Source: Kineococcus endophyticus (GTDB taxonomy: Bacteria > Actinomycetota > Actinomycetes > Actinomycetales > Kineococcaceae). From it: a DNA stretch of 64,000 bases. Each line of letters starts with the position of its first letter. The first letter of the stretch is position 1. A program made the position numbers and the translations under genes. The notes below the pieces were generated by a model. That model was not told the origin of the DNA. It ran no database searches and worked only from the letters and a program-made list of their open reading frames with translations. Of the stretch, positions 1 to 64,000 are shown in pieces. Location of the stretch: positions 124,001 through 188,000 of the forward strand of contig NZ_JBFNQN010000009.1 of the NCBI RefSeq assembly GCF_040796495.1, in the 5' to 3' direction.

Positions 1-2
1 GC

Positions 3-536
3 AGATCGTGGTGGCGCGAGTGGCTCGACCTGACCCGCAGCGACCTGCCCCTGAACCGGCCCTCCCGTGAGTCGATCGCCACGATGGCCATCTGGCGCTT
101 CGGGCAGGTCCTGCACGACCGCCCCGGCGCGGCCGCCTTCGCCCTGCGCCGCGTGCACGGCGTGGTCGACCAGCTGTGGACGCGGAACACCATCGGGGCC
201 GAACTGCCGCGCAGCGTCGTCGTCGGTCCCGGGATGAAGCTCCCCCACGCGGGACGGGGCGTCATCGTGCACCCCGACGCCCGCATCGGCGCGAACGTCA
301 CGCTCCACCACCGCGTGACGATCGGCGTGCGGAACAACGCGCGACCGCCCCACATCGGAGACGGCGTCTACCTCGGTGCCGGCGCTGCGGTCCTCGGCCC
401 CGTCGACCTCGGGCCCGGCTGCAAGGTGGGGGCCAACGCGGTCGTCGTCAAGGACGTCGAGGCCGGGGCGACGGTCGTCGCCCCTCCGGTGCGGGTCCTG
501 TCCGGGGCGCAGAGCACCCCCTCCCGACCCGCCTGA
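3..536 (+). CDS. CysE-like hexapeptide-repeat acyltransferase, 5' end outside the window
   Basis: The reading frame is open from the first bases of the window and reads into a Trp-rich stretch (WWREWLDLTRSDLP) before the first ATG at 84. The true start is therefore probably upstream and the gene is partial. The visible 177 residues carry hexapeptide repeats typical of a left-handed parallel beta-helix, for example HPDARIGANVTLHHRVTIGV, HIGDGVYLGAGAAVLG and CKVGANAVVVKDV. This is the layout of the serine acetyltransferase superfamily, which transfers acetyl groups from acetyl-CoA. In an exopolysaccharide locus such proteins usually O-acetylate a sugar rather than make O-acetylserine, so a WcaB/EpsC-type role is inferred. 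The membrane acyltransferase follows 98 bases downstream on the same strand. Confidence 0.8.
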   Translation, partial: RSWWREWLDLTRSDLPLNRPSRESIATMAIWRFGQVLHDRPGAAAFALRRVHGVVDQLWTRNTIGAELPRSVVVGPGMKLPHAGRGVIVHPDARIGANVTLHHRVTIGVRNNARPPHIGDGVYLGAGAAVLGPVDLGPGCKVGANAVVVKDVEAGATVVAPPVRVLSGAQSTPSRPA

Positions 537-556
537 CGACGCGCGCCCGGTCGGGC

Positions 557-570
557 GTGACGACAGTCAC
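557..570. promoter_or_regulatory. Palindrome GTGAC-N4-GTCAC, candidate operator
   Basis: The site has perfect five-base arms separated by four bases. It lies just upstream of the -35 element at 577. A related palindrome with TGTGAC arms sits upstream of the Wzz-like gene at 9739. The arms resemble CRP-family half sites, but the spacing is not the classical one. Function is inferred only. Confidence 0.3.
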
Positions 571-576
571 TCGTTG

Positions 577-606
577 TTGTTCACCCGTGAGCCGACTGTG
601 TACCTT
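577..606 (+). promoter_or_regulatory. Candidate promoter of the membrane acyltransferase gene
   Basis: TTGTTC (577-582) and TACCTT (601-606) are separated by 18 bases. They lie 28 bases before the GTG start at 635, leaving room for a short leader that contains the AAGGAG ribosome binding site at 624-629. Confidence 0.4.
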
Positions 607-634
607 CTCAGCAGCCTCACGACAAGGAGAACCG

Positions 635-1702
635 GTGACCCGTCACGCCCAGCAGGTTAGGTACGACTGGGTCGACACCGCCCGCGGAGCGAGCATCCTG
701 CTCGTCATCACCTACCACGCGGCACTCTTCGCCGCCTCGGTCGGCTTGGAGTCGAACGCCTGGAACGTCGTCAACGGCGCTACGCGGGTGATCCGGATGC
801 CGCTCTTCTTCTTCATCAGCGGCCTCCTCGCGAGCAGCGCACTGGCCCGCCCCTGGATGCCGACCCTTCGGCGCAGGGTGGCAGGCAACCTGTACCTGTA
901 CGTCCTGTGGGCCACACTGGCGTTCGTCCTCTTCAGCCTCGTGCCCTACGAACGGCAGGGCGCCCCGCGGGGGGCCTGGCACTGGGTGGAGTCCACCTTC
1001 ACCCAGCCGCAAAACGGCCTGTGGTACCTCCTGGCCCTGGCTCTCTTCACCCTGGCGGCAAAGGCGCTCAATCGGTTCTCGACCTTGGCGGTGCTCGTGC
1101 CGGCCGCGCTGTTGTCCGCGGTGGCCGGGACCGACCTGGTCCCCAGCAGCTTCGTGTGGAACAACTGCCTCGTCCTCTTCGTGTTCTTCCTGGCGGGCAG
1201 CAGGCTCAGGTCCCAGACGCTGGGCCGGATTCCCCGCCTTGGGCGACTCTCGATCGCCCTCCCCCTCGCTTCGGTGGTGGGTGTCGTCGCACTCGTCGCG
1301 GCAAAGCTCGACGTTCTGGACGTGGCCGGGGTTCGGTTCGCCCTGGGCGCAGCGGCAGTTCTTGCGGGACTGAGTTTCTCAGCGTCGATCGCTTCGAGCC
1401 GCTTCGGCCGGTTCCTCGCGACGGTGGGCCGCGACACGCTCGGTGTCTACGTAACCCACGAGATGTTGCTCGCGTTGTTGGTGCTCCCCATGGCGGGCCT
1501 CGCCAGCAGCCCTTGGGTCGACGCGGCTCGATGGTTCGCTCCTCCCGTCCTCGTGGTGGTGGGAACTGCCGCCGCCCTGGCCCTGCGCAAGCCGTTGTCC
1601 AAGGTGCCAGGTCTTCTGGCCGCGCCGACCTTCCTGACGGGACCTCAGCGTCCCGGCGGAGAGACGGTGGGACGGAAGACGGACCTGCAGCCGGTGCGTT
1701 GA
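635..1702 (+). CDS. Membrane acyltransferase (acyltransferase 3 family)
   Basis: This is an integral membrane protein of 355 residues with about ten hydrophobic segments. Near the N-terminus it has the family signature: an Asp-x-x-Arg-Gly type motif (DTARGASILLVITYHA) with the conserved His, followed by the PLFFFISGLLA segment. Acyltransferase 3 proteins (OatA, ExoZ and NodX relatives) move acyl groups across the membrane onto exported polysaccharide or peptidoglycan. The GTG start at 635 is chosen because AAGGAG ends five bases before it and the family signature begins about a dozen residues later; longer upstream starts only add residues encoded by the preceding gene's DNA. In this locus it probably decorates the exopolysaccharide. 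The donor and acceptor cannot be read from sequence. Confidence 0.88.
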   Translation: MTRHAQQVRYDWVDTARGASILLVITYHAALFAASVGLESNAWNVVNGATRVIRMPLFFFISGLLASSALARPWMPTLRRRVAGNLYLYVLWATLAFVLFSLVPYERQGAPRGAWHWVESTFTQPQNGLWYLLALALFTLAAKALNRFSTLAVLVPAALLSAVAGTDLVPSSFVWNNCLVLFVFFLAGSRLRSQTLGRIPRLGRLSIALPLASVVGVVALVAAKLDVLDVAGVRFALGAAAVLAGLSFSASIASSRFGRFLATVGRDTLGVYVTHEMLLALLVLPMAGLASSPWVDAARWFAPPVLVVVGTAAALALRKPLSKVPGLLAAPTFLTGPQRPGGETVGRKTDLQPVR

Positions 1703-2293
1703 CGAGGACACCCGCCCCGAAGGCGAGCCGCCCGTCTCGGGTCGTCGATTGCGTGTGCACTGACCTCGACATCGTCTGCCAACACCTGACGACGGTGCCG
1801 GCTCTGGATTGATTGCAAGACCGCTGTCCCAGGGGCGGCTCCGGGCATGCTGGTGACGACGCCACGTTCGCAGGAACAGCCGAGACGATCGCGGTCGTCG
1901 GAGGTGCGCCACCACTCAGGTCGACCGGTGACGACCGGCATGAGAGCTCGCGTCCGGCACCGACGGCCACCGGGGCGAGCAGGTGGCCAGTCGCTGCGTC
2001 CATGGTCATCAGCAGTGCGCGGACGGGTCGGGACCGGACGGTGTGGCAGCCAGATCGGTCGCCACCGGGGACGTGTCGGGCAGTGGATTGTCGGCGGGGT
2101 ACCCACGAAAGTTCTTGGGCAACAGTTCAAAGGCTGATGCCCCAGCACGGAAACGCGGGCCACCTCGTCCGTCGAGCTCTCGTCGTGCTGGACGGAGCGT
2201 TCCGGGTGAGGCTCAACCGTCTGCTCCCGTGGAGCACCCTTCGTCGACTCGGATGGCGTGAGGGGGCCTTGGAGACCCAACCCCCCTACCGCT
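1703..2293. other. 590-base stretch without a supportable gene
   Basis: This stretch lies between the convergent acyltransferase and flippase genes. Open frames exist on both strands, but their translations are rich in Arg and Pro with no domain pattern, and none has a convincing start. The sequence could be a decayed gene or a long 3' region. No transposase motif, tRNA or strong hairpin was seen. Confidence 0.5.
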
Positions 2294-3856
2294 TCAGCTG
2301 CGTCTGAACCGTGCTGGAAGGCGCCGGAGAAGCCTCGACGGCATCAGCGAAACGATCTCGCCGAGCACCCGCCGGCCGAATAAGGCGAGGCACCCAACGT
2401 AGAGCCCCGCCCCGACAGCCACTCGGACGAGCAGCCAGAAGACGTCTTGGCGCGGGACGTCCAACGCCCAGGGGATGGCCCAAGCGACTCCGCCCATGAC
2501 GGCGCTTGCCGCCAGCGGCGGGACGATGTCGAGGAACACGCGTCGAGCTTTCAGCCCGATCGTGGAGCAGGCGATGTGAAAGCCCACGGGTTGCCACAAC
2601 CAGAATTTCGCGAGCAGTGCGACTGCCACACCAAGAGCACCCCACCGCAACCCGATGACGATGGCGATGACCGTGAGGAGGGTGCTGACGAGCCCCACCC
2701 TGAACATCGTCTGGGTACGTCCTTGCGACTGGTAAAGCCAGCCCTCACTGTTGCTGAGGCACTGCGGGAGACCCGCGAGGCAGAGGACCTGGAGCAGCGG
2801 GATGGCGAGCAGCCACTGGTCACCCCACAGCAGGGGGACGAGACCGTCCGCGACGGCCGCCATGCCGACGAGAACAGGCATGATGACCGCCGTCATCACC
2901 AGGATGACCCGGCGGTAGGCGCCCTGCAGTCGTTCACGATCTCCCTGCATGGCTGCCAGCGCGGGGAACATCACTCGACCTAGCACCTGGCTGATCTGCT
3001 GCAAAGGCAGCAACATGAGGGTGTAGGCCCGGTTGTAGTACCCCAAAGCCGTGGCGCCCAAGAGACGTCCGATCAGCAAGTTGTCGCTGTTGCGACCGGC
3101 GTAGTTCACGACACTGAAGCCGAGCATGCCGCCGGAGAAGGACCACAGACGCCGAACCGATGGGCGCGAGATGAAGCCCCGCGGCCGCCACCTGACGAGA
3201 GTCCAGGTGATGATGGTCCCGGCCAGCCCCTGAACAGCGGGGCCCAGGACCAGGGCGAACGCCCCCATCCCCGACAGTGCGCCGATCAGCGTCGCCGCGT
3301 TCGCCAACACCGCGCACGACAGCTCGATCGCGGCGACCTTCTTGAACTGCATCGACCTCTGCAAGAGAGCCGCGTGGCTGACGTTGAGGGCCAGCGCGAA
3401 CCCCAGCCCGGCCAGCGGGGTGATCCACGTGAGCCTGTCGTCGCCGTAGAAATCGGCGACGAAGGGGCCGAGCGCGGCGAGCACCCCGATGAACACCAGG
3501 CCACCGAGCGCGTTGAGCCAGAAGGCCGTGTCGTAGTCGGCCTGCCGTACCTCGCGCTGGTGGACGAGTGCGGCGCTGAGACCCATGTCGAAGAGCAGCA
3601 CGGTGAAACCGGTGATCACGTAGACGCTCGCCAACAGGCCGAAGTCGGCCGGGGCGAGGATGCGTGCGAGCGCCAGCCCAGCAAGGAACTGCAGGGCCTG
3701 TGCGCCTGTCCTGCCCATGGCCGACCACCCAGCGCTGGCGACCACCGTCTTGCGCGATACAGCCACCGACTCGCGGCCGGCCTCCGCGATGGGTGGAGTG
3801 GAGACTCCGGCGTCGTCCAGTTCTCCTGCCGCCCCTCGGTGGTCAGGCACAGTCAT
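2294..3856 (-). CDS. Polysaccharide flippase (Wzx / MOP superfamily)
   Basis: This polytopic protein of 520 residues has 12-14 hydrophobic segments. It shows typical MOP-flippase features: an N-terminal ALARILAPADFGLLASVYVI segment and the central RNSDNLLIGRLLGATALGYY motif seen in WzxC-type proteins. Such flippases move undecaprenyl-diphosphate-linked repeat units across the membrane. A TTG at 3868 would add four residues. The ATG at 3856 is preferred because GGGAG lies five bases before it. The gene faces away from the protein mannosyltransferase, and the 226-base gap between them must hold both promoters. Together with the Wzy-like and Wzz-like genes downstream it points to Wzx/Wzy-dependent polymer export. 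Confidence 0.9.
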   Translation of the reverse strand: MTVPDHRGAAGELDDAGVSTPPIAEAGRESVAVSRKTVVASAGWSAMGRTGAQALQFLAGLALARILAPADFGLLASVYVITGFTVLLFDMGLSAALVHQREVRQADYDTAFWLNALGGLVFIGVLAALGPFVADFYGDDRLTWITPLAGLGFALALNVSHAALLQRSMQFKKVAAIELSCAVLANAATLIGALSGMGAFALVLGPAVQGLAGTIITWTLVRWRPRGFISRPSVRRLWSFSGGMLGFSVVNYAGRNSDNLLIGRLLGATALGYYNRAYTLMLLPLQQISQVLGRVMFPALAAMQGDRERLQGAYRRVILVMTAVIMPVLVGMAAVADGLVPLLWGDQWLLAIPLLQVLCLAGLPQCLSNSEGWLYQSQGRTQTMFRVGLVSTLLTVIAIVIGLRWGALGVAVALLAKFWLWQPVGFHIACSTIGLKARRVFLDIVPPLAASAVMGGVAWAIPWALDVPRQDVFWLLVRVAVGAGLYVGCLALFGRRVLGEIVSLMPSRLLRRLPARFRRS

Positions 3857-4082
3857 CCGGACTCCCAATCGTCTGCCGAGCTCGTCAGGGCTCTACTTCG
3901 CGTGGTCGTGCTTGCGCAGGCGTCATCGGCTCGACGGCCGGACACGCAAGGTACCTTGCGCGTCTCGGAGCGTGACTCAGGAGCGTAGCCCCTCGCACGG
4001 GCGGCCCGCGACGACGAGCACTCGAAGGACGATCCTTCCCAACTAGAGTGACCGACATGATCGCGAGGCTCGAGGACCGCCC

Positions 4083-5717
4083 ATGAGCGCTGGAGCCGTC
4101 GCCGGATCCTCCCGCCACCAACGCAGGAGCCAAGAGCCCCTGGCTGAGAAGCTTCTCGGGGGCCCCTCCGAGATCGACGGGGAGTCCTGGAAGCGCGCCT
4201 GGCTGCCCCTGTTGGCGGTGACGGCGGTCGCCGGCTTCCTGCGCTTCTTCCAGCTCGGGCGGCCGCACCAGCTCGTCTTCGACGAGACGTACTACGTCAA
4301 GCAGGCTTACTCCCTCCTGAAGTACGGCGTGGAGCTGCGCAACGACGGCAGCATCGCCAAGCCGGACGAGCTCTTCACGGCCGGGACGCCGGACGTCTTC
4401 GGGACCACGGGCGACTTCGTTGTCCACCCACCGGTCGGCAAGTGGATGATCGCCGTCGGCGAGTGGATCTTCGGGATCGACTCCTCGTTCGGCTGGCGCT
4501 TCTCAGCCGCCCTCGTCGGGACGCTGTCGATCCTCCTCATCGGCCGCATCGCTCGCCGCCTCTTCCGCTCGACCCTGCTCGGCGTCACGGCGGCCGTGCT
4601 CCTCACCTTCGAGGGGGAGCACTTCGTCGAGAGCCGCACCAGCCTGCTCGACATCTTCCTCATGTGGTGGGTGCTGGTCGCCTTCGCGCTCCTGCTGGTC
4701 GACCGCGACCACGCACGCGAGCGGCTGGCCCGCGCCGTGGCGGAGCACGGGGCCGACGGTCTGGGGCCACGGATCGGCTTCCGCGGGTACCGCCTCGCGG
4801 CCGGGGTGAGCCTCGGCCTGGCCTGCGGGGTCAAGTGGTCCGGCATCTACGTCCTGGCCGTCTTCGGGCTGATGACCGTCCTGTGGGACGCGGGCGCCCG
4901 GCGGGCCGTGGGCGTGCGGCCGTGGTTCGCGGCCGCGGTGTGGCGCGACGGCCTCGGCGCCTTCCTCGTGCTGGTGCCGGTGGCCGTCCTCACCTACCTC
5001 GCGGGGTGGATCGGCTGGTTCCGCAGCGACCTCGGCTGGGACCGCGACTGGGGGGCCACGCACCCCTCCCGCGGCATCGGCGCCGTCGTGCCCGACGCGC
5101 TGCGCAGCCTGTGGCACTACCACCAGCAGGCGTACACGTTCCACGTCGGCCTGGACAGCCCGCACCCCTACTCGGCGAACCCGTGGTCCTGGCTCGTGCA
5201 GGGCCGGCCGACGTCCTTCTTCTACGAGAGCAAGGCGAACGGCGTCGAGGGCTGCACCGTCGACAACTGCTCCAAGGCGATCACGAGCCTGGGCACCCCG
5301 GTCCTGTGGTGGGTGGGGCTCGTCGCCCTCGCCGTCCTGCTGTTCCGGTGGGCCTTCGCCCGCGACTGGCGTGCGGGCGCGATCCTCGCCGGGTACGCCG
5401 GGGCGTACCTGCCCTGGTTCCAGTACCAGCACCGGACGATCTTCACCTTCTACGCGGTCGTCTTCGTCCCGTTCGTCGTGCTGGCGGTGGTCTACCTCCT
5501 GGGGCTGGTCCTGGGACCCGATCCGAGCACGGCGGTGCTGCGCAAGGGCGTCAGCGTCGAGTCCGCCCTGCTGCGGCGCAGGGTGGGCGCCGCGGTCGCC
5601 GGCACGGTGGTGGTGCTGTGCGTGGCCTGCTTCGCGTTCTTCTGGCCGGTCTACACCGCCCAGGTCATCCCCTACGAGAGCTGGGCGCGACGGATGTGGT
5701 TGCCCAGCTGGATCTGA
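4083..5717 (+). CDS. Protein O-mannosyltransferase-like glycosyltransferase (GT39)
   Basis: This large membrane protein of 544 residues belongs to the dolichyl-phosphate-mannose--protein mannosyltransferase family. The key acidic pair is present in the first outside loop (VFDETYYVKQAYSL, about residues 62-75). It is followed by HPPVGKWMI and GWRFSAALVGTL, which are hallmark PMT segments, and by a cytosolic-loop GVKWSG motif. Actinobacterial Pmt uses polyprenyl-phosphomannose to O-mannosylate Ser/Thr of Sec-exported proteins. CGAGG seven bases before the ATG at 4083 supports this start. The downstream NPCBM protein has long Thr/Ser/Pro linkers that would be plausible substrates; this link is inference. 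Confidence 0.92.
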   Translation: MSAGAVAGSSRHQRRSQEPLAEKLLGGPSEIDGESWKRAWLPLLAVTAVAGFLRFFQLGRPHQLVFDETYYVKQAYSLLKYGVELRNDGSIAKPDELFTAGTPDVFGTTGDFVVHPPVGKWMIAVGEWIFGIDSSFGWRFSAALVGTLSILLIGRIARRLFRSTLLGVTAAVLLTFEGEHFVESRTSLLDIFLMWWVLVAFALLLVDRDHARERLARAVAEHGADGLGPRIGFRGYRLAAGVSLGLACGVKWSGIYVLAVFGLMTVLWDAGARRAVGVRPWFAAAVWRDGLGAFLVLVPVAVLTYLAGWIGWFRSDLGWDRDWGATHPSRGIGAVVPDALRSLWHYHQQAYTFHVGLDSPHPYSANPWSWLVQGRPTSFFYESKANGVEGCTVDNCSKAITSLGTPVLWWVGLVALAVLLFRWAFARDWRAGAILAGYAGAYLPWFQYQHRTIFTFYAVVFVPFVVLAVVYLLGLVLGPDPSTAVLRKGVSVESALLRRRVGAAVAGTVVVLCVACFAFFWPVYTAQVIPYESWARRMWLPSWI

Positions 5718-5772
5718 CCGCCGTCGCGGCGCCCTCCGGAGGTGGTGCGGCCGCTCGTGCCAGGATCACCGC

Positions 5773-6633
5773 ATGCAGCTGACGTACCTGGTCCTGGCCC
5801 ACCAGAACCCGCAGCAGCTCTCGAGCCAGCTCGACCTCCTGCTCGACGGAGGCGCGCGAGCGGTCGTGCACGTGGACGCGAAGGTCGACGCCGCCCCCTT
5901 CCACGACGCGCTCCGGTCGCACGGACCCGCGGTCCGCGAGACCGGCCGACGCCACGAGGTGCGGTGGGGCGGGTTCGGCGTGGTCGCCGCCACGGTGACG
6001 GCTCTGCGGGACGCCCTGCAGCACGCGCCCGCCGACCACTACGTGCTGCTCAGCGGAGCGGACCTCCCCGTGCGCCCCCTCGCCGACCTCCGCGCCGAAC
6101 TGCGACCGGGGCACGTGCGCATGAACAGCTGGCCCATGCCGGACGAGGCGCGCGGCAAACCGATGTCGCGGATCGACCGCTGGCACCACGCGCCGAAGGA
6201 CCGTCACGACCCCTGGGCCTCACGGGTCGGCCGACTGCTGGCCCGGCTGCCCGCACGCAGCCTGGCTCCCCTCGGCGGCGCGGCTCCGCACGCGGGATCA
6301 CAGTGGTGGACCATGCCCCACGAGTGCGCCCGTGACGTCGTCGAGTTCGTCGACTCCTCACCGCGGTTCGTCAAGTTCTTCCGGCACGTCCAGGTCCCGG
6401 ACGAGATGTTCTTCCAGACAGTGGTCCACGCGCTGCCCAGGAGCTACGAGGTCCGCCCCAACCTCACGTACACGCGCTGGACGAGCTCGGACCGCCTCAG
6501 CCCCGACGTCCTGTCCAGGACCGACCTCCCGGCGGCGGCCTCGTCCGGCGCGTTCTTCGCCCGGAAGTTCGACCTGCGGCGCGATCCTGACGTCCTCGAC
6601 GGAGTGCGCGAACTCCTGGCGGGGCGGGCCTGA
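5773..6633 (+). CDS. GT14 family (core-2/I-branching-type) glycosyltransferase
   Basis: This protein of 286 residues resembles bacterial beta-1,6-N-acetylglucosaminyltransferase-like proteins of family GT14. It starts MQLTYLVLAHQNP, the usual N-terminal strand. It then shows VHVDAKVD, the strongly conserved YVLLSGADLPVRP segment, a GSQWWTMP motif, and PDEMFFQTVVH, which carries the acidic catalytic-base region. It has no membrane segment, so it should act in the cytoplasm. AGGA seven bases before the ATG supports the start. The true sugar donor is unknown; GlcNAc or xylose transfer are both known in the family. Confidence 0.85.
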   Translation: MQLTYLVLAHQNPQQLSSQLDLLLDGGARAVVHVDAKVDAAPFHDALRSHGPAVRETGRRHEVRWGGFGVVAATVTALRDALQHAPADHYVLLSGADLPVRPLADLRAELRPGHVRMNSWPMPDEARGKPMSRIDRWHHAPKDRHDPWASRVGRLLARLPARSLAPLGGAAPHAGSQWWTMPHECARDVVEFVDSSPRFVKFFRHVQVPDEMFFQTVVHALPRSYEVRPNLTYTRWTSSDRLSPDVLSRTDLPAAASSGAFFARKFDLRRDPDVLDGVRELLAGRA

Positions 6634-6904
6634 ACCGCACCTCACCGATCGCCCCGGTGACGGTGAGCGAACACCGACGGGGCCCGCCGGGAACTTCGGG
6701 CCAACCGGTCACGGAGCGCGACGAACACGGCTGACCCGAACGAGCGACACGGGTTCCCAGAACTTCGGCACCCGGTGGACGACTCCCGGTGACGACGTCG
6801 AGCAGCCCGCTGCACAGGGGTGAAACTCCGCCAGCCGAGTGAAGTCCGGTGCCGGGTGGGCCCGATCAGCAGGTGTCGATGAACACTCGCCACCTGGAGC
6901 CCAC

Positions 6905-9628
6905 GTGAACCGCTCGCGCCTCGCGGCCGCCGTCCTGCTCGCCACCGCCCTCGTCGTTCCCAACGCCACCGTCGCCGTGGCCACCACCTCGGGGTCCACG
7001 GGTGTGGTCGCCCCGACCTCCGTGGAACCCGGGATGCCCAGCGGCGGCGTCTTCAGCGCGGGCACGGCGTGGAAGCTCGACGTGACCGGGGCACCCCTCG
7101 GCCCGAACAGTGCAGGGATGGTGCAGAACGTCGCAGCGCAGACCGCGCAGTTCTACGGCGGGGTGGCGGCGTTCAATGCCTACCAGTACAGCACCAGCTT
7201 CTACACCGTCCCCGCGACCCAGCCCCGCGTCGACGTCCAGTGGAACAACTGCCAGGGCAAGGCCTCCACGCCCCCGGGCCTCCTCGGCGAGGGTGGGCAG
7301 TTCTCGCAGGTCCCGATCCCGGCCGACGCGGTCCCGGCCAAGGGCAGCGACAGCCAGCTCACCGTCTACTCCCCCAGCACCGACCAGTTGTGGGAGTTCT
7401 GGGTCGCGAAGAAGGTCGACGGCACCTGGAGCGCGTGCTGGGGCGGCCGCATCGACGACGTGTCCAAGAGCCACGGGTACTTCCCGGCGAGTTTCGGAGC
7501 CAGCGCGAGCGGCCTCGCCGTCGCCGGCGGGACGATCGGCATCGCCGACATCGAGTCCGGCAGCATCGACCACGCGCTCGCCCTGCACCTGCCGGCGCCC
7601 GGCCAGTCCAGTGAGTTCAGCTACCCCGCCCAGCGCAGCGACGGCACCGACACCTCGGTCGACCGCGTCCCCGAGGGAACCCGCCTGCGTCTCGACCCCA
7701 GCATCGACGTGGATGCCCTGAAGATCCACCCCATCGCGAAGATGGTGGCCAAGGCCGCGCAGAAGTACGGGTTCATCGTCACCGACAAGGCCGGTTGCAC
7801 CGCCGTCGTCGCCGAGAGCCCCGCAGCGGCCATCGCCGCCACGGGTGTCGACCCGTGGAAGGCGCTCATGGGCAGCACGCCGAGCTACAACATCATGAAG
7901 AACTTCCCCTGGGCGTCCTTGCAGGCGCTGCCCAAGGACTACGGCAAGCCCGACGTCCTCGAGGGCACCGACGGCGGGGTCTGGACCGACCACGACCCCG
8001 ACGGCATGGACGTCAGCTACGTCTCCGACACGGCGTTCCGCACCGTCAAGAACGGGTGGGGACCCGTGGAGAAGGACCGCAGCAACGGTGACATCGCGGC
8101 CGGCGACGGCCGCCGGCTGAAGATCGGCGCGATCACGTACGCCAAGGGCCTCGGGGTCCACGCCGGCTCCGAGGTCGTCGTCCCGACGCACGGCGCCACC
8201 ACCTTCACCGCCAAGGTCGGTGTCGACAGCGAGGTGGGCACCAGCGGCTCGGTCGTGTTCCAGGTGTGGAACGGCACCACGAAGCTGGCCGACAGCGGCG
8301 TCCTGCGGGGCGGGCAGGCGGCCAAGGCGTTGTCCGTCGACGTGCGCGGCGCCACCGAACTGCGCCTTGTCGTGACCAACGCCGGGAACGGCAACTCCGG
8401 CGACCACGCCGACTGGGCCGACGCCCGCCTGCTGCGACCCACGGGTACGAACCCGACCCCCACCCCGACCCCCACCCCGACCAGCCCGGCGGCGAGCACC
8501 GTCTTCGCCTCGGACACGGCGTACCGGGTGGTGCGCAACGGGTGGGGCCCCGCCGAAGCCGACCGCAGCAACGGTGAGCTCAGCGGCACCGACGGCGGGA
8601 CGCTGACGGTGGCGGGGCAGGCGTTCGCCAAGGGCTTCGGGGTGCACGCCGACTCCGAGATCGTCGTGCCGACCGGGGGCGCGACGACGTTCGTCGCCGA
8701 CGTCGGCATCGACGACGAGGTGCTGCCGAGGGGGACCGCCGCTTTCCAGGTGTGGAACGGCGACACCCTCCTGGCCGAGACCTCCGTGCTGCGGGCCGGA
8801 TCGACCGCCCGGCGCCTGTCGGTCGACGTCTCAGGCGCCTCGGAGATCCGGCTGGTCGTGACCGACGGCGGCGACGGGACCCCCGGCGACCACGCCGACT
8901 GGGGTGACGCGCGTCTCCTCGGCGCTGCTGCCGCCTCGCCCACCACCGCACCCACCAGCACCGCCACCCCTGAGCCCACCACCGCAGCCAGCAGCACTCC
9001 CACCAGCACCCCCACCACCGCACCCGGCAACACCGCCACACCTGAGCCCACCACCGCACCCAGCACCGCCCCCACCAGCACCCCCACGAGCACTGCTCCG
9101 ACCACGGCCCCCACGCCGAGCAGCGCACCGACCACGGCGCCGACGAGCCCGGCGCCGACAAGCCCGGCGCCGACGAGCCCCGCGCCCACGACGAGCCGGG
9201 CGGCGGTCCCCGTCTCCACCACGGCGTTCCGCACCGTGCGCAACGGGTGGGGGCCGGTGGAGAAGGACCGCAGCAACGGCGAGCTGAAGGCCGGCGACGG
9301 GCGGACGCTGAAGATCGGGGGCCGCTCCTACGCGACCGGGCTGGGGGTCCACGCGGCGTCCGAGGTCGTCGTCCCGGTCGCGGGCTTCTCGACCTTCTCG
9401 GCGGAGGTGGGCGTTGATTCCGAGGTCGGGGCCGGCGGCTCGGTCGTCTTCCAGGTCTGGAACGGCACCACGAAGCTCGCCGACAGCGGCGTGCTGCGCG
9501 GCGGGCAGGCGGCGAAGAGCCTGGTCGTGGACGTCACCGGCGCTTCCGAGATCCGGCTCGTGGTGACGAACGCGGGCGACACGACCACGGGTGACCACGC
9601 CGACTGGGCGGCGGCGTACCTGTCCTGA
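6905..9628 (+). CDS. Secreted protein with an uncharacterised N-terminal domain and three NPCBM domains
   Basis: The 907-residue product begins with a signal peptide ([18 protein letters not shown], cleavage expected near residue 25). Residues about 40-370 form a domain I recognise only as a conserved actinobacterial secreted family. It contains [18 protein letters not shown] and a [12 protein letters not shown] segment with a possible catalytic Asp-His pair. Three NPCBM-like modules follow at about 372-512, 535-675 and 767-907. Each has the pattern NGWGPxExDRSNGE, GLGVHAxSE and GDHADWxDA. They are joined by a Thr-Pro linker and a 90-residue Thr/Pro/Ser/Ala linker. The GTG at 6905 is chosen because GGAG lies five bases before it and the signal peptide begins there. 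The role is probably carbohydrate binding at the cell surface. The 271-base region upstream holds hairpins but no further gene. Confidence 0.85.
8931..9205 (+). repeat. Low-complexity Thr/Pro/Ser/Ala linker coding repeat
   Basis: This region has degenerate short repeats around ACCACCGCACCC and ACGAGCCCGGCGCCG. They encode the second inter-domain linker of the NPCBM protein. The pattern is typical of O-glycosylated wall-protein linkers and could vary in length by slippage. Confidence 0.7.
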
Positions 9629-9665
9629 CGCGACCCGGTCGTGACGCGGTGCGGCATGACGGGGT

Positions 9666-9696
9666 GGGGCTGCCGACGTGGTTCGTCGGCGGCCCC
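9666..9696 (+). terminator. Hairpin terminator after the NPCBM gene
   Basis: A 13-base-pair stem (9666-9678 with 9684-9696, one G-U pair) with a five-base loop starts 37 bases after the stop codon. No T-tract follows, as is usual in high-GC genomes. Confidence 0.6.
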
Positions 9697-9738
9697 CTCT
9701 CACTCTCGGTCGCTGTTGATCTTCTGGGACCCACTGGA

Positions 9739-9755
9739 TGTGACGGAAAGTCACA
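9739..9755. promoter_or_regulatory. Palindrome TGTGAC-N5-GTCACA, candidate operator
   Basis: Perfect six-base arms lie about 110 bases upstream of the Wzz-like start. The arms look like CRP/GlxR half sites, but the TGTGA and TCACA boxes are seven rather than six bases apart. It may act on the Wzz-Wzy transcription unit. Confidence 0.35.
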
Positions 9756-9865
9756 GAGGACCGCGCTCGGTTGCGATGGAACCTCGCCGCTCAGCGGATG
9801 TGGGTACTCTCTGCCTCGGTCCGACTACCCGAAGCGAGCCCGCCCGACCAGATGGAGCAGCATCC

Positions 9866-10786
9866 GTGGCCCAGGTGACCGACACCCCCGTGAGTCCGCT
9901 CAGCGCCCTCGCCCGCCGGTGGAAGCTCGCCGCCCTCTTGATCGTCGTCGGCGCCGGGGCCGGCGCCGGTTCCGCCTACCTCACGCCCACGACGTACACG
10001 GGAGAGGCCCGGGTGGCCGTCGGGAGCCAGAGCCTGGACGCCCGCATCGTGGCCGGGTACACGACGGCCTCGCAGCAGCTGGCCTCGGACATCTCGCGGT
10101 ACGTGAACGACCGTCAGGCGCAGAGCGACCTGGCTCCCGTGCTGGGCGACCGGGCGAGCTCGGTCGACCGGATCTCGGCCTCCCCGATCGCCGGGTCGAG
10201 CGTCGTCATGGTCGAGGTCGACGCCAAGGACCGTGCGGCCGCCACCCAGGCCGCGGAGGCCGTCGCGCAGCAGCTGGTGGACCAGGTCAACGCGAGCTAC
10301 ACCAACCCGCAGGAGCTCCTGCAGCGCTACACGGACATCAGCGGGCAGGTGCAGGCGACCCAGCAGGCGGTCGTGGGGGCCCAGTCGGCCATCGCCGCGG
10401 CGCAGGCCGGGCGCGGCAACGCCGAGGCCCTCGCCGCAGCGCAGGCCACCCTGCAGCAGCAGTCGACCCAGCTCGACGTCCTCAAGGTCCAGCAGGAGGC
10501 GCTCGCCTCCCAGTACCGCAGCGCCACGACGCAGACGTCCGCCGTGGGCGGTCTCAGCATCGTCCGCCAGGCGGAGATCTCGCGGACCGACTTCTCGAGC
10601 ACCCTGCAGCGCAACGGCTTGGCCGGAGCCGGCCTGGGGGGCGTGGTCGCGCTGGTCCTGGCGACGTTCCTGGAGCGCCGCAAGCTGCGGTCCCAGCAGC
10701 AGGCCGGCGGGGACTCCTCCATCGACCTCGACGACGACACGGCGCAGCAGCGCTCCCCGCTGTCGAACTCGCCGCACCGGGTCTGA
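9866..10786 (+). CDS. Wzz-like polysaccharide chain-length / co-polymerase protein
   Basis: The 306-residue product has the two-membrane-segment plan of polysaccharide co-polymerases. One segment lies at residues about 20-38 (AALLIVVGAGAGAGSAYL) and one near the C-terminus (GAGLGGVVALVLATFLE). The extracytoplasmic middle ends in a long Gln/Ala-rich coiled coil (about residues 155-215). No Walker motifs follow, so this is not a fused BY-kinase; the C-tail is short, acidic and Ser-rich. GGAG eight bases before the GTG at 9866 supports the start. A second in-frame GTG at 9875 is possible. The Wzy/ligase-like gene follows after 12 bases, so the two are probably co-transcribed. Confidence 0.85.
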   Translation: MAQVTDTPVSPLSALARRWKLAALLIVVGAGAGAGSAYLTPTTYTGEARVAVGSQSLDARIVAGYTTASQQLASDISRYVNDRQAQSDLAPVLGDRASSVDRISASPIAGSSVVMVEVDAKDRAAATQAAEAVAQQLVDQVNASYTNPQELLQRYTDISGQVQATQQAVVGAQSAIAAAQAGRGNAEALAAAQATLQQQSTQLDVLKVQQEALASQYRSATTQTSAVGGLSIVRQAEISRTDFSSTLQRNGLAGAGLGGVVALVLATFLERRKLRSQQQAGGDSSIDLDDDTAQQRSPLSNSPHRV

Positions 10787-10798
10787 GGCCGGACGGTC

Positions 10799-12139
10799 AT
10801 GGCGACGCCCGCGGTGTCCTCGCGACCGACCACGGACGGGACGGGTGGGAACTCGTCGTGGCGGTCGACCCCGGCCTACGTGTGGTGCTTCCTCGCCACC
10901 ATCGTCTTCAACATCTTCTCCGCCCACTGGGACCGCCTGGGCGTCCCGCTCGGGCTGGACCGCATCTCCTTCTTCGGCGGCGTGCTGCTGCTGGCCCTGG
11001 ACCCCTGGGCGTGGAAGCGCCGGAGCCTGGTGCTCCGTCCGGTGCACGGTGCGATGTTCGGCCTGCTCGCCCTCGCGACGATCTCCGCGGCGGGGCACGG
11101 AACCCTGCTCAACAGCTACGGCCTGTTCGCGCTCCTGGACCGGCTCTTCGTCCCGTTCGTGATGTTCTGCCTCGCGCCCATCGTCTTCGCCAAGGCCGAG
11201 CACCGGGCGCTGCTGCTCAAGACGCTGGTGCTGCTCGGTCTGTACCTCGGGGTGACGGCGATCCTCGAGACGCTGAAGCTGTGGGCCCTGGTGTTCCCCA
11301 GCTACATCGGTGACCCGAGCGTCGGCATCCAGTTCGGCCGGGCCCGCGGCCCGTTCGCGGCGTCCGAAGCCATGGGCATGGCCTGCGCCGCCTGCTTCTT
11401 CGCCGCGTCCCTGGCGGTGTCCCGCTTCCGGGGTGCCTGGCGTTGGCTGTCCGCCCTCGTCGTCGCCCTCAGCGCCGGTGGGGTCCTCATGTCCCTCACG
11501 CGGTCGGTGTGGGTGGGTCTGGTCCTGGGCTCGGTCCTCGCCATGGTCATCACGCCGGCCCTGCGCCGCTACATCCCCGTGGCCCTGGTCGGCGGGGCGG
11601 CCGCCGTCGCGATCGCCCTGGCGGTCGTTCCCGGCCTGCAGGAGAGCGTGACCGAACGCGCCGGAACCTCCCGGTCCGTCTACGACCGCTACAACACCAA
11701 CGGGGCCGCGCTGCGCATCGTCGAGCAGGAACCCCTCACCGGCGTCGGCTGGGTGAAGTTCCTCGACGTGTCCTCGGACTGGGTGCGGCAGGCCGACACC
11801 TACGGCATCACGAACGTCAAGATCGAAGTCCACAACGTGTTCCTGAGCCGTGCCGCGGAACTGGGCCTGCCCGGCGCCGCCCTGTTCGTGGCGTGCATCC
11901 TGCTCGGTCCTGCGCGGGTCCTGCTCCCCCAGCGGTACCGCGAGAAGGAACTCGTGGGGTGGCGTGCGGTCTCCCTCGGCATGACGGCGGTCTGGGGCGT
12001 GACGTTGATGCTCAGCCCGGTCCCCTACCCGCTGCCGAACACGCTCACCTGGTTGTTGGCTGGGATCGCCCTGATCCCCTACGTTTCTTCTTCTAGAGAA
12101 GACGACAGGTCGACCGACGTCGTCGCCCTCCAGAGGTAG
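10799..12139 (+). CDS. O-antigen ligase / Wzy polymerase-like membrane protein
   Basis: This polytopic protein of 446 residues has about 11 membrane segments and one large outer loop (about residues 285-360). The family pattern is present: RARGPFAASEAMGMACAACF before the loop, LTRSVWVGLVLG, and in the loop ALRIVEQEPLTGVGWVKF followed by VEVHNVFL-like IEVHNVFLSRAAELGLPGAA. These match the Wzy_C / O-antigen ligase domain. In an actinobacterium without lipopolysaccharide this is most likely the exopolysaccharide polymerase. The ribosome binding site GAGG overlaps the stop codon of the Wzz-like gene. Confidence 0.88.
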   Translation: MATPAVSSRPTTDGTGGNSSWRSTPAYVWCFLATIVFNIFSAHWDRLGVPLGLDRISFFGGVLLLALDPWAWKRRSLVLRPVHGAMFGLLALATISAAGHGTLLNSYGLFALLDRLFVPFVMFCLAPIVFAKAEHRALLLKTLVLLGLYLGVTAILETLKLWALVFPSYIGDPSVGIQFGRARGPFAASEAMGMACAACFFAASLAVSRFRGAWRWLSALVVALSAGGVLMSLTRSVWVGLVLGSVLAMVITPALRRYIPVALVGGAAAVAIALAVVPGLQESVTERAGTSRSVYDRYNTNGAALRIVEQEPLTGVGWVKFLDVSSDWVRQADTYGITNVKIEVHNVFLSRAAELGLPGAALFVACILLGPARVLLPQRYREKELVGWRAVSLGMTAVWGVTLMLSPVPYPLPNTLTWLLAGIALIPYVSSSREDDRSTDVVALQR

Positions 12140-12165
12140 TCGGCCAGGACGAGGAGGAGTACCCG

Positions 12166-12837
12166 GTGAGCGACGACGGTGCCGCGCGGCGAGCAGCCGA
12201 CCCTGCGACCCCCGTGGGGGGCAGGAGGAAGGCGCAACGCATGGCCGCCGCGGCCGCCTACCTCGGTGTGGGACGCCACCTGCCGTGGAGCCCCCGACCC
12301 GGTGGCGGACTGGCACGACGGGCCCGCGCCCTGAGCGCGCGGTGGATGCTGGACGAGTGCGGTGCCGACGTGAACATCGAGCACGGCGCCTGGTTCGGTT
12401 CCGGGAAGGGTGTCCGGGTCGGTGACCGCTCCGACATCGGCATGGACGCCCTCGTGATCGGCCCCGTGCACATCGGCGCCGACGTCATGATGGGGCCCCG
12501 GTGCGTCCTGCTAGCGTCCGCGCACGAGACCCGCAGCGTCGACGTCCCCATGAACCAGCAGGGTTTCCGCGAGGACCGGCCCATCGTCATCGAGGACGAC
12601 GTCTGGATCGGCGCGGGGTGCATCATCCTGCCCGGCCGCCGCATCGGGACGGGCAGCATCGTCGGGGCGGGATCGGTCGTGGTCTCCGACGTCCCGCCGT
12701 GGACCGTCGTGGCGGGGAACCCGGCCCGCATCGTCAAGAAGCGGCGCACGGGTGACCAGCTCCCCGAGGCCGTGCAGGCGTCGGTCCCGCCGCCGGTGCT
12801 CGACGCGGCCGAACTCGACGCGCACGCCCGCAGCTGA
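12166..12837 (+). CDS. WcaF/Vat-type hexapeptide-repeat O-acetyltransferase
   Basis: The 223-residue product carries many hexapeptide turns (VRVGDRSDIGMDALVIG, VHIGADVMMG, VWIGAGCIILPGRRIG). It has the characteristic insertion with the catalytic His (LLASAHETRSVDVPM) and the closing VVAGNPARIVKKR segment. This places it in the xenobiotic/galactoside acetyltransferase group rather than the CysE group. The GTG at 12166 is preceded by AGGAGGAG. It lies 26 bases after the Wzy-like gene, so it probably belongs to the same operon and acetylates the polymer or its precursors. The first 60 residues, rich in Arg and Ala, are longer than usual for the family. Confidence 0.88.
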   Translation: MSDDGAARRAADPATPVGGRRKAQRMAAAAAYLGVGRHLPWSPRPGGGLARRARALSARWMLDECGADVNIEHGAWFGSGKGVRVGDRSDIGMDALVIGPVHIGADVMMGPRCVLLASAHETRSVDVPMNQQGFREDRPIVIEDDVWIGAGCIILPGRRIGTGSIVGAGSVVVSDVPPWTVVAGNPARIVKKRRTGDQLPEAVQASVPPPVLDAAELDAHARS

Positions 12838-12859
12838 ACGCCGCGGCCCACCGCCGGGG

Positions 12860-13798
12860 TCAGCCGGGACGAACCGGCTGGTCCCGGTGGTGGGCCGTCC
12901 AGTAACCCCAGTCGAAGCAGGCCCCGGCGAGCGCGACGAAGCGTTCGGCCCGGGCCGACCCGCCACGGGGCAGGGCAGCGCCGAACCGCAGCACGGCCTT
13001 CCCGGTCCTGGCCGCGAGGCGCCAGGCCGGCAGCGGAGGGACGACCTCCAGGCCCTCGGAGGCCCACTCCCTGCGGAGGCCGTGGTGGCTCTTGCCGTAC
13101 CGGTAGTTCTGCTCCAGCAACTGCCGGGCCTCGTTGCGCGGGACCCACTCCATGAGGACCTCCTGCACGACGTCGAGGCGGTGCCCCGTCGTCACCTGCA
13201 GGCGCCAGCACAGGTCCGCGTCCCCGCCGCTGCGCACGCCGGAGAAACCCCCCACCGCGTCGAAGTCGCTGCGCCGCACCGCGAGGTTGCACGTCGGCAG
13301 GTACGGCAGGAAGAACGGGTCCGCGACGTACTTGTCGAGACGGCTGAACTGCTGGAACTCGCTGGCCCGCTCCGCCAGGGACGGGCCCCCGAGGACCAGG
13401 GTGTCGGAACCCACGAGACCCACCTCGGGTTCCTCGAAACTCGCCAGTGTCCGCTCCACCCACTGCGGGCGCGGCCTGCTGCGCGCGTCGAGGAACAGCA
13501 CGACCTCGGCGTCCGCGGCGGCGGCCACCCCGGTGTTGCGCGCCCCGTAGGGGCCCAGACCGCCGCTGTGGACGACGGTGACGGGCGCAGCGAGGTCCAG
13601 CACCGGCTCGGGTGAGTCGTCCACGACGACGATCTGGTCAGGGGCGACGGTCTGCGCGGAGAGGGCGGCGAGGGCCCCGTCCAGGAGGGCCGCGTGTCCC
13701 CGCACCGGGATCACGGCCACCGACCGGGGCCGAGGCTGCGAGGCCCCCTCCGCAGGCACGGCCGAGGCGTCGGCCACGGGCCGGTCCTGGTCAGACAT
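12860..13798 (-). CDS. Family 2 glycosyltransferase (GT2)
   Basis: The 312-residue product is GT-A folded. Near residue 25 it begins the SVAVIPVRGHAALLDGALAAL strand-helix unit. It continues with IVVVDDSPEP, the ARNTGVAAAADAEVVLFLDA segment containing the metal-binding acidic residues, and GGDADLCWRLQ, the usual acceptor-side ED/DxD-like motif. The ATG at 13798 is chosen because GGAGG lies nine bases upstream; a GTG at 13804 would sit too close to it. The start overlaps the stop of the upstream glycosyltransferase by eight bases, so translation is coupled. Acceptor and sugar are unknown. It converges on the acetyltransferase gene with a 22-base gap. Confidence 0.88.
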   Translation of the reverse strand: MSDQDRPVADASAVPAEGASQPRPRSVAVIPVRGHAALLDGALAALSAQTVAPDQIVVVDDSPEPVLDLAAPVTVVHSGGLGPYGARNTGVAAAADAEVVLFLDARSRPRPQWVERTLASFEEPEVGLVGSDTLVLGGPSLAERASEFQQFSRLDKYVADPFFLPYLPTCNLAVRRSDFDAVGGFSGVRSGGDADLCWRLQVTTGHRLDVVQEVLMEWVPRNEARQLLEQNYRYGKSHHGLRREWASEGLEVVPPLPAWRLAARTGKAVLRFGAALPRGGSARAERFVALAGACFDWGYWTAHHRDQPVRPG

Positions 13799-14669
13799 CG
13801 GCACGGACCTCCCCGTTCCCGGAGGACGCCCGGTGCCGCGTCCGCGGCTGGGGCACCTTCCCGTGGCGCTGCTGCCGGCCGGCGTCCCAGCGCGCCGCGA
13901 TGTCCAGCAGGCGGGTCCTCCCGAACGGGCGGACCCGGGACACGAACGGGTCCACCGGTTCGCTCCGCACCCAGTCCGCGACGCCCTGCCAGAGGGGGTA
14001 GTGCGCCAGCGGTCGCAGGTGCTCGAGCGCGCGGATCTCGCGGACCATGCGCTGGTGGTAGGCCTTCAGGCCCGCCGTCCGGCGGTGGCTGCCGCTCACG
14101 GTCAGCCGAGGGTCCACGACCAGGACCCCACCGTCCGCGACGACCCGCCAGGACCACTCCTGGTCCTCCGACGCCACGAGCGTCTCGTCGAAGGGGTGCG
14201 CCGAGCGGACGTCCGCGCGCCACAGGCTCGCCGTGTTGGTGAACCCCCAGTAGCGGTGGCGGGACAGGTACTCCGCGTCTGCGCTCAGGGGCGCCCGGAG
14301 CGGCCGGCCGCCGCCGTCGACGTCTCCCCCGCAGACGGCCACCGCCCCGGCGTCGAGGTGGGACAGGGCGATCTCGACCCAGTCCGGCCGCGGGAGGACG
14401 GTGTGGCTCGACAGCGACCCCTGGACGGGACCGGGAGCGGCCTCGGCGCCGGTGTTCAGCGCGCCGCCGTAGGAGAAGGACTCCCCCGGGACCTGCACGA
14501 GCTGGTCCGCGTCGTCCCGGGCGATGGACACGGTCGCGTCGGTCGACCCCGAGTCGACGACCACCACCCGGACGGGGACGGTCTGGGAGCGCAGGGACGA
14601 GAGGGTGGCGGGGAGCGTGGCGGCGGAGTTCCTGGTGCGGACGATGACGCTGACGTTCGGGCTCACCAC
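13791..14669 (-). CDS. Family 2 glycosyltransferase (GT2), rhamnosyltransferase-like
   Basis: The 292-residue GT-A protein starts VSVIVRTRNSAATLPATL, then VVVVDSGSTDATVSIAR, the VDSGSTD pattern common in rhamnosyl- and glucosyltransferases. Further on it has WGFTNTASLWRADV and VASEDQEWSWRV, which contains the conserved ED-x-x-W motif. GAGGAGG upstream fits either of two tandem GTG starts (14669 or 14666). It is the first gene of a two-gene minus-strand unit and diverges from the frameshifted GT4 gene at 14795 across a 125-base promoter region. Confidence 0.88.
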   Translation of the reverse strand: MVSPNVSVIVRTRNSAATLPATLSSLRSQTVPVRVVVVDSGSTDATVSIARDDADQLVQVPGESFSYGGALNTGAEAAPGPVQGSLSSHTVLPRPDWVEIALSHLDAGAVAVCGGDVDGGGRPLRAPLSADAEYLSRHRYWGFTNTASLWRADVRSAHPFDETLVASEDQEWSWRVVADGGVLVVDPRLTVSGSHRRTAGLKAYHQRMVREIRALEHLRPLAHYPLWQGVADWVRSEPVDPFVSRVRPFGRTRLLDIAARWDAGRQQRHGKVPQPRTRHRASSGNGEVRADV

Positions 14670-14782
14670 GGTCGTCGGCTCCTCCTCAGGTGTGGGGCAG
14701 TCGGCACACGACCACGAGTCGGCGCATCCTAGCGCGACGTCCTGTGACGCCCACGGTGCGATGGGTCATCGGAGGAGCCCGT

Positions 14783-14788
14783 TAGGGT
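14783..14788 (+). promoter_or_regulatory. -10 box TAGGGT of a leaderless start
   Basis: The hexamer is six bases before the ATG at 14795. An AGGAG lies too far upstream of the start to serve as a ribosome binding site. Confidence 0.45.
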
Positions 14789-14794
14789 GCGGCC

Positions 14795-16069
14795 ATGGCC
14801 TCGCCCACGGGACCGAACCCCCTTCCCGACGACACCTCCGAGGCGGGCCCCGCCGTCGCCTACCTCGTCAGCGAGTACCCGACGCTCTCGCACGCCTTCA
14901 TCGAGAACGAGGTCGAGGCGCTGCGGGCGGCCGGTGTCCGGGTCCACACCTTCTCGGTGCGGCCGACGTCGCCCGCGCAGCACCGGTCCGACCGCAGCCG
15001 CGACGAGGCGGCCACGACGACCGTGCTGCTGGACAGGGCCCGGGTCCGCGAGGCGGCCGGGGCGGGCCTGGCGGCGGCGCGTCGCCCCCGCGGCCTCGTG
15101 GCGGGCCTCGCGCTCGCCGCGCGCTCGGGACCGGCTGCGGTGAAGGGTCGTGTCTGGCAGGGGTTCTACCTCGCCGAGGCCGCCGTCCTGCTGGAGGAGA
15201 TGCGACGGCTCGGTCTGCGGCACCTGCACGTCCACTTCGCCAACAACGGCGCGGACGTGGCCCGGCTGGTCGTGGCGATGGGCCGCGCGCAGGACGGACC
15301 GGACAGCGGCTGGCGGTGGACCATGTCCATGCACGGGCCGACCGAGTTCGAGGCGGTCGACGCCTTCGACCTCCCCGCCAAGGTGCGGTCGGCCGACGCC
15401 GTCGCCTGCATCAGCGACTTCTGCCGCGGGCAGCTCATGCGGCACACGTCCCCGGAGCACTGGCGCAAGCTGGGTCTGGTGCGGATGGCGGTCGACGTCG
15501 ACCGCTTCGGCGACCGGACGTCCGACCGCGCCGGGCGCCCGGCGGGTCCGCTGCGGATCCTGTTCGTCGGACGGCTCGTGCCGGAGAAGGGGCCCTCCGT
15601 CCTGCTCGACGCCGTGGCGCACCTGCGGTCGGCACCCGACCCCCTCGACGTCGAGGTGCGGATCGTGGGTGCGGGCCCTCTCGCCGACGAGCTGCGCCGC
15701 CAGAGCGTCGACCAGGGCACCGCGGACCGCGTGACCCTCGTCGGCCCCCTCGGGAACGAGGAGCTCCCGGACCAGTACGCCTGGGCCGACGTGTTCTGCC
15801 TCCCCAGCTTCGCCGAGGGGGTTCCCGTGGTCCTCATGGAGGCGATGGCCACGGGGTTGCCCGTCGTGACCACGGCCATCGCCGGGATCCCCGAGCTCGT
15901 CCGCGACGGGGTCACGGGCCGGCTGGTGCCGCCCGGCCGCGTCGACCAGCTGGCGTCGACCAGCTGGCGTCGGCCCTGCGCGACCTGGCGGACGACACCG
16001 CCGACGGCCGGAGCGCACTCGGTCAGGCCGCCCGCGCCCGGGTGCGCGAGGAGTTCGGGGCGGCGTTGA
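14795..16069 (+). CDS. Family 4 glycosyltransferase with a frameshifted C-terminus
   Basis: The first 389 or so residues are a normal GT-B glycosyltransferase. They include an N-terminal VSEYPTLSHAFIENEVEALR, a mid-protein HVHFANNGADVARL and SMHGPTEFE, then ILFVGRLVPEKGPSVLLDAV and the nucleotide-sugar motif FCLPSFAEGVPVVLMEAMA with its E-x7-E spacing. The WcaL-like N-terminus suggests a colanic-acid-type enzyme. After VDQLAS the frame turns into Arg/Pro-rich residues and stops at 16069. In the next frame the expected ending (SALRDLADDTADGRSALGQA and onward) continues to 16104. The break coincides with a 14-bp tandem duplication at 15941-15968. Removing one copy restores a 431-residue protein. 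The catalytic core is intact, so partial activity is possible; sequencing error is the main alternative. Confidence 0.85.
   Translation: MASPTGPNPLPDDTSEAGPAVAYLVSEYPTLSHAFIENEVEALRAAGVRVHTFSVRPTSPAQHRSDRSRDEAATTTVLLDRARVREAAGAGLAAARRPRGLVAGLALAARSGPAAVKGRVWQGFYLAEAAVLLEEMRRLGLRHLHVHFANNGADVARLVVAMGRAQDGPDSGWRWTMSMHGPTEFEAVDAFDLPAKVRSADAVACISDFCRGQLMRHTSPEHWRKLGLVRMAVDVDRFGDRTSDRAGRPAGPLRILFVGRLVPEKGPSVLLDAVAHLRSAPDPLDVEVRIVGAGPLADELRRQSVDQGTADRVTLVGPLGNEELPDQYAWADVFCLPSFAEGVPVVLMEAMATGLPVVTTAIAGIPELVRDGVTGRLVPPGRVDQLASTSWRRPCATWRTTPPTAGAHSVRPPAPGCARSSGRR
15941..15972 (+). repeat. 14-bp tandem duplication causing a frameshift
   Basis: GTCGACCAGCTGGC occurs at 15941-15954 and again at 15955-15968, followed by GTCG of a third unit. 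Fourteen is not a multiple of three, so the second copy shifts the reading frame of the GT4 gene. With one copy the frame reads through to 16104. Confidence 0.9.
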
Positions 16070-16120
16070 ACGTCCGCCGCCTGCGGGACGTCATCGGCGT
16101 CTGAGGACGGTCGGGAGGGG

Positions 16121-16148
16121 CGTCTACGACCGCGCGCGGTCGTAGACG
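16121..16148. terminator. Perfect 28-bp palindrome, likely bidirectional terminator
   Basis: The sequence CGTCTACGACCGCG is followed directly by its reverse complement. It lies between two convergent glycosyltransferase genes. It includes the last codons and stop of the minus-strand gene (VYDRARS-stop) and begins 17 bases after the restored stop of the plus-strand gene. Confidence 0.65.
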
Positions 16149-17278
16149 GCCTCGATGCGGGCCGTCGTCACCCGGATGTCGAAGGACCGCACGACGTGGT
16201 CGCGTCCGGCGCGGCCCAGGGCCTCCCGCAGGTCCGCGTCCTGCGACACCTTCTCGATGGCCGTCGCCAGTCCGGCGACGTCGCCCTCCTGCGCCAGCAG
16301 ACCCGTGGTGCCGTCCAGGACGGACTCCACGAGGCCCGAGTGCGCGTAGGCCACGACCGGGCGCGCGCAGGCCCCGGCCTCGAGGCTGACCACGGGCAGG
16401 CCCTCGCAGTCGCCGTTGGTCGCGCGGCGGGAGGGGATGACCACGGCCTGCGCGGCACGCATCTGCTCGCGCACCTCGTCGCTGCCGCGGACGCCGAGGA
16501 ACCTCACGTCGAGACCCGCCGCCTGCGCCCTGCTCTCCATCCGGGCACGAAGGGGTCCGTCCCCGATCACGGTGAGCGGTGGCGGAGCGGCCAGTCCCGA
16601 CAGTGCGTCGAGCAGGTCTCCCAGACCCTTCTTCTCGACCAGTCGCCCGACGAAGAGCAGGCCACCGTCCGGCGGAGGCGGGGTTCCGGCGACCGCCTGT
16701 GTGTCGACCCCGCACGCGATGACGTCGATGGACCCCGGGGTGGCCCCGTGCCGTTCCAGTTCCCGCGCGATCGGTCCGCTCACCGCGATTGTGCCCGCTG
16801 CGTCCCGCAGGAGCTCCTCCCGCCGGGCCAGCAGCGTCCGGCCCGATTCCGACTGCGCCAGGACCTCGTCGTGGACCGTCGCGTCGTACCCGTGCCAGGT
16901 GATGACGAACGGGATGCCGAGTTCCCGGGCGACCGGTGCCACCACGGCCGCGTCCGTGCCGAAGTGCGCGTGGACGACGTCCGGCCGCAGCCGTCGCAGT
17001 GCCGACCGGAGACGTCGCTCCTGCCGGCCGTCGTGGGTTCCGGCGATCCGTTGCGGCAACCGGTCGAGGACCTTGCGCCGGACGTCACCCTCCCGGGCCT
17101 CCACGACGGGGACGCCGGGGACCTCCAGACCGTCGGCCTGGCGCCACGACGTCAGGGCCGTGGGGCGCCACCGGTCCAGGAAGACGAGGTGGTCGCGGAC
17201 GAAGGTCTCCGACCGGTTGAGGAACTGCCGCCGGTAGACGGCGACGTCGCCGTCGACCCGGCCGGCCGGTGCGTTCAG
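16124..17278 (-). CDS. Family 4 glycosyltransferase, probable CTG start
   Basis: The roughly 384-residue GT-B protein begins near VAVYRRQFLNRSETFVRDHL. It has VVHAHFGTDAAVVAPVAREL, ITWHGYDAT, GLLFVGRLVEKKGLGDLLDA and the donor-site VVIPSRRATNGDCEGLPVVS region with EGLPVVSLEAGA. No ATG, GTG or TTG lies near the expected N-terminus in this frame. A CTG at 17278-17276 overlaps the TGA of the upstream gene as CTGA, mimicking the GTGA overlaps of the rest of the operon, and is taken as the start. The nearest upstream GTG (17401) would add 41 residues encoded inside the previous gene. It is the last gene of a five-gene minus-strand operon. Confidence 0.82.
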   Translation of the reverse strand: MNAPAGRVDGDVAVYRRQFLNRSETFVRDHLVFLDRWRPTALTSWRQADGLEVPGVPVVEAREGDVRRKVLDRLPQRIAGTHDGRQERRLRSALRRLRPDVVHAHFGTDAAVVAPVARELGIPFVITWHGYDATVHDEVLAQSESGRTLLARREELLRDAAGTIAVSGPIARELERHGATPGSIDVIACGVDTQAVAGTPPPPDGGLLFVGRLVEKKGLGDLLDALSGLAAPPPLTVIGDGPLRARMESRAQAAGLDVRFLGVRGSDEVREQMRAAQAVVIPSRRATNGDCEGLPVVSLEAGACARPVVAYAHSGLVESVLDGTTGLLAQEGDVAGLATAIEKVSQDADLREALGRAGRDHVVRSFDIRVTTARIEAVYDRARS

Positions 17279-18225
17279 AGGTACACCACGCGGAACGAGA
17301 CGCTGCCGACCACGCGGCCGGCGCGGTAGGCCGCCTCGCGCGCGACCTGGTACCGCACGTCCCGGCTGCGCAGCGCCCTGGGGGCCGTGGTCACGAGCCA
17401 CTTGGTGCGCCGCAGGCTCTCCCGCCGGTCCCAGCGCATCCCCTGCTCGCGGAAGTCGCGGTAGAGCATGGGCGCCTGACGGCCCCAGATGTACATCTGG
17501 CGCACCCCGGCCTTGAAGCTGGACCGCATCCGGTAGTGGACGAGCGCGTCCGGGACCTCGACGAGGGAGAAACCCTCCAGCTGCAGGCGCCAGAAGAACT
17601 CGGTCTCCGTCCCCCCGCGCACGTAGGTCTCGTCGAAACCCCCCAGCCGTTCCCACACGGTCTTGCGGAGACCGGCGTTCGCCCCGATCGGCCGGGGCAG
17701 GAACCCGAGCTGGGCGACGACCCCGTTGTGACCGTGCGGGGTTCCCCACTTCTCGATGTAGGCGTCGTTCAGCTTGACCCGGTCCAGGCGACCGCCGACC
17801 CCGTCCGCGGTCTCCAGCGCCACCGCCATCGCCTCGAGCCAGTGGGGGTCCACCTCGTCGTCGGCGTCGCACAGCAGGACGAGGTCCGACCGCGCCGCGG
17901 CGATGCCGGTGTTGCGGGCCACGTTCGACCCCGTCCGGGCGCTCGCGTCGATCCAGCGGACGCCGGGCAACCGGTCGCGGTAACCCTCCACGAGGTCGCG
18001 CGTACCGTCCGTGGAACCGTTGTCGGCGACGAGCACCTCGAAGGACCGGCCGGTCACCTGCGCTGCGAGAGCGTCGAGCTGGACGCCCAGGGTGTGCGCC
18101 GCGTTGAGGGCGGGGATGACGACGGAGACGTCCGGCGCCGACAGGTCCTGCTCTGCGGTGGCGAGCGAGGGCGCAGCGTCCGCCCCGTGCTCCACGACGG
18201 TTCCCACGGTCTGCTCCTCGGTCAC
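17275..18225 (-). CDS. Family 2 glycosyltransferase (GT2)
   Basis: The 316-residue GT-A protein opens with about 25 unconserved residues and then VSVVIPALNAAHTLGVQLDA. It continues with VLVADNGSTDGTRDLVEGYR, ARNTGIAAARSDLVLLCDAD, which carries the DxD metal site, and VRGGTETEFFWRLQLEGFSL near the acceptor pocket. The GTG at 18225 overlaps the upstream stop as GTGA, so it is probably translated by coupling; no strong ribosome binding site is seen. The C-terminal 100 residues (RSSFKAGVRQMYIWGRQAP) are the amphipathic tail common in exopolysaccharide GT2 enzymes. Sugar specificity is unknown. Confidence 0.88.
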   Translation of the reverse strand: MTEEQTVGTVVEHGADAAPSLATAEQDLSAPDVSVVIPALNAAHTLGVQLDALAAQVTGRSFEVLVADNGSTDGTRDLVEGYRDRLPGVRWIDASARTGSNVARNTGIAAARSDLVLLCDADDEVDPHWLEAMAVALETADGVGGRLDRVKLNDAYIEKWGTPHGHNGVVAQLGFLPRPIGANAGLRKTVWERLGGFDETYVRGGTETEFFWRLQLEGFSLVEVPDALVHYRMRSSFKAGVRQMYIWGRQAPMLYRDFREQGMRWDRRESLRRTKWLVTTAPRALRSRDVRYQVAREAAYRAGRVVGSVSFRVVYL

Positions 18226-19169
18226 TTCTGTCGGCCGGCCCGGCTGGTGCGCAGGACGTGCGCGAGCTTCGAGCCGAAGGTGTAGTAGCGCATCCACAGC
18301 GCCACAGCGACGTACCTGCCGCGGTTGGCGGGGGTGGGGTGCGCGAGGGCCGCCGATCGGCGGACCGTCGAGCGGGGGCTCGGGTTCACGCTCGCCGCGA
18401 TGACCCCCGGGTCGAACATCGGGGCACCCTGGCGACGTCGCGACTCGACGTCGCCCCGCGAGACCCGCCGGGCCTTGCGGTGCAGTTCCGACATCTGGGC
18501 CCGCGCCGGGTGCCGGACGACGGCCTCGGGGCAGTAGACCGCGGCGACCCCGGTGCGGACGGCTCGTTCGCCCCACTCGCGGTCGCCCCCGCTGCGGAGG
18601 CGGGCGTCGAAGGACCCGACGACGTCGAAGGTCGACCTCAGGGTCATCATGTTCGCCGTGGCGGCCCACCCCTGCTCGCGGACGTAGGCCTCCTGCCGCA
18701 GGAAGTTCAGGCTGTCCCACATCTCGGCGAGGGAGGGACGGGTCTGGTCTCGGGCGAACAGCTCGACCGCGCCGCCGACGAAGCACGGCCCCTCGTGGGC
18801 ACGCAGGGCGCTCACGCCGGCGCGCAACCAGCCCGGGTCCGGCAGGCAGTCCCCGTCGGTGAAGGCGAGCACCTCACCGCGGGCGGTGGCGAGGGCGGCG
18901 TTGCGGGCCGCGTACGACCCCGGGGTCTGTTCCCGCACCACGTCGGCCCCGGGCAGGGTCGACAGGCTGGAGTCCAGGTCGCGGTTGTCGCCGTTGTCGA
19001 CCACCACGACCTGCACGGAGCCCGGGTAGTCCTGGGCAGCGAGCGCGGCCGTGGTCAGACGCAACTCGCCCCGGTCCCCGTGGACGGGGACCACGACGGT
19101 GACGCTGGGCCAGGCCTCGTCGACGACCACCGGGCTCGGCTGCGGCTGCGTCGTCCCGGTGGGGTTCAC
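18222..19169 (-). CDS. Family 2 glycosyltransferase (GT2)
   Basis: The 315-residue GT-A protein has SVTVVVPVHGDRGELRLTTA, VVVVDNGDNRDLDSSL, AARNAALATARGEVLAFTDG with the DGD metal site just after, and SGGDREWGERAVRTG at the acceptor side. The GTG at 19169 overlaps the stop of the WecG-like gene as GTGA. The C-terminus is basic and ends in a membrane-surface-like segment (VALWMRYYTFGSKLAHVL). It belongs to the same minus-strand operon as its neighbours and should add one sugar of the repeat unit. Confidence 0.88.
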   Translation of the reverse strand: MNPTGTTQPQPSPVVVDEAWPSVTVVVPVHGDRGELRLTTAALAAQDYPGSVQVVVVDNGDNRDLDSSLSTLPGADVVREQTPGSYAARNAALATARGEVLAFTDGDCLPDPGWLRAGVSALRAHEGPCFVGGAVELFARDQTRPSLAEMWDSLNFLRQEAYVREQGWAATANMMTLRSTFDVVGSFDARLRSGGDREWGERAVRTGVAAVYCPEAVVRHPARAQMSELHRKARRVSRGDVESRRRQGAPMFDPGVIAASVNPSPRSTVRRSAALAHPTPANRGRYVAVALWMRYYTFGSKLAHVLRTSRAGRQK

Positions 19170-20035
19170 GCCGCTCGCCGCGTCGTGCGCCGGGCCGCCG
19201 CCCGCGCGAACAACCCCGCCGCGTACGGCAGGTCGTGAACGAGGTACCGCTTCGCCATCCGCCGCGGTTCCATGGCGAGGCGGTGCACCCACTCCAGACC
19301 GCTGCGCTGGATCCACAGCGGTGCGCGCGAGACCTCGCCGGCCACCATCGTCAGGGTGCCCCCGCACCCGACGAACCACGTGTTCGGGAGGTGCCGGCGC
19401 AGGTGCTGCATGAGGCGTTCCTGCTTGGGGAACCCCAGGGCGACGAAGACGATGTCGGGCTTGGCCTCGACGACGGCGCTGACGGTCTCCTCGAGCGTGT
19501 CGGCGCGCTTCTCGAAACCGAACGGCGGGCAGTGCACCCCCGCGACCTCGAGGCCCTCGTACTCCTCGGTCAACCGGTCCGCTGCACGCTCGGCGATCCC
19601 CTCCGCGCCACCGAGCAGGTACAGCGACCGGTCCGACCGGGCAGCCGCTTCCGACAGCGACCAGATGAGGGAGGAACCGGTCACGCGTTCGGGCAGTTCC
19701 TCGCCCTGGATCCTGCTCGCCCAGACGATCGGCATGCCGTCGGGGACGACGAGTTCGGCCTGCTCGGCCAGTTCCCGCAGCTGCGGGCGGCGCAGCTGGC
19801 GCAGGATGTCGACGTTGGGGGTGATGAGGTTCCCGCCGCGGCCCTCGTCGAGGGCGACCATGACGTGCTCGACGACCTCGGTCTCGCGCAGGGCGTCGAA
19901 CTCGACGTCGTCGACCGTCACCTGCTGCCGGGGCCGAGGGTCGCTGACCTCGAGGTCGTCGATCGCCGTCAGGTCCAAAGACGTCACGGAGCGTAGCGAG
20001 GCCAAGGATCGCGAAGGGCCAGAGAAGAGAACCAT
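19166..20035 (-). CDS. WecG/TagA/CpsF family glycosyltransferase (GT26)
   Basis: The 289-residue product shows the GT26 pattern. The TPNVDILRQL segment with its catalytic-region Asp is followed by AELVVPDGMPIVWASRI, a Rossmann-like SLYLLGGAEGIAERAADRL and DIVFVALGFPKQERLM. Members add ManNAc(A) or GlcNAc-type sugars to the lipid-linked first sugar, usually the second step after the priming transferase. The ATG at 20035 is chosen because GGGAG lies five bases upstream. The first 40 residues are not conserved. Within the operon it follows a GT2 gene after 20 bases and overlaps the next gene by four. Confidence 0.9.
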   Translation of the reverse strand: MVLFSGPSRSLASLRSVTSLDLTAIDDLEVSDPRPRQQVTVDDVEFDALRETEVVEHVMVALDEGRGGNLITPNVDILRQLRRPQLRELAEQAELVVPDGMPIVWASRIQGEELPERVTGSSLIWSLSEAAARSDRSLYLLGGAEGIAERAADRLTEEYEGLEVAGVHCPPFGFEKRADTLEETVSAVVEAKPDIVFVALGFPKQERLMQHLRRHLPNTWFVGCGGTLTMVAGEVSRAPLWIQRSGLEWVHRLAMEPRRMAKRYLVHDLPYAAGLFARAAARRTTRRAA

Positions 20036-20055
20036 GTGATCTCCCAGGGAGCCGG

Positions 20056-21021
20056 TCAGCGAGTGGACGTGTCCCGCTGCCAGGCAGTGGTCTGCCTGCG
20101 GCGAGCGGAGATCCGGGACGCGATGGTGACGGCGGTGTAGACGGCGGCGGACGGAAGCAGTCGTGGACGGGACAGTGCGAGCTTCGCGAGGGCGCTCGTC
20201 GTTCCCGACGTCGACCTCTCGAAGGTTGGTGCGTTCCCCGTGGCGCTCCCGCCGGCAGCGGCCGTCGCGTCGTCCGACGCGTCGACGGTCACCGGGCGCC
20301 CCCCGGCGCCTCGTTCGTCGTGGTGCTCGGTCCTGCTGAGCTCCGCGTTCCCCGACGCGGTCCTCGTGCGCACCTTGAGGAGGTTGCGCAGGTTCCTGGG
20401 TGCGGCCACGACGAACTCCCCGCCGCTCGTGCCGCGCTCGTGCTCGGCGAAGAGCCGCTGCACGAAGAGGTCGTCGCTCGTGACGTCGGGGAACTGCGCG
20501 AACCGCGAACGGCCCGCCTCCGACATCCCGTACACGCCGAGCCCGACGAGGCCGGACCGGACGTAGGGCAGTTCGGCGTACGCGCGGTAGAACGCGCGGA
20601 CGGGCCACGAGGACCCCCGCAGGTCGAACCGGATGCTCGGGGACGCGGCGTGCACGTCCCCGCGACGCAGGCGCTCGGCCAGGTGCCCGAGCGTCCCGGG
20701 CGTCAGCACGATGTCGGCGTCGAGGTAGATGCGGGGGAAGGCGGTGGCCGCCTCGTCCCCGGCGCGCAGGGCGGCGGCCTTGGACGCCTGCCCGAGCTCC
20801 ACGACGCGGGCGCCGGCCGCGCGGGCCACCTCGGCGGTGTCGTCGCTGCAGCCGTTGGCCACGACGACGACCTCCGGGGTCTCCCCACCGGCGGCGGACG
20901 TCAGGGCGGCCAGCGTGCGCCCCAGCGTGCGGGCCTCGTCGTGGGCCGGGACGACGACCGACAGAGTGGGACGCGAGGACGGGGTCGACTCGACGGGCCG
21001 CTGGTCCGTGCTGGTCGTCAC
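20056..21021 (-). CDS. Family 2 glycosyltransferase (GT2)
   Basis: The 321-residue protein opens the five-gene minus-strand operon. GT-A features are LSVVVPAHDEARTLGRTLAA, VVVVANGCSDDTAEVAR, RIYLDADIVLTPGTL with the DAD metal site, and SDDLFVQRLFAEHERG. After residue about 215 the sequence becomes an unconserved Thr/Ser/Ala-rich stretch before a short hydrophobic end. GAGGAGGAGG upstream of the GTG at 21021 is a strong ribosome binding site. The promoter at 21103-21133 matches that of the priming transferase, so both units are probably controlled together. Confidence 0.87.
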   Translation of the reverse strand: MTTSTDQRPVESTPSSRPTLSVVVPAHDEARTLGRTLAALTSAAGGETPEVVVVANGCSDDTAEVARAAGARVVELGQASKAAALRAGDEAATAFPRIYLDADIVLTPGTLGHLAERLRRGDVHAASPSIRFDLRGSSWPVRAFYRAYAELPYVRSGLVGLGVYGMSEAGRSRFAQFPDVTSDDLFVQRLFAEHERGTSGGEFVVAAPRNLRNLLKVRTRTASGNAELSRTEHHDERGAGGRPVTVDASDDATAAAGGSATGNAPTFERSTSGTTSALAKLALSRPRLLPSAAVYTAVTIASRISARRRQTTAWQRDTSTR

Positions 21022-21102
21022 GCGTCCTCCTCCTCGGATCGTTGCTCTGTTTGGCGCCTCGTTCGGCGCAAGTCAGTCACTTCTGGTCACCTGGCCGTGC
21101 GC

Positions 21103-21133
21103 ATAGTAGCCAGCCCGTCGGGGACGAACGCAA
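21103..21133 (-). promoter_or_regulatory. Promoter of the five-gene glycosyltransferase operon
   Basis: Read on the minus strand, TTGCGT (21133-21128), a 19-base spacer and TACTAT (21108-21103) with a CTGGC extension before the -10. Almost the same arrangement stands at 22880-22910. The transcript leader would be about 75 bases. Confidence 0.6.
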
Positions 21134-21182
21134 GACGTGAACAGCGGCTCACGGTGCGACACGAATCACACACGACTCCACC

Positions 21183-21211
21183 GCGTGACGGTCGAACGAC
21201 GTCCGTCACGC
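21183..21211 (-). terminator. Hairpin directly after the priming transferase gene
   Basis: Nine-base arms GCGTGACGG and CCGTCACGC are separated by 11 bases. The hairpin abuts the stop codon of the minus-strand gene. Confidence 0.5.
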
Positions 21212-22765
21212 TCAGTACGCGCCACGCCCGCCGAAGACGGCCTGGGCCGTCTTGGCAAGGATCATGACGTCGAACGCGGGCGACCAGTTCTCGACGTACT
21301 GCAGGTCCAGCCGCGTCGACTCCTCGAGGTCGAGGTCGGACCGGCCGGACACCTGCCACAGGCCCGTCAGGCCGGGCTTGACCAGCAGCCGCCGGCGCAG
21401 GTCGGTGCCGTACTCGGCGACCTCGCGGGGCAGCGGGGGCCGCGGACCGACGAGCGACATGCTGCCGCCGACCACGTTGAACAGCTGCGGGAGCTCGTCG
21501 AGGGAGTAGCGGCGCAGCAGCGTCCCGACGCGCGTCACCCGGGGGTCGCGACGCATCTTGAACAGCAGGCCGTTGCCCTCGGACTGCTCGCGCAGGTCGA
21601 TGAGCAGCTTCTCGGCGTCGGTGACCATGGAGCGGAACTTGACCATGGAGAACTCGCGGCCGTCGCGGCCCACGCGGGTCTGCCGGAAGAACACCGGGCC
21701 CGGGTCGTCGACCTTGATGGCGATCGCGACGAGGAGGAACAGCGGGGACAGCAGGAGCAGGCCGAGGGCCGCGCTGCCGCGGTCGAACAGGGCCTTTCCG
21801 GCGTGCCGGATGCCGCGCAGCTCGGGCCGGTCCACGTGCAGCAGCGGCAGGCCGGAGACGGGGCGGATGACGACGCGCGGGCCGACGACGTCGGTGAGCG
21901 CCGGCGCCACGACGAGGTCGGCGCGGGTGTCCTCGAGCTCCCACCCGAGGCGCCGCAGGACGGGGCCGTCGAGTTCGGGGCACGTCAGGGTCGCGACGAC
22001 GTCGACGTCGACGTCGCGCGCGACGTCCGCGATGTCGTCCAGGGACCCCAGGACGGGGACGCCGAGCGCGTCCAGTTCGGGGGTGCTGCGCCCGTCGGGC
22101 GTGCAGGCCCCGTCGACGCGCAGGCCGTGGTCGGTGTTGCGCTGCACCTGCCGCACGAGCGAGGCGACGGCACCGGGGTGCCCGGCCACGACGGTGGACT
22201 GCATGCACTCCCCCGCGGCGCGGCGGTGGTGCAGGTAGCGCCGAACGGCCAGCCGGGCGGCGACGGTGAGCACGCCCGCGACCGGCAGCGCGATGACGAC
22301 GAAGCCGCGGGCCACGTCGAGCGCGAAGGCCCAGGAGACGGTCCCGACGAGGGCGACCACCGTCGTGCCGGCGAGCAGCACGCGCTGGAACTCCTCGGAC
22401 CCGACCCCGTGGAACCGCGGTTCGTAGGCGCGGAAGAGGAGCATCGAGACGACCCACACCGGCGGGAGCAGCGCCATCGTCCACGCGACGGACGGGCCGA
22501 CGGCGTGGGGGGCGTCGCCGAAGCGGAGCAGGTAGCCCAGGACGGCGCCGACGAGCGCCGCGAGGGCGTCCGTGACGGCGATGGTCCGGCTGTACTGCCG
22601 CTGCCACACAGGCTGCCGGTGCGGCCCGGGGGCCGAGGACCGCCGCAGCGAGGTCGGCAGCGCGACGGGCAGGAACGGCTGATGGTTCTCCGGCAGCGGG
22701 ACGGTCGGTGCATCGATCACGCGTCGTCGCTGGCTCGGCAGCAGACGCAGTTCCTCGGCAGCCAT
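21212..22765 (-). CDS. Polyprenyl-phosphate sugar-phosphate transferase (priming enzyme)
   Basis: The 517-residue product has the WbaP/CpsE layout. Four N-terminal membrane segments (about residues 65-165) are followed by a CoA-binding-like cytosolic domain and a C-terminal bacterial sugar transferase domain. The latter starts with a membrane hairpin (LGLLLLSPLFLLVAIAIKVD) and has FFRQTRVGRDGREFSMVKFR, RRYSLDELPQLFNVVGGSMS and LVGPRPPLPREV, all hallmark segments. It transfers a hexose-1-phosphate or similar group to undecaprenyl phosphate, starting repeat-unit assembly for the whole locus. GGGAGG before the ATG at 22765 is a good ribosome binding site. Confidence 0.93.
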   Translation of the reverse strand: MAAEELRLLPSQRRRVIDAPTVPLPENHQPFLPVALPTSLRRSSAPGPHRQPVWQRQYSRTIAVTDALAALVGAVLGYLLRFGDAPHAVGPSVAWTMALLPPVWVVSMLLFRAYEPRFHGVGSEEFQRVLLAGTTVVALVGTVSWAFALDVARGFVVIALPVAGVLTVAARLAVRRYLHHRRAAGECMQSTVVAGHPGAVASLVRQVQRNTDHGLRVDGACTPDGRSTPELDALGVPVLGSLDDIADVARDVDVDVVATLTCPELDGPVLRRLGWELEDTRADLVVAPALTDVVGPRVVIRPVSGLPLLHVDRPELRGIRHAGKALFDRGSAALGLLLLSPLFLLVAIAIKVDDPGPVFFRQTRVGRDGREFSMVKFRSMVTDAEKLLIDLREQSEGNGLLFKMRRDPRVTRVGTLLRRYSLDELPQLFNVVGGSMSLVGPRPPLPREVAEYGTDLRRRLLVKPGLTGLWQVSGRSDLDLEESTRLDLQYVENWSPAFDVMILAKTAQAVFGGRGAY

Positions 22766-22879
22766 GGACCCTCCCCCGTCGTGGCCTGGTGGACACCCAC
22801 GGCGGCGTGGGGCGCCAGTACCCGTCCAGGTGACCTCGGCGAGCCGAAATCGTTACGGAAGGGTGAGCTGGCGCGACCC

Positions 22880-22910
22880 ATGGTAGCCAGACATCACCCG
22901 TTCGCCGCAA
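22880..22910 (-). promoter_or_regulatory. Promoter of the priming transferase gene
   Basis: Read on the minus strand, TTGCGG (22910-22905), a 19-base spacer and TACCAT (22885-22880), again with CTGGC just before the -10. The leader to the ATG is about 105 bases. Confidence 0.6.
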
Positions 22911-22970
22911 GTCCCTCACGGAGCGCACATGGGGTCGGACGCGTCGGCGGGTCAAGGCACCGGCAACGAC

Positions 22971-23002
22971 GAAGGCCCCCACCGTTGCCGGTGAGGGCCT
23001 TC
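22971..23002 (-). terminator. Terminator after tRNA-Ala
   Basis: A 14-position stem with one C-A mismatch and a TTGC loop begins six bases after the tRNA end on the minus strand. An alternative stem CGGCAACG/CGTTGCCG overlaps it. Confidence 0.7.
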
Positions 23003-23005
23003 CTG

Positions 23006-23080
<75 letters not shown>

Positions 23081-23164
23081 AGACCGTCGTCCCCGATCAC
23101 TCGCGGCGACGAGAAGAGGTTACCAGCCCCCCAGGAGGTCGGTGACCACCGCTCACCGGTCGAC

Positions 23165-23944
23165 TCACTGGTTGACGACGCGCGCCGTCTCGCGCAGGTC
23201 GATGACCTGGGTCTCCTCGACGGCGGCGCGCCGGGCGGCCACCTCCGCCGCCTCCGCGGCTGCGACCGCGGGCGAGACCGGGTCCCACGTGCGGGCGCGG
23301 TCCTTCAGCAGGTACGTCGGGAGCGGGACCGGGACGGGCGCCCAGCCGCGGTCGTCGGCCAGCGGCGAGGGACGCTCGTCGCGGGGGGCCGGGACGCCGG
23401 TGCGCAGACCGGCCGACCGCGTCACGGGGATCGCGACGGTGGGGGTCGCGAGCCGCGCCGCGGGCCGGGCGGGAGCGGAGGCGCCGTGACGCGTCAGCGC
23501 CGCCACGACGAGCAGGAGGCCCACCGTCGGCAGGGCGCCGGACCACCACGGCGCGGTCCCGGCCACGACGAGGACCCAGCCGAGGACGGTCAGGGCCGCG
23601 GCGGTCGCGAGGAGGCGACGGCGACGGGCCACGACGCGAGACGTGCTGCGCGGCAGCGTCTTCCGCGGAGACGTCGACGAGACCGACTGCGCCGCAGCCG
23701 GAACGGCGGAGGACCCGAGGACGGGACGGCTGGAGGCCCCCACCGCGGCCGCGGACACGGCCGCCGCCGCCAGCGCCTGCCCCACCGGGGCGGACCCGCG
23801 GCGCACGACGACGCGCATGGCCTCCGAATCCCGGTCGGCCTGGCGCGCCTCGGCCGTCCGCCGGTGCTTCCGGATGGCGTTCGGGACGAGGTAGGCAGCC
23901 CACAAGGCGATGATGGTGAGGAAGATCAGGCTGCTGGCGGGCAC
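23165..23944 (-). CDS. sepX: SepX/GlpR-type divisome membrane protein
   Basis: The roughly 259-residue product begins with a membrane segment (SSLIFLTIIALWAAYLVP) directly followed by NAIRKHRR. This N-terminus is characteristic of the actinobacterial protein known as SepX in Streptomyces and as GlpR, the membrane receptor of the gephyrin-like Glp, in Corynebacterium. A middle low-complexity part leads to a paired hydrophobic region (about residues 110-150) and a Pro-rich, then helical C-terminus. The GTG at 23944 is preferred over a TTG at 23953 because a TAGCGT box lies eight bases before it and the conserved N-terminus starts there. Its presumed partner, the MoeA-like protein, is encoded four genes upstream at 25624-26910. 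Assignment rests on N-terminus, topology and context. Confidence 0.8.
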   Translation of the reverse strand: MPASSLIFLTIIALWAAYLVPNAIRKHRRTAEARQADRDSEAMRVVVRRGSAPVGQALAAAAVSAAAVGASSRPVLGSSAVPAAAQSVSSTSPRKTLPRSTSRVVARRRRLLATAAALTVLGWVLVVAGTAPWWSGALPTVGLLLVVAALTRHGASAPARPAARLATPTVAIPVTRSAGLRTGVPAPRDERPSPLADDRGWAPVPVPLPTYLLKDRARTWDPVSPAVAAAEAAEVAARRAAVEETQVIDLRETARVVNQ

Positions 23945-23952
23945 GGGACGCA

Positions 23953-23958
23953 ACGCTA
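23953..23958 (-). promoter_or_regulatory. -10 box TAGCGT of the sepX/glpR gene
   Basis: The box lies eight bases before the GTG at 23944 on the minus strand, in the 78-base gap after the acetyltransferase gene. It suggests the gene also has its own leaderless transcript. Confidence 0.4.
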
Positions 23959-24022
23959 TGGCACGTGCGGGCGAGATCCCGCAACTCGGCGGTGTGTCGC
24001 GCTGCGGGAGTGCTGGGAACGC

Positions 24023-24622
24023 TCAGCGCGCGCGCTGGGTGGCCCGGTACCGGGCCAGCAACCCCTCGGGGACCTCTCCCGCCGTGAGCGCGAACGTCCG
24101 GTGGTCGCGCCACGCGCCGTCGATGTGCAGGTAGGCCTTGCGCAACCCCTCGTCGCGCATGCCGAGCTTCTCCGCGACCCGCAGCGACGCCGCGTTCTCC
24201 GGCCGGATGTTCACCTCGACCCGGTGCAGCCGAAGGGTTCCGAAGCAGTGGTCGGCCACGAGGGCCAGGGCGACGGGGATCGTCCCGCGGCCGGCGACGC
24301 GGCGGTCGATCCAGTACCCGACGTGCGCGGAGCGCAGCGAACCCCACGTGATGCCCGAGACGGTGATCTGCCCGACGAGCGCACCGTCGAGTTCCACGAC
24401 GAACGGCAGCATGCGCCCGGCGCGGGCCTCGCGGGAGAAACCCCGGACCATCTGCGGGAAACTCGGCGCCGGCCCGCTCCCCTCCGGCGAGGTGGCCTCC
24501 CACGGACGCAGCCAGGACGCGTTCGCGGCGCGCACCGAACGCCACACCGCGGCGTCGCGGCGTCGCAGGGGACGCAACCGGACGGACCCCTCGCGCAGTT
24601 CGACGGGCCAGCCGGGGGTCAC
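24023..24622 (-). CDS. RimJ-like GNAT N-acetyltransferase
   Basis: The 199-residue protein has the N-terminal VRLRPLRRRDAAVWRSVRAAN typical of RimJ/RimL acetyltransferases, then VGQITVSGI, the acetyl-CoA pyrophosphate loop region in DRRVAGRGTIPVALALVADH, and the closing VRPENAAS-type segment NIRPENAASLRVAEKLGMRD. It should transfer acetyl from acetyl-CoA to an N-terminal amine of a protein; the ribosomal S5 target of RimJ is not assured. The GTG start overlaps the moaB stop as GTGA. Actinobacteria commonly keep this gene between moaB and the sepX/glpR gene. Confidence 0.88.
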   Translation of the reverse strand: MTPGWPVELREGSVRLRPLRRRDAAVWRSVRAANASWLRPWEATSPEGSGPAPSFPQMVRGFSREARAGRMLPFVVELDGALVGQITVSGITWGSLRSAHVGYWIDRRVAGRGTIPVALALVADHCFGTLRLHRVEVNIRPENAASLRVAEKLGMRDEGLRKAYLHIDGAWRDHRTFALTAGEVPEGLLARYRATQRAR

Positions 24623-25128
24623 CGTCCGGCTCCGGCGGGCGGCACGCGCGGGTGGTCGCCGCCGTGCACCTGTTCGACGGCGTGCGGCAGGAACCCCGCG
24701 AGCACGGCGACCCCGTCGCGGACCCCGCCGACGGACCCCGGCAGGTTGACGACGACGGTGCGGCCCGCGACGCCCGCGACCCCGCGCGACAGCACGGCCG
24801 TCGGGACGCCCGCGGCGGCGCCGGCGGCCCGGATCGCCTCGGGCACACCGGGGACGAGGTAGTCGAGCACGCGCAGGGTGCGTTCGGGGGTGAGGTCCAG
24901 GGGGCTGAGCCCCGTGCCGCCGTTGGTCACGACGACGTCGTACCCGGCGGCGACGGCGTCGCGCAACGCCTCCTCGACGGGGTCGCCGTCGGGGACGACG
25001 ACGGGGCCGTCGACGCTGAACCCCATGTCCCGCAGCCCCTCGACGGCCACGGGGCCGGAGGTGTCGGTGTAGACGCCGGCGGACGCCCGGTTCGAGACCG
25101 TCACGACGAGTGCTGTGCGCTCAGCCAT
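24619..25128 (-). CDS. moaB: MoaB/Mog-type molybdopterin-binding protein
   Basis: The 169-residue product is a single MoCF-biosynthesis domain. It has the key VVTNGGTGLSPLDLTPE loop, which holds the molybdopterin phosphate, and the VNLPGSVGGVRDG segment. Such proteins adenylylate molybdopterin (Mog/MoaB activity) before molybdenum insertion by MoeA. The ATG at 25128 overlaps the end of moaC by eight bases, and its own end overlaps the next gene by four, so these genes are translationally coupled. The lineage does not let MoaB and Mog be told apart from this sequence alone. Confidence 0.9.
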   Translation of the reverse strand: MAERTALVVTVSNRASAGVYTDTSGPVAVEGLRDMGFSVDGPVVVPDGDPVEEALRDAVAAGYDVVVTNGGTGLSPLDLTPERTLRVLDYLVPGVPEAIRAAGAAAGVPTAVLSRGVAGVAGRTVVVNLPGSVGGVRDGVAVLAGFLPHAVEQVHGGDHPRVPPAGAGR

Positions 25129-25627
25129 CGACGGTCCAGTCCCCCGACCGGCCGCCGCTCTTGGCCGTGACCCGCACGCCGTCCAGGACGGTCCGCTTGT
25201 CGACGGCCTTGACCATGTCGACGAACGTCAGACCGGCGACGGCGACGCAGGTCAGCGCCTCCATCTCGATGCCCGTGCGGTCCGCCGTGCGCACGGCGGC
25301 CGTGATGTGCACGCCGGTCAGCCCGGGCGTGCTCACGGGGACGATGTCGACCTCGACGGCGTGCACCGCCACAGGATGCGCCAGCGGGACGAGGTCCGGG
25401 GTGCGTTTGGCCGCTTGCAGGCCCGCGATGCGCGCCACGGCGAGGGCGTCGCCCTTGGGCAGGCCGCCGTCGGCGAGCAGGTCCAGCACGGCCTGCGTGC
25501 AGCGGACGTACCCCTCGGCGCGCGCCTCCCGCACGGTGACCGGCTTGGCGGAGACGTCCACCATCCGCGCGTGGCCGGCGTCGTCGAGGTGGGTCAGCCG
25601 CGGGCGCACGGCGTCACTCTGGCTCAC
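25121..25627 (-). CDS. moaC: Cyclic pyranopterin monophosphate synthase MoaC
   Basis: The 168-residue protein has both active-site blocks. One is KGDALAVARIAGLQAAKRTP followed by DLVPLAHPVAVH. The other is TGIEMEALTCVAVAGLTFVD followed by MVKAVDKRTVLDGVRVTAKS. The usual PLCHPL motif reads PLAHPV. MoaC converts the 3',8-cyclo-GTP made by MoaA into cyclic pyranopterin monophosphate, the first stable intermediate of molybdenum cofactor. No moaA is in the window. The GTG at 25627 is chosen because it overlaps the upstream stop as GTGA and starts the family's usual N-terminus; a longer frame upstream exists but lies inside the preceding gene. Confidence 0.93.
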   Translation of the reverse strand: MSQSDAVRPRLTHLDDAGHARMVDVSAKPVTVREARAEGYVRCTQAVLDLLADGGLPKGDALAVARIAGLQAAKRTPDLVPLAHPVAVHAVEVDIVPVSTPGLTGVHITAAVRTADRTGIEMEALTCVAVAGLTFVDMVKAVDKRTVLDGVRVTAKSGGRSGDWTVDG

Positions 25628-26910
25628 GGGTGCCCCACCGGCACGTCCAGCGCCGCCTCCTGCGGCAGCGGGCCCAGCAGGACGCACTCCACCTCGTCGC
25701 CGGGGGCCACCTCGGCGACCCCGACGGGGACGACGGCCAGGCAGGTGGCGCGGGCGAGGGCGGTCACGAGGTGGGACCCGTGCCCGGAGACGGGTTCGAC
25801 GACGAAGCGGCCGTCGGCACCGCGCGTCCAGGCCGCGCGGACGTACTGCTCCTTGGCGGGCGGTGACGTCCAGCCGGTGCCGGCGACGGCCCGCACCCGG
25901 GGCCGCTGGGGGTCCGGCCCCTCGTCGCCGAGCATGCGGCGCAGCGCCGGGCGCACGAACACCTCGAAGGAGACGAAGGAGCTGACGGGGTTGCCGGGCA
26001 GCGTGAAGACGGGGACGCCCTGCTCCCCCAGCGTCCCCAGCCCCTGCGGCATGCCGGGCTGGACGGCGACGCGGTCGAAGCGGACGGCGTGCGCGCCGGG
26101 GGCCGACAGCACCTCCTTGACGGTGTCGTACGCCCCCTCGCTGACCCCGCCGGAGGTGATGACGACGTCGGCCCGCACGAGCTGGTCGTCCAGGACGGCG
26201 GCGAGCTCGCGGCCATCGTCGGCGACGACGCCGACGCGGTAGCCGAGGGCCCCGACGTCCTCGACGGCCGCGGTCAGGAGGTAGCCGTTGGCGTCGTGCA
26301 GCTGGCCGCGGGCCAGGGTCACGCCGGGTTCGACGACCTCGGTGCCCGTGGAGACGACGACGACGCGCGGCCGGGGCCGCACGCGGACCCGGGCGCGACC
26401 GAGCGCGGCGAGGACGCCGATGTGACGGGGTTCCAGGCGGGTGCCCGCCTCCAGCACGAGGGTGCCGGCCGGGGCGTCCTCACCGGCGAGGCGGATGTGC
26501 TGACCGGGGGCCGGCGCGCGGCGGATCGTGACGTGCGAGACGCCGCGGTCGGTCCACTCGACGGGGACGACGGCCTCGGTGCCCTGCGGGACGGGGGCTC
26601 CGGTCATGATCCGCGCGGTCGTCCCGCCGACCAGGCGCAGGGTGTCGGCCCGCCCGGCGGCGATGTCGCCGACGACGGGCAGACCGACGGGGTTCTCCTC
26701 GCTCGCCGCCTCGACGTCGCGCACCCGGACCGCGTAGCCGTCCATCGCGGAGTTGTCGAAGGCGGGCAGCGGCCGGGGGCTCACGACGTCCTCGGCCAGG
26801 ACGCAGCCGAGGGCGTCGCGCAGGGCGAGGTCGAGCGGCGGCAGCGGCCGCACCAGGTCCAGGCAGGACTGCCGGTGCGCCGCCACCGAGGTCAGGGGTG
26901 CAGCACTCAC
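25624..26910 (-). CDS. glp: Gephyrin-like MoeA family molybdotransferase (Glp)
   Basis: The 428-residue protein has the full MoeA plan. An N-terminal domain carries LPAFDNSAMDGYAVRVRDVE, a second carries RIMTGAPVPQGTEAVVPVEW, and the MoCF domain has VVVVSTGTEVVEPG, ITSGGVSEGAYDTVKEVL and FTLPGNPVSSFVSFEVFV. A C-terminal beta-barrel follows. At the usual PGKP position it reads VQPGMPQGLG, as I recall for actinobacterial Glp proteins. MoeA inserts molybdate into adenylylated molybdopterin; in Corynebacterium the related Glp also binds FtsZ and the membrane receptor GlpR. The presence of sepX/glpR in the same run supports a cell-division role. The GTG at 26910 starts the canonical N-terminus and lies 19 bases after galU. 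Confidence 0.88.
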   Translation of the reverse strand: MSAAPLTSVAAHRQSCLDLVRPLPPLDLALRDALGCVLAEDVVSPRPLPAFDNSAMDGYAVRVRDVEAASEENPVGLPVVGDIAAGRADTLRLVGGTTARIMTGAPVPQGTEAVVPVEWTDRGVSHVTIRRAPAPGQHIRLAGEDAPAGTLVLEAGTRLEPRHIGVLAALGRARVRVRPRPRVVVVSTGTEVVEPGVTLARGQLHDANGYLLTAAVEDVGALGYRVGVVADDGRELAAVLDDQLVRADVVITSGGVSEGAYDTVKEVLSAPGAHAVRFDRVAVQPGMPQGLGTLGEQGVPVFTLPGNPVSSFVSFEVFVRPALRRMLGDEGPDPQRPRVRAVAGTGWTSPPAKEQYVRAAWTRGADGRFVVEPVSGHGSHLVTALARATCLAVVPVGVAEVAPGDEVECVLLGPLPQEAALDVPVGHP

Positions 26911-26929
26911 ACCCCGAAGGTTGTCACGC

Positions 26930-27856
26930 TCAGTCCTGCACTCCTGCACCGGACGCGACGAACTCGCCGAGCCACTCGCGCAGGTCCGAGCCGATGTCGG
27001 CGCGCTCGCTGGCGAGGCGCACGACGGCCTTGATGTAGTCGAGCTTGTCGCCGGTGTCGTACCGGCGGCCGCGGAACACGACGCCGTGGACGCCGTACCC
27101 GGGGCCGTCGCCCTGGGCGAGGACCTGCAGGGCGTCGGTCAGCTGGATCTCCCCGCCCTTGCCGGGCGGGGTGTCGCGCAGCACGGCGAAGACGGCCGGG
27201 TCGAGCAGGTAGCGGCCGATGATGGCGAGGTTGCTCGGGGCCTCCTCGCGCTTGGGCTTCTCCACCAGGCCCGAGACCTTGACGACGTCGGTCGTGCCGG
27301 TCGGCTCGGCCACGGCGCAGCCGTAGAGGTGGATCTGGTCCTCGGGGACCTCCATGAAGGCCACGACGCTGCCGCCGTGCTCCTCGCGCACCTTGATCAT
27401 GACGTCGAGCAGGGGGTCGCGGGAGTCGACGATGTCGTCGCCGAGCAGGACGACGAACGGTTCGTCGCCGACGTGCTGCTCGGCCACGGCCACGGCGTGC
27501 CCGAGGCCCTTGGGGTCGCCCTGGCGGACGTAGTGCACCTGGGCGAGGTCGGTGGACTCCTGGACGCGGGCCAGCTTGGCCGAGTCGCCCTTCTTCTCCA
27601 GCCCGACCTCGAGCTCGACGTTGCGGTCGAAGTGGTCCTCGAGGGAGCGCTTGTTGCGCCCGGTGATCATCAGGACGTCGGTGAGCCCGGCGCGGACGGC
27701 CTCCTCGACGATGTACTGGATGGCCGGGGTGTCCACCACCGGCAGCATCTCCTTGGGCATCGCCTTCGTGGCCGGCAGGAAGCGGGTTCCCTGACCGGCG
27801 GCGGGGATCACGGCCTTGCGCACCGTGCGGCCGGGACGCTCGTCGCGTTCAGTCAT
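26930..27856 (-). CDS. galU: UTP--glucose-1-phosphate uridylyltransferase
   Basis: The 308-residue protein matches GalU throughout. The nucleotide-binding loop is AAGQGTRFLPATKAMPKEML, followed by VVDTPAIQYIVEEAVRAG, FVVLLGDDIVD with the metal-binding Asp, and a GLVEKPKREEAPSNLAIIGR segment. The enzyme makes UDP-glucose, a donor for exopolysaccharide and wall teichoic sugars, so it supplies the glycosyltransferases of the first 22 kb. The ATG at 27856 has no ribosome binding site but a TAGCCT box six bases before it. galU leads the minus-strand run glp-moaC-moaB-rimJ-sepX. Confidence 0.95.
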   Translation of the reverse strand: MTERDERPGRTVRKAVIPAAGQGTRFLPATKAMPKEMLPVVDTPAIQYIVEEAVRAGLTDVLMITGRNKRSLEDHFDRNVELEVGLEKKGDSAKLARVQESTDLAQVHYVRQGDPKGLGHAVAVAEQHVGDEPFVVLLGDDIVDSRDPLLDVMIKVREEHGGSVVAFMEVPEDQIHLYGCAVAEPTGTTDVVKVSGLVEKPKREEAPSNLAIIGRYLLDPAVFAVLRDTPPGKGGEIQLTDALQVLAQGDGPGYGVHGVVFRGRRYDTGDKLDYIKAVVRLASERADIGSDLREWLGEFVASGAGVQD

Positions 27857-27862
27857 GGGCGG

Positions 27863-27868
27863 AGGCTA
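27863..27868 (-). promoter_or_regulatory. -10 box TAGCCT of galU
   Basis: The box lies on the minus strand with a six-base gap to the ATG at 27856. This implies a leaderless or nearly leaderless galU transcript. Confidence 0.5.
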
Positions 27869-28022
27869 CCGCCCGTCGAGGGGCGGCCACTGCCTGCAGC
27901 CACGATGCGCCGACGGGGTGGCCCGGTCGACCCCTTCCGGAACCCCGTCGCAGGAGGCAGACTCGACGGGAGCGGACCGGGACCGGAACCCCCGAGCGCG
28001 TCCGCCCGAACCAGGAGCGGCC

Positions 28023-28685
28023 GTGCCCACACCCGACACCGTCCTCGACGCCGGCTCGCCGTCCGACCCGGCATCCGCCACGGGGGACCTCTCCGTCCGG
28101 CGGGACCTGTCCGTGGAACCGGACGTCCTCGCCGTCGACGCCCGCAAACGTGCTCTGCGGCACGACATCAGGGCGGCCCGTCGCGCAGTGCCACCCGAGG
28201 ACGCCGCCGCGGTCGACGCCGCCGTCGCCCGGGTCCTGCTCGACTGCCCGCTGCTGGGGGGCGCCAGCCGCGTGGCCGCCTACACGTCCCTGCCCGGGGA
28301 GCCCGGCACCCGCGCGTCGCTGGCCGAGCTGCGCCGCCGCGACGTCGAGGTGCTGCTGCCCGTGCTCCTGCCCGACGGCGACCTGGACTGGGAGCTGCGA
28401 CCGGCCGGCGCCACCCCGGGGCACCTGGGCGTGCACGCGATCGCGAGCGCCGACCTGGTCGTCGTGCCCGCCCTGGCCGTCGACACCGCCGGCCGCCGGC
28501 TGGGCCAGGGCGGCGGCAGCTACGACCGCGCGCTGCGCCGGGTCCCCGCGCGGGTCCCCGTCGTCGCCGTCGTGCACGACGAGGAGCTGCTCGACGCAGC
28601 GGTCAGCCCGCTGCCCGCCCTCCCCCACGACCAGCTCGTCCAGGCCGTCGTGACGCCGACGCGCTGGCTCTGGCTCGCGACCTGA
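28023..28685 (+). CDS. 5-formyltetrahydrofolate cyclo-ligase
   Basis: The 220-residue protein converts 5-formyltetrahydrofolate to 5,10-methenyltetrahydrofolate using ATP. Visible signatures are the N-terminal basic RKRALRHDIRAARRAV helix, VAAYTSLPGEPGT, a substrate-side VEVLLPVLLPDGDLDWEL, and the nucleotide loop GRRLGQGGGSYDRAL, the family's GxGGGYYDR with Ser for the first Tyr. The N-terminus is about 25 residues longer than in most homologues. AGGAG five bases before the GTG at 28023 supports the long start. It diverges from galU, a gene order frequent in actinobacteria. Confidence 0.92.
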   Translation: MPTPDTVLDAGSPSDPASATGDLSVRRDLSVEPDVLAVDARKRALRHDIRAARRAVPPEDAAAVDAAVARVLLDCPLLGGASRVAAYTSLPGEPGTRASLAELRRRDVEVLLPVLLPDGDLDWELRPAGATPGHLGVHAIASADLVVVPALAVDTAGRRLGQGGGSYDRALRRVPARVPVVAVVHDEELLDAAVSPLPALPHDQLVQAVVTPTRWLWLAT

Positions 28686-28733
28686 CGCGCCCTCCGCTGC
28701 CCTCCCGGGGGTGGGCTCGTCGTCACGACCGAC

Positions 28734-30218
28734 TCACTCGTCGAGCCGGGTGCTGGAGCCGGCGCGCAGCGCCGGACAACGAGCCACCCGGCGGGACCGG
28801 GCGAGGTCGCGCAGCGCGACGTTGGCGGCGTGGAACCCGCACATCCCGTGCACCCCGCCGCCGGGCGGCGTGGCGGCCGAGCACAGGTACGTCCCGGGCA
28901 GCGGGACGCGGTAGGGCGAGAGCCCGACGACGGGCCGGAAGAGCTGCTGCCGCAACGTGAGCGCTCCCCCGCCGACGTCCCCGCCGACGAGGTTGGCGTC
29001 CCACTCCTCCAGCTGCGCCGGGCTCGTCTCGACGCGTCCGACGATCCGGTCGCGGAACCCCGGCGCGAACCGCTCGACCTGACGGTCCACCCGTTCCCCG
29101 ACGTGGGGGTCGGCCGAGCCCTGGGGGGTGTGGGCGTAGGCCCAGACGACGCGCTGCCCGCCGGGTGCGCGGCCGGGGTCGGCGGCGTCCTGCTGGGCGA
29201 GGAGGACGAACGGGCGGTCCGGGTGGCGACCGGCGACGACGTCGGCCTCGGCGGTGGCGACCTCGCGGGCCGTCCCCCCGAGGTGCACGGTGACGGCGTC
29301 GGCCAGCCGCGGGTCGCGCCACGGGACGGGCCCGTCGAGGAGGTAGTCGACCTTGTGCGCGCCGGGGCCGTAGCTCCAGCGCCGCAGCCCCTCGGCGTAG
29401 CGCGCGGGCAGCCGGTCGGCGCCGAGCGCGAGGAGCTGGCGGGGCGTGACGTCGAGCAGGGTGACGTCGGCGGGAGGCAGGTCGGCGAGCGAGCGGACGG
29501 TGTGACCCGTCTCGACGCGACCGCCGTTCTCGGTCAGGACCCCGTGCAGCGCACGGGTGATGGCGCCGGAGCCGCCCTCGGGGACGGGCCACCCCGTGGC
29601 GTGGGCGGCGGCGCCGAACAGCGCACCGAACGCGGACGTGAGCACCTGCGTGTGCGGCTGCAGGGCGTGGGCGGCCATGCCCGCGAACAGCGCCCGCGCG
29701 GGTTCCTCGCGGAACACCGTCCGCACGAAGGCGGCCGCCGGCCAGGCCGCCCGCGCCCCGAAGAGGCCGAGGGCCAGCGGGGAGGACGGCACCCGCAGCA
29801 ACGGGCCCAGGACGTCGGGGACGAGCTCCTCCCACCGTGCCACGGGCCCGGCGAAGAGCGCGTGCCAGGCCCGGCCGTCCCGCCCGAGCCCCTCGGCGGC
29901 CTCCTCGAGGTCGTGCGGGAGCACGGCGGCCGGTCCGTCGTCGAGGGGGTGGCCGACGGGGTAGCGCCCGTGCCGCCAGCGCAGCCCGTGCCGTTCCAGC
30001 GGGAGGTCGCGGAAGAAGGGGCTCGCGACCGCGAACGGGTGGACCGCCGACCCCAGGTCGGTCACGACCCCCGGGCCGAGGAGTTCGGCGTCGGTGCAGG
30101 CCCCGCCCACCCGGTCGCGGGCCTCCAGGACGGTGACCTCGAGACCGGCACGGGCCAGGACGACGGCGGCGGACAACCCGTTGGGGCCCGAGCCGACGAC
30201 GGTCGCGGTGCCCCTCAC
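28734..30218 (-). CDS. Phytoene-desaturase-like FAD-dependent oxidoreductase
   Basis: The 494-residue protein opens with the Rossmann motif VVGSGPNGLSAAVVLARAGL followed by VTVLEARDRVGGAC, the dinucleotide-binding signature of CrtI/amine-oxidase-like flavoproteins. Near the C-terminus YLCSAATPPGGGVHGMCG gives the second FAD contact, the pattern of carotenoid and retinol desaturase relatives. It is a soluble or peripheral enzyme. No crtB or other carotenoid gene is in the window, so the substrate is unknown and a carotenoid role is not assumed. The GTG at 30218 lies back to back with the antiporter gene across a 77-base region. Confidence 0.88.
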   Translation of the reverse strand: MRGTATVVGSGPNGLSAAVVLARAGLEVTVLEARDRVGGACTDAELLGPGVVTDLGSAVHPFAVASPFFRDLPLERHGLRWRHGRYPVGHPLDDGPAAVLPHDLEEAAEGLGRDGRAWHALFAGPVARWEELVPDVLGPLLRVPSSPLALGLFGARAAWPAAAFVRTVFREEPARALFAGMAAHALQPHTQVLTSAFGALFGAAAHATGWPVPEGGSGAITRALHGVLTENGGRVETGHTVRSLADLPPADVTLLDVTPRQLLALGADRLPARYAEGLRRWSYGPGAHKVDYLLDGPVPWRDPRLADAVTVHLGGTAREVATAEADVVAGRHPDRPFVLLAQQDAADPGRAPGGQRVVWAYAHTPQGSADPHVGERVDRQVERFAPGFRDRIVGRVETSPAQLEEWDANLVGGDVGGGALTLRQQLFRPVVGLSPYRVPLPGTYLCSAATPPGGGVHGMCGFHAANVALRDLARSRRVARCPALRAGSSTRLDE

Positions 30219-30284
30219 GAGCGGGGGCCGGAGGCGGACGGGCGCGGTTCTCCCAGGAGCACGTGAGCACCGTAGTCCGCGCGT

Positions 30285-30290
30285 TACGGT
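30285..30290 (+). promoter_or_regulatory. -10 box TACGGT of the antiporter gene
   Basis: Five bases separate it from the ATG at 30296. This is the main reason for choosing that start over an upstream GTG at 30263. Confidence 0.45.
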
Positions 30291-30295
30291 TCGGC

Positions 30296-31786
30296 ATGAC
30301 CCTGGAGGAGTTCAGCCGCGTGCTGCTGCTGGCCTCCGGAGTCCTGCTGCTCGCGGTGCTCGCCGTGCGCCTGTCGGCCCGGACCGGACTGCCCTCCCTG
30401 CTGCTCTACCTGGCCCTCGGTCTCGTCCTGGGCGAGGACGGGCTGGGCATCCCCTTCGGGGACGCGGAGATCGCGCAGGTCCTCGGGTACGGGGCGCTCG
30501 TCCTCATCCTGGCCGAGGGCGGTCTGACGACCCGGTGGGACGCGATCAAGGGCGTGCTGGCCCCGGCCTCCGTCCTGGCCACCGTCGGCACGACCGTCTC
30601 GATCGGCGTCGTGGGCGTCGGCGCGCACCTGCTGCTGCAGACGAGCTGGCCGGTGTCCTTCCTCCTGGGCGCGGTCGTCTCCTCCACCGACGCGGCCGCG
30701 GTGTTCTCGGTGCTGCGCTCGGTGCCGCTGCCGCAGCGGTTGTCCGGGGTGCTGGAGGCCGAGTCGGGCCTCAACGACGCCCCCGTGGTCATCGCGGTCA
30801 TCGCACTCACGGAGGTCGCCGCCGGGCACTCCGACCACGCGTGGTGGTTCTACCTGGCCGAGGCGGTGTTCGAACTCGGGCTCGGCACGGTCGTCGGGGT
30901 CGGCGTCGGGGCCGCAGGGGCCTTCCTGCTGCGCCGCAGCGCGTTGCCGAGTTCCGGGCTCTACCCGGTCGCGGTGCTGGCGCTGGCCGTGGGGGCCTTC
31001 GCGGTGGCCGACGTCCTGCACGCCTCGGGGTTCCTCGCGACGTACCTGTGCGGGCTCGTCCTCGGGAACGCGCGGTTGCCGCACCGGCACGCGACGCGGG
31101 GTTTCGCCGAGGCGTTCGGCTGGCTCGCCCAGATCGGCCTGTTCGTCATGCTCGGGCTGCTGGCGAACCCCTCCCGGCTGCCGTCGGCGGTCTTCGACGC
31201 GCTGCTGCTCGGTCTCGTGCTCACCCTCCTGGCCCGGCCGGTCTCGGTCGTCCTCTCCCTCGCGGGGTTCCGGCTGCCGCGGCCGGACCTGGCGTTCCTG
31301 TCGTGGGCGGGATTGCGCGGCGCCGTGCCGGTCGTGCTGGCCACGGTGCCGGTGGTGGCGGGGATCGACGGCTCGGAGCGGCTCTTCGACATCGTGCTCG
31401 TCCTAGTCGTCGTCTTCACGCTCGTGCAGGCGCCGACCCTGGCCCCGCTGGCCCGCACGCTGGGGCTCGTGACGGCAGCGCCGACGACCGACCTGGACGT
31501 CGAGGTGTCCCCGCTGGGCACGCTGTCGGCGGACGTCGTGCAGGTGCGGGTGGGTCCGCGGTCCCGGCTGCACGGGGTGGAGGTGTTCGAGCTGCGGCTG
31601 CCGCGCGGGGCCAACGTGAGCCTCGTGGCGCGCGACGGGGCGACGTTCGTGCCGCAGCCGCGGACGGTCCTGCGCCACGGCGACGACCTGCTCGTCGTGA
31701 CGGGCACGGCCGAGCGCCGGCAGGTCGAGGAGCGGCTGCAGGCCGTCAGCCGGGACGGCAAGCTCGCGGGCTGGCGCCAGGCCTGA
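30296..31786 (+). CDS. K+/H+ antiporter (NhaP2/CvrA type) with TrkA-C domain
   Basis: The 496-residue product has about 12 membrane segments of the cation/proton antiporter fold. It carries the typical GAVVSSTDAAAVFSVLR and LEAESGLNDAPVVIAVIALT motifs with the Asp residues used for ion exchange, and FLSWAGLRGAVPVVLATVPV. A cytosolic C-terminal domain (about residues 400-485; VRVGPRSRLHGVEVFELRLP) matches TrkA-C/RCK_C, which gates such transporters with a ligand. It exchanges K+ for H+ across the membrane. A GTG at 30263 would add 11 residues, but its AGGAG is only three bases away; the ATG at 30296 with its -10 box is preferred. Confidence 0.9.
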   Translation: MTLEEFSRVLLLASGVLLLAVLAVRLSARTGLPSLLLYLALGLVLGEDGLGIPFGDAEIAQVLGYGALVLILAEGGLTTRWDAIKGVLAPASVLATVGTTVSIGVVGVGAHLLLQTSWPVSFLLGAVVSSTDAAAVFSVLRSVPLPQRLSGVLEAESGLNDAPVVIAVIALTEVAAGHSDHAWWFYLAEAVFELGLGTVVGVGVGAAGAFLLRRSALPSSGLYPVAVLALAVGAFAVADVLHASGFLATYLCGLVLGNARLPHRHATRGFAEAFGWLAQIGLFVMLGLLANPSRLPSAVFDALLLGLVLTLLARPVSVVLSLAGFRLPRPDLAFLSWAGLRGAVPVVLATVPVVAGIDGSERLFDIVLVLVVVFTLVQAPTLAPLARTLGLVTAAPTTDLDVEVSPLGTLSADVVQVRVGPRSRLHGVEVFELRLPRGANVSLVARDGATFVPQPRTVLRHGDDLLVVTGTAERRQVEERLQAVSRDGKLAGWRQA

Positions 31787-31797
31787 CCCCAAGCACC

Positions 31798-31803
31798 TAC
31801 GGT
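31798..31803 (+). promoter_or_regulatory. -10 box TACGGT of the phosphodiester glycosidase gene
   Basis: Six bases separate it from the ATG at 31810. It begins 11 bases after the antiporter stop codon, so this gene may be transcribed without a leader. Confidence 0.45.
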
Positions 31804-31809
31804 GAGTCC

Positions 31810-33993
31810 ATGCGCCGTCGCACCGTGTTGTCGTTCGCCGCGGTGTCGGTGGCGGGGCTCGTGCCCCTGCGGACCGCGGCGCGGGCGGAGGCGGCGGAGG
31901 CGGCGCGGGCCCTCGCCCCTGGCGTCACCCTCGAACGCTCCACCTCGGCCGGACCCGTCCGCCAGGTGCTCGTGCGCCTGGCCGCCGGGGCGTCCACGCG
32001 GCCGGTCCTGCTCCAGCAGACGCTGAGCTCGCCGCGGACACCGGCCGAGCTGGCCTCCGCGGCCGGTGCGGTCGCGGCCGTCAACGGCGACTTCTTCGAC
32101 ATCGACCGCACGGGGACCCCCGACGGCCCGGTCGTCCTGGACGGCCGGGCGGTCAAGGCGTCCGCCGACCCGCAGTGGGCCGTGGGGCTCGAGGGCGACG
32201 GGACGGGCTGGCGGGGCCGGGTGGGACGGGTCGTCCTGCAGGGTTCCGCCGCGGTCGGCGGACGGTCCTTCCCCCTCGCCGCGCTCTGCACCCGCACCGT
32301 GCCGGCGGACGCCCTCGTCCTGTTCGGGCCGGCGTGGGGCGCCGGGGACCGCTCGCTGACGACGGTCGGCGGGGTGGAGCTCGAGGTGCGCGGCGGCGCG
32401 GTGACGGCCGTGCGCGCGCCGGGACCGGTGCCGGTCCCCGCCGACGGCGGGGTCCTCGTCGCCTCCGGAACCGTCGCGGCGGCTCTCGCGAGCACGCCGC
32501 TCGGCACCCCCGTCACCACGGACGTGCGGGTCCTCGACGACGCGCTGCCGCCGGGTGCGGGCGGGTTCGCCGTCGGCGCCCGCCTGGAACTCGTGCGCGA
32601 CGGCGCCCTGGCCCCGATCGACGGGGCGGACCCGACGTGGGCCGCGCTGCGCGCCCGGAGCGCGGTGGGCTGGACGGCGGCCGGGGACCTGCTGCTCCTC
32701 ACGGTCGAGGGCGGGACGGCCCGGTCGGTCGGGGTGACGGCCGTCGAGACGGCGCGGCGGATGCTCGACGCCGGCGCCCTCGGGGCGGTCATGCTCGACG
32801 GCGGCGGATCCGCGCAGCTGGTGGCCCGGGTCTCCGGCGACGCCACGGTGACCGAGGCCGTGGTGCCCTCCGACGGCGCCGCGCGGCCCGTGGCCCACGT
32901 CCTGGCCCTCGTGCCCGCCGCCGCGGGGCCCGAACCGCGCTCGGTGGTGCTGCGCCCGCTCACCCCCACGGGGGAGGCCGTCGCCGTGTTCCCCGGACTG
33001 GGCGCGCTCCTGCGGGTGGTCCCCCTCAGCGCCTCGGGGGCACCGGCGGCCGGCGTCCCCCTCGTGCAGGTCGCCTCGGGTGCTGTCGCGGTGCAGGACC
33101 GCGGCGCCGACGAGGCCGGCGGTCTCCGCGTCGCCGTCCGGGGCCTCGCACCGGGTCCGGCGACGCTGCGGGCCGTCCTGGGCGCCGCCTCCGGGTCCCT
33201 CGACGTCCAGGTGCTCGACCCGGTGGCGCGGCTCGGCACCGACCGACCGCTCGTCCTCCCCGCGGCGGGGTCGACGGTCGACGTCGTGGTCACCGGCCGC
33301 GACGCGGGCGGCCGGACGGCGGCCGTCGACGCCGCCGACGTCCTCGTCGGGACCGACCGGTCGGTGCTCACGGCCCAGGTGCTGCCCGACGGCCGGCTGC
33401 GGCTGACCGCCGTGGCGGGCGGTCCCTCCTCGTCCTGGGTGCGGCTCGCGGCCGACGGGGTCGTCGCCGACGTCCCGGCGGCGGTCGGGACCCGTGCCGT
33501 CACGGTGGACCCGCTCGCGGACCCGTCCCGCTGGACCGTGGCGGGCGTGCGCGCCGACGCCTCGGTGCGTTCCGTCGACGGACCGGCCCTGCGGCTGGCC
33601 TTCGACTTCACCGTGCGGCCGACCGAGCCGGGGACGGCGACCGCGGCCCTCGTGGCGCGCGTCCCCCTGCCGGTCCCGCGCGGTGCGACGGGTCTGGCGG
33701 TGAGCGTGCGCGGCGACGGGGCCGGCGGGTGGTTGCGCGGGGTCGTCCGGGTCGACGGGGCGAGTCGTCCGCTGACCTTCGCCTCGCGGGTCGGTGCGAC
33801 GGGCTGGCAGCGGTTCGTCGCCGACCTGCCGCCGTCGGCGCGGGAGGTCCTCGTCGAGCGGCTGTACCTGGCGCAGACGTCGGTGGCGGCGCGGGGCGCC
33901 GGTGCGCTGGACCTCGCGGGACTGGAGGCGCAGGTGCCGCCCCTGCCGTCCGGCGCCGGGGACGTGTCCCGGCGGTCCCGGCCCCGTCGCTGA
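31810..33993 (+). CDS. Secreted phosphodiester glycosidase family protein (NAGPA domain)
   Basis: The 727-residue product has an N-terminal export signal with clustered Arg (RRRTVLSFAAVSVAG, possibly Tat). It then has a NAGPA/DUF2233 domain at about residues 60-380. Diagnostic parts are AAVNGDFFDIDRTGTPDGPV near the start of the domain and GAVMLDGGGSAQLVARVSGD near its end. The family includes the enzyme that removes GlcNAc from phosphodiester-linked mannose and bacterial proteins that act on sugar-phosphate diesters in wall polymers. The remaining 340 residues look like two beta-sandwich modules ending in a jelly-roll-like carbohydrate-binding region. Substrate is unknown; a wall-associated polymer is the likely target. 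Confidence 0.85.
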   Translation: MRRRTVLSFAAVSVAGLVPLRTAARAEAAEAARALAPGVTLERSTSAGPVRQVLVRLAAGASTRPVLLQQTLSSPRTPAELASAAGAVAAVNGDFFDIDRTGTPDGPVVLDGRAVKASADPQWAVGLEGDGTGWRGRVGRVVLQGSAAVGGRSFPLAALCTRTVPADALVLFGPAWGAGDRSLTTVGGVELEVRGGAVTAVRAPGPVPVPADGGVLVASGTVAAALASTPLGTPVTTDVRVLDDALPPGAGGFAVGARLELVRDGALAPIDGADPTWAALRARSAVGWTAAGDLLLLTVEGGTARSVGVTAVETARRMLDAGALGAVMLDGGGSAQLVARVSGDATVTEAVVPSDGAARPVAHVLALVPAAAGPEPRSVVLRPLTPTGEAVAVFPGLGALLRVVPLSASGAPAAGVPLVQVASGAVAVQDRGADEAGGLRVAVRGLAPGPATLRAVLGAASGSLDVQVLDPVARLGTDRPLVLPAAGSTVDVVVTGRDAGGRTAAVDAADVLVGTDRSVLTAQVLPDGRLRLTAVAGGPSSSWVRLAADGVVADVPAAVGTRAVTVDPLADPSRWTVAGVRADASVRSVDGPALRLAFDFTVRPTEPGTATAALVARVPLPVPRGATGLAVSVRGDGAGGWLRGVVRVDGASRPLTFASRVGATGWQRFVADLPPSAREVLVERLYLAQTSVAARGAGALDLAGLEAQVPPLPSGAGDVSRRSRPRR

Positions 33994-34077
33994 GCACCCG
34001 CGGGGGCTCGACGGCGAGTACCATTGGCACTCGAACGACCCGAGTGCCAGCGGGTCCTGGACTTCCACGGAGATCGC

Positions 34078-34434
34078 GTGCCCACCTACGCCTACGCCTG
34101 CCAGTCCTGCGGACACTCCTTCGAGGTCCGCCAGTCCTTCAGCGACGACGCCCTGACGGACTGCCCGGAGTGCTCGGGATCCCTGCGCAAGCTGTTCAAC
34201 AACGTCGGCATCGTCTTCAAGGGATCCGGCTTCTACCGCAACGACTCCCGCTCCTCCAACGGTTCGTCGGGCAGCTCCTCCGCGAGCTCGGACAAGGCCT
34301 CGGAGAGCAAACCCGCCTCCTCCGACGCGAAGCCGTCGGCCTCGTCGTCCTCCTCGACGTCGTCCTCCTCGTCCTCGTCGTCGGCCGGCTCCTCGAGCTC
34401 CTCGTCCACAGGCGGGGCCACCTCGGCCGCCTGA
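34078..34434 (+). CDS. FmdB-family zinc ribbon protein
   Basis: The 118-residue protein begins MPTYAYACQSCGHSFEVRQS and continues DALTDCPECSG, giving a CxxC...CxxC zinc ribbon of the FmdB/CxxC_CxxC_SSSS family. The last 60 residues are almost only Ser with a few Asp, Lys and Ala. That is the extreme form of the Ser-rich tail that names the family. GGAG five bases before the GTG at 34078 fixes the start; the upstream ATG would only add a non-conserved stretch. Function is unproven in bacteria, and a regulatory role is only a family name. The SAF-domain gene follows, a pairing common in actinobacteria. Confidence 0.9.
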   Translation: MPTYAYACQSCGHSFEVRQSFSDDALTDCPECSGSLRKLFNNVGIVFKGSGFYRNDSRSSNGSSGSSSASSDKASESKPASSDAKPSASSSSSTSSSSSSSSAGSSSSSSTGGATSAA

Positions 34435-34450
34435 GGTCGCACCGGTCTCC

Positions 34451-34490
34451 ACAGGCCGCCTGGGACGCCCGCCGTCCACAGGCGGCCTGT
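34451..34490. terminator. Hairpin between fmdB-like and SAF-domain genes
   Basis: Perfect 12-base arms (ACAGGCCGCCTG and CAGGCGGCCTGT) enclose a 16-base loop. The stop codon of the upstream gene is 17 bases before it. Confidence 0.55.
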
Positions 34491-34520
34491 CGCGTTCGGC
34501 GGCTCAGCGTCCGGCGCACC

Positions 34521-34526
34521 TAGCGT
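34521..34526 (+). promoter_or_regulatory. -10 box TAGCGT of the SAF-domain gene
   Basis: Six bases separate it from the GTG at 34533, with no ribosome binding site in between. Confidence 0.45.
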
Positions 34527-34532
34527 CGCGCC

Positions 34533-35240
34533 GTGCCCGCCACCCCTCGCGACCACCTCGACCGCCACCTCGACGACCTCGACCTCCCGTTGCCCGCTCC
34601 CCCGCCCCGCGGTCCGCTGGCCCGGCGTCGCCGCCGCCTGACCCGGCGCTGGCTGTCGGCCGGGCTGGTCGCGGCCGCCGGCGGCGTCGCCGTGGCCACG
34701 CTGGCGCCACCCGCCCCGGTGCAGGCGCGGGTCCTCGTCGCCGCGCGTGACCTGCCGACCGGCGCGGTCCTCACCGCCGCCGACGTCACACCCCAGGAAC
34801 GGGACGACGCCACCGTGCCCGACGGGACCCTGGGGGCCGCCGCCGTCCTGGGGGCGGTCCTGGCCGCGCCCGTCCGGCGCGGCGAGGTGCTGACCGACGC
34901 GCGCACGACGACGGGCCCCCTGTTGGCGGGGCAGCCGGCGGGGACGGTCGCGACGGGGGTCGAGGTGGGCGACACCGCGCTGCTGCAGAGCCTGGCACCG
35001 GGCGCCCGGGTGGACGTCCTGGCCCGGACGCAGGACCCGGTGTCGGGGGCCGCGACCGGGGCCGAGCGGATCGCCGCCGGGGTCGTGGTGCTGCGGGTCC
35101 CGGCGCCGCCGACCTCCGGCGGGCTGCTCGGCCCGTCCGGGTCGCAGGGTCCTGCGTCGGTGCTGCTCGCCGTCGACCCCGCCACGGCGGCGCGGTTGGC
35201 CGCGGCGGCGGGCCGGACCGTGGTGACGGTGCGGTCGTGA
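34533..35240 (+). CDS. SAF-domain (CpaB/RcpC-like) membrane-anchored protein
   Basis: The 235-residue product has a basic N-terminal cytosolic part and one membrane segment (about residues 42-59, LSAGLVAAAGGVAVATLA). It then has a SAF domain beginning VLVAARDLPTGAVLTAADVT and including VRRGEVLTDA. SAF proteins of this kind resemble CpaB/FlgA, which help pilus or flagellar assembly, but this gene stands alone without pilus genes. It converges on the GGDEF-EAL gene with only two bases between the stop codons. The biochemical role is unknown. Confidence 0.85.
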   Translation: MPATPRDHLDRHLDDLDLPLPAPPPRGPLARRRRRLTRRWLSAGLVAAAGGVAVATLAPPAPVQARVLVAARDLPTGAVLTAADVTPQERDDATVPDGTLGAAAVLGAVLAAPVRRGEVLTDARTTTGPLLAGQPAGTVATGVEVGDTALLQSLAPGARVDVLARTQDPVSGAATGAERIAAGVVVLRVPAPPTSGGLLGPSGSQGPASVLLAVDPATAARLAAAAGRTVVTVRS

Positions 35241-35242
35241 CG

Positions 35243-37300
35243 TCAGTCCAGGCGCGGGGTGGCGCCGGCGTGACGGACGCGCAGCAGGTCCAGGACGGCG
35301 TCGGCCGTCATGGGTCCGCCGACGTGCTCGCCCTGGGCCGTGTGGCACCCGAGCGCGGCCAGCGCCCGCTGCGTGGGCGCGTCGGTGACGCCCTCGGCCA
35401 CGACCCGCAGCCCCAGTTCGCGGGCCATCTGCACGGTGGAGCGCACGATGACCGCCCGGGCCCGGTCGCTGGTCATGCCCGTGACGAAGCTGCGGTCGAT
35501 CTTCAGCTCGTCCACCTCGAGGTCCATGAGGTAGGCCAGCGACGCCTGGCCGGTGCCGTAGTCGTCCACGGCGACCGAGCAGCCGAGCGCCCGCAGCCGG
35601 CGCACCACGGCCCGGGCCCGCGCCGGGTCGGACACGATGCCGGTCTCGGTGATCTCCAGGACGAGGGCGCAGGCGGCGACCGAGTGCCGCCGCAGACCGT
35701 CGGCGACGAGGGCCGGCAGGTCGTGGTCGGTGAGCAGCCGCGCCGAGAGGTTCACCGAGACGCTCGGGGTGAACCCGGCGGCGCTCCAGCGGGCGGCGTC
35801 GGCGAGGGCCTGGTCGAGGACGACCGCGGTCACGCCGGCGATGAGCCCGGACTGCTCGGCGAGCGGGATGAAGCGGTCGGGACCGACGGGGCCGAGCTCG
35901 GGGTGGCGCCAGCGGACGAGGGCCTCGGCCCCCACGACGACGCCGGTGTGCGCGTCCACCTGCGGCTGGTAGCGGACGAACAGCTCGCCGCGCTCGACGG
36001 CCCGGCCCAGGTCACCGAGGAGCCGCAGGCGTTCGATGCTGTTGACGTCGCGGCGTCCGGCGTACGTGCACGCCCGGCCGCGCACCTCCTTGGCCTGGTA
36101 GAGGGCGACGTCCGCGCTGCGCAGCAGCGAGGTGGCGCTGGTGCCGTGCTCCGGGGCGAGCGCCACACCGACGCTGGCGGGCAGCAGCACCTGCAGCTCC
36201 CCGACGCGCATCGGCCGGGACATCTCCTCCACGACCGCGAGCGCCAGTCCCTCGGCCTCGAGGCGGTCGGAGACGAGGAGCCCGAACTCGTCCCCGCCGA
36301 GCCGCGCCACGACGGCGTCGGCCGGGGCCTGCGCGGTGAGCCGGCCCGCGACCTCGCGCAGCAGCGCGTCCCCGACGGGGTGCCCGAGGGTGTCGTTGAC
36401 GTCCTTGAAGTGGTCGAGGTCGACGACGAGCAGGCCCGGACCGAGGTCGGCCCCCTCCCCTCCCCGCAGGGAACGCGCGGTCGCGGCGAGGAACGCGTCG
36501 CGGTTCGGAAGCCCGGTGAGGTCGTCCACGAGCGCCCGCCGCTCGTGCCGGCGGGCGACGGCGGCGCTGACGAGCATCACGGACAGGGGCACGCAGACGA
36601 GCACCAGCAGCCAGGGGCCACCCTCGGCGCTGACGACGACCACGGGCGCCGAGGCGAGGACGGCGAGGGTGAGCAGGAGACCGGAGGCCGAACCGGCCCG
36701 GACCAGGCGCCGTGGGGACCGGACGACGATCCGCCGGGAGGCGTACCGGGCGAGGCCCTGCGCCAGCAGTCCGGCCGCGCCCGCCGCCAGGACCGAGGGC
36801 CAGTCGGTGGGGTCGCGCAACGCGGGCCCGTCGGTGGCGGAGGCCCCCACGAGGAGGTCGAGCACGACGCCGCAGACGAGGACCCCCACGACGGAGGTCG
36901 CGACCGCGACGACAACGGCCTGGGGGCCGGCGCCGCGGCGCACCTGGCGCACCAGTGTGGGGACGGCCCGCACGAGGAGGGCCAGCGCGAGGGGGCCGAG
37001 GGCGACGAGCGCCACGAGGAAGCCCCACGCGAGGGGTGGCGGCTCGCCCCGCCCGCCGGTGCGGCGGGTCACGGGCCGGGACTCGGCCACGAGGACGACG
37101 GCAGCCAGGACGAGGGCGAAGCGCGAGGCGTGCCACGGCGCGGGGGCGGCGAGGGCGGCCAGCACCGCGACGGACAGGACCGCGACCGCGACGACCACGG
37201 CCAGGAGGTCGAGCGCGAAGGGGACGTCAGGACGCGGCCGAGCCGGGCGACGCGTCGGGGAGATGCGGGGTGCGGCGAGGGCAGCCGTCGTGCGCTGCAC
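35243..37300 (-). CDS. GGDEF-EAL cyclic di-GMP signalling membrane protein
   Basis: The 685-residue product has about seven N-terminal membrane segments (residues about 28-245), a GGDEF domain (about 250-410) and an EAL domain (about 425-675). The cyclase site is intact (VVARLGGDEFGLLVSD). The product-inhibition site before it is APAD rather than RxxD, so feedback is probably lost. The phosphodiesterase residues are largely present: GAEALVRWRHP, SVNLSARLL, LEITETGIV, VDDYGTGQASLAYLM, ELKIDRSFV, VVAEGV and TAQGE. The protein could both make and degrade c-di-GMP. GGGAGG before the GTG at 37300 supports the start. c-di-GMP commonly controls exopolysaccharide, which would link it to the first locus; this is inference. 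Confidence 0.93.
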   Translation of the reverse strand: MQRTTAALAAPRISPTRRPARPRPDVPFALDLLAVVVAVAVLSVAVLAALAAPAPWHASRFALVLAAVVLVAESRPVTRRTGGRGEPPPLAWGFLVALVALGPLALALLVRAVPTLVRQVRRGAGPQAVVVAVATSVVGVLVCGVVLDLLVGASATDGPALRDPTDWPSVLAAGAAGLLAQGLARYASRRIVVRSPRRLVRAGSASGLLLTLAVLASAPVVVVSAEGGPWLLVLVCVPLSVMLVSAAVARRHERRALVDDLTGLPNRDAFLAATARSLRGGEGADLGPGLLVVDLDHFKDVNDTLGHPVGDALLREVAGRLTAQAPADAVVARLGGDEFGLLVSDRLEAEGLALAVVEEMSRPMRVGELQVLLPASVGVALAPEHGTSATSLLRSADVALYQAKEVRGRACTYAGRRDVNSIERLRLLGDLGRAVERGELFVRYQPQVDAHTGVVVGAEALVRWRHPELGPVGPDRFIPLAEQSGLIAGVTAVVLDQALADAARWSAAGFTPSVSVNLSARLLTDHDLPALVADGLRRHSVAACALVLEITETGIVSDPARARAVVRRLRALGCSVAVDDYGTGQASLAYLMDLEVDELKIDRSFVTGMTSDRARAVIVRSTVQMARELGLRVVAEGVTDAPTQRALAALGCHTAQGEHVGGPMTADAVLDLLRVRHAGATPRLD

Positions 37301-37466
37301 GTCCCACCTCCCGCCACCGGACCCGGACCCCTCGGACGGACCGGGCCGGCGCCCCCCGTTCGGGGGAGGACAGGCGGCGGTCCGCGCCCATCATGGGGGT
37401 CGAGACGGCGCGGCAGAAGCTCTGAGTGGGCAGGAGACAGGACTTTCGACCGAGAGTCAGTGTGGT

Positions 37467-37476
37467 TGAACGTTCA
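37467..37476. promoter_or_regulatory. Palindrome TGAACGTTCA in the 262-base gap upstream of the GGDEF-EAL gene
   Basis: This is a perfect ten-base palindrome with CGTTCAGTCAG next to it. It resembles TetR-family half sites. The rest of the gap 37301-37562 shows only the ribosome binding site of the minus-strand gene and no further gene. Confidence 0.25.
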
Positions 37477-37562
37477 GTCAGCAACGTGTGTCTCTGTGCA
37501 CATCACGGATGACGGAGCGTGTTCCCGTCGCCACCGATGCGGTACTCGGCCCTGCTCCGCGC

Positions 37563-37721
37563 TCAGTCCCAGTGCGGCGGGCGCTGGGACAGGTACCAGT
37601 CGTCGTCCAGCCCGGTCCCCGAGCGCTCGCCCCACCCCTCGTCGCGGTCGTCGGCGGAGCGCTCGTCCTCCAGCGGGACCTCCCGGTCCTCGTCCCCCGG
37701 CCCGGCCGGTGCCGGGCTCAC
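37563..37721 (-). CDS. 52-residue acidic protein coupled to the helicase-like gene
   Basis: The GTG at 37721 overlaps the stop of the helicase-like gene as GTGA. It encodes 52 residues, mostly Asp, Glu, Arg and Gly, ending in DDDWYLSQRPPHWD. No membrane segment or known domain is visible. The four-base overlap and the aromatic C-terminal motif suggest a real, translationally coupled gene rather than a chance frame. It may be a partner of the helicase-like protein. I do not recognise a characterised family. Confidence 0.6.
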   Translation of the reverse strand: MSPAPAGPGDEDREVPLEDERSADDRDEGWGERSGTGLDDDWYLSQRPPHWD

Positions 37722-40700
37722 GGCGCCTGCACCCCGCTGCGGTCGAGGTCGACGGCCGGTGTCGCGGACGTGCGGCCCCCCTGGGGCAGGACGTGACCCT
37801 TCGGTCCGTCGGAGCCCGCCAGGTCGACCATCCACGGCAGGTCGTGGCCGGTGTCGGCCAGGGCGTCCCGCCACAGGCCCGCGACGCGGTCCGCCTCGGC
37901 GTCGGCGTCGGCGAAGACGTCCGCGGTGAGGACCCGCACGTACCGCCAGCCGCGGCGCTCCAGCTCGGTGGGGCCGTCGACCTCGCGGTCGACGACGTCC
38001 CCGCTCGCCCACGTCGCGTCGTCCAGCTCGACGACCAGGGCCGGGCCGGCGCCCGCCCGGGCCCGGGCGTCCCGGACGACGAGGGCCAGGACGCGGGAGG
38101 TGCCGACCTGGCACTCGACCGGCAACCCGATCCGCCGGCACGCGCTCGCGAGGCGACGCACCACCGCGTCGGCCCCGGGCTGCTCGGGGCGTCCCGACTC
38201 GGCCAGGACCTCCTCGCGCTCCCAGGCGCGCGCGGCGCGGTCCAGCAGCGCGCGTCCGTCCTCCTGGTCCTCGGCGTCCGCGCCGGAGCTCCAGCCGGAG
38301 TCGTCGAGGACGAGGGTGGTGCGCAGCCGGCTGCGGGTCAGGGCCATCCACGCCTCCGCGCGGGCGGTGGCACGGCCCTCGGCGGCCCCGGCCTCTGTTC
38401 CGTCGTCGTGGGCGGCCCCCAGCGCGGGCCCGTTGAGGACGGCGTCGGTGACGACGAGCACGTGGTCGCGGCGCTCCCCGGTCCAGCGGACCGGCGTGCC
38501 GACCAGCAGGGGCTCACGCCCGACGGACAGCGGCAGGCCCCGGTCGAGCGCCTGCCGCCGCACGGTGTCGGCGAGCAGCTCGGCACCCGCGGCGTCGGGC
38601 ACGACGACGCCGAGGGACTCCTCGGGGTGGGCGCTCAGCGCCGCCAGCGCCGTCTCCAGCACGAGGTCGACGAGCGCGTCGGGGCCCCGCCGCGCCCCCG
38701 GCGGGCGGTCCGACGTCCGGGCGGTGGCCCGCCCGTCGTGCCCGGGGCCGGGCAGGGAGACCTGCGCCGCCGGGGCGGGGACACCGGACAGCAGGGTGTC
38801 GTCCAGCAGGGCGTGCTGGCGGTCCAGCCGCAGCGTGGGCAGCACGCCCTCCACGTCGGCGAAGAGGCTGTCCCGCACCGGTCCGGGCACGGTGTGCTCG
38901 TCGCGAGCGGTCGGCAGGTCGGCCGGACCGGGCAGCTGCGGGTCCCCCACGACGAGGACGCGCGCGGCGCGGGACAGCGCCGGCAGCGCCGCCGCCGTCG
39001 TCGTGGACTGGGCCCCGAGCAGCACGAGCAGGTCGGCGTCGTGGACCTCGTCCGCCAGCCGGGCGACCCCCGCCGCCGACAGCGCGGTCACGGGCAGCAG
39101 GTCACCGGGGCGCCCCGACGCCTGGGCCCTCGCGTCGAGGGCGGCACGCACCCGCGCCGCCTGGCGGCCGCGACGGGCCGCGACGGCGAGCTGCAGCTCG
39201 TACCGGGCGGTGCGCAGCGCGGCGGCCTCCCCCGTGCCGACCAGCGGGTCGACCATCGAGACGGCGTCCAGGACACCCGCCCACCAGGCGCGTTCCACCT
39301 CCGAGGGCAGGTGCAGGCTGCCCGGTCCGCCCCAGCGGGCGCGCAGGTCCTCCAGGAGCCCGCCCCAGCCGGCCCCCTCCAGCTCGTCCAGCAGGACCGT
39401 CCGGCGGGGCAGCGGGCCGAGCGCCTCCGCGTCGGCCGCGAGCGCGCGCAGGAGGGCCGACAGCTCCGGCAGCTGGACGTCCTGCAGGGACGTGGCCCCC
39501 AGGTCCGTCCACGAGCGGGGCGGCAGCACGCGAGCGAGGTCGTCGAGCTCGCGCCGCACGGCGGCCACCGCGGCGATGAGCGCGTCGAGGTCGTCGGGGA
39601 CGACGGGTGCGTTGTCCCGCACGGAGACCCGCTGCCACCGCAGGCGCTCGGACCGGGCCTGCTGCAGCCACTCGTGCAGGGTGGCCCAGTCCCCGGCGGA
39701 GACGTCCGGGCGCAGCAGCGCCCGGGCCTCCCGGCGCAGGCGCCAGCGGCGCATCCAGCCCTGCCGCACCTCGTGCTCGCGCCGCCACTGGGGCGTGGCG
39801 GTCGCAGCCGCGACGTCGCCGAGGGACTGCCCGAAGACCTCGGCGCCGAAGCGCCCGATGGTCGTGCGGACCCCGTCGAGGAGCTCGGTGCGCTCGGCGG
39901 CCTCCGCGACCGACGCGGCGCCGCGCAGACCCGCTGCGTCGCAGACGGTCGCGAGCAGCGCGCGCAACGCCGGCAGCCGCTGGCCGATGAGGTTCTCGAC
40001 CCGCTCCAGGGCCTGCTCGGCGGCCTCGGGCGTGCGCAGGTCCGCACCGGCCCAGGGCGTCGTGCCGGGGCCGACGTCGAAGGCCCCGAGGTCGACGGCC
40101 TCGACGAGGCGGTCGGCCCAGCCGGCGACGTCCTCGCGCGCGCAGGACGACAGGTCCGCACCGCGCAGCCGACGGCTCGTCGTCGGCGGCTCGGGGCGCT
40201 CGGCCAGGTCCAGCAGGGCGCGCATGGCCTCGGCCGCGCTCACACCCCACGGCTCGCGGAGGCGGTGCAGCGCGGTCGCGTGCTCCTCGAGGGCGCGGGC
40301 GGGGCCGGCCACGTCGGGGTCGGCGCCGGGGGCGCCGCCGGACGGGGCGGCGGCGTCCAGACGCGCGCGCACCTCCCGGCGGGCCGCGTCGAGCTGGACG
40401 GAGGCGTCGTCGGCCGAGGAGTCCAGGTCGGCCACGAGGTGCAGCAGCAGGCGGCCGAACCCGTTGTCCCGCAGGCGCTCGTCCACGGCGCGACGGTCGG
40501 CGGCGGAGTCGGCGACGAGGAGGACGCGACGGCCCGCGGCGACCTCGGAGGCGATGACGGCCGCGGCGACCTGCGTCGCCCCGGTGCCGGTGGGGGCGTC
40601 CAGCCGGACGTCCTGCCCGGACAGCACGGTCTCCACGACGCGGCGCTGGGCCGGGTCGAGGGCGAGGCCCTCGACCAGGTCCGGACCGGTGTCCGGGGTG

Positions 40701-41506
40701 CTCGCGTCCTCGTCCACCGGCCCGGCCGCGGCCAGGGGCTCGACCGGGCGGCGGCCCGCGACGGCGGCGACGACGCGGTGGTCGCGCACGAGCCCGCCCC
40801 GGCGACGCAGGTCCGCCAGCAGGTCCGCGCCCGGGTCGGCGAAGGTCGCCAGCAGCAGCCGGCGCTCGACCCGCAGCCCGCGCACCCCCGCGAGCTGGCG
40901 GCGCAGCTCGTCCATGGCGGGGTTGGGGTCGAAGCCCCAGTGGGCGCCCACGGCGGCCGCGATGCGGCGCGTGTCGAGGTCGACGCCGAGCTCGGCGCGC
41001 GCGACGCGGACGAGGACGGGGTTCACGATCACCTCGGGGGCCAGCTGGACGACGAAGTCGTCGAGCGCCTCGGTCGCCGGGCTGAGCGTGCAGCGGCGCA
41101 GCAGGACGGGCGTGCGGCGCGGGGCCCGCAGCGCGGCCGGGGCGGCGCCCTCGGCGAGCGTCGCGGCGTCGGGTTCGTCGGCCATGGACCAGCCGGCGAT
41201 GCCGACGGCGACGGCGAGCGACCGGGTCCCGCGCTGGGCCAGGAGGGCTCCGGCGAGGCGGTGGGTGGTGCGGGCCCGGCGGCGGGCCTCGGCGAAGGCC
41301 CCCGCCTCGCGCACGAGGCTGGTCAGGGGCGCGGGACCGCCCGCGAGGAGCTGGGCGAGGCCGGAGGGGTGCGCGGTGGTCAGGTCGAGCACGGCGTCGG
41401 TCCCCACCGGGCAGTCGAGCAGCGCCGACGTGCCCCCGAGGACCTCCGCCTCCGCCCACCAGCGCCGACGCGTCGAGTCGGGACCGGTCGCGGGAGAAGA
41501 CGTCAC
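37718..41506 (-). CDS. Helicase-like protein with degenerate ATPase motifs and nuclease-like C-terminus
   Basis: The 1262-residue product follows the plan of large superfamily-1-like proteins that end in a Vsr/MTES_1575-type endonuclease fold. Residue 300 onward reads LDPAQRRVV, then LDAPTGTGATQVAAAVI where Walker A is expected. The Lys of GKT/GKS is Ala. Motif II, normally DLVxxDEA, reads DADLLVLLGAQSTT near 825 and lacks Asp-Glu. Motif III-like VVGDPQLPGP (about 853) and motif VI-like MALTRSRLRTTLVLDD (about 1058) remain. Residues about 1118-1215 (LPVECQVGTSRVLALVV, ALVVELDDATWAS, ERRGWRYVRVLTADVFADAD) look like the nuclease fold. ATP hydrolysis is doubtful. A TAACCT box seven bases before the GTG suggests a leaderless start. 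A coupled 52-residue gene follows. Confidence 0.85.
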   Translation of the reverse strand: MTSSPATGPDSTRRRWWAEAEVLGGTSALLDCPVGTDAVLDLTTAHPSGLAQLLAGGPAPLTSLVREAGAFAEARRRARTTHRLAGALLAQRGTRSLAVAVGIAGWSMADEPDAATLAEGAAPAALRAPRRTPVLLRRCTLSPATEALDDFVVQLAPEVIVNPVLVRVARAELGVDLDTRRIAAAVGAHWGFDPNPAMDELRRQLAGVRGLRVERRLLLATFADPGADLLADLRRRGGLVRDHRVVAAVAGRRPVEPLAAAGPVDEDASTPDTGPDLVEGLALDPAQRRVVETVLSGQDVRLDAPTGTGATQVAAAVIASEVAAGRRVLLVADSAADRRAVDERLRDNGFGRLLLHLVADLDSSADDASVQLDAARREVRARLDAAAPSGGAPGADPDVAGPARALEEHATALHRLREPWGVSAAEAMRALLDLAERPEPPTTSRRLRGADLSSCAREDVAGWADRLVEAVDLGAFDVGPGTTPWAGADLRTPEAAEQALERVENLIGQRLPALRALLATVCDAAGLRGAASVAEAAERTELLDGVRTTIGRFGAEVFGQSLGDVAAATATPQWRREHEVRQGWMRRWRLRREARALLRPDVSAGDWATLHEWLQQARSERLRWQRVSVRDNAPVVPDDLDALIAAVAAVRRELDDLARVLPPRSWTDLGATSLQDVQLPELSALLRALAADAEALGPLPRRTVLLDELEGAGWGGLLEDLRARWGGPGSLHLPSEVERAWWAGVLDAVSMVDPLVGTGEAAALRTARYELQLAVAARRGRQAARVRAALDARAQASGRPGDLLPVTALSAAGVARLADEVHDADLLVLLGAQSTTTAAALPALSRAARVLVVGDPQLPGPADLPTARDEHTVPGPVRDSLFADVEGVLPTLRLDRQHALLDDTLLSGVPAPAAQVSLPGPGHDGRATARTSDRPPGARRGPDALVDLVLETALAALSAHPEESLGVVVPDAAGAELLADTVRRQALDRGLPLSVGREPLLVGTPVRWTGERRDHVLVVTDAVLNGPALGAAHDDGTEAGAAEGRATARAEAWMALTRSRLRTTLVLDDSGWSSGADAEDQEDGRALLDRAARAWEREEVLAESGRPEQPGADAVVRRLASACRRIGLPVECQVGTSRVLALVVRDARARAGAGPALVVELDDATWASGDVVDREVDGPTELERRGWRYVRVLTADVFADADAEADRVAGLWRDALADTGHDLPWMVDLAGSDGPKGHVLPQGGRTSATPAVDLDRSGVQAP

Positions 41507-41513
41507 GCGGTCA

Positions 41514-41519
41514 AGGTTA
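41514..41519 (-). promoter_or_regulatory. -10 box TAACCT of the helicase-like gene
   Basis: The box lies on the minus strand with a seven-base gap to the GTG at 41506, within the 36-base space after the phosphatase gene. Confidence 0.45.
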
Positions 41520-41542
41520 GGCGTCGCCCGACGTGGATCGGG

Positions 41543-43213
41543 TCAGGTGCGCGGCTCCTGCGTGCCGCCGCGCGCGAGCGGCACCGCGGGTACGGGAGCG
41601 GCCCCTCGCGACAGGGCCACGAGGGTGACGTCGTCGCGGGCCCGGCCGCCGCTGAAGCGCCGGGCGACGTCGAGGGCCTCGTCGACGAGGGCCTGCGGCG
41701 TCAGTTCCGGCAGCCGCCCGAGGGCGTGCAGGACGCCGGCGATCCCCAGCTCGTCCGTGCTGCCCGTCGGCCGAGCCTCGGTCAGCCCGTCGGTGTAGAC
41801 GACGAGGACCGAGCCCGGGGCCAGCGACGTCGTGCGGGTCTGCCAGGCGCCGGGCACGTCGAGGTGCAGCCAGGACAGCAGCGGACCGGTGGCGTCCAGC
41901 TCGGTCACGACGCGCACCCCGCCGGACTCCTCGTCCGTCCGCAGCACGACGGGGGCGGGGTGGCCGGCGTTGGCGTAGGAGACGGTCCCGGAGTCGGGGT
42001 CGACGACCACGACGACGCAGCTGGCGAACCGCTCGGCCTCGTCGGCGAAGACGCGGGCCGCCATGGCCAGGGCCAGGTCGGGTTCGGGCGCCAGGTGCAG
42101 GGCCGCCTCGAGCAGCCGCTTGAGCTGGATGGCGACGATGCCCGCGCGCGCCCCGTGGCCCGAGACGTCGGCGACGACGACGGCGAACCGGCCGTCCGCC
42201 AGCGGCAGCACGTCGTACCAGTCCCCCGCGAGCAGCCCCTCGGCCGGGCGCAGGGCGGCGGCCGAGGACCAGCCCGGGACCACGGGCAGGTCGTGCGCCG
42301 TCAGCTGGTCGCGGACCTCCGCGACCAGGGGCTGCCCCTGCTGCAGGGCCTCGCGCGCCGAGACCGCGTCGGCCAGCTCGTCGAGGATGCGGCGCCGCAT
42401 CGTCTCGGCCGAGGCCGCCACGGCCGCGAGCTCGGGCGGGCCGGGGAGGGTGATGGGCTTCTGCAGCTCCCCGCCCGCCGCCTCGAGCAGCTGCGCCGAG
42501 AGCGACCCGAGGGGATGCAGGACCCACCGGCGGACGAGGTAGAGGACGGCCGGGACGACGAGGAGCGTCATGGCGGCGACGGCCAGCTGGACACTGCGGA
42601 TCCGGTTCCGCTCGGCCTCCAGGCTCAAACGGGACGTCCGCTCGAGCTCCCGGACGCTGTCGTTGAGCGCACCCAGGTCCCGGTAAGTGCTCTGGAGGGC
42701 TTGCACCGAGGGGTCGTCGAGGATCGACCGGCTCAGGCCGGCTGCGTCCAGGTTCGCCTTGAAGGACGCCTGACGGTCTATGACGCTGCGCCAGTAGGCG
42801 GCGTCGTCGAGCACCCGGGTCAGGTCCTGGCGGACCGAGACGTCCAGAGCCTCGTCCCGCGACTGTCCGACGAGCGGAGTGCGGGCGTCCTCGTACTGCT
42901 GCAGCGCCTTCGTCCGGTTGGCCTGCTCGGCCGTCTGCCGCGCCGCGGTCGACGACGTGATGTAGAGCTGGTGGGCTGATTGGGCTTGAACGATGCTGCG
43001 GGAGAACGTGTCGACCTCGCGGGAGAGCTGCGTGCCGGACTCCTCGGGGTCTCGCGCCGAGGTGGTCAGCCAGAGGCTGCTGAGGAGCATGAAGACCGTG
43101 AGGACCAGCACGATCGCGAGGAAAGACACCCCCATGACCGACACGCGGCGCTGGAGGGTCGTGCGCGTCATGAGCCGGTGCCAGGCGCTCGCCACCCCGC
43201 TCAGCTGCCCCAC
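41543..43213 (-). CDS. SpoIIE/PP2C-type protein phosphatase with sensor region
   Basis: The 556-residue product has two membrane segments (about residues 25-48 and 210-230) around a roughly 160-residue helical outer sensor. A HAMP-like stretch starting VLHPLGSLSAQLLEA follows, then a PP2C domain of the RsbU/SpoIIE kind at about 315-535. Metal-binding motifs are intact: LLAGDWYDVLPLADG, VVVADVSGHGARAGIVA, LVVYTDGLTEARP and ARDDVTLVALS. It likely dephosphorylates an anti-sigma-factor antagonist in response to an outside signal. No such partner is in the window. The GTG at 43213 has GAGGGG directly in front; an inner start at the MTRTTLQRR region is possible. Confidence 0.9.
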   Translation of the reverse strand: MGQLSGVASAWHRLMTRTTLQRRVSVMGVSFLAIVLVLTVFMLLSSLWLTTSARDPEESGTQLSREVDTFSRSIVQAQSAHQLYITSSTAARQTAEQANRTKALQQYEDARTPLVGQSRDEALDVSVRQDLTRVLDDAAYWRSVIDRQASFKANLDAAGLSRSILDDPSVQALQSTYRDLGALNDSVRELERTSRLSLEAERNRIRSVQLAVAAMTLLVVPAVLYLVRRWVLHPLGSLSAQLLEAAGGELQKPITLPGPPELAAVAASAETMRRRILDELADAVSAREALQQGQPLVAEVRDQLTAHDLPVVPGWSSAAALRPAEGLLAGDWYDVLPLADGRFAVVVADVSGHGARAGIVAIQLKRLLEAALHLAPEPDLALAMAARVFADEAERFASCVVVVVDPDSGTVSYANAGHPAPVVLRTDEESGGVRVVTELDATGPLLSWLHLDVPGAWQTRTTSLAPGSVLVVYTDGLTEARPTGSTDELGIAGVLHALGRLPELTPQALVDEALDVARRFSGGRARDDVTLVALSRGAAPVPAVPLARGGTQEPRT

Positions 43214-43402
43214 CCCCTCGCGCGCATCCGCCGGCGTGGATCACCGGTCGGTCGGCACACACCTTGTCATCCCCGGTCCCGCCGGGTCACCCACCCGTCC
43301 CACGCGCACGCCGCGCAGATCGTTCCCGGCAGGCGCATCGGCAGGTCGGTCGGCGGCTGCCTCGGCGGGCGGCACCGCGGGTGACGCGGTAGGGGTGGTC
43401 GG

Positions 43403-44170
43403 GTGAACGCCGCCCTCCCCCAGCCCGCCGGACTCGTCCTCGTCCGGCACGGGCAGTCGACGGGGAACCTCGCCGACGCCCACGCCCGCTCGACGCACGC
43501 GGAGGTGGTCGACGTCGCCGAACGCGACGCCGACGTGCCGCTGTCCCCCCTCGGCCGCGCCCAGGCCGAGGCGGTCGCGCGCTGGCTGTCGCAGGACCCC
43601 GCAGCGCCGCCCGTCCCGGAGGTGCTGGTCTCCTCGCCGTACCTGCGCGCCCACGACACGGCCCGCGCGATCGCCCACGAGCTGCGGGCCGCCGGTCACG
43701 ACGTGGAGCTGCGCACCGACGAACGCCTCCGCGAACGCGACCTCGGCTGGTGGGACGGGCTGACGGGCCTCGGCGTGCGCGCCCGCTTCCCCGAGGAGGC
43801 CGAGCGGCGGCGGCGGATCGGCAAGTTCTACTACCGGCCCCCGGGTGGGGAGAGCTGGTGCGACGTCGCCCTGCGCGTGCGCAGCCTGCTGTCGAGCCTG
43901 CGCGAGGAGCACGCCGGCCGGCAGGTGCTGCTCGCCTCCCACCAGGCCGTCGTCATGAACTTCCGGCTCGTCCTGGAGGACCTCGACGAGGAGTCGGTGC
44001 TGCGGCTGGACGCCGAGGAGCCGCTGGCCAACTGCTCGGTCACGGCCTACCGGGGCGAGGCGGGGCGGCTCGTGCTCGACCGGGCCGGGGACACGACCGC
44101 CGTGCGCGACGTCCGCGTGACCGACGACGCGGTCGACGACGAACCGCGTGACGTGCAGCCGCGGGGGTAG
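43403..44170 (+). CDS. Histidine phosphatase superfamily protein
   Basis: The 255-residue protein has the catalytic RHG motif near the N-terminus (GLVLVRHGQSTGNLADAH), the second-site VSSPYLRAHDTARAIA, the acidic ERDLGWWDGL segment with the proton donor, and VLLASHQAVVMNFRLVLED with the second catalytic His. This is the phosphoglycerate-mutase-like fold used by many phosphatases. Length and the FYYRPPGGESW motif suggest a phosphatase rather than a glycolytic mutase. It lies nine bases upstream of the NAD(P)H-hydrate dehydratase gene, so they are probably co-transcribed. Confidence 0.9.
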   Translation: MNAALPQPAGLVLVRHGQSTGNLADAHARSTHAEVVDVAERDADVPLSPLGRAQAEAVARWLSQDPAAPPVPEVLVSSPYLRAHDTARAIAHELRAAGHDVELRTDERLRERDLGWWDGLTGLGVRARFPEEAERRRRIGKFYYRPPGGESWCDVALRVRSLLSSLREEHAGRQVLLASHQAVVMNFRLVLEDLDEESVLRLDAEEPLANCSVTAYRGEAGRLVLDRAGDTTAVRDVRVTDDAVDDEPRDVQPRG

Positions 44171-44179
44171 GAGATCGAC

Positions 44180-45094
44180 GTGACCACCGCTCCCCCCTCA
44201 CCCGACGCCAGCGCCGACGCGACCACCGTCACCTCCGCCGTCCTGCGCGCGTGGCCGCTCCCCCCGCCCGGCGTCGGGAAGGAGTCGCGCGGGCGCACGG
44301 TCGTCCTCGGCGGCAGCGTCAAGACGCCGGGAGCGGTCCTGCTGGCCGCGGAGTCGGCGCTGCGCTCGGGGGCGGGCAAGCTGCAGGTCGCCACGACGGC
44401 CGGCACCGCCGTGGCCCTCGGCGTCGCGTTGCCGGAGGCGCTCGTCCTGGGGCTGCCCGAGACGGGCGAGGGCGGGATCGACCCGGTGTGCGCGGACGAC
44501 GGGGAGCTGACCGAGCTCGTCGGCGGGGCGCACGCGGCCCTGCTCGGGGTGGGGGCCGTCGGCGAGCGGGACACCCGGGCCCTGCTGGAGGCGGTCGTGC
44601 CGGCCCTCGACACGACGGTGGTGCTCGACGCGCTCGGCCTCGCGCCGGTGACGGCCGACGTGTCGTTCCTGCACCACCTCGACGGGCGGGCGGTGCTGAC
44701 GCCGAACCTGGCGGAGCTGGCGATCGTGCTGGACGCCGACCCCGAGGAGGTCGAGGGCGACGTGGGCGCCGCGGCGCGGGAGCTCGCGCGGCGCAGCCGG
44801 TGCACGGTGGCCGCCGGCGGGGGCGAGTCCTGGGTCGCCGCGCCCGACGGCCGGTGCTGGCGGGACGCCTCCGGCGGGGCCGGGCTGGGCGTCTCGGGAT
44901 CGGGTGACGTGCTGGCCGGGATCGTCACGGGCCTGTGCGCCCGGGGCGCGGACCCCACCCAGGCCGCCGTGTGGGGCGTCCACCTCCACGGTCGGGCGGG
45001 TGACCGCCTGGCCAGCGCGGTGGGGCGGCTGGGGTTCCTGGCGCGCGAGCTGCCGGGGCAGGTGCCGGCCGTGCTCGCCGAGATCGAGGTCTGA
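44180..45094 (+). CDS. nnrD: ADP-dependent NAD(P)H-hydrate dehydratase
   Basis: The 304-residue protein is a ribokinase-like enzyme that repairs hydrated NAD(P)H using ADP. It shows RGRTVVLGGSVKTPGAVLLA, SALRSGAGKLQVAT, a RAVLTPNLAELAIVL segment and the catalytic GLGVSGSGDVLAGIVTGLCA loop with the conserved Asp. Canonical proteins have GTGDVLAG, so the first Thr is Ser here. AGGAG upstream of the GTG at 44180 is well placed. The NnrE epimerase domain often fused to it is absent, and no separate nnrE gene is in the window. Confidence 0.92.
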   Translation: MTTAPPSPDASADATTVTSAVLRAWPLPPPGVGKESRGRTVVLGGSVKTPGAVLLAAESALRSGAGKLQVATTAGTAVALGVALPEALVLGLPETGEGGIDPVCADDGELTELVGGAHAALLGVGAVGERDTRALLEAVVPALDTTVVLDALGLAPVTADVSFLHHLDGRAVLTPNLAELAIVLDADPEEVEGDVGAAARELARRSRCTVAAGGGESWVAAPDGRCWRDASGGAGLGVSGSGDVLAGIVTGLCARGADPTQAAVWGVHLHGRAGDRLASAVGRLGFLARELPGQVPAVLAEIEV

Positions 45095-45107
45095 GGGGAC
45101 CCGCGGG

Positions 45108-45521
45108 TCAGGCGAGCAGCGCGGCCGCGGTCGGGACGACGTCGGCGGCCGGGACCGCGAGGCGCCAGCTGGTGGAGGACCGGTTGGCGCACGCGTCGGG
45201 GTCGCCCTCGGCGCCGGACCACGTCTGCGGCTGTGCGGTGACCTTCCACGCGTCGCCACCCTGCTGGCGGGCGCGGGCGGCCAGCGCGGAGTCGCCGGCG
45301 CGCAGGGCCGCGGAGACGATGACGTCCACGGCGCGACCCAGGGAGCGCACGTCGTAGAACGGCACGGTGCACCCGCCGTCGGCGACCTCGGTGGAGACGA
45401 GGATGCAGCCGGACTCCACGAGGGCGGCGTGCAGGGCCGCGACGGCTGCCTGCTCGCGCGGGGCGCGGCGCGGGGCCGGGACGCGGGCGTGGTCGACCGG
45501 GCGAGCGGTGGTGACGGACAT
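45108..45521 (-). CDS. Small protein of unknown function
   Basis: The 137-residue product has no membrane segment. Its middle reads ALHAALVESGCILVSTEVAD and GGCTVPFYDVRSLGRAVDVI, and a later part includes WKVTAQPQTWSGAEGDPD. Three Cys are present (in GCILV, GCTVP and DACAN). I recognise no family. GAGGAG ten bases before the ATG at 45521 is a usable ribosome binding site, and the amino-acid composition is that of a real protein. It converges on nnrD with a 13-base gap. The 262-base gap to the tRNA gene shows nothing further. Confidence 0.7.
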   Translation of the reverse strand: MSVTTARPVDHARVPAPRRAPREQAAVAALHAALVESGCILVSTEVADGGCTVPFYDVRSLGRAVDVIVSAALRAGDSALAARARQQGGDAWKVTAQPQTWSGAEGDPDACANRSSTSWRLAVPAADVVPTAAALLA

Positions 45522-45783
45522 GCGGGGCTGCTCCTCGAATGACGGCGACGGCCGGGTGTCGGCGTCCCCGTCGACGTGGTCCGACACCCGAGAAGGCCAT
45601 CGGTCGGTGTTCTGTACGGCTTGAGTGTAGGCACCCGTTCGGCCCGTCGCCGACCACGCCCCCTGCCCGTTCGCCTGCAGCGCAGCGCAATCACCACGAC
45701 ACTGCGTCGTAGTTCGGCGATGTCGAACGACATCGGGCGGCCGGCGACGGGGTCGTGCACCATCCCGGTAGGCTGCCTCGCGG

Positions 45784-45856
45784 GCCCCCATAGCTCAGGG
45801 GATAGAGCATCGGTTTCCTAAACCGTGTGTCGCAGGTTCGAATCCTGCTGGGGGCA
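45784..45856 (+). tRNA. tRNA-Arg, anticodon CCT
   Basis: The 73-base cloverleaf has acceptor stem GCCCCCA/TGGGGGC, D-arm AGCTCAGGGGATAGAGC, anticodon loop TTCCTAA (anticodon CCT, reading AGG) and a T-arm with GTTCGAATC. The 3' CCA is not encoded. The first anticodon-stem pair is T-T. No integrase or repeat of its 3' end was seen nearby, so it is not an obvious integration site. Confidence 0.95.
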
Positions 45857-45901
45857 CTCCCACGGGCCGCCGCAGCCGCGCAGCGACTCCTCGAGTGCGG
45901 G

Positions 45902-46366
45902 TCAGGTGCGGAAGTCGACGGTGGCCCGGCCACCGAGTTCCTCGACGTAGCGGCGGGCGCGGTCGTGCTGGCGCGGGCTGAGCAACGGCTGCAACGTCCC
46001 GGTCTCGTCCTGCACGCTGAACCCCGCCAGCAACCGCACGTAGGCGATGTCGATGGGGCAGCCCTGGGGCAGCAGACCGCTGTCGCGGTCGGCCGCGACG
46101 TGCGCGGCGAGGGGGGAGGCGCCGATCTCGGTCAGCGTGGCGCTGTCGGTCAGGTCCGTCCCGGGGCCCAGCACGACACCGAGGAACGAACGGTCGCTGA
46201 CGGTCAGGGACGCGAGGATGCGCGCCTGACGGGCCCGGGCCTCGCGGGCGAGCGTCGTGCCGAAGGCGGAGGCGTTCGCGGTCTGCGCGACGGCCAGTCC
46301 GCCCTGGTCGCGGGCCGCGGGGGCCACACCCGGATCGGCGGCGGTCGCCGACGAGGAGACGTTCAC
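45902..46366 (-). CDS. Protein of unknown function
   Basis: The 154-residue product is soluble and mixed alpha/beta. It contains VAQTANASAFGTTLAREARA, a RILASLTVSDRSFLGVVLGP stretch and a C-terminal LLSPRQHDRARRYVEELGGR. I recognise no domain. The GTG at 46366 is preceded by AGGAG nine bases away. It lies just after the tRNA-Arg gene on the opposite strand and diverges from a response-regulator gene across about 250 bases. Its function cannot be inferred from context. Confidence 0.65.
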   Translation of the reverse strand: MNVSSSATAADPGVAPAARDQGGLAVAQTANASAFGTTLAREARARQARILASLTVSDRSFLGVVLGPGTDLTDSATLTEIGASPLAAHVAADRDSGLLPQGCPIDIAYVRLLAGFSVQDETGTLQPLLSPRQHDRARRYVEELGGRATVDFRT

Positions 46367-46608
46367 CAGGCGGTGCTCCTCTCTCGGGTTCGACGTTGCG
46401 GCGGGCGTGCGCCCACCCGTCCCCCTTCGGCACCTCACCGTGCGTCCTTGAGGTACACCGGCGGCCGCACCGTCCGCATCCCGGGTGCGGGGACGAGGTG
46501 ACCGAGCGTGGTGGAGGGACGGCGCGCATCGCCGGACCCCGCCGTCCGCGACCGGCCGAACCCGCACCACCCTGCCTCCGGAGGGGCCGGGCAGGGGACC
46601 CCGCCTGC

Positions 46609-46614
46609 GATGCT
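46609..46614 (+). promoter_or_regulatory. -10 box GATGCT of the response-regulator gene
   Basis: Six bases separate the box from the GTG at 46621. It is a weaker match than the TANNNT boxes of other genes in the window. Confidence 0.35.
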
Positions 46615-46620
46615 GGACGG

Positions 46621-47319
46621 GTGGACGAGATCCCCGACCCGACGTCCGCCTCCTCGCCGGAGCCCGCCGACGGCGTGCGGGTCCTCGTCGTCGACGACGA
46701 ACCCCTGGTCCGCTCCGGCCTGACGGCCATCCTCTCCTCCGCCCCCGACCTGCACGTCGTGGCCGCGGTCGAGGGCGGCGCGGCGCTGGACACGCTGCGC
46801 CGCTTCCGGGTCGACGTGCTGCTGCTGGACATCCGGATGCCGGACGTCGACGGCCTGACCGTCCTGGCCGGTCTGGCGGCCCTCCCCCGTCGGCCGGCCG
46901 TCGCGATGCTGACGACGTTCCACGCCGACGAGAAGGTGGCGGCCGCGCTGGCCGCGGGCGCGGACGGCTACCTGCTGAAGGACACCGACCCCGACCAGCT
47001 CGTCCAGCACGTCCGGGCCCTGGCGCGCGGGGCGTCGGTCCTGTCCGCCGGGGTCACCGCCACGGTGGTCGAGGGGTTCCTGCGTTCGCGCGGGTCCGCG
47101 TCGGCGCGGCAGTCGCTGCGCCGCCTCACCCCCCGCGAGCACGAGGTGCTCGTGCTGCTCACCGAGGGCGCGCAGAACGCCGAGATCGCCGAACGCCTCT
47201 TCGTGTCCCTGCCGACCGTCAAGGAGCACGTCGGCGCCGTCCTCACCAAGCTCGGGGTGAGCAACCGGGTGCAGGCCGCCGTCCTGGCCGTGCGCGCCGG
47301 CCTGGTGGAGGAGCGGTGA
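46621..47319 (+). CDS. NarL/LuxR-family response regulator
   Basis: The 232-residue product has a receiver domain (about residues 20-135) with the acidic VVDDEP pair, the phospho-accepting Asp in LLLDIRMPDVDGL, the MLTTF switch Thr and the YLLKDTD Lys. A LuxR-type helix-turn-helix at about 165-230 follows (LTPREHEVLVLLTEGAQNAE, then SLPTVKEHVGAVLTKLGVSN). The histidine kinase gene starts at GTG 47316 inside its stop codon, so the pair is one coupled two-component system. Targets are unknown. Confidence 0.92.
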   Translation: MDEIPDPTSASSPEPADGVRVLVVDDEPLVRSGLTAILSSAPDLHVVAAVEGGAALDTLRRFRVDVLLLDIRMPDVDGLTVLAGLAALPRRPAVAMLTTFHADEKVAAALAAGADGYLLKDTDPDQLVQHVRALARGASVLSAGVTATVVEGFLRSRGSASARQSLRRLTPREHEVLVLLTEGAQNAEIAERLFVSLPTVKEHVGAVLTKLGVSNRVQAAVLAVRAGLVEER

Positions 47320-48566
47320 CCTCCGCGGGGACGGTCCCGGCCCGCCGGGACCGTGCCCGCACGGCGCTCCGCGCCAGGACGCTCGACGTCGCCGTCGACG
47401 TGGGGCTGGTGGTGGCGTGCTGGTTCGAGGGGTTCACGAACCAGACCGCCGGGTGGAACCGCCCCTTCGTCCTGTCCGTGCTCGCGCTGCTCGCGGTGCT
47501 GGTCCGGCGCAGGGTGCCGCTCGTGGCCTTCCTCGTGGGCGTGCCCGCGCTGGGCTGGGCGCAGGCGACGCTGGCCCCCGCCGTCCTGGCCTTCACGCTC
47601 GCCCACCGCGAGCGCCGCGGCCGGGTGGTCGTGGGGGCGGTGGTCGTGGGCGTCGGCGTCTCGGCGGCCGCCGTGCTGGACCCGCGCCCGGACCTGTGGC
47701 GCAGCGACGTGGCGGTCCTCCTGCAGGTCACCGCCCTCCTCGGGGGTGCGGCCGGGCTCGGCGCCTACCGGGCGGCCCGGGGCGACCTGCGGGAGCGGCT
47801 CGACGACCTCGTCCGCGCCCGCACCCGCGAGCACGAGCTCGTCGACGCCGCCGCGCGGTCGGAGGAACGCACCCGGCTCGCCCGCGAGATGCACGACGTC
47901 GTCTCCCACCAGGTGTCCCTCATCGCGATCGTCGCCGGGGCGCTGCGCGTCGGGGAGCACCCGCCGGCCGTCCGTGCGGCCGCCGAGCAGATCCGGGAGC
48001 TGGCGGTCCGCACGACGGACGAGCTGCGGCAGATGCTGACGGCCCTGCGCTCGGACGGCCACCAGCCGCTCGAGGCGCCGGGACGCCTCGCGGACCTGCC
48101 CGCGCTGTGGGCGGGCAGCGGCCTCACCGGCACGTTCACCCTGGACCCGGCCCTGCTGGCCCCCGAGGCGACCGGTCCGGTCGGGACGGTCCCGGACAGC
48201 CTGCAGCGCACGGTCTTCCGCATCGCGCAGGAGGGTCTGACGAACGCCCGCCGGCACGCCCCGGGGGCCGCGGCGCACCTGCGGGTCGAACGCGGCCGGC
48301 GCAGGCTCGTGGTCGCCGTCGGCAACGCGGCGCCCCGTCCGGGCACCGGCCAAGCCGCCCCCGGCACCGGCCACGGGCTGCTCGGGGTCGAGGAGCGCGT
48401 CGCGGCGGCGCACGGCCGGCTCACCGTCGGCCCCACGCCCGACGGGGGGTTCGCGCTCGAGGCGGTCCTCCCCCTGCCCGCCGCGCAGGGCCTGCAGTCC
48501 TCCGCCCCCGGGCGCGGACCCGAGCCCGCGGCCGCCGAACTGCGCACCCCGGCCCACGACGGCTGA
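47316..48566 (+). CDS. Two-component sensor histidine kinase (HisKA_3)
   Basis: The 416-residue protein has a membrane region of about five hydrophobic segments (residues 20-155) without a large outside domain. A coiled linker and a DHp domain with the phospho-accepting His in RLAREMHDVVSHQVSLIAIV follow. The ATPase domain shows the N-box EGLTNARRHAPG and a G-box GTGHGLLGVEERVAAAHGRL. It should phosphorylate the response regulator encoded just before it. The GTG start overlaps that gene's TGA as GTGA. The last 25 residues are an unconserved tail. The signal sensed is unknown, and sensing is probably within the membrane. Confidence 0.92.
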   Translation: MTSAGTVPARRDRARTALRARTLDVAVDVGLVVACWFEGFTNQTAGWNRPFVLSVLALLAVLVRRRVPLVAFLVGVPALGWAQATLAPAVLAFTLAHRERRGRVVVGAVVVGVGVSAAAVLDPRPDLWRSDVAVLLQVTALLGGAAGLGAYRAARGDLRERLDDLVRARTREHELVDAAARSEERTRLAREMHDVVSHQVSLIAIVAGALRVGEHPPAVRAAAEQIRELAVRTTDELRQMLTALRSDGHQPLEAPGRLADLPALWAGSGLTGTFTLDPALLAPEATGPVGTVPDSLQRTVFRIAQEGLTNARRHAPGAAAHLRVERGRRRLVVAVGNAAPRPGTGQAAPGTGHGLLGVEERVAAAHGRLTVGPTPDGGFALEAVLPLPAAQGLQSSAPGRGPEPAAAELRTPAHDG

Positions 48567-48588
48567 CCCGCCACCCGACGGAGCCCAC

Positions 48589-48604
48589 CCCTCCGGAAGG
48601 AGGG
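48589..48604 (+). terminator. Short hairpin after the kinase gene
   Basis: CCCTCC and GGAGGG arms enclose a GGAA tetraloop 22 bases after the stop codon. Confidence 0.4.
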
Positions 48605-48710
48605 AGCGCGCGGGACCGCCCGGTGGCGACCATTCCGGCATGGACGACCGCATGGACGTGGGACCCACGACGCCCGCCCCCCGACGCCCCGCACGAGCGC
48701 AGGTGCGGCG

Positions 48711-49028
48711 GTGACCCGCACGGCCGACTGGGCCCGCGACCACCTCGTCGTCCTCGTGCAGCCGGACGGTGACCTGGCCCTGTGGTCGACGGGCGGGCGC
48801 ACCCTGGTGCTGCGCGACGCGACCGAGGAGCAGGTGACCGAGCACCTCGTCGCCCGCACCCTCTCCGCCCCCGCGGGCGAGGCCGCAGCCGGAGGGTCCG
48901 AGGACCCGAAGGCCGAACGCCGTGCGCTGCAGGCGGCGCGCTGGGCCGTGAAGCGGGCGCGGCAGGGGCTGCAGCCGCGCGTGCACCTGCCCCGCTGGGA
49001 GGACGTGGCCGTTCCCGGCCGGGCCTGA
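48711..49028 (+). CDS. Small conserved-looking protein of unknown function
   Basis: The 105-residue product begins WARDHLVVLVQPDGDLALWS and has a TLVLRDATEEQVTEHLVART stretch, then an Ala/Arg helical part (ERRALQAARWAVKRARQGL) and a C-terminal HLPRWEDVAVPG. It contains no Cys and no membrane segment. I cannot assign a family. The GTG at 48711 has only a weak AGG in front. It converges on the SorC-like regulator gene with a 24-base gap. Confidence 0.6.
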   Translation: MTRTADWARDHLVVLVQPDGDLALWSTGGRTLVLRDATEEQVTEHLVARTLSAPAGEAAAGGSEDPKAERRALQAARWAVKRARQGLQPRVHLPRWEDVAVPGRA

Positions 49029-49052
49029 CGCCGTCCGGGGTCAGGCCCGGGG

Positions 49053-49982
49053 TCAGTCGATGAGCAGCGCCCGCGCGCAGTGCACGTCGGTGATGAGCGT
49101 GGACACGGTCCCGGAGGCCAGGACGGCGCGCACGGCCCGGGCCTTCTGCGGCCCGCCCGCGACGACGACCACCTCCGGGATCCGGCGCAGGTCCGCCATC
49201 CCCACCGTCAGCAGCTGGTCGCTGAGGCTCGACAGCTCCTGGCCGTCCTCGCGCAGCAGGTTCCCGGCCACCTCGGCGCACACGCCCTCGGCCAGCAGCT
49301 TGCGGCGCAACCCGGCGGGCATGAGGTCCATCAGCTGGGAGTCGTCGGGCCAGGCGCCGACGGCCAGCAGCGCGACCGTCAGCCGCGCGTGCTGCTGCAG
49401 GGTCCGCGCGACCGCGGTCTGCCGCCGCACCCCGGCCAGCGTCGCGGCGTCCGGCAGCAGCAGCGGCGCGAAGATCGGGTGCGACCCCCCGCCGGAGACG
49501 GCCGCGACGCGGCGGACGAGGTCGATGCAGTTGTCGTTGGCCGACCCGGCCGCCCCCGTGAGCTGGGTGACGGTGACGCGCGGCAGGGTGCGCTCCTCCA
49601 GGTGCGCGACCACCGAGCGCAGCGTGCGGCCCCAGGCGATCCCGAGCCGGTCGTCCTCGGTGAGCAGGTCCCCGAGGACGCCGGCGGCGACCGCGCCGAG
49701 ACCGTCGCGCAGCTCCCCCGGGTCCGGTGAGGTCTGCACGACGATCGCCCGCCGCAGGTCGTGCCGCCGCCGCAGCTCCTCGGACAGGTCCGGTTCGATC
49801 TGGAACGGGACCTGCACCGAGATCTGCACGATCCCCTGCTCGAGCGCGGCGTCGAGCAGGCGGGCCACGCGGAACCGGGACACCCCCAGCACGTCCGCGA
49901 TGTCGGACTTGCTCGTGCCCTCGAGGTAGAACTTCCGCGCCGCGACGGCGGACTGCACCTGTTCCTCGATGGTCAGCTTCAC
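49053..49982 (-). CDS. SorC/DeoR-type sugar-responsive transcription regulator
   Basis: The 309-residue product has an N-terminal helix-turn-helix (about residues 20-45, TSKSDIADVLGVSRFRVARL) and a C-terminal SorC sugar-binding domain. That domain includes LGIAWGRTLRSVVAHL, the usual WG phosphate/sugar loop, and PIFAPLLLPDAATL. SorC regulators bind phosphorylated sugars or polyols and usually control the adjacent transport and catabolic genes. Here it is the last gene of the minus-strand transporter-dehydrogenase operon, 28 bases after the SDR gene. The GTG at 49982 begins the conserved N-terminus. Operator sites may lie in the divergent promoter region at 54511-54691. Confidence 0.9.
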   Translation of the reverse strand: MKLTIEEQVQSAVAARKFYLEGTSKSDIADVLGVSRFRVARLLDAALEQGIVQISVQVPFQIEPDLSEELRRRHDLRRAIVVQTSPDPGELRDGLGAVAAGVLGDLLTEDDRLGIAWGRTLRSVVAHLEERTLPRVTVTQLTGAAGSANDNCIDLVRRVAAVSGGGSHPIFAPLLLPDAATLAGVRRQTAVARTLQQHARLTVALLAVGAWPDDSQLMDLMPAGLRRKLLAEGVCAEVAGNLLREDGQELSSLSDQLLTVGMADLRRIPEVVVVAGGPQKARAVRAVLASGTVSTLITDVHCARALLID

Positions 49983-50010
49983 GGGTGTCCCGGTTCCTCC
50001 GTCGGTCCTG

Positions 50011-50802
50011 TCAGGCGATCGTGAAACCGCCGTCGATGCGGTAGTCCGCACCGTTCACCATGGCAGCCGCGGGGGACGCCAGGTACACGGCCAGCCCCGC
50101 GACCTCCTCGGGGACGGCGAACCGGCCCGTGGGGATGGCCTCCTTGGCGCGTTCGCCCTTCTCCCCGGCCCAGACCGCGCGGCCGAGGTCGGTGAGGACG
50201 ACGGTCGGGGAGATCGCGTTGGCGGTCACGCCGCGCCCGCCCCACTCCAGCGCCAGCACCCGGGTGAGCCCGAGGACGCCGGCCTTGGAGGCGCAGTAGG
50301 CGACGTGCTCGGGCAGCGCCACGCTCGCCGCCTGGGAGGCCAGGTTGAGGATGCGCCCGTACCCGGCGGCCAGCATGTGCTCCCCGGCCGCCTGGCACAT
50401 GAGGAACGTCCCGGTGAGGTTCACCGACAGCGTCGTCTGCCACGTCTGGAACGGCAGCGACTCCGCCGTCCCCAGCAGCGCCAGGCCCGCGCAGTTGACG
50501 AGGACGTCGAGACGGCCGGTCCGCTCGACCACGGCGTCCGTCGCGGCCCGGGTCGAGGCGGGGTCGGTGACGTCGCACTCGAGCGCGAACGCGCTCTCCC
50601 CCAGCGACTGCGCCCGCTCCTGGGCGGCCGGCAGGTTGCGGTCGACGACGGCGACGGTGGCGCCGCGCTCGACGAACGCCGTCGCGATGGCGGCGCCGAT
50701 CCCCGACGCCCCGCCGGTCACGAGCGCGGTGCGCCCCTGCAGGGAGAAGCTGAGGTCGCTGCCCGGCGCGGCCGGTGCGAGGTCGGCCGTCACGTCAGGC
50801 AC
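50011..50802 (-). CDS. Short-chain dehydrogenase, polyol dehydrogenase-like
   Basis: The 263-residue SDR has the cofactor motif [18 protein letters not shown]. The acidic Asp after strand two (VAVVDRN) favours NAD(H). It also has the NCAGLALLG motif, catalytic Ser in [20 protein letters not shown] with Tyr and Lys (YCASK), and the [20 protein letters not shown] segment. The last segment recalls D-threitol and D-arabitol dehydrogenases. With the adjacent ribose-type transporter and a DhaK-type kinase, oxidation of a polyol to a ketose is likely; D-threitol to D-erythrulose is one candidate. The start overlaps the substrate-binding protein gene by eight bases. Confidence 0.9.
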
Positions 50803-51916
50803 CTTCCTGTCCGGGGATGCCCTCGAACGCGATGTCGCCGGACTTCAGGTTCTTCTCCGTCAGGTCCGGCAGCGCCGCGAGGAAGGCCGCGCGGTCGGAG
50901 ACGACGTGCTGGATCGCGACGTCGACGTTCTCCTGGGTGATCTTCGGCATCTTGTAGACGGGCTCGGTGTTCACGTCCGTCTTCGACGCGATCGCCGCCG
51001 CCACCGCCAGGCCGGCCGACAGTTCGACGGTGCCGTTCTGCAGCATCGTCCCGATGAAGTCGCCGCTCTTGACGGCGTTCAGGCCGTCCTCGATGCCGTC
51101 GATGCCGACGATCGGGACGGTGACCCCGGCCTCCTTGAACGCCTGCAGCGCACCGAGGCCCATGTCGTCGTTCTCGGCGACGACACCGGTGATCTGGCTG
51201 CCGAACGCCGAGATCCAGTTCTTGACCTTGTTGACGGCCTCGTCGCGCTTCCAGTTCGCGGTGTCCATCGCCAGGACCTTGATGCCCGGGTAGTTCGTGA
51301 GGACCTGCTTGATGCCCTTGGTGCGGTCGAGCTCCCCGGACTGCCCCAGCGGGCCCTGCAGCACGACGATGCCGCCCTGGCCGCCCAGCTTGTCGGCCAT
51401 CATCTGCATCTCCGCCGCACCGGCCGCGACGTCGTCGGGCTGGACGTTGCCGGCGATGTCGGTGGAGTTCAGCGCCGCGTTCACGGCGACGAGCGGGATG
51501 CCCGCGGACTTGGCCGCGGCCACCTGCGGCTGGAGGGAGTCGGCCTGGACGGGGACGACGATGATGGCGTCGACGCCGGCGTTGACGTACTGGTCGACCT
51601 GCGAGGCCTGCGTGTTGACGTCGAGGTTGGCGGAGTTCCAGAGCAGCTGGATGCCCTTGGCCTTGGCGTAGGCGTCCATGCCCTCCTTGCCGGCGGTGAT
51701 GAAGGAGCTCATGTCGTAGACGCTGACGCCGACGCGGACCTGCTGCGACCCGCCGGAGGCGTCGCTGCCCGACCCCTCCTTCTGGGCGTTCGGGTCGCCG
51801 GCGCCGCAGGCGGCCAGGGCGAGGGACAGGGCGCCGAGGCCGAACGACCCGGCGAACAGGGTGCGGCGGGACAGCGGGTTCTGGGCGGAGCTGGTGGGGT
51901 TGGTTCCGTGGGACAC
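50795..51916 (-). CDS. Ribose-type sugar ABC transporter substrate-binding lipoprotein
   Basis: The 373-residue product has a signal peptide with twin Arg ([20 protein letters not shown]) ending in a lipobox LALAACG, so it is a lipid-anchored outer-face protein. The mature part is a periplasmic-binding-protein type 1 fold like RbsB, with [60 protein letters not shown] and [27 protein letters not shown] before the GTG at 51916 is a strong ribosome binding site. It delivers a sugar or polyol to the permease encoded upstream in the same operon. Confidence 0.93.
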
Positions 51917-51964
51917 GGGTCTTCTCCTTCGAAGAGGGTGGCGCGGGTGGTGTGCGGGGTGGGG

Positions 51965-52963
51965 TCAGGCCCGTCGCTTGACGGACCAGACGTCGACGGC
52001 GACGGCGGCCACGATGAGGACGCCCTTGATGACGTCCTGCCAGTAGGCCGGGACGAGGAGCAGGTCCAGACCGTTGTTGAGGGTCTGGATGAGCAGCAGG
52101 CCCAGGGCGGTGCCCCAGACGGTGCCGCGCCCACCCATGAGCGAGGCGCCGCCGATGACGACGGCGGCGATGGCGTCGAGCTCGTAGCCCTGCCCGAGGT
52201 TCGGGGGGCCGGAGATGACGCGGGAGGCGAGCATCACGCCGGACAGGCCGGCGAGCAGGCCCGACAGGGCGTAGACGCTGAACAGGGTGCGGCGGGCGTT
52301 GACGCCGGCGATCTCGGCGGCCACGCGGTTGCCGCCCACGGCGTAGACGCGCATGCCGTACGCGGTGCGGCGCATGACGATCCCCAGCACCACGATCCCG
52401 ACGATCATGACGATGACCGGGATCTGCAAGCCGAGCACCTTCGTGTTGGCGATCGACCCGAACTCGGCGGGCAGGCCGTTGATGGGCGCACCCCCGCCGA
52501 TGACGTAGGCGATCCCCGACCCGGCGGTCAGCATGCCGAGGGTGGCGATGAACGGTGGTACGTCGACGCGGGAGACGAGGATCCCGTTGACCGTGCCCGC
52601 CAGCAGGCCCACGGCCATCGCCGACAGCACCGTCAGCCACACCTGGCCGGGGTTCGCCTTCGCGACGGCCGCCGACGTCATGGCCGCCACGGCGATGACG
52701 GAGCCGACGGACAGGTCGATGCCGCCGGTGAGGATGACGAGCGTCTGCCCCAGGGCGATGAGCGCGAACGGCGCCGCGGCGATGAGGATGTTCTGGAGGT
52801 TCTCCGGGGAGGAGAACCGCAGCGACCGGTAGGAGAAGAACGCGATCACCAGCAGCATCACGATGAGCATCGCCCGCCGGATGAGCTGGGCGACGATCCA
52901 CTCGCGGGAGAACCGCCGACGCGGCGCGGGGACCGCGGTGTTCTCGGTCGTCGTCGTGGACAT
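51965..52963 (-). CDS. Ribose-type sugar ABC transporter permease
   Basis: The 332-residue protein has eight to ten membrane segments of the RbsC/BPD_transp_2 family. Typical parts are LGQTLVILTGGIDLSVGSVI, PPFIATLGMLTAGSGIAYVI and AAVVIGGASLMGGRGTVWGT. The ATG at 52963 shares one base with the TGA of the ATPase gene (TGATG), so translation is coupled; GAAGGA is upstream. It forms the membrane channel with the ATPase and the lipoprotein encoded on either side. Only one permease gene is present, which suggests a homodimer. Confidence 0.93.
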   Translation of the reverse strand: MSTTTTENTAVPAPRRRFSREWIVAQLIRRAMLIVMLLVIAFFSYRSLRFSSPENLQNILIAAAPFALIALGQTLVILTGGIDLSVGSVIAVAAMTSAAVAKANPGQVWLTVLSAMAVGLLAGTVNGILVSRVDVPPFIATLGMLTAGSGIAYVIGGGAPINGLPAEFGSIANTKVLGLQIPVIVMIVGIVVLGIVMRRTAYGMRVYAVGGNRVAAEIAGVNARRTLFSVYALSGLLAGLSGVMLASRVISGPPNLGQGYELDAIAAVVIGGASLMGGRGTVWGTALGLLLIQTLNNGLDLLLVPAYWQDVIKGVLIVAAVAVDVWSVKRRA

Positions 52964-54510
52964 CACACGTCCTTCGTGTCGGAGCGGGCCTCGGAACGGG
53001 AGCTGAGCCCGGAGCTGAGCCGGAAGATGGTGTCCTGGACGTCGGGGGCGTCCAGCTGGGTGCGGTCGAGTTCGGCGACGACGGCGCCGTCGCGCAGGAC
53101 GAGGGCGCGGTGGGACAGGCCCAGGACCTCGGTCATGTCCGAGGAGGCCATGACGACGGCCATCCCGGCCGCGGCGAGCTCGGCGATGATGCGGTAGATC
53201 TCCGACCGGGCGCCGACGTCGACGCCGCGGGTGGGTTCGTCGAGCAGGAGGACGTCGACGTGCTCGGTGAGCCACCGCGCCAGCACGACCTTCTGCTGGT
53301 TCCCGCCGGACAGGGTCCCGACGTCCTGGGACAACCCGCGACTGCGCAGGCGGACGGAGTCCATGGCCTCCCCGACGGCGGCGCGGCGCGAGGCGCCCTT
53401 GAGCCAGCCGGCGACGGAGAACTTCGCCAGCCGCGGCAGGGTCCCGTTGTCCAGCACGGACAGGCCCATGACGGCCCCGGCGTGCTTGCGGTCCTCGGGG
53501 ACGAGCGCCATGCCGGCGGTGATGGCGGCCGCGGGGTTCTTGCGCTTCACGTCGCGACCGGCGACGGTGATCCGTCCGGCCGTCGTGCCGCGCACGCCGA
53601 AGATCCCCTCGAGCAGTTCGGTGCGACCGGCCCCGACGAGCCCGGCCAGGCCGAGGATCTCGCCCCGGCGCACCTGCAGGTCGACCGTCCCGGCCTGCCC
53701 CGCGACCTCGAGGTCCTGTACCTGCAGGACGACGTCGGCGTCGGCGGGGACCGTGCGGACGGGCGGGAACAGGTCCTCCAGTTCCCGGCCGATCATCGCG
53801 GTGACGATGTCGTCGTCGGAGACGTCGGCCATGGCCTCGTCGAGGACGAGACCGCCGTCCCGCAGCACGACGACCCGGTCGGCCAGGTCGCGGATCTCGG
53901 CCATCTTGTGGGTGGTGAACATGATGGCGACGCCGGAGTCGCGCAACTGCCGGACGACCCGGTACAGACCCTCGACCTCGCGCTCGGAGATCGCGGAACT
54001 GGGTTCGTCGAGCAGGACGACCTTCGCCCCGCGCGAGGAGTTCTTGACGATCTCGACGATCTGCTGCAGACCGACCGGGAGGGTGCCCATCCGGGCCCCG
54101 GGATCGATCTCGACGCCGAACACCTCGAGCATCGTGACGGCCTGCGCGGCCATCGCCCGGCGGTCCAGCGTGCCGAGCCTCGTCTTCAGCTCGCGGCCGA
54201 CGAAGAGGTTCTCGTAGACGGTCATGTGCGCGATGGAGGCGAGCTCCTGCGGCACGATCGCGACCCCGAGGCGGTGGGAGTCGCGGATGCTGCCGGCGGC
54301 GAGTTCCTCCCCGCGCACCAGCACGGTCCCCTCGTCCGCGCGGTACTGCCCTGCGGCGATCTTCATCATGGTGGACTTGCCGGCGCCGTTCTCGCCCGCC
54401 AGGGCCGTCACCGTGCCGAGTTCCAGCCCCAGGGACACGCCCTTGAGGACCGGGACCCCACCGAAGGACTTCCGCAGTTCCCGGCACTGGAGAACTGGTT
54501 CGACAACCAT
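52963..54510 (-). CDS. Ribose-type sugar ABC transporter ATP-binding protein (two domains)
   Basis: The 515-residue protein has two ABC domains as in RbsA. Domain one has Walker A GENGAGKSTMMK (about residues 38-49), LPVGLQQIVEIVKN as the signature region and Walker B VVLLDEPSSAI. Domain two has GLVGAGRTELLEGI in place of a standard Walker A, as is normal for the family, then LSGGNQQKVVLARWL and VLLLDEPTRGVDVG. The ATG at 54510 is preceded by GAGGA about seven bases away; longer in-frame starts only add divergent-promoter sequence. It is the first gene of the operon that also encodes permease, binding protein, SDR and regulator. Confidence 0.94.
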   Translation of the reverse strand: MVVEPVLQCRELRKSFGGVPVLKGVSLGLELGTVTALAGENGAGKSTMMKIAAGQYRADEGTVLVRGEELAAGSIRDSHRLGVAIVPQELASIAHMTVYENLFVGRELKTRLGTLDRRAMAAQAVTMLEVFGVEIDPGARMGTLPVGLQQIVEIVKNSSRGAKVVLLDEPSSAISEREVEGLYRVVRQLRDSGVAIMFTTHKMAEIRDLADRVVVLRDGGLVLDEAMADVSDDDIVTAMIGRELEDLFPPVRTVPADADVVLQVQDLEVAGQAGTVDLQVRRGEILGLAGLVGAGRTELLEGIFGVRGTTAGRITVAGRDVKRKNPAAAITAGMALVPEDRKHAGAVMGLSVLDNGTLPRLAKFSVAGWLKGASRRAAVGEAMDSVRLRSRGLSQDVGTLSGGNQQKVVLARWLTEHVDVLLLDEPTRGVDVGARSEIYRIIAELAAAGMAVVMASSDMTEVLGLSHRALVLRDGAVVAELDRTQLDAPDVQDTIFRLSSGLSSRSEARSDTKDV

Positions 54511-54607
54511 GTCGGTTTCCTCTCGTTCGACGGGGCCGGGTGCTTCTCCACCGGTGCCCTGCCTGCGCCGAGTATGTGGAGCGTCCCGCGGGGCCCACAA
54601 CCGACGT

Positions 54608-54619
54608 GCTCATGTGAGC
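54608..54619. promoter_or_regulatory. Palindrome GCTCA-TG-TGAGC, candidate SorC operator
   Basis: The palindrome lies in the 181-base divergent region between the transporter operon and the DhaK-DhaL gene. Further copies of the half sites TGAGC and GCTCA lie at about 54637 and 54662. The position suits control of both units by the SorC-type regulator. Confidence 0.35.
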
Positions 54620-54691
54620 GCGAGGTGGTGGTCGACTGAGCAGATGGGTCATCCTGTGCGCGCTCACCGCCGCGCAGCAGCAGGAGGACCC

Positions 54692-56401
54692 ATGACCAAG
54701 ATCTTCGGCGACCCGGCAGCGTTCGTCGACGAGTCCGTCGCCGGTTTCGTGGACCTGTACTCCCACTACGTCCAGCCCGTCCCGCACGGGGTGATCCGCT
54801 CCACCGCCACCCCCGAGGGCAAGGTCGCCGTCATCGCCGGCGGCGGCTCGGGCCACTACCCCGCCTTCGCCGGCTACGTCGGCCCGGGACTTGCCGACGG
54901 CGCCGTGTGCGGCAACGTCTTCGCCTCCCCCTCCACCCGCTGGGTCTACGACGTCGCCAAGGCCGCCCACCGCGGCGGCGGCGTCGTCCTGGGGTTCGGC
55001 AACTACGCCGGGGACATCCTCAACTTCGGCCTGGCCGCCGAACGCCTGCGCGCCGAAGGCATCCGCGCCGAACTGCTCGTCGTCACCGACGACGTCGCCA
55101 GTGAGGGCCAGGGAGCCAACGGCCAGCGCCGCGGCATCGCCGGCGACGTCATCGCCTTCAAGATCGCCGGCGCCGCCGCCGAAGCCGGGTACGACTTCGA
55201 CGACGTCGTGCGCGCCGCCCGCCACGCCAACGACCTCACCCGCTCCATGGGCATCGCCTTCGCCGGCTGCACCCTGCCCGGGGAGAGCGAACCCCTGTTC
55301 ACCGTCACCCCCGGCCACATGGGCGTCGGTCTGGGCATCCACGGCGAGCCCGGCATCTCCGAGGAACCCATCGGCACCCCCACCGAGATCGCCGACCTGC
55401 TGGTGGACAAGGTCCTGGCCGGCAAGCCCGACGGTGCCCCCGAGGGCGGGAAGATCGCGGTCCTGGTCAACGGTCTGGGCTCGACGAAGTACGAGGAGCT
55501 GTTCCTGCTCTACGTGCCGATCGCCACGCGCCTGCGCGCGGCCGGGTACGAGATCGTCGCCCCCCAGGTCGGGGAGCTGGTCACCTCCCTGGACATGGCC
55601 GGCTGCTCCCTGACCGTCACCTGGCTGGACTCCGAGCTGGAGACGTTGTGGACGGCGCCGGCCCAGTGCCCGGCCCTGTCCGTGGGCGCCACGATCGAGA
55701 CGACCCCGGCCCCCACCTACGAGGCTCCGCAGGACGAGGTCGCCGACTACTCCGGCACCCCGGCCGAGGCCGCGCAGGCCGGGCAGCAGATCGCCGGACT
55801 CATCGAGGCCGTCCGCGACGTGCTCAAGGACGCCGAGGCCGAACTGGGCCGCATCGACGCGATCGCCGGGGACGGTGACCACGGCACCGGGATGGTCAAC
55901 GGGTCCGTGGCCGCCGCTCAGGCCGCCCGTCAGGCCGCCGACGCCGGCGCCGGGGCGGGCTCGACGTTGTCGGCGGCCGGGGGCGCGTGGGCCGACCGGG
56001 CCGGTGGGACGTCGGGGGTGATCTGGGGGGTGCTGCTGCACGCCTTCGCCGAGCAGCTGGGCGATGAGGGCAAGCCCACGCCTGAGCAGGTCGCCGCTGG
56101 GGCGAGCGCGTCGGTGGAGGCCGTCCAGCGCCTGGCCGGGGCGCGGGTGGGGAACAAGACGATGCTGGACGCGCAGGTCCCCGTCGCGCAGACCCTCGCG
56201 GAGCGGATCGGGGCCGGGGAGGACCTGAAGAGCGCGTTCACCACCGCCGCGCAGGCCGCGACGCAGGCCGCTGAGGCGACCAAGGACCTGCGTCCGCAGA
56301 TCGGGCGGGCCCGGCCGCTGGCCGAACGATCCCTGGGCCACCCCGACGCCGGCGCCGTGTCGCTGGCGCTGGTGACCCGCACCGTCGCCGACGAGCTCTG
56401 A
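54692..56401 (+). CDS. Fused DhaK-DhaL dihydroxyacetone/ketotetrose kinase
   Basis: The 569-residue protein is an ATP-dependent kinase with both domains in one chain. DhaK (about residues 1-330) has VAVIAGGGSGHYPAFAGYVG and the substrate-binding His in GVGLGIHGEPGISEE, which forms a hemiaminal bond with the ketone. DhaL (about 365-569) has IDAIAGDGDHGTGMVNG, the Asp cluster that binds Mg-ATP, and GGTSGVIWGVLL. Such kinases act on dihydroxyacetone, glyceraldehyde or tetroses such as erythrulose. The divergent polyol-type transporter and SDR make a polyol-derived ketose the probable substrate. AGGAGG precedes the ATG. Linker length is normal. Confidence 0.93.
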   Translation: MTKIFGDPAAFVDESVAGFVDLYSHYVQPVPHGVIRSTATPEGKVAVIAGGGSGHYPAFAGYVGPGLADGAVCGNVFASPSTRWVYDVAKAAHRGGGVVLGFGNYAGDILNFGLAAERLRAEGIRAELLVVTDDVASEGQGANGQRRGIAGDVIAFKIAGAAAEAGYDFDDVVRAARHANDLTRSMGIAFAGCTLPGESEPLFTVTPGHMGVGLGIHGEPGISEEPIGTPTEIADLLVDKVLAGKPDGAPEGGKIAVLVNGLGSTKYEELFLLYVPIATRLRAAGYEIVAPQVGELVTSLDMAGCSLTVTWLDSELETLWTAPAQCPALSVGATIETTPAPTYEAPQDEVADYSGTPAEAAQAGQQIAGLIEAVRDVLKDAEAELGRIDAIAGDGDHGTGMVNGSVAAAQAARQAADAGAGAGSTLSAAGGAWADRAGGTSGVIWGVLLHAFAEQLGDEGKPTPEQVAAGASASVEAVQRLAGARVGNKTMLDAQVPVAQTLAERIGAGEDLKSAFTTAAQAATQAAEATKDLRPQIGRARPLAERSLGHPDAGAVSLALVTRTVADEL

Positions 56402-56414
56402 GCCAGGTCGGGAT

Positions 56415-56457
56415 CGTCGTGACGGAGGGCCGGACCTACCGGCCCTCCGTCACGACG
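56415..56457 (+). terminator. Strong hairpin after the kinase gene
   Basis: Perfect 19-base arms (56415-56433 and 56439-56457) with a five-base loop begin 14 bases after the stop codon. Confidence 0.8.
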
Positions 56458-56613
56458 GTCCCCCACCGGGGTGACCGCAGGACTGCGCGCGGGTGACGGG
56501 TGTGGGCCGGGCGGGTGAGTCCGCGATCTCGAAGGGCGCCGCGGGCAACCATGTCCTAGTTTCACGACCGCGGCGGCGACGACGCCCCGTCACCTGCGAC
56601 AAGAGGATCCACG

Positions 56614-57645
56614 ATGCGCCTGGTCCGCCGCTCGACCCTGTCCGCCCTCGCCGCCACCGCCCTGCTCTCGACCGTCTGCGCCGGAGCCGCTCAGGCGGCC
56701 ACCCCCGTCCCGAAGGTCGGCACTCCCTTCCCCTACGTCGGCCTCGTCCGTGCGGCCGGCGCCGACCGCTACGAGACGGCCGCCGTCATCGCCCAGGGTT
56801 CCTTCCAGCCCTCCAGCGGCAGCACGGTGTTCATCGCCAGCGGCGAGGCGCCCGCCGACGCCCTGACGGCCGGGCCCGCCGCGGCCTCGCTCGACGCCCC
56901 GCTGCTCCTGACCCGCGCCGGGGACCTGCCCGCGGCGACGGCCACGGAACTGGCCCGCCTCAAGCCGGCCACCGTCTACGTCGTGGGCGGCACCGACCGC
57001 GTCTCGGACACCGTGCTCACCGCGATCGGCACGGCCGCACCGGGTTCGACGGTCACGCGCATCGCCGGGTCGTCCCGCTACGAGACGGCCGTCGACGTGG
57101 CGGAGAAGTTCTTCCCGAACCCCGAGGGCGTCGTCGTCACCCGCGGGGACACGTTCCCCGACGCCCTCTCCGGTGGTGCCGCCGCCGCGTCGGCCGGGGT
57201 TCCTGTGATGATCACCGAACCGACCTCGATCCCGGCGCCCGTCGCGCAGTGGATGTCCCAGCACACGTTCGCCTCGAGCCTCGTCGTGGGCAGCTCGACG
57301 TCCGTCAGCGACGCCATCGCCGCGACCGTCGCGAGCCGCACGAGCGACCCGGCCGACGCCACCCGGGTCGGCGGGGCGGACCGCTACGAGACGTCGGCCG
57401 CCGTCGCGACCGCGGTGTTCCCCGACGCCTCGACCGTCGTCATCGCGACGGGCGACAACTTCCCCGACGCCCTCGCCGGTGTCCCCGCCGCCGCCGTCAA
57501 CGCGGCCCCGATGCTGCTGCTGCCCAAGGACTGCACCCCGGCCTCCCTGGCGACCTACGTGCAGGGCAACACGAACATCTCCGGGGAGATCATCCTCGGC
57601 GGTCCCACCTCGGTGACGGCGGAGGCGCTCACCACGAACTGCTGA
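56614..57645 (+). CDS. Secreted protein with three cell-wall-binding repeats (CWB2)
   Basis: The 343-residue product has a signal peptide (STLSALAATALLSTVCAGAA, cleavage expected around residue 28). Three CWB2-type repeats fill the rest, each opening with an RYETA/S motif: GADRYETAAVIAQGSF, GSSRYETAVDVAEKFF and GADRYETSAAVATAVF. Each continues to FPDALSGG, DALAGVPA or a related turn and a VVGG/ILGG-type segment. Such repeats bind anionic wall polymers non-covalently. There is no extra enzymatic domain. AGAGGA before the ATG is the ribosome binding site. A hairpin terminator follows at 57680. Confidence 0.93.
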   Translation: MRLVRRSTLSALAATALLSTVCAGAAQAATPVPKVGTPFPYVGLVRAAGADRYETAAVIAQGSFQPSSGSTVFIASGEAPADALTAGPAAASLDAPLLLTRAGDLPAATATELARLKPATVYVVGGTDRVSDTVLTAIGTAAPGSTVTRIAGSSRYETAVDVAEKFFPNPEGVVVTRGDTFPDALSGGAAAASAGVPVMITEPTSIPAPVAQWMSQHTFASSLVVGSSTSVSDAIAATVASRTSDPADATRVGGADRYETSAAVATAVFPDASTVVIATGDNFPDALAGVPAAAVNAAPMLLLPKDCTPASLATYVQGNTNISGEIILGGPTSVTAEALTTNC

Positions 57646-57679
57646 CGTCCGCCCACCGGAGGGCAGGACGACGACGCGC

Positions 57680-57705
57680 GGGGCGGCCGGAGCACCGGTC
57701 GCCCC
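57680..57705. terminator. Hairpin between convergent genes
   Basis: An 11-base-pair stem with one G-U pair (57680-57690 with 57695-57705) and an AGCA loop lies between the stops of the CWB2 gene and the small membrane protein gene. It can serve both strands. Confidence 0.65.
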
Positions 57706-57729
57706 GCCGTCGCGTCAGGACCTCGTCCG

Positions 57730-57927
57730 TCACCTCGTCCGGCGCCGGAACCGGACCAGCCCGGCCACCGCCACGGCGACCGCGACCCCGCCGGCGACTC
57801 CGACCGCCAGGGGTGCGAACCCCAGCGATCCCGCCACGTTCACCACCAGCCCGACGACCAGCAGGACCCAACTGCCGGCCCGGAGGGTGCTGCGCTGCTG
57901 CGCTCGAAGGTGATGACGGTCGTCCAC
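57730..57927 (-). CDS. Small two-helix membrane protein
   Basis: The 65-residue product starts DDRHHLRAQQRSTLRAGSW and then forms two hydrophobic helices (VLLVVGLVVNVAGSLGFA and VGVAGGVAVAVAVAGLV), ending in RFRRRTR. AGGAGG four to five bases before the GTG at 57927 is one of the best ribosome binding sites in the window, so the gene is probably real. Both termini are basic and should face the cytoplasm. No family is recognised. It diverges from the histidine kinase gene. Confidence 0.7.
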   Translation of the reverse strand: MDDRHHLRAQQRSTLRAGSWVLLVVGLVVNVAGSLGFAPLAVGVAGGVAVAVAVAGLVRFRRRTR

Positions 57928-58045
57928 GGTTCCTCCTGGGTTCGGTGAGCCACCACCGTCGCCCGCCGGACGGTGGCGGGGACATCCCGCGTCCTGCCGT
58001 CCTGGAGTGGTGCTGGCTGTACCGACGCCGGGCACCGCACCTGGG

Positions 58046-58051
58046 TACGGT
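58046..58051 (+). promoter_or_regulatory. -10 box TACGGT of the second kinase gene
   Basis: Seven bases separate the box from the ATG at 58059; no Shine-Dalgarno sequence intervenes. Confidence 0.45.
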
Positions 58052-58058
58052 CGAGGCG

Positions 58059-59273
58059 ATGACCACGGCAGCAGCGGGACGCGCACGGCTGGTCCGGGCG
58101 CGGGCGGGTTTCCTCGACCTCGGTCGTGGGCTCGGCACCGCGCTGACCGCGGCGCTCCTGGTCCTCTGGCTCCTCATCGTCGTGGCCCTGCTGCCGGTGG
58201 GGATCGGGCTGCTGCTCGTCCCGTCCGCGGCGCGCGGGGTCCGTCGCCTCGCCGACGCCGAACGCACCCGGACGGGATCGCCGACGTGGGGTCCCGGCCC
58301 CCAGCGGTTGCGGGCTGCGCTCGCGGACCCGTTGTGGCGCAGGGACGTCCGGTGGCTGCCACCGCACGCCGTGGTCGGTGTGCTGCTGGGTCTGGTCGGC
58401 GTCCTGCTGCCCGTGTACGCGGTCCGCGACCTGTCCTTCCCCCTCTGGTGGTGGCTCGTCCCGGCCGGTGAGGACCCCTCGCCGTGGTGGTGGACCGTCG
58501 ACGCGTGGCCCGACGCGCTGGCCGTCGCGGGTCTCGGGGCGGTGTGGGCGCTGCTGTCCCTGGTCGGCCTGCCGGTCCTCGCGCGGGCGCAGTCCGCGCG
58601 CAGCCGCGCGCTGCTGCGTCCGCCCGCCGACGTCGACCTGTCCCTGCGGGTCGCAGAACTCACCGCCACCCGCGCCGCGGCGCTGGACGCCCACGCCGCG
58701 GAACTGCGGCGCATCGAACGGTCGCTGCACGACGGGGCGCAGAACCGTCTCGTCGGGGTGACCGTCCTGCTGGGTGCGGCCCGCCGGGCGGTGGCCCGGG
58801 ACCCCGCGGTGGCCGACGACCTGCTCGCCCGCGCCCAGGCCGCCGCCGAGGAGGCCCTGGCCGAGCTCCGCGCCGTCGTGCGCGGGATCCTGCCGCCCGT
58901 CCTCGACCGCGGACTGGCCGCCGCCGTCACCGGCCTCGCGGCGGACTGCCGGGTCCCGTGCCGGGTCGAGGTGGCCGTCGAACCGCGGTGCCCGGTGTCG
59001 GTGGAGGCGACGGCGTACTTCGTCGTCGCCGAGGCCCTGACCAACGTGTCCCGGCACTCGGGTGCGCGGACGGCGTCGGTCGACGTGCGGCGGCTCGGTG
59101 AGCACCTGCACGTCGTCGTCACCGACGACGGCCGCGGTGGCGCGGACCCCGGTGCGGGGTCGGGGTTGACGGGGGTGCTCCGCCGGGTGGAGGCGCTCGA
59201 CGGGACGCTGGAGCTGACCAGCCCGCCGGGCGGGCCGACGAGGGTGGAGGTGCGGTTGCCGTGCGGATCGTGA
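58059..59273 (+). CDS. Two-component sensor histidine kinase (HisKA_3)
   Basis: The 404-residue protein has an N-terminal membrane region (a first pair around residues 27-55 and two more segments around 105-175) with a short Trp-rich outer loop. A coiled segment leads to the DHp helix with RIERSLHDGAQNRLVGVTVL, where the His-Asp-Gly-Ala-Gln motif is typical of the family. The ATPase domain has EALTNVSRHSGA and DDGRGGADPGAGSGLTGVLR. The response-regulator gene overlaps its end by 13 bases. Sensing is probably membrane-intrinsic and the signal is unknown. Confidence 0.92.
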   Translation: MTTAAAGRARLVRARAGFLDLGRGLGTALTAALLVLWLLIVVALLPVGIGLLLVPSAARGVRRLADAERTRTGSPTWGPGPQRLRAALADPLWRRDVRWLPPHAVVGVLLGLVGVLLPVYAVRDLSFPLWWWLVPAGEDPSPWWWTVDAWPDALAVAGLGAVWALLSLVGLPVLARAQSARSRALLRPPADVDLSLRVAELTATRAAALDAHAAELRRIERSLHDGAQNRLVGVTVLLGAARRAVARDPAVADDLLARAQAAAEEALAELRAVVRGILPPVLDRGLAAAVTGLAADCRVPCRVEVAVEPRCPVSVEATAYFVVAEALTNVSRHSGARTASVDVRRLGEHLHVVVTDDGRGGADPGAGSGLTGVLRRVEALDGTLELTSPPGGPTRVEVRLPCGS

Positions 59274-59908
59274 TCGGGGAGGACGACGCCCTGCTGCGCG
59301 AGGGCCTGGCCCTGCTGCTGGCCGCGGAGGGCCTGGACGTCGTCGCGACCGCCGCCGACGCGGACGCCCTCCTCGCCGCCGTCGACGAGCACCGGCCCGA
59401 TGTGGCGATCGTCGACGTCCGGATGCCCCCGACCCACACCGACGAGGGGATCCGCGCCGCCGTGCAGGCGCGCCGGACCCACCCCGACCTCGCCGTCCTC
59501 GTCCTGTCGGCCTACGTCGAGCAGGCGTTCGCCACCGACCTGCTGGCCGGGGGTGCCGGCCGCGTCGGCTACCTGCTCAAGGAGCGGGTGGGCCGCGTGG
59601 AGGAGTTCCTCGAGGCCCTGCACCGGGTCGCGGCCGGCGGCACCGCAGTGGACCCCGAGGTGGTCGCGCAGCTGCTCACCCGCACCCGCACCGACGCCGG
59701 TCTCGACCGGCTCTCGGCCCGCGAGCGCGAGGTGCTGGGCCTCATGGCCGAGGGTCTGGGGAACTCCGCGATCGCGGCCCGGCTGGTCGTCTCGGACGGC
59801 GCCGTGCACAAGCACATCCGGAGCATCTTCGCCAAGCTCGACCTCGCCCCCACGGACGAGGCGGACCGCCGCGTCAGCGCCGTCCTGCGCTACCTGCGGG
59901 CGGGCTGA
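59261..59908 (+). CDS. NarL/LuxR-family response regulator
   Basis: The 215-residue product has a receiver domain starting MRIVIGEDDALLREGLALLL, the phospho-accepting Asp in VAIVDVRMPPTHTDEG, the Ser of LVLSAY and the Lys of GYLLKERVG. A C-terminal helix-turn-helix follows (LSAREREVLGLMAEGLGNSA and VSDGAVHKHIRSIFAKLDL). The extended MPPTHTDEG loop is typical of regulators paired with HisKA_3 kinases of this actinobacterial group. Translation is coupled to the kinase gene by a 13-base overlap. Confidence 0.92.
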   Translation: MRIVIGEDDALLREGLALLLAAEGLDVVATAADADALLAAVDEHRPDVAIVDVRMPPTHTDEGIRAAVQARRTHPDLAVLVLSAYVEQAFATDLLAGGAGRVGYLLKERVGRVEEFLEALHRVAAGGTAVDPEVVAQLLTRTRTDAGLDRLSAREREVLGLMAEGLGNSAIAARLVVSDGAVHKHIRSIFAKLDLAPTDEADRRVSAVLRYLRAG

Positions 59909-59919
59909 GCCGCACCGGG

Positions 59920-59925
59920 TAGCTT
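59920..59925 (+). promoter_or_regulatory. -10 box TAGCTT of the second helicase-like gene
   Basis: Six bases separate it from the GTG at 59932. It lies in the 23-base gap after the response regulator, so this gene probably has its own start site. Confidence 0.4.
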
Positions 59926-59931
59926 CGCCGC

Positions 59932-62244
59932 GTGAGCACCGCACCCTTGGAACCCGCCGGCGCCGGCCACCAGGACGTCCTCGCCGTCCTGCGCGGAGCG
60001 CCGTCCCCGGTCTCCCCGGTGCCCGTGCCGCCCGCTCCCGCGAGCGTGTCGCTGCTGCCCGAGACGGCGTCCTCGCGGCACCAACTGGTCGCCGACCTGG
60101 CCCTGGCCGGGGGCCCGGTGGTCGTGGACGTGGGTGCGGAGGGGCCGGTGCTGCTGGCCGGGCTGCTCGCCGCGCTGGCGGCCACGGGCCGCTCGGTGCG
60201 GCTCGTGCCGGGTGCGTCGACGGACGGGGCGCGCGCGGAACTCGCCCGGCTGGGCCTGGGGCACCTCCTCGCCGACGTCCCGGAGGACCCCAGCCGCCGC
60301 GGTGCCGACCTCCCGCCGGCGGACCCGAACCGCTGGCTGACGCTCCTGCGCGACCTCGACGCCCGGCACCGCGCGTGGTTCTCGGCCGGGGGCGGGACCG
60401 ACGGCAGCGCCGGGGCGAGCCGGTCCGAGCAGGTGGCGGGCCTCGCCGCGCTGCGCGCCGAGCACCTGCACCCGCCGCTGCTGCCGGCCGCCGCGACGTG
60501 GTCCGCGGACGAGCGGGCACGCGTCGTGGCCCTCCTCGACCGGGCCCGCACCGCGGGCGAGGACCCGCTGCGGGGGGTGCCCGACGACCGCCTGGCCGCC
60601 GTCGCGGCCGACCTCGAGCGGCTCCCCGACCAACTGGACCGGCTGGCCGGCCTCGTGCAGCGGTTGACGTCCGAGACCGGGTGGCGACCGCGGACGACCG
60701 CCGACGTGGCGGCCGCGCTGCCGCTCCTGGGCCGCGTGGACGACGCGCTGCGCACCTACGTCCCGGCCGCCCTGCGCACCGACCTCGACCAGGCCGCGGC
60801 CGTCCTCGCGCGGCAGCCGCGGTCGCTGCTGTCCGCCGAGGAGCGCGAGCGTCGACGTGAGCTCAAGCGGCTCGCGGCGCTGCGCCACGACGGGGCGTCC
60901 TTCGGCCCCGGCGACGTCGAGACGCTCGGGGCGCTGCAGCGGGACTGGGCCGCCCTGCTGGGCGGCGCCCCGGCCCCCGCCCCGTCGCGCGGCGAACTCA
61001 GTGAACTGCTGGAGCCGTTGCGCCGCAGCCTGGCCGCCGTCGCCGAGGTGCTGCCGGACGTCCCGACCGATCCCGAGCTGGAGCGGCTCGGGACCGTCGG
61101 GGACCGGGTGCGCAGCGCGGTCGGGGCGGTGCGGTCGCGGCAGGACCGTGCGGCCGTCGACGCCGAGGGGCTGGCCTACCTCGCCGCGGCCGTGCCCGCG
61201 GGGTCGGGCACGGCCGACGTCGCCCGGCTCGTCGACGGGACGCACTGGCGGGCGGCCCTCGAGGCGTCCACCCCCGGCGGGGCTCCCGTCGGCCGCGTCG
61301 CGGAGGAGTTCCGCCGCCTCGACGAGCAGCGCCGCGCGCGCTCGGCCCGGGAGCTGCAGCTCGCCCTGTCCGGCGCCCGGGCCCGGCCCGTCGTCGTCGC
61401 CCCGGCCGACGACGCCCCGGCACCGGAGGTGGAGGTGCTGGTCGTGGACGAGGCCCACCGCCTCGACGCCGCGCGCGTCGCCGACCTCGCGGGTGCCGCC
61501 CGCCAGCTCGTCCTGCTGGGGACGCCCGGCGACGGGACCTCGGCGTGGGACCGGGCCGCCCGCGCCGTGACGCCGGTGCCGCTCGCGCTGAGCCCGCAAC
61601 CGTCCACGCTGGCCGACGCGGTCACGGCCGCCCTGGTGTCCGCGGGCGTCGACGTCGTCCCCGCCGCGCCGGACCTGCCCGCGGAACGGGAACTGCGCGA
61701 CGGCGGTGCCCGGCTGCTGCTGGGTCTGGAGGACGCGCTGGCCTCCTGGCGCGTCCAGGACCGCGAGGTCGTCCGCCCGGCGCGGGCCCGGGCGAGCGGC
61801 CTGAGCTACCGCCTCGTGCGGATGGCGGACTGGTCGGCCGACCCGCGCGCGGAGGCGCGTGCGCTGGCCGAGGAGGTGCGCGCCCTCGCGCCCGTCGTCG
61901 AGGAGGCCACGGTGCCCCCCGTCCTCGCCGCCCCCCTGCCGGTCGAGTCGTTCCCGAAGGGCCTGGGGTCCGCCGAGGACGCGCAGCGCGCGGTCACCGA
62001 CTTCGTGACCGCCCTCGACGGCGGGAACCCGAACATCGACCAGACCCCGCCGGCCGCCGTCGACGCCGCGGTCGCGCTCGCCTACGCCGACCTCGGTGTC
62101 ACCGCGGCCGACGCCGCCGTCCTCGACGCGGCGATGGACCTGCTGGGCTACCGCCGCCGCGGCACCAAGGTGCTGCGCGCGTTCAAGGAGTCGGTGCAGC
62201 GCACCAAGAAGAAGATGCGCGGCGCCGGCGTCCGCCTCCCCTGA
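59932..62244 (+). CDS. Helicase-like protein lacking Walker A, DEAH retained
   Basis: The 770-residue product resembles in layout the larger protein at 37718-41506. Near residues 50-95 a QLVADLALAGGPVVVDVGAE stretch occupies the place of the Q-motif and Walker A, but the G-x4-GK[ST] loop is gone. A long helical middle follows. Motif II is intact (VEVLVVDEAHRLDAARVADL, about 500-520) and is followed by RQLVLLGTPGDG, where a GDPxQLP motif would stand. Residues about 623-650 (LSYRLVRMADWSADPRAEAR) recall the last strand of the nuclease fold in the larger protein, but the catalytic part is missing. The end is basic (RTKKKMRGAGVRLP). ATP hydrolysis is unlikely; a scaffold or regulatory role is possible. 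No characterised family is named with confidence. Confidence 0.75.
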   Translation: MSTAPLEPAGAGHQDVLAVLRGAPSPVSPVPVPPAPASVSLLPETASSRHQLVADLALAGGPVVVDVGAEGPVLLAGLLAALAATGRSVRLVPGASTDGARAELARLGLGHLLADVPEDPSRRGADLPPADPNRWLTLLRDLDARHRAWFSAGGGTDGSAGASRSEQVAGLAALRAEHLHPPLLPAAATWSADERARVVALLDRARTAGEDPLRGVPDDRLAAVAADLERLPDQLDRLAGLVQRLTSETGWRPRTTADVAAALPLLGRVDDALRTYVPAALRTDLDQAAAVLARQPRSLLSAEERERRRELKRLAALRHDGASFGPGDVETLGALQRDWAALLGGAPAPAPSRGELSELLEPLRRSLAAVAEVLPDVPTDPELERLGTVGDRVRSAVGAVRSRQDRAAVDAEGLAYLAAAVPAGSGTADVARLVDGTHWRAALEASTPGGAPVGRVAEEFRRLDEQRRARSARELQLALSGARARPVVVAPADDAPAPEVEVLVVDEAHRLDAARVADLAGAARQLVLLGTPGDGTSAWDRAARAVTPVPLALSPQPSTLADAVTAALVSAGVDVVPAAPDLPAERELRDGGARLLLGLEDALASWRVQDREVVRPARARASGLSYRLVRMADWSADPRAEARALAEEVRALAPVVEEATVPPVLAAPLPVESFPKGLGSAEDAQRAVTDFVTALDGGNPNIDQTPPAAVDAAVALAYADLGVTAADAAVLDAAMDLLGYRRRGTKVLRAFKESVQRTKKKMRGAGVRLP

Positions 62245-62261
62245 GCCCCCCGACCCCGCGT

Positions 62262-62319
62262 GGAAAACACTCTTTCCGCCCCCGGCAATCGCTTCCCCGG
62301 GGCGGAAAGTGTGTTTTCC
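62262..62319. repeat. Long inverted repeat with nested dyads
   Basis: Arms of 21 bases (62262-62282 and 62299-62319) match with one mismatch around a 16-base loop. Each arm is itself a dyad (GGAAA...TTTCC). It lies 17 bases after the helicase-like gene. It may be a terminator, a double operator, or a repeated palindromic element. Confidence 0.7.
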
Positions 62320-62394
62320 GCCCCGAGTCGGGGTCGGGTCGGGGCCGGGTCGGGGTTGACGCGAGGGGACGGCAGGGGCAGGCTGGGCGGCGCA

Positions 62395-62406
62395 GTAAGC
62401 GCATAC
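62395..62406. promoter_or_regulatory. Candidate LacI-type operator GTAAGC-GCATAC
   Basis: This near-palindrome is centred on CG with one mismatch, 41 bases upstream of the glycoside hydrolase start. LacI-family operators with a central CG often control glucan-degrading enzymes. No LacI gene is in the window. Confidence 0.3.
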
Positions 62407-62447
62407 ATCGCTGCGACGTCACCGCCGACGACCTCACGGGAGCTTCG

Positions 62448-63992
62448 ATGCCCACCCCGCTGACCAGCCCGATGCACCGCCGCACGTTCCTCACCGGGAG
62501 CCTCGCCGCCGGGGCGCTGGCCACCGCCGCCCCTGGCGCCGGCGCCGCCCCCCGGCGACCGGCCCCCGAGCTGCGCACCTGGGCCCAGCAGACCTGGCGC
62601 TGCCTCGACGCGCTGACCGTCCCCGCGACCGGTCTGGCCGCCGACGACATCGGCGCCGACCTGTCCACCGCCTCGCGCGGGCACCAGACGTCCCCGACGA
62701 ACATCGGCTGCGGCCTGTGGTCGACCGTCGCGGCCCGCGAACTCGGCCTGCTGGCCCGCGGCGAGGCCAAGCGCCGCCTCGCCCGCACGCTGCAGTCCAT
62801 CGCCGGCCTGGAACGGCACGAGCAGAGCGGCATGTACTACAACTGGTACGACCCCGCCGACGGCCGGAAGCTCACCGAGTTCCCGACCTCGGGCGAGGTC
62901 GTCAAACCCTTCCTGTCCTCCGTCGACAACGGCTGGCTCGCCGCCGCACTCCTCGTCGTCGAGCGCGCCGAGCCGTCGCTGCGCCGGCAGGCCCGGGACC
63001 TGCGCTGCCGCATGGACTTCGGGTTCTACTGGGACGCGGCGGAGAACGCCCCCGGCGGGCAGCTGCGCGGGGGTTTCTGGGACGTCGACCCCGACGAGGA
63101 CGCGGCCGTCGTCGGGAACTACCGCGGCGGCGACCCGGTCTGGTACACCGGCCACCACTACGGCGCCTTCAACACCGAACCCCGCGTCGCCTCCTACCTC
63201 GGGATCGCCGCCGGGCAGATCCCGCCGGAGCACTACTGGGGGCCCGTCCGGACGTTCCCGGACGACTCCTGCGACTACTCCTGGACCGAGACGAAGCCGC
63301 AGGGTTCCTGGCGCACCTACGGCGGCGTCCGCGTGTTCGAGGGGGCACTCCCCTACCGCGGCAAGCTCGTCGTCCCCACCTGGGGCGGTTCGATGTTCGA
63401 GGCGCTCATGGTCCCGCTGCTCGTCCCCGAGGACGAGTGGGGTCCGCGGTCGTGGCGGCGGAACCACCCGCTCTACGTGCAGTGCCAGATCGAGCACGGG
63501 ATGCAGGAGGCGGGGTACGGGTACTGGGGTTTCTCGCCGTCGAACGACCCCGCCGGCGGGTACCGGGAGTACGGCGTGGACCAGCTCGGCCTCGACGGCC
63601 CCGGGTACACCTCCGACGAGGAACGCACGACCGTGGACCAGGCCTTCGAGGGCTGCCGTCCCGGCTCCCCCGCCCCCACCTCCTACGGGGACGGCGTCGT
63701 CACCCCGCACGCCTCGTTCCTCGCGCTGCGGTACGCGCCGGACCAGGCCGTGCAGAACCTGCGCAACCTCGCCGCCGACTTCGACTGCACGACCGACGGC
63801 GGTTTCCTCGACGCGATCGCCGTCCGCAGCGGCCGCGTCTCCGACCGGTTCCTCGCCCTCGACCAGGGCATGGTCATGGCCTCCCTCGGCAACGCTCTCG
63901 GCGGGGACGTCCTGCGGCGCCACGTCGGGGCGGAGTTCTCCCGCACCTTGCGACCCCTCATGCAGCAGGAGGTCTTCGCCACCCGCGGCTGA
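62448..63992 (+). CDS. Tat-exported glucoamylase-like / GH144-like glycoside hydrolase
   Basis: The 514-residue product has a twin-arginine signal (HRRTFLTGSLAAGALATAAP). The mature part has the glucoamylase-like conserved domain: QTSPTNIGCGLWSTVAAREL, GMYYNWYDP, SSVDNGWLAAALLVVERAEP, FGFYWDAAE and GGSMFEALMVPLLVP. Late in the protein EYGVDQLGLDGPG and VVTPHASFLALRYAP follow the same pattern. GH144 endo-beta-1,2-glucanases share this domain, so a secreted beta-glucanase is likely, but the linkage cut is not certain. GGGAG five bases before the ATG at 62448 supports the start; an inner ATG at 62472 sits just before the twin Arg. A LacI-like operator lies upstream. The gene ends eight bases before the window edge. 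Confidence 0.85.
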   Translation: MPTPLTSPMHRRTFLTGSLAAGALATAAPGAGAAPRRPAPELRTWAQQTWRCLDALTVPATGLAADDIGADLSTASRGHQTSPTNIGCGLWSTVAARELGLLARGEAKRRLARTLQSIAGLERHEQSGMYYNWYDPADGRKLTEFPTSGEVVKPFLSSVDNGWLAAALLVVERAEPSLRRQARDLRCRMDFGFYWDAAENAPGGQLRGGFWDVDPDEDAAVVGNYRGGDPVWYTGHHYGAFNTEPRVASYLGIAAGQIPPEHYWGPVRTFPDDSCDYSWTETKPQGSWRTYGGVRVFEGALPYRGKLVVPTWGGSMFEALMVPLLVPEDEWGPRSWRRNHPLYVQCQIEHGMQEAGYGYWGFSPSNDPAGGYREYGVDQLGLDGPGYTSDEERTTVDQAFEGCRPGSPAPTSYGDGVVTPHASFLALRYAPDQAVQNLRNLAADFDCTTDGGFLDAIAVRSGRVSDRFLALDQGMVMASLGNALGGDVLRRHVGAEFSRTLRPLMQQEVFATRG

Positions 63993-64000
63993 CACCGGGC

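Follow-up and report, generated by a model that had tools for sequence, protein, structure and literature searches.

Inactivated helicase and nuclease domains have been described in RecC (PMC1185551), and inactivated superfamily 1 (SF1) helicase domains are kept for DNA handling in AddB (PMC4824097), according to the available portions of both papers. The anti-phage DUF4011 protein Hhe is named in the accessible part of PMC12278908, and a DUF4011 gene lies at the right flank of a Pseudomonas aeruginosa defence hotspot in every isolate, as the accessible part of PMC10250203 describes it. The titles and abstract openings that we searched, outside which most subscription papers and bioRxiv fall, gave no description of the actinobacterial family studied here.

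Here we follow up a helicase-nuclease-like gene in a 64,000-nucleotide stretch of the Kineococcus endophyticus genome (hereafter the window). A preliminary description, made from the letters of this stretch, had reported that the gene product lacks the catalytic residues of both Walker motifs. In our comparison across Actinomycetales, most of the bacteria examined retain a copy disarmed in this way, as a rule at one shared chromosomal position, and this suggests an undescribed non-catalytic job.

Results

The gene lies on the minus strand (37718..41506, GTG start) and encodes an inactivated protein of the DUF4011/SF1/MTES_1575 type, 1262 residues long. Re-reading the sequence confirmed the coordinates, strand, length and four motif strings first given for it. 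An open frame alone is weak evidence here because the DNA is so GC-rich: a 1315-aa antisense frame is open opposite the gene as well. That antisense or shadow frame was ruled out as the gene, since it is the minus frame that has family homology, aligns with orthologues and shows dN well below dS. Sequencing error and strain oddity were also ruled out, as Walker A reads GTGATQ, not GK[ST], in 12/12 genomes of the GTDB family (f1). Immediately upstream is a HAMP-SpoIIE phosphatase gene (41543..43213, minus strand); a 581-aa frame at 41517-43262 proved to be its shadow. On the other side a GGDEF-EAL gene (35243..37300, minus strand), a neighbour only, separates the helicase-like gene from a convergent SAF-domain gene (34533..35240, plus strand) that is a syntenic landmark.

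Walker A is degenerate, PTGTGATQ (residues 305-312; 40571..40594, minus strand like all protein features below), and A310 occupies the position of the catalytic lysine. Motif II is LLVLLGAQS (residues 826-834; 39005..39031), with LLGAQ where an active SF1 enzyme has DE. Scanning the whole protein, we found no GK[ST], GxxxxGK or other plausible DE motif elsewhere; its sole DE[ASH] string is RDEHTV at residue 869, and its single lysine is K1236. The loss of both ATPase motifs is real. The motif VI-like ALTRSR is present by sequence and alignment as originally described (residues 1055-1060; 38327..38344). The statement that motif III is kept held only in part: in VVGDPQLPGP (residues 852-861; 38924..38953) the GD is mostly retained across the family, but the residue preceding LP is Q, H, D or A among Kineococcus copies, and the Gln of active GDxxQLPP (Q858) occurs in 0/52 inactive orthologues as aligned. 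A conserved basic segment, WRREHEVRQGWMRRWRLRREARALLRP (residues 574-600; 39707..39787), is present in active and inactive orthologues and not in the single paralogue among the nine aligned rows compared.

The N-terminal DUF4011-like region (residues 10-130; 41117..41479) contains LDLTxAHPSGLAxLLAG, and inactive orthologues conserve P47 and G102 in 53/53 and R66 and G93 in 52/53. The C-terminal MTES_1575/Vsr-like nuclease domain (residues about 1108-1215; 37862..38185) keeps E1160 and D1162 and has alanine at 1141, leaving incomplete the Asp+Glu pair that we take to be catalytic by analogy with PD-(D/E)xK enzymes. D1141 and E1160 occur together in 7/52 inactive orthologues, and D1162 is kept in 52/53. 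The proposal of a nuclease regulated by nucleotide binding finds no support in this comparison: it is weakened by the change of D1141 to alanine, by the rarity of the pair and by loss of the P-loop in several families.

Profile searches of the window protein and of active orthologues support kinship with SF1 helicases that carry a Vsr/MTES_1575 domain. Of the DUF4011, AAA_12 and MTES_1575 domains suspected at the outset, all pass their cut-offs in active orthologues, but the window protein itself falls short. MTES_1575 (PF18741) matches its residues 1119-1208 with E 9.2e-8 and 32.5 bits against a Pfam cut-off of 38.2; DUF4011 (PF13195, cut-off 22.2) is not matched even at an E of 1; and the SF1 profiles DEAD, AAA_11 and AAA_30 are all below cut-off. 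Among orthologues, MTES_1575 passes in 6/6 scanned, and DUF4011 passes in L048, L050, L137 and L142, with no match in L079 and L097. The DUF4011, AAA_11, AAA_12 and MTES_1575 cut-offs are passed by 3/3 active orthologues scanned; DUF4011 matches their N-terminal region, and AAA_11 and AAA_12 were found in L048, L050 and L137. Orthologues above SF1 profile cut-offs (orthology of L048 and L050 was assigned by locus and tree) indicate an SF1 fold by descent. An AlphaFold2 model from a two-row alignment (window protein and L002) was unusable, with a mean pLDDT of 33.6, and was discarded; fold retention in the window protein therefore rests on homology.

The N-terminal profile matches 193/198 genomes of the order and 186/188 of those of good quality, and the matching genomes include two of 0.8-0.9 Mb. 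Perhaps paralogues inflated this count? A family-versus-paralogue comparison of eight of the 193 matching genomes (G040 and seven others whose matches were weak or unusual) countered this within those eight, as 8/8 contain an orthologue. The best match in G040 was a 2106-aa paralogue and its orthologue is a 200-aa piece; the G335 orthologue is divided between two frames. The mscL and SAF-domain genes are among the downstream neighbours common to 48/59 fetched loci, including those of the active orthologues L048, L049, L050 and L057; such neighbours occur at 0/7 paralogue loci. Trees group most loci by family. By these signs the gene is passed on vertically and has the behaviour of a core gene rather than of a defence-island gene. 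We found no operon partner, the neighbours conserved across families being convergent or distal and seemingly unrelated in function, and no RecB-, RecBD- or AddA-like gene was among the conserved neighbours identified. Apart from a match over 35 positions, a second ProA-like protein is absent from the genome itself.

GTGKSQ, DEASQ and the nuclease Asp/Glu survive in orthologues from families f5 and f17 at the shared locus, from which we infer an ancestral helicase-nuclease of DUF4011-SF1-MTES_1575 make-up that was probably active. An active copy in one f45 genome (L137) lacks the landmark genes of the locus. In the order sample, the Walker lysine is kept in 4/57 orthologues and gone in 53/57, and motif II DE is found in 4/52 rows readable there. 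Alignment of homologues at both motifs thus bears out the first reading and extends it to most of the order. Neither this breadth nor the active same-locus orthologues could have been visible to the preliminary description, which lacked relatives. The minimum number of Lys-state changes is 3 on a 74-row tree, 5 on the N-terminal tree and 8 on the f17 tree. As judged from the alignments and trees, the Walker lysine was lost early in the lineage of most sampled families, including Kineococcus, and independently again elsewhere; the motif II acids went together with it, and Kineococcus has also lost the nuclease Asp.

The whole P-loop is gone in several families (e.g., PKGTAE, VSDTAD, SSGSSA and GADVAG), several others retain GTGxTQ, where x is A, Q, G or R, and in some motif II still has two acidic residues (DD or ED). 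Family f17 presents a gradient of erosion: Lys and DE are kept in 22/37 rows, 19 of which have the nuclease pair too. DE is lost there in 12/13 Lys-less versus 2/24 Lys-bearing rows (Fisher p 6e-7, a test that ignores kinship), and independent f17 pairs point towards joint loss without reaching significance (3-4 informative pairs, p 0.125-0.25). GC pressure was rejected as the sole cause of the lysine loss, which affects proteins with up to 6.2% Lys and spares Lys-poor ones at 0.52%; median contents of 1.29% in 25 active and 0.80% in 74 Lys-less rows allow it some contribution.

Among 196 sites invariant in the 25 active copies, K310, E831 and Q858 are present in 0/52 inactive copies, and 22 sites reach at least 95% conservation among the inactive copies having a residue there; the window protein retains 117/196, with 18/42 in motor domain 2A. 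Six sites (W485, R587, L614, G713, D825 and W1187) are invariant in 53/53 inactive orthologues, and one of them, D825, directly precedes the degenerate motif II. Within Kineococcus, NG86 dN/dS values are 0.075/0.463 and 0.138/0.510, the last 47 residues being near neutral, and several families evolve fast. Orthologue frames are open at 56-60% GC, and one of 1205 codons is open at 55.7% GC, where base shuffles average 44 stops. On these substitution and conservation data, much of the remaining protein is under purifying selection, and it looks like a retained pseudoenzyme rather than a decaying gene. The earlier argument against decay, drawn from the open frame and its coding bias, is supported by the low dN and the fixed sites.

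Discussion

With moderate confidence, we propose that this protein descends, as the product of a core gene, from an active helicase-nuclease and is now a non-catalytic nucleic-acid-binding subunit or scaffold. On this explanation, the window gene is the Kineococcus copy of a vertically inherited, order-wide core gene at an mscL/SAF/galU-like locus. In the original enzyme, a DUF4011-like N terminus would have been followed by a Upf1/SMUBP2-like SF1 motor carrying a large insert, and this by a C-terminal MTES_1575 (Vsr-fold) nuclease. At present, the old helicase track and the basic insert may hold DNA or RNA and pass it to an active partner, in the manner of RecC and AddB, giving the protein a part in genome maintenance. 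Weighing against this reading are the missing RecB- or AddA-like gene among the conserved neighbours identified, the absence of a second ProA-like protein, the limited share of active-invariant sites left in the window protein, the fast evolution of several families, the near-neutral last 47 residues and the split gene of G335. A scaffold was among the roles first suggested, and it is the leading reading here too, by analogy and comparison with RecC and AddB. More tentative is a wider idea: the disarming of a Upf1-like SF1 motor with a Vsr-type nuclease would have given the whole order a non-catalytic factor for genome maintenance, probably an important one, and nature would have arrived at the RecC principle a second time.

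Might the protein instead be a disarmed anti-phage helicase-nuclease of the ProA/PDC-S37/Hhe kind, domesticated and now sensing phage or DNA damage without catalysis of its own? The top profiles of both the window protein and its active orthologues are these anti-phage ones, and L137 is active away from the landmarks, so the undescribed defence system envisaged earlier is possible by descent. Near-universal, largely vertical and syntenic occurrence, extending to 0.8-0.9 Mb genomes, is nevertheless atypical of a defence gene, and the scores fall well short of the curated cut-offs for ProA and Hhe; we consider this origin rather unlikely. A lysine-less P-loop could also still bind ATP and change shape without hydrolysis. 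GTGATQVA is fully invariant in f1 (7/7 rows; <1% of 8-residue windows are equally conserved), and the GTGxTQ families fit such a switch. The whole loop is lost in other families, however, and nucleotide binding therefore cannot be the family-wide function; the window protein lacks the motif II acids, and loss of the Walker lysine usually cripples nucleotide binding. The switch is unlikely.

Slow decay of a once-useful enzyme, under relaxed selection in many lineages, would account for the repeated losses, the f17 gradient, the fast branches, the split gene of G335 and the mere 117 active-invariant sites left in the window protein, and frames in GC-rich DNA can stay open by chance. We disfavour it and judge it quite improbable: Kineococcus dN is well below dS, the six sites are invariant, frames stay open at 56-60% GC and a match is found in nearly every good genome. 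Replacement residues might restore ATP hydrolysis or DNA cutting through an unorthodox active site, for which D1162, D825 and the DD or ED pairs of some families are candidates. With no lysine near the loop of the window protein, and motif II uncharged in Kineococcus, this is highly improbable.

If the preferred reading, a retained non-catalytic subunit, is true, intact same-locus orthologues and several independent f17 inactivations make the steps of pseudoenzyme birth traceable; with working and dead orthologues side by side at this locus, and eight changes of the Walker lysine on the f17 tree, the family amounts to a natural experiment in turning enzymes into scaffolds. A near-universal gene that so often lacks the Walker lysine points to a core function. 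Annotation could easily mis-name such proteins helicase or ATPase, and "anti-phage ProA/Hhe-like" matches at the mscL/SAF locus are mostly not active helicase-nucleases.

Among known systems, ProA (NF058533) and PADLOC PDC-S37 are the best-scoring profiles, active orthologues reaching 801-869 bits with ProA and 820-916 bits with PDC-S37 in matches that cover most of each protein. The curated ProA cut-off is 1500 bits, compared with 108.2 for the window protein, 801.4 for L050 and 868.6 for L137. Frames here are about 1200-1700 aa, while the ProA model has 1903 positions, and the present family differs in being a core gene by distribution and locus that has lost its ATPase residues. Hhe (NF042953) gives 519-644 bits with active orthologues (554 for L050) and 27.4 with the window protein, below a curated cut-off of 2000. 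The nearest solved sequences to L050 are SMUBP-2, Upf1 and Dna2 (best E 1.5e-13), whereas the window protein itself matches no solved structure at E up to 1. With the MTES_1575 REase domain proteins (PF18741; PMC3710099, available portion) it has the C-terminal Vsr-fold domain in common; it differs in its lost D1141 and its score below the Pfam cut-off, and Pfam reports no HEPN or transglutaminase domain in it. The P. aeruginosa DUF4011 gene, from another phylum and likened by the accessible description only, offers a precedent for a core DUF4011 gene. Compared with RecC and AddB, the family comes from another SF1 branch and has another nuclease (MTES_1575/Vsr). The window protein does have inactivated SF1 helicase domains as they do, and by hypothesis these would likewise be kept for DNA handling, beside a damaged nuclease domain where RecC has an inactivated one.

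Motifs and domains of the window protein

Translation of the minus-strand frame at 37718-41506 gives a 1262-residue protein containing PTGTGATQ, LLVLLGAQS, VVGDPQLPGP and ALTRSR, all as the preliminary description had read them. It had also held that both ATPase motifs are lost, and a scan of the whole protein bore this out: neither GK[ST] nor GxxxxGK occurs anywhere, nor does any further credible DE motif, and K1236 is the single lysine. The proposed relation to helicases and the MTES_1575-like (Vsr-fold nuclease) C-terminus were supported by profile searches. MTES_1575 matched residues 1119-1208 (Pfam, E 9.2e-8, slightly under the cut-off), with weak matches of DEAD, AAA_11 and AAA_30 near residues 283-343. 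The nearest anti-phage profiles were ProA (108 bits against a cut-off of 1500, E 2.4e-31; NCBIfam), PDC-S37 (E 8.9e-27; PADLOC) and Hhe (27 bits; NCBIfam). No solved structure related to the protein was found at E up to 1.

The nuclease domain has changed as well. At columns D1141 and E1160, which we take to be catalytic from PD-(D/E)xK enzymes, the window protein has A1141 in place of the motif Asp, while E1160 and D1162 are still there. Only 7/52 inactive orthologues have D1141 and E1160 together. The substitution and the rarity of the pair suggest that the nuclease of the window protein is probably inactive too.

Distribution of the gene and extent of the loss

A scan of named genomes returned a sole locus, from Kineococcus sp. 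TRM81007 (best segment, 56% identity). The gene is present in 12/12 genomes of the window's GTDB family, and alignment of these homologues at the two motifs upheld the original reading: Walker A is GTGATQ in all 12, and none of the copies that cover motif II has DE. Across the order, Actinomycetales, the N-terminal 367 aa found a match in 58 of 59 genomes and 35 of 36 genera, the single miss being a 62% complete genome. A nine-row N-terminal profile (threshold, E up to 1e-15) matched 193 of 198 order genomes and 186 of the 188 that are at least 90% complete with contamination of 5% or less. Because paralogues match this profile too, eight doubtful genomes were rechecked; the orthologue was confirmed in all eight, the 0.9-Mb genome G348 included. 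On recheck, genome G040 had it merely as a 200-aa piece. Outside the order, a sample of 148 class genomes gave hits scoring over 250 bits in ten genomes of family f38, one of f25 and one of f45; most of the other class matches listed span the P-loop region only and may be other helicases.

The gene is kept in genomes of just 0.8-0.9 Mb (L100 in G061, 0.8 Mb; L230 in G348); the L100 protein is lysine-rich (6.2%) and its P-loop is entirely lost. In G335, also among the eight rechecked, the orthologue (L229/L234, G335:C1:758282-759660) is split over two frames, owing either to a sequencing error or to a break in the frame.

The preliminary description was right to report a helicase-nuclease-like protein with both ATPase motifs lost, but this is no local oddity. 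The loss is shared by most of the order: the Walker Lys is present in 4/57 order-sample orthologues, which comprise 54 rows (4 with Lys) and three further genomes of the window's family (L012, L020 and L021), all GTGATQ; G064, which gave no match, and G040, with its short piece, were left out. Motif II DE is found in 4 of 52 readable rows. The Lys is replaced by A (16), V (11), G (7), Q, T or S (3 each), P or L (2 each), I, H or R, and the whole Walker loop is gone in some families.

Active orthologues and direction of change

Five loci, L048 and L049 (family f5), L050 and L057 (f17) and L137 (f45), carry GTGKSQ and DEASQ, with [IV]D[LF]...E-x-DG as the nuclease pattern. In L048, L050 and L137 the matches to DUF4011, AAA_11, AAA_12 and MTES_1575 all score above the Pfam cut-offs, and the solved structures closest to L050 are SMUBP-2, Upf1 and Dna2. 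L137, from genome G109, is fully intact; no other f45 genome of the class sample gave a strong match. The eight f38 copies aligned (L139-L146) all show Lys-to-Arg, as GTGRTQ or GSGRTQ, and their motif II reads ED or DD; judged from these rows, this is a separate inactivation outside the order.

A 74-row full-length tree was built without the Walker A and motif II columns, truncated paralogue L149 being excluded. Most loci cluster by family, 3 changes of Lys state are required, and one supported clade of 53 rows, Kineococcus inside, contains no Walker Lys (0/53). An N-terminal tree that includes fragments requires 5 changes. Family f17 (L185-L219 plus L050, L057 and L062; match in 39/40 genomes) spans intact to eroded motifs. 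Lys is kept in 25 of 38 aligned rows, and a 39th copy, the gene that is split in G234, also has GTGKSQ; DE is kept in 23 of the 37 rows covering motif II; all three sites are intact in 19/37 and changed in 8/37. The f17-centred tree gives 8 changes for Lys, 7 for DE and 7 for the nuclease pair, with 6 independent Lys pairs on well-supported branches. These counts come from trees in which several inner branches lack resolution, long branches come together, many rows differ in composition, and f3, f8 and f17 do not always form clean groups. Change counts alone cannot separate gain from loss; the outgroup paralogues read GTGKSQ at 7/7 loci, which makes loss of Lys the likely direction.

Residues retained and the question of decay

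Twenty-five rows with Lys and DE define 196 sites at which no more than one row deviates, and retention was counted in 52 inactive orthologues from other families. None of the 52 keeps K310, E831 or Q858, whereas S833 is kept in 4% and D830 in 40%; N27, P130, D483, W656 and R660, outside the named motifs, are likewise at 0%. The five named motif sites are retained less than the remainder (Mann-Whitney p 3e-4), a contrast partly built in since the active set was picked by K310, D830 and E831; S833 and Q858 played no part in that choice. Median retention over all 196 sites is 0.71; by region it is highest in the insert 361-770 (0.73) and lowest in motifs II/III (0.56). Retention reaches at least 95%, counted over the inactive copies having a residue there, at 22 sites, including H46, P47, G102, P133, W485, R587, L614, D825, D1162, W1187 and positions 49, 66, 93, 162 and 568. 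The window protein itself keeps 117/196 (insert, 29/39; domain 2A, 18/42), and in the rows printed a basic segment, 574-600, is common to active and inactive orthologues.

Could the gene simply be decaying? Some families do evolve fast, and G335 does have the gene split. The earlier argument against decay is strengthened by site retention and by two further observations. NG86 dN/dS for the window gene is 0.075/0.463 against L101 and 0.138/0.510 against L103, with residues after 1215 near neutral (0.407/0.723 and 0.496/0.515), and a 1205-codon frame stays open at 55.7% GC, where base shuffles give 44 stops on average. Together these data argue strongly against simple decay in Kineococcus.

A conserved locus

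At least one downstream landmark lies at 48 of 59 loci (L048-L106). The landmarks, identified by Pfam, were MscL, a SAF-domain gene (for its own probe Pfam gave nothing at E 1e-5), penicillin amidase, GNAT acetyltransferase, NTP-transferase (GalU-like) and MoeA. The contig ends on the downstream side in 7 of the 11 landmark-less loci (L055, L056, L058, L059, L083, L086 and L089). Control paralogue loci had landmarks in 0/7 cases; f38 loci had one in 8/8, with SAF downstream in L139-L146. Active copies L048, L049, L050 and L057 occupy the landmark-bearing locus. L137, intact with 0 landmarks, is possibly a mobile or defence copy.

The window's SAF gene is at 34533-35240 (+). A GGDEF-EAL gene (35243-37300, minus strand) stands between it and the pseudo-helicase gene, upstream of which is a HAMP-SpoIIE phosphatase gene (41543-43213, minus strand). 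A longer minus-strand frame, 41517-43262, was rejected as a shadow of this shorter, real gene. Open frames also run antisense to real genes at 37851-41798 (+, 1315 aa) and 35237-42979 (+, 2580 aa); the window is so GC-rich that frame length by itself says little. Genome G009 has a 1596-aa open frame (L104:7394-12181, +) that matches the window's upstream shadow frame, which suggests a run-on of the open frame, probably, rather than a fusion.

Comparison with known systems

We conclude from these comparisons of sequence that the gene, which has core status, descends from an active helicase-nuclease, has lost the catalytic residues while retaining much else, and is a member of a long-kept pseudoenzyme family having active siblings. 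The literature searched, from which most subscription papers were absent, yielded no published description of this family, a weak negative. No partner for the window protein was found among the conserved neighbours identified, and no further ProA-like protein turned up in its genome beyond a 35-position match. The protein may act non-catalytically, as a nucleic-acid-binding factor or scaffold.

A core DUF4011 gene is reported to form the flank of a hotspot in P. aeruginosa (PMC10250203). RecC has both helicase and nuclease domains inactivated and used to handle DNA (PMC1185551), and AddB reads Chi with an inactivated helicase domain (PMC4824097). Though on present evidence not of the same family, RecC and AddB offer precedent for the role we suppose for the window protein.
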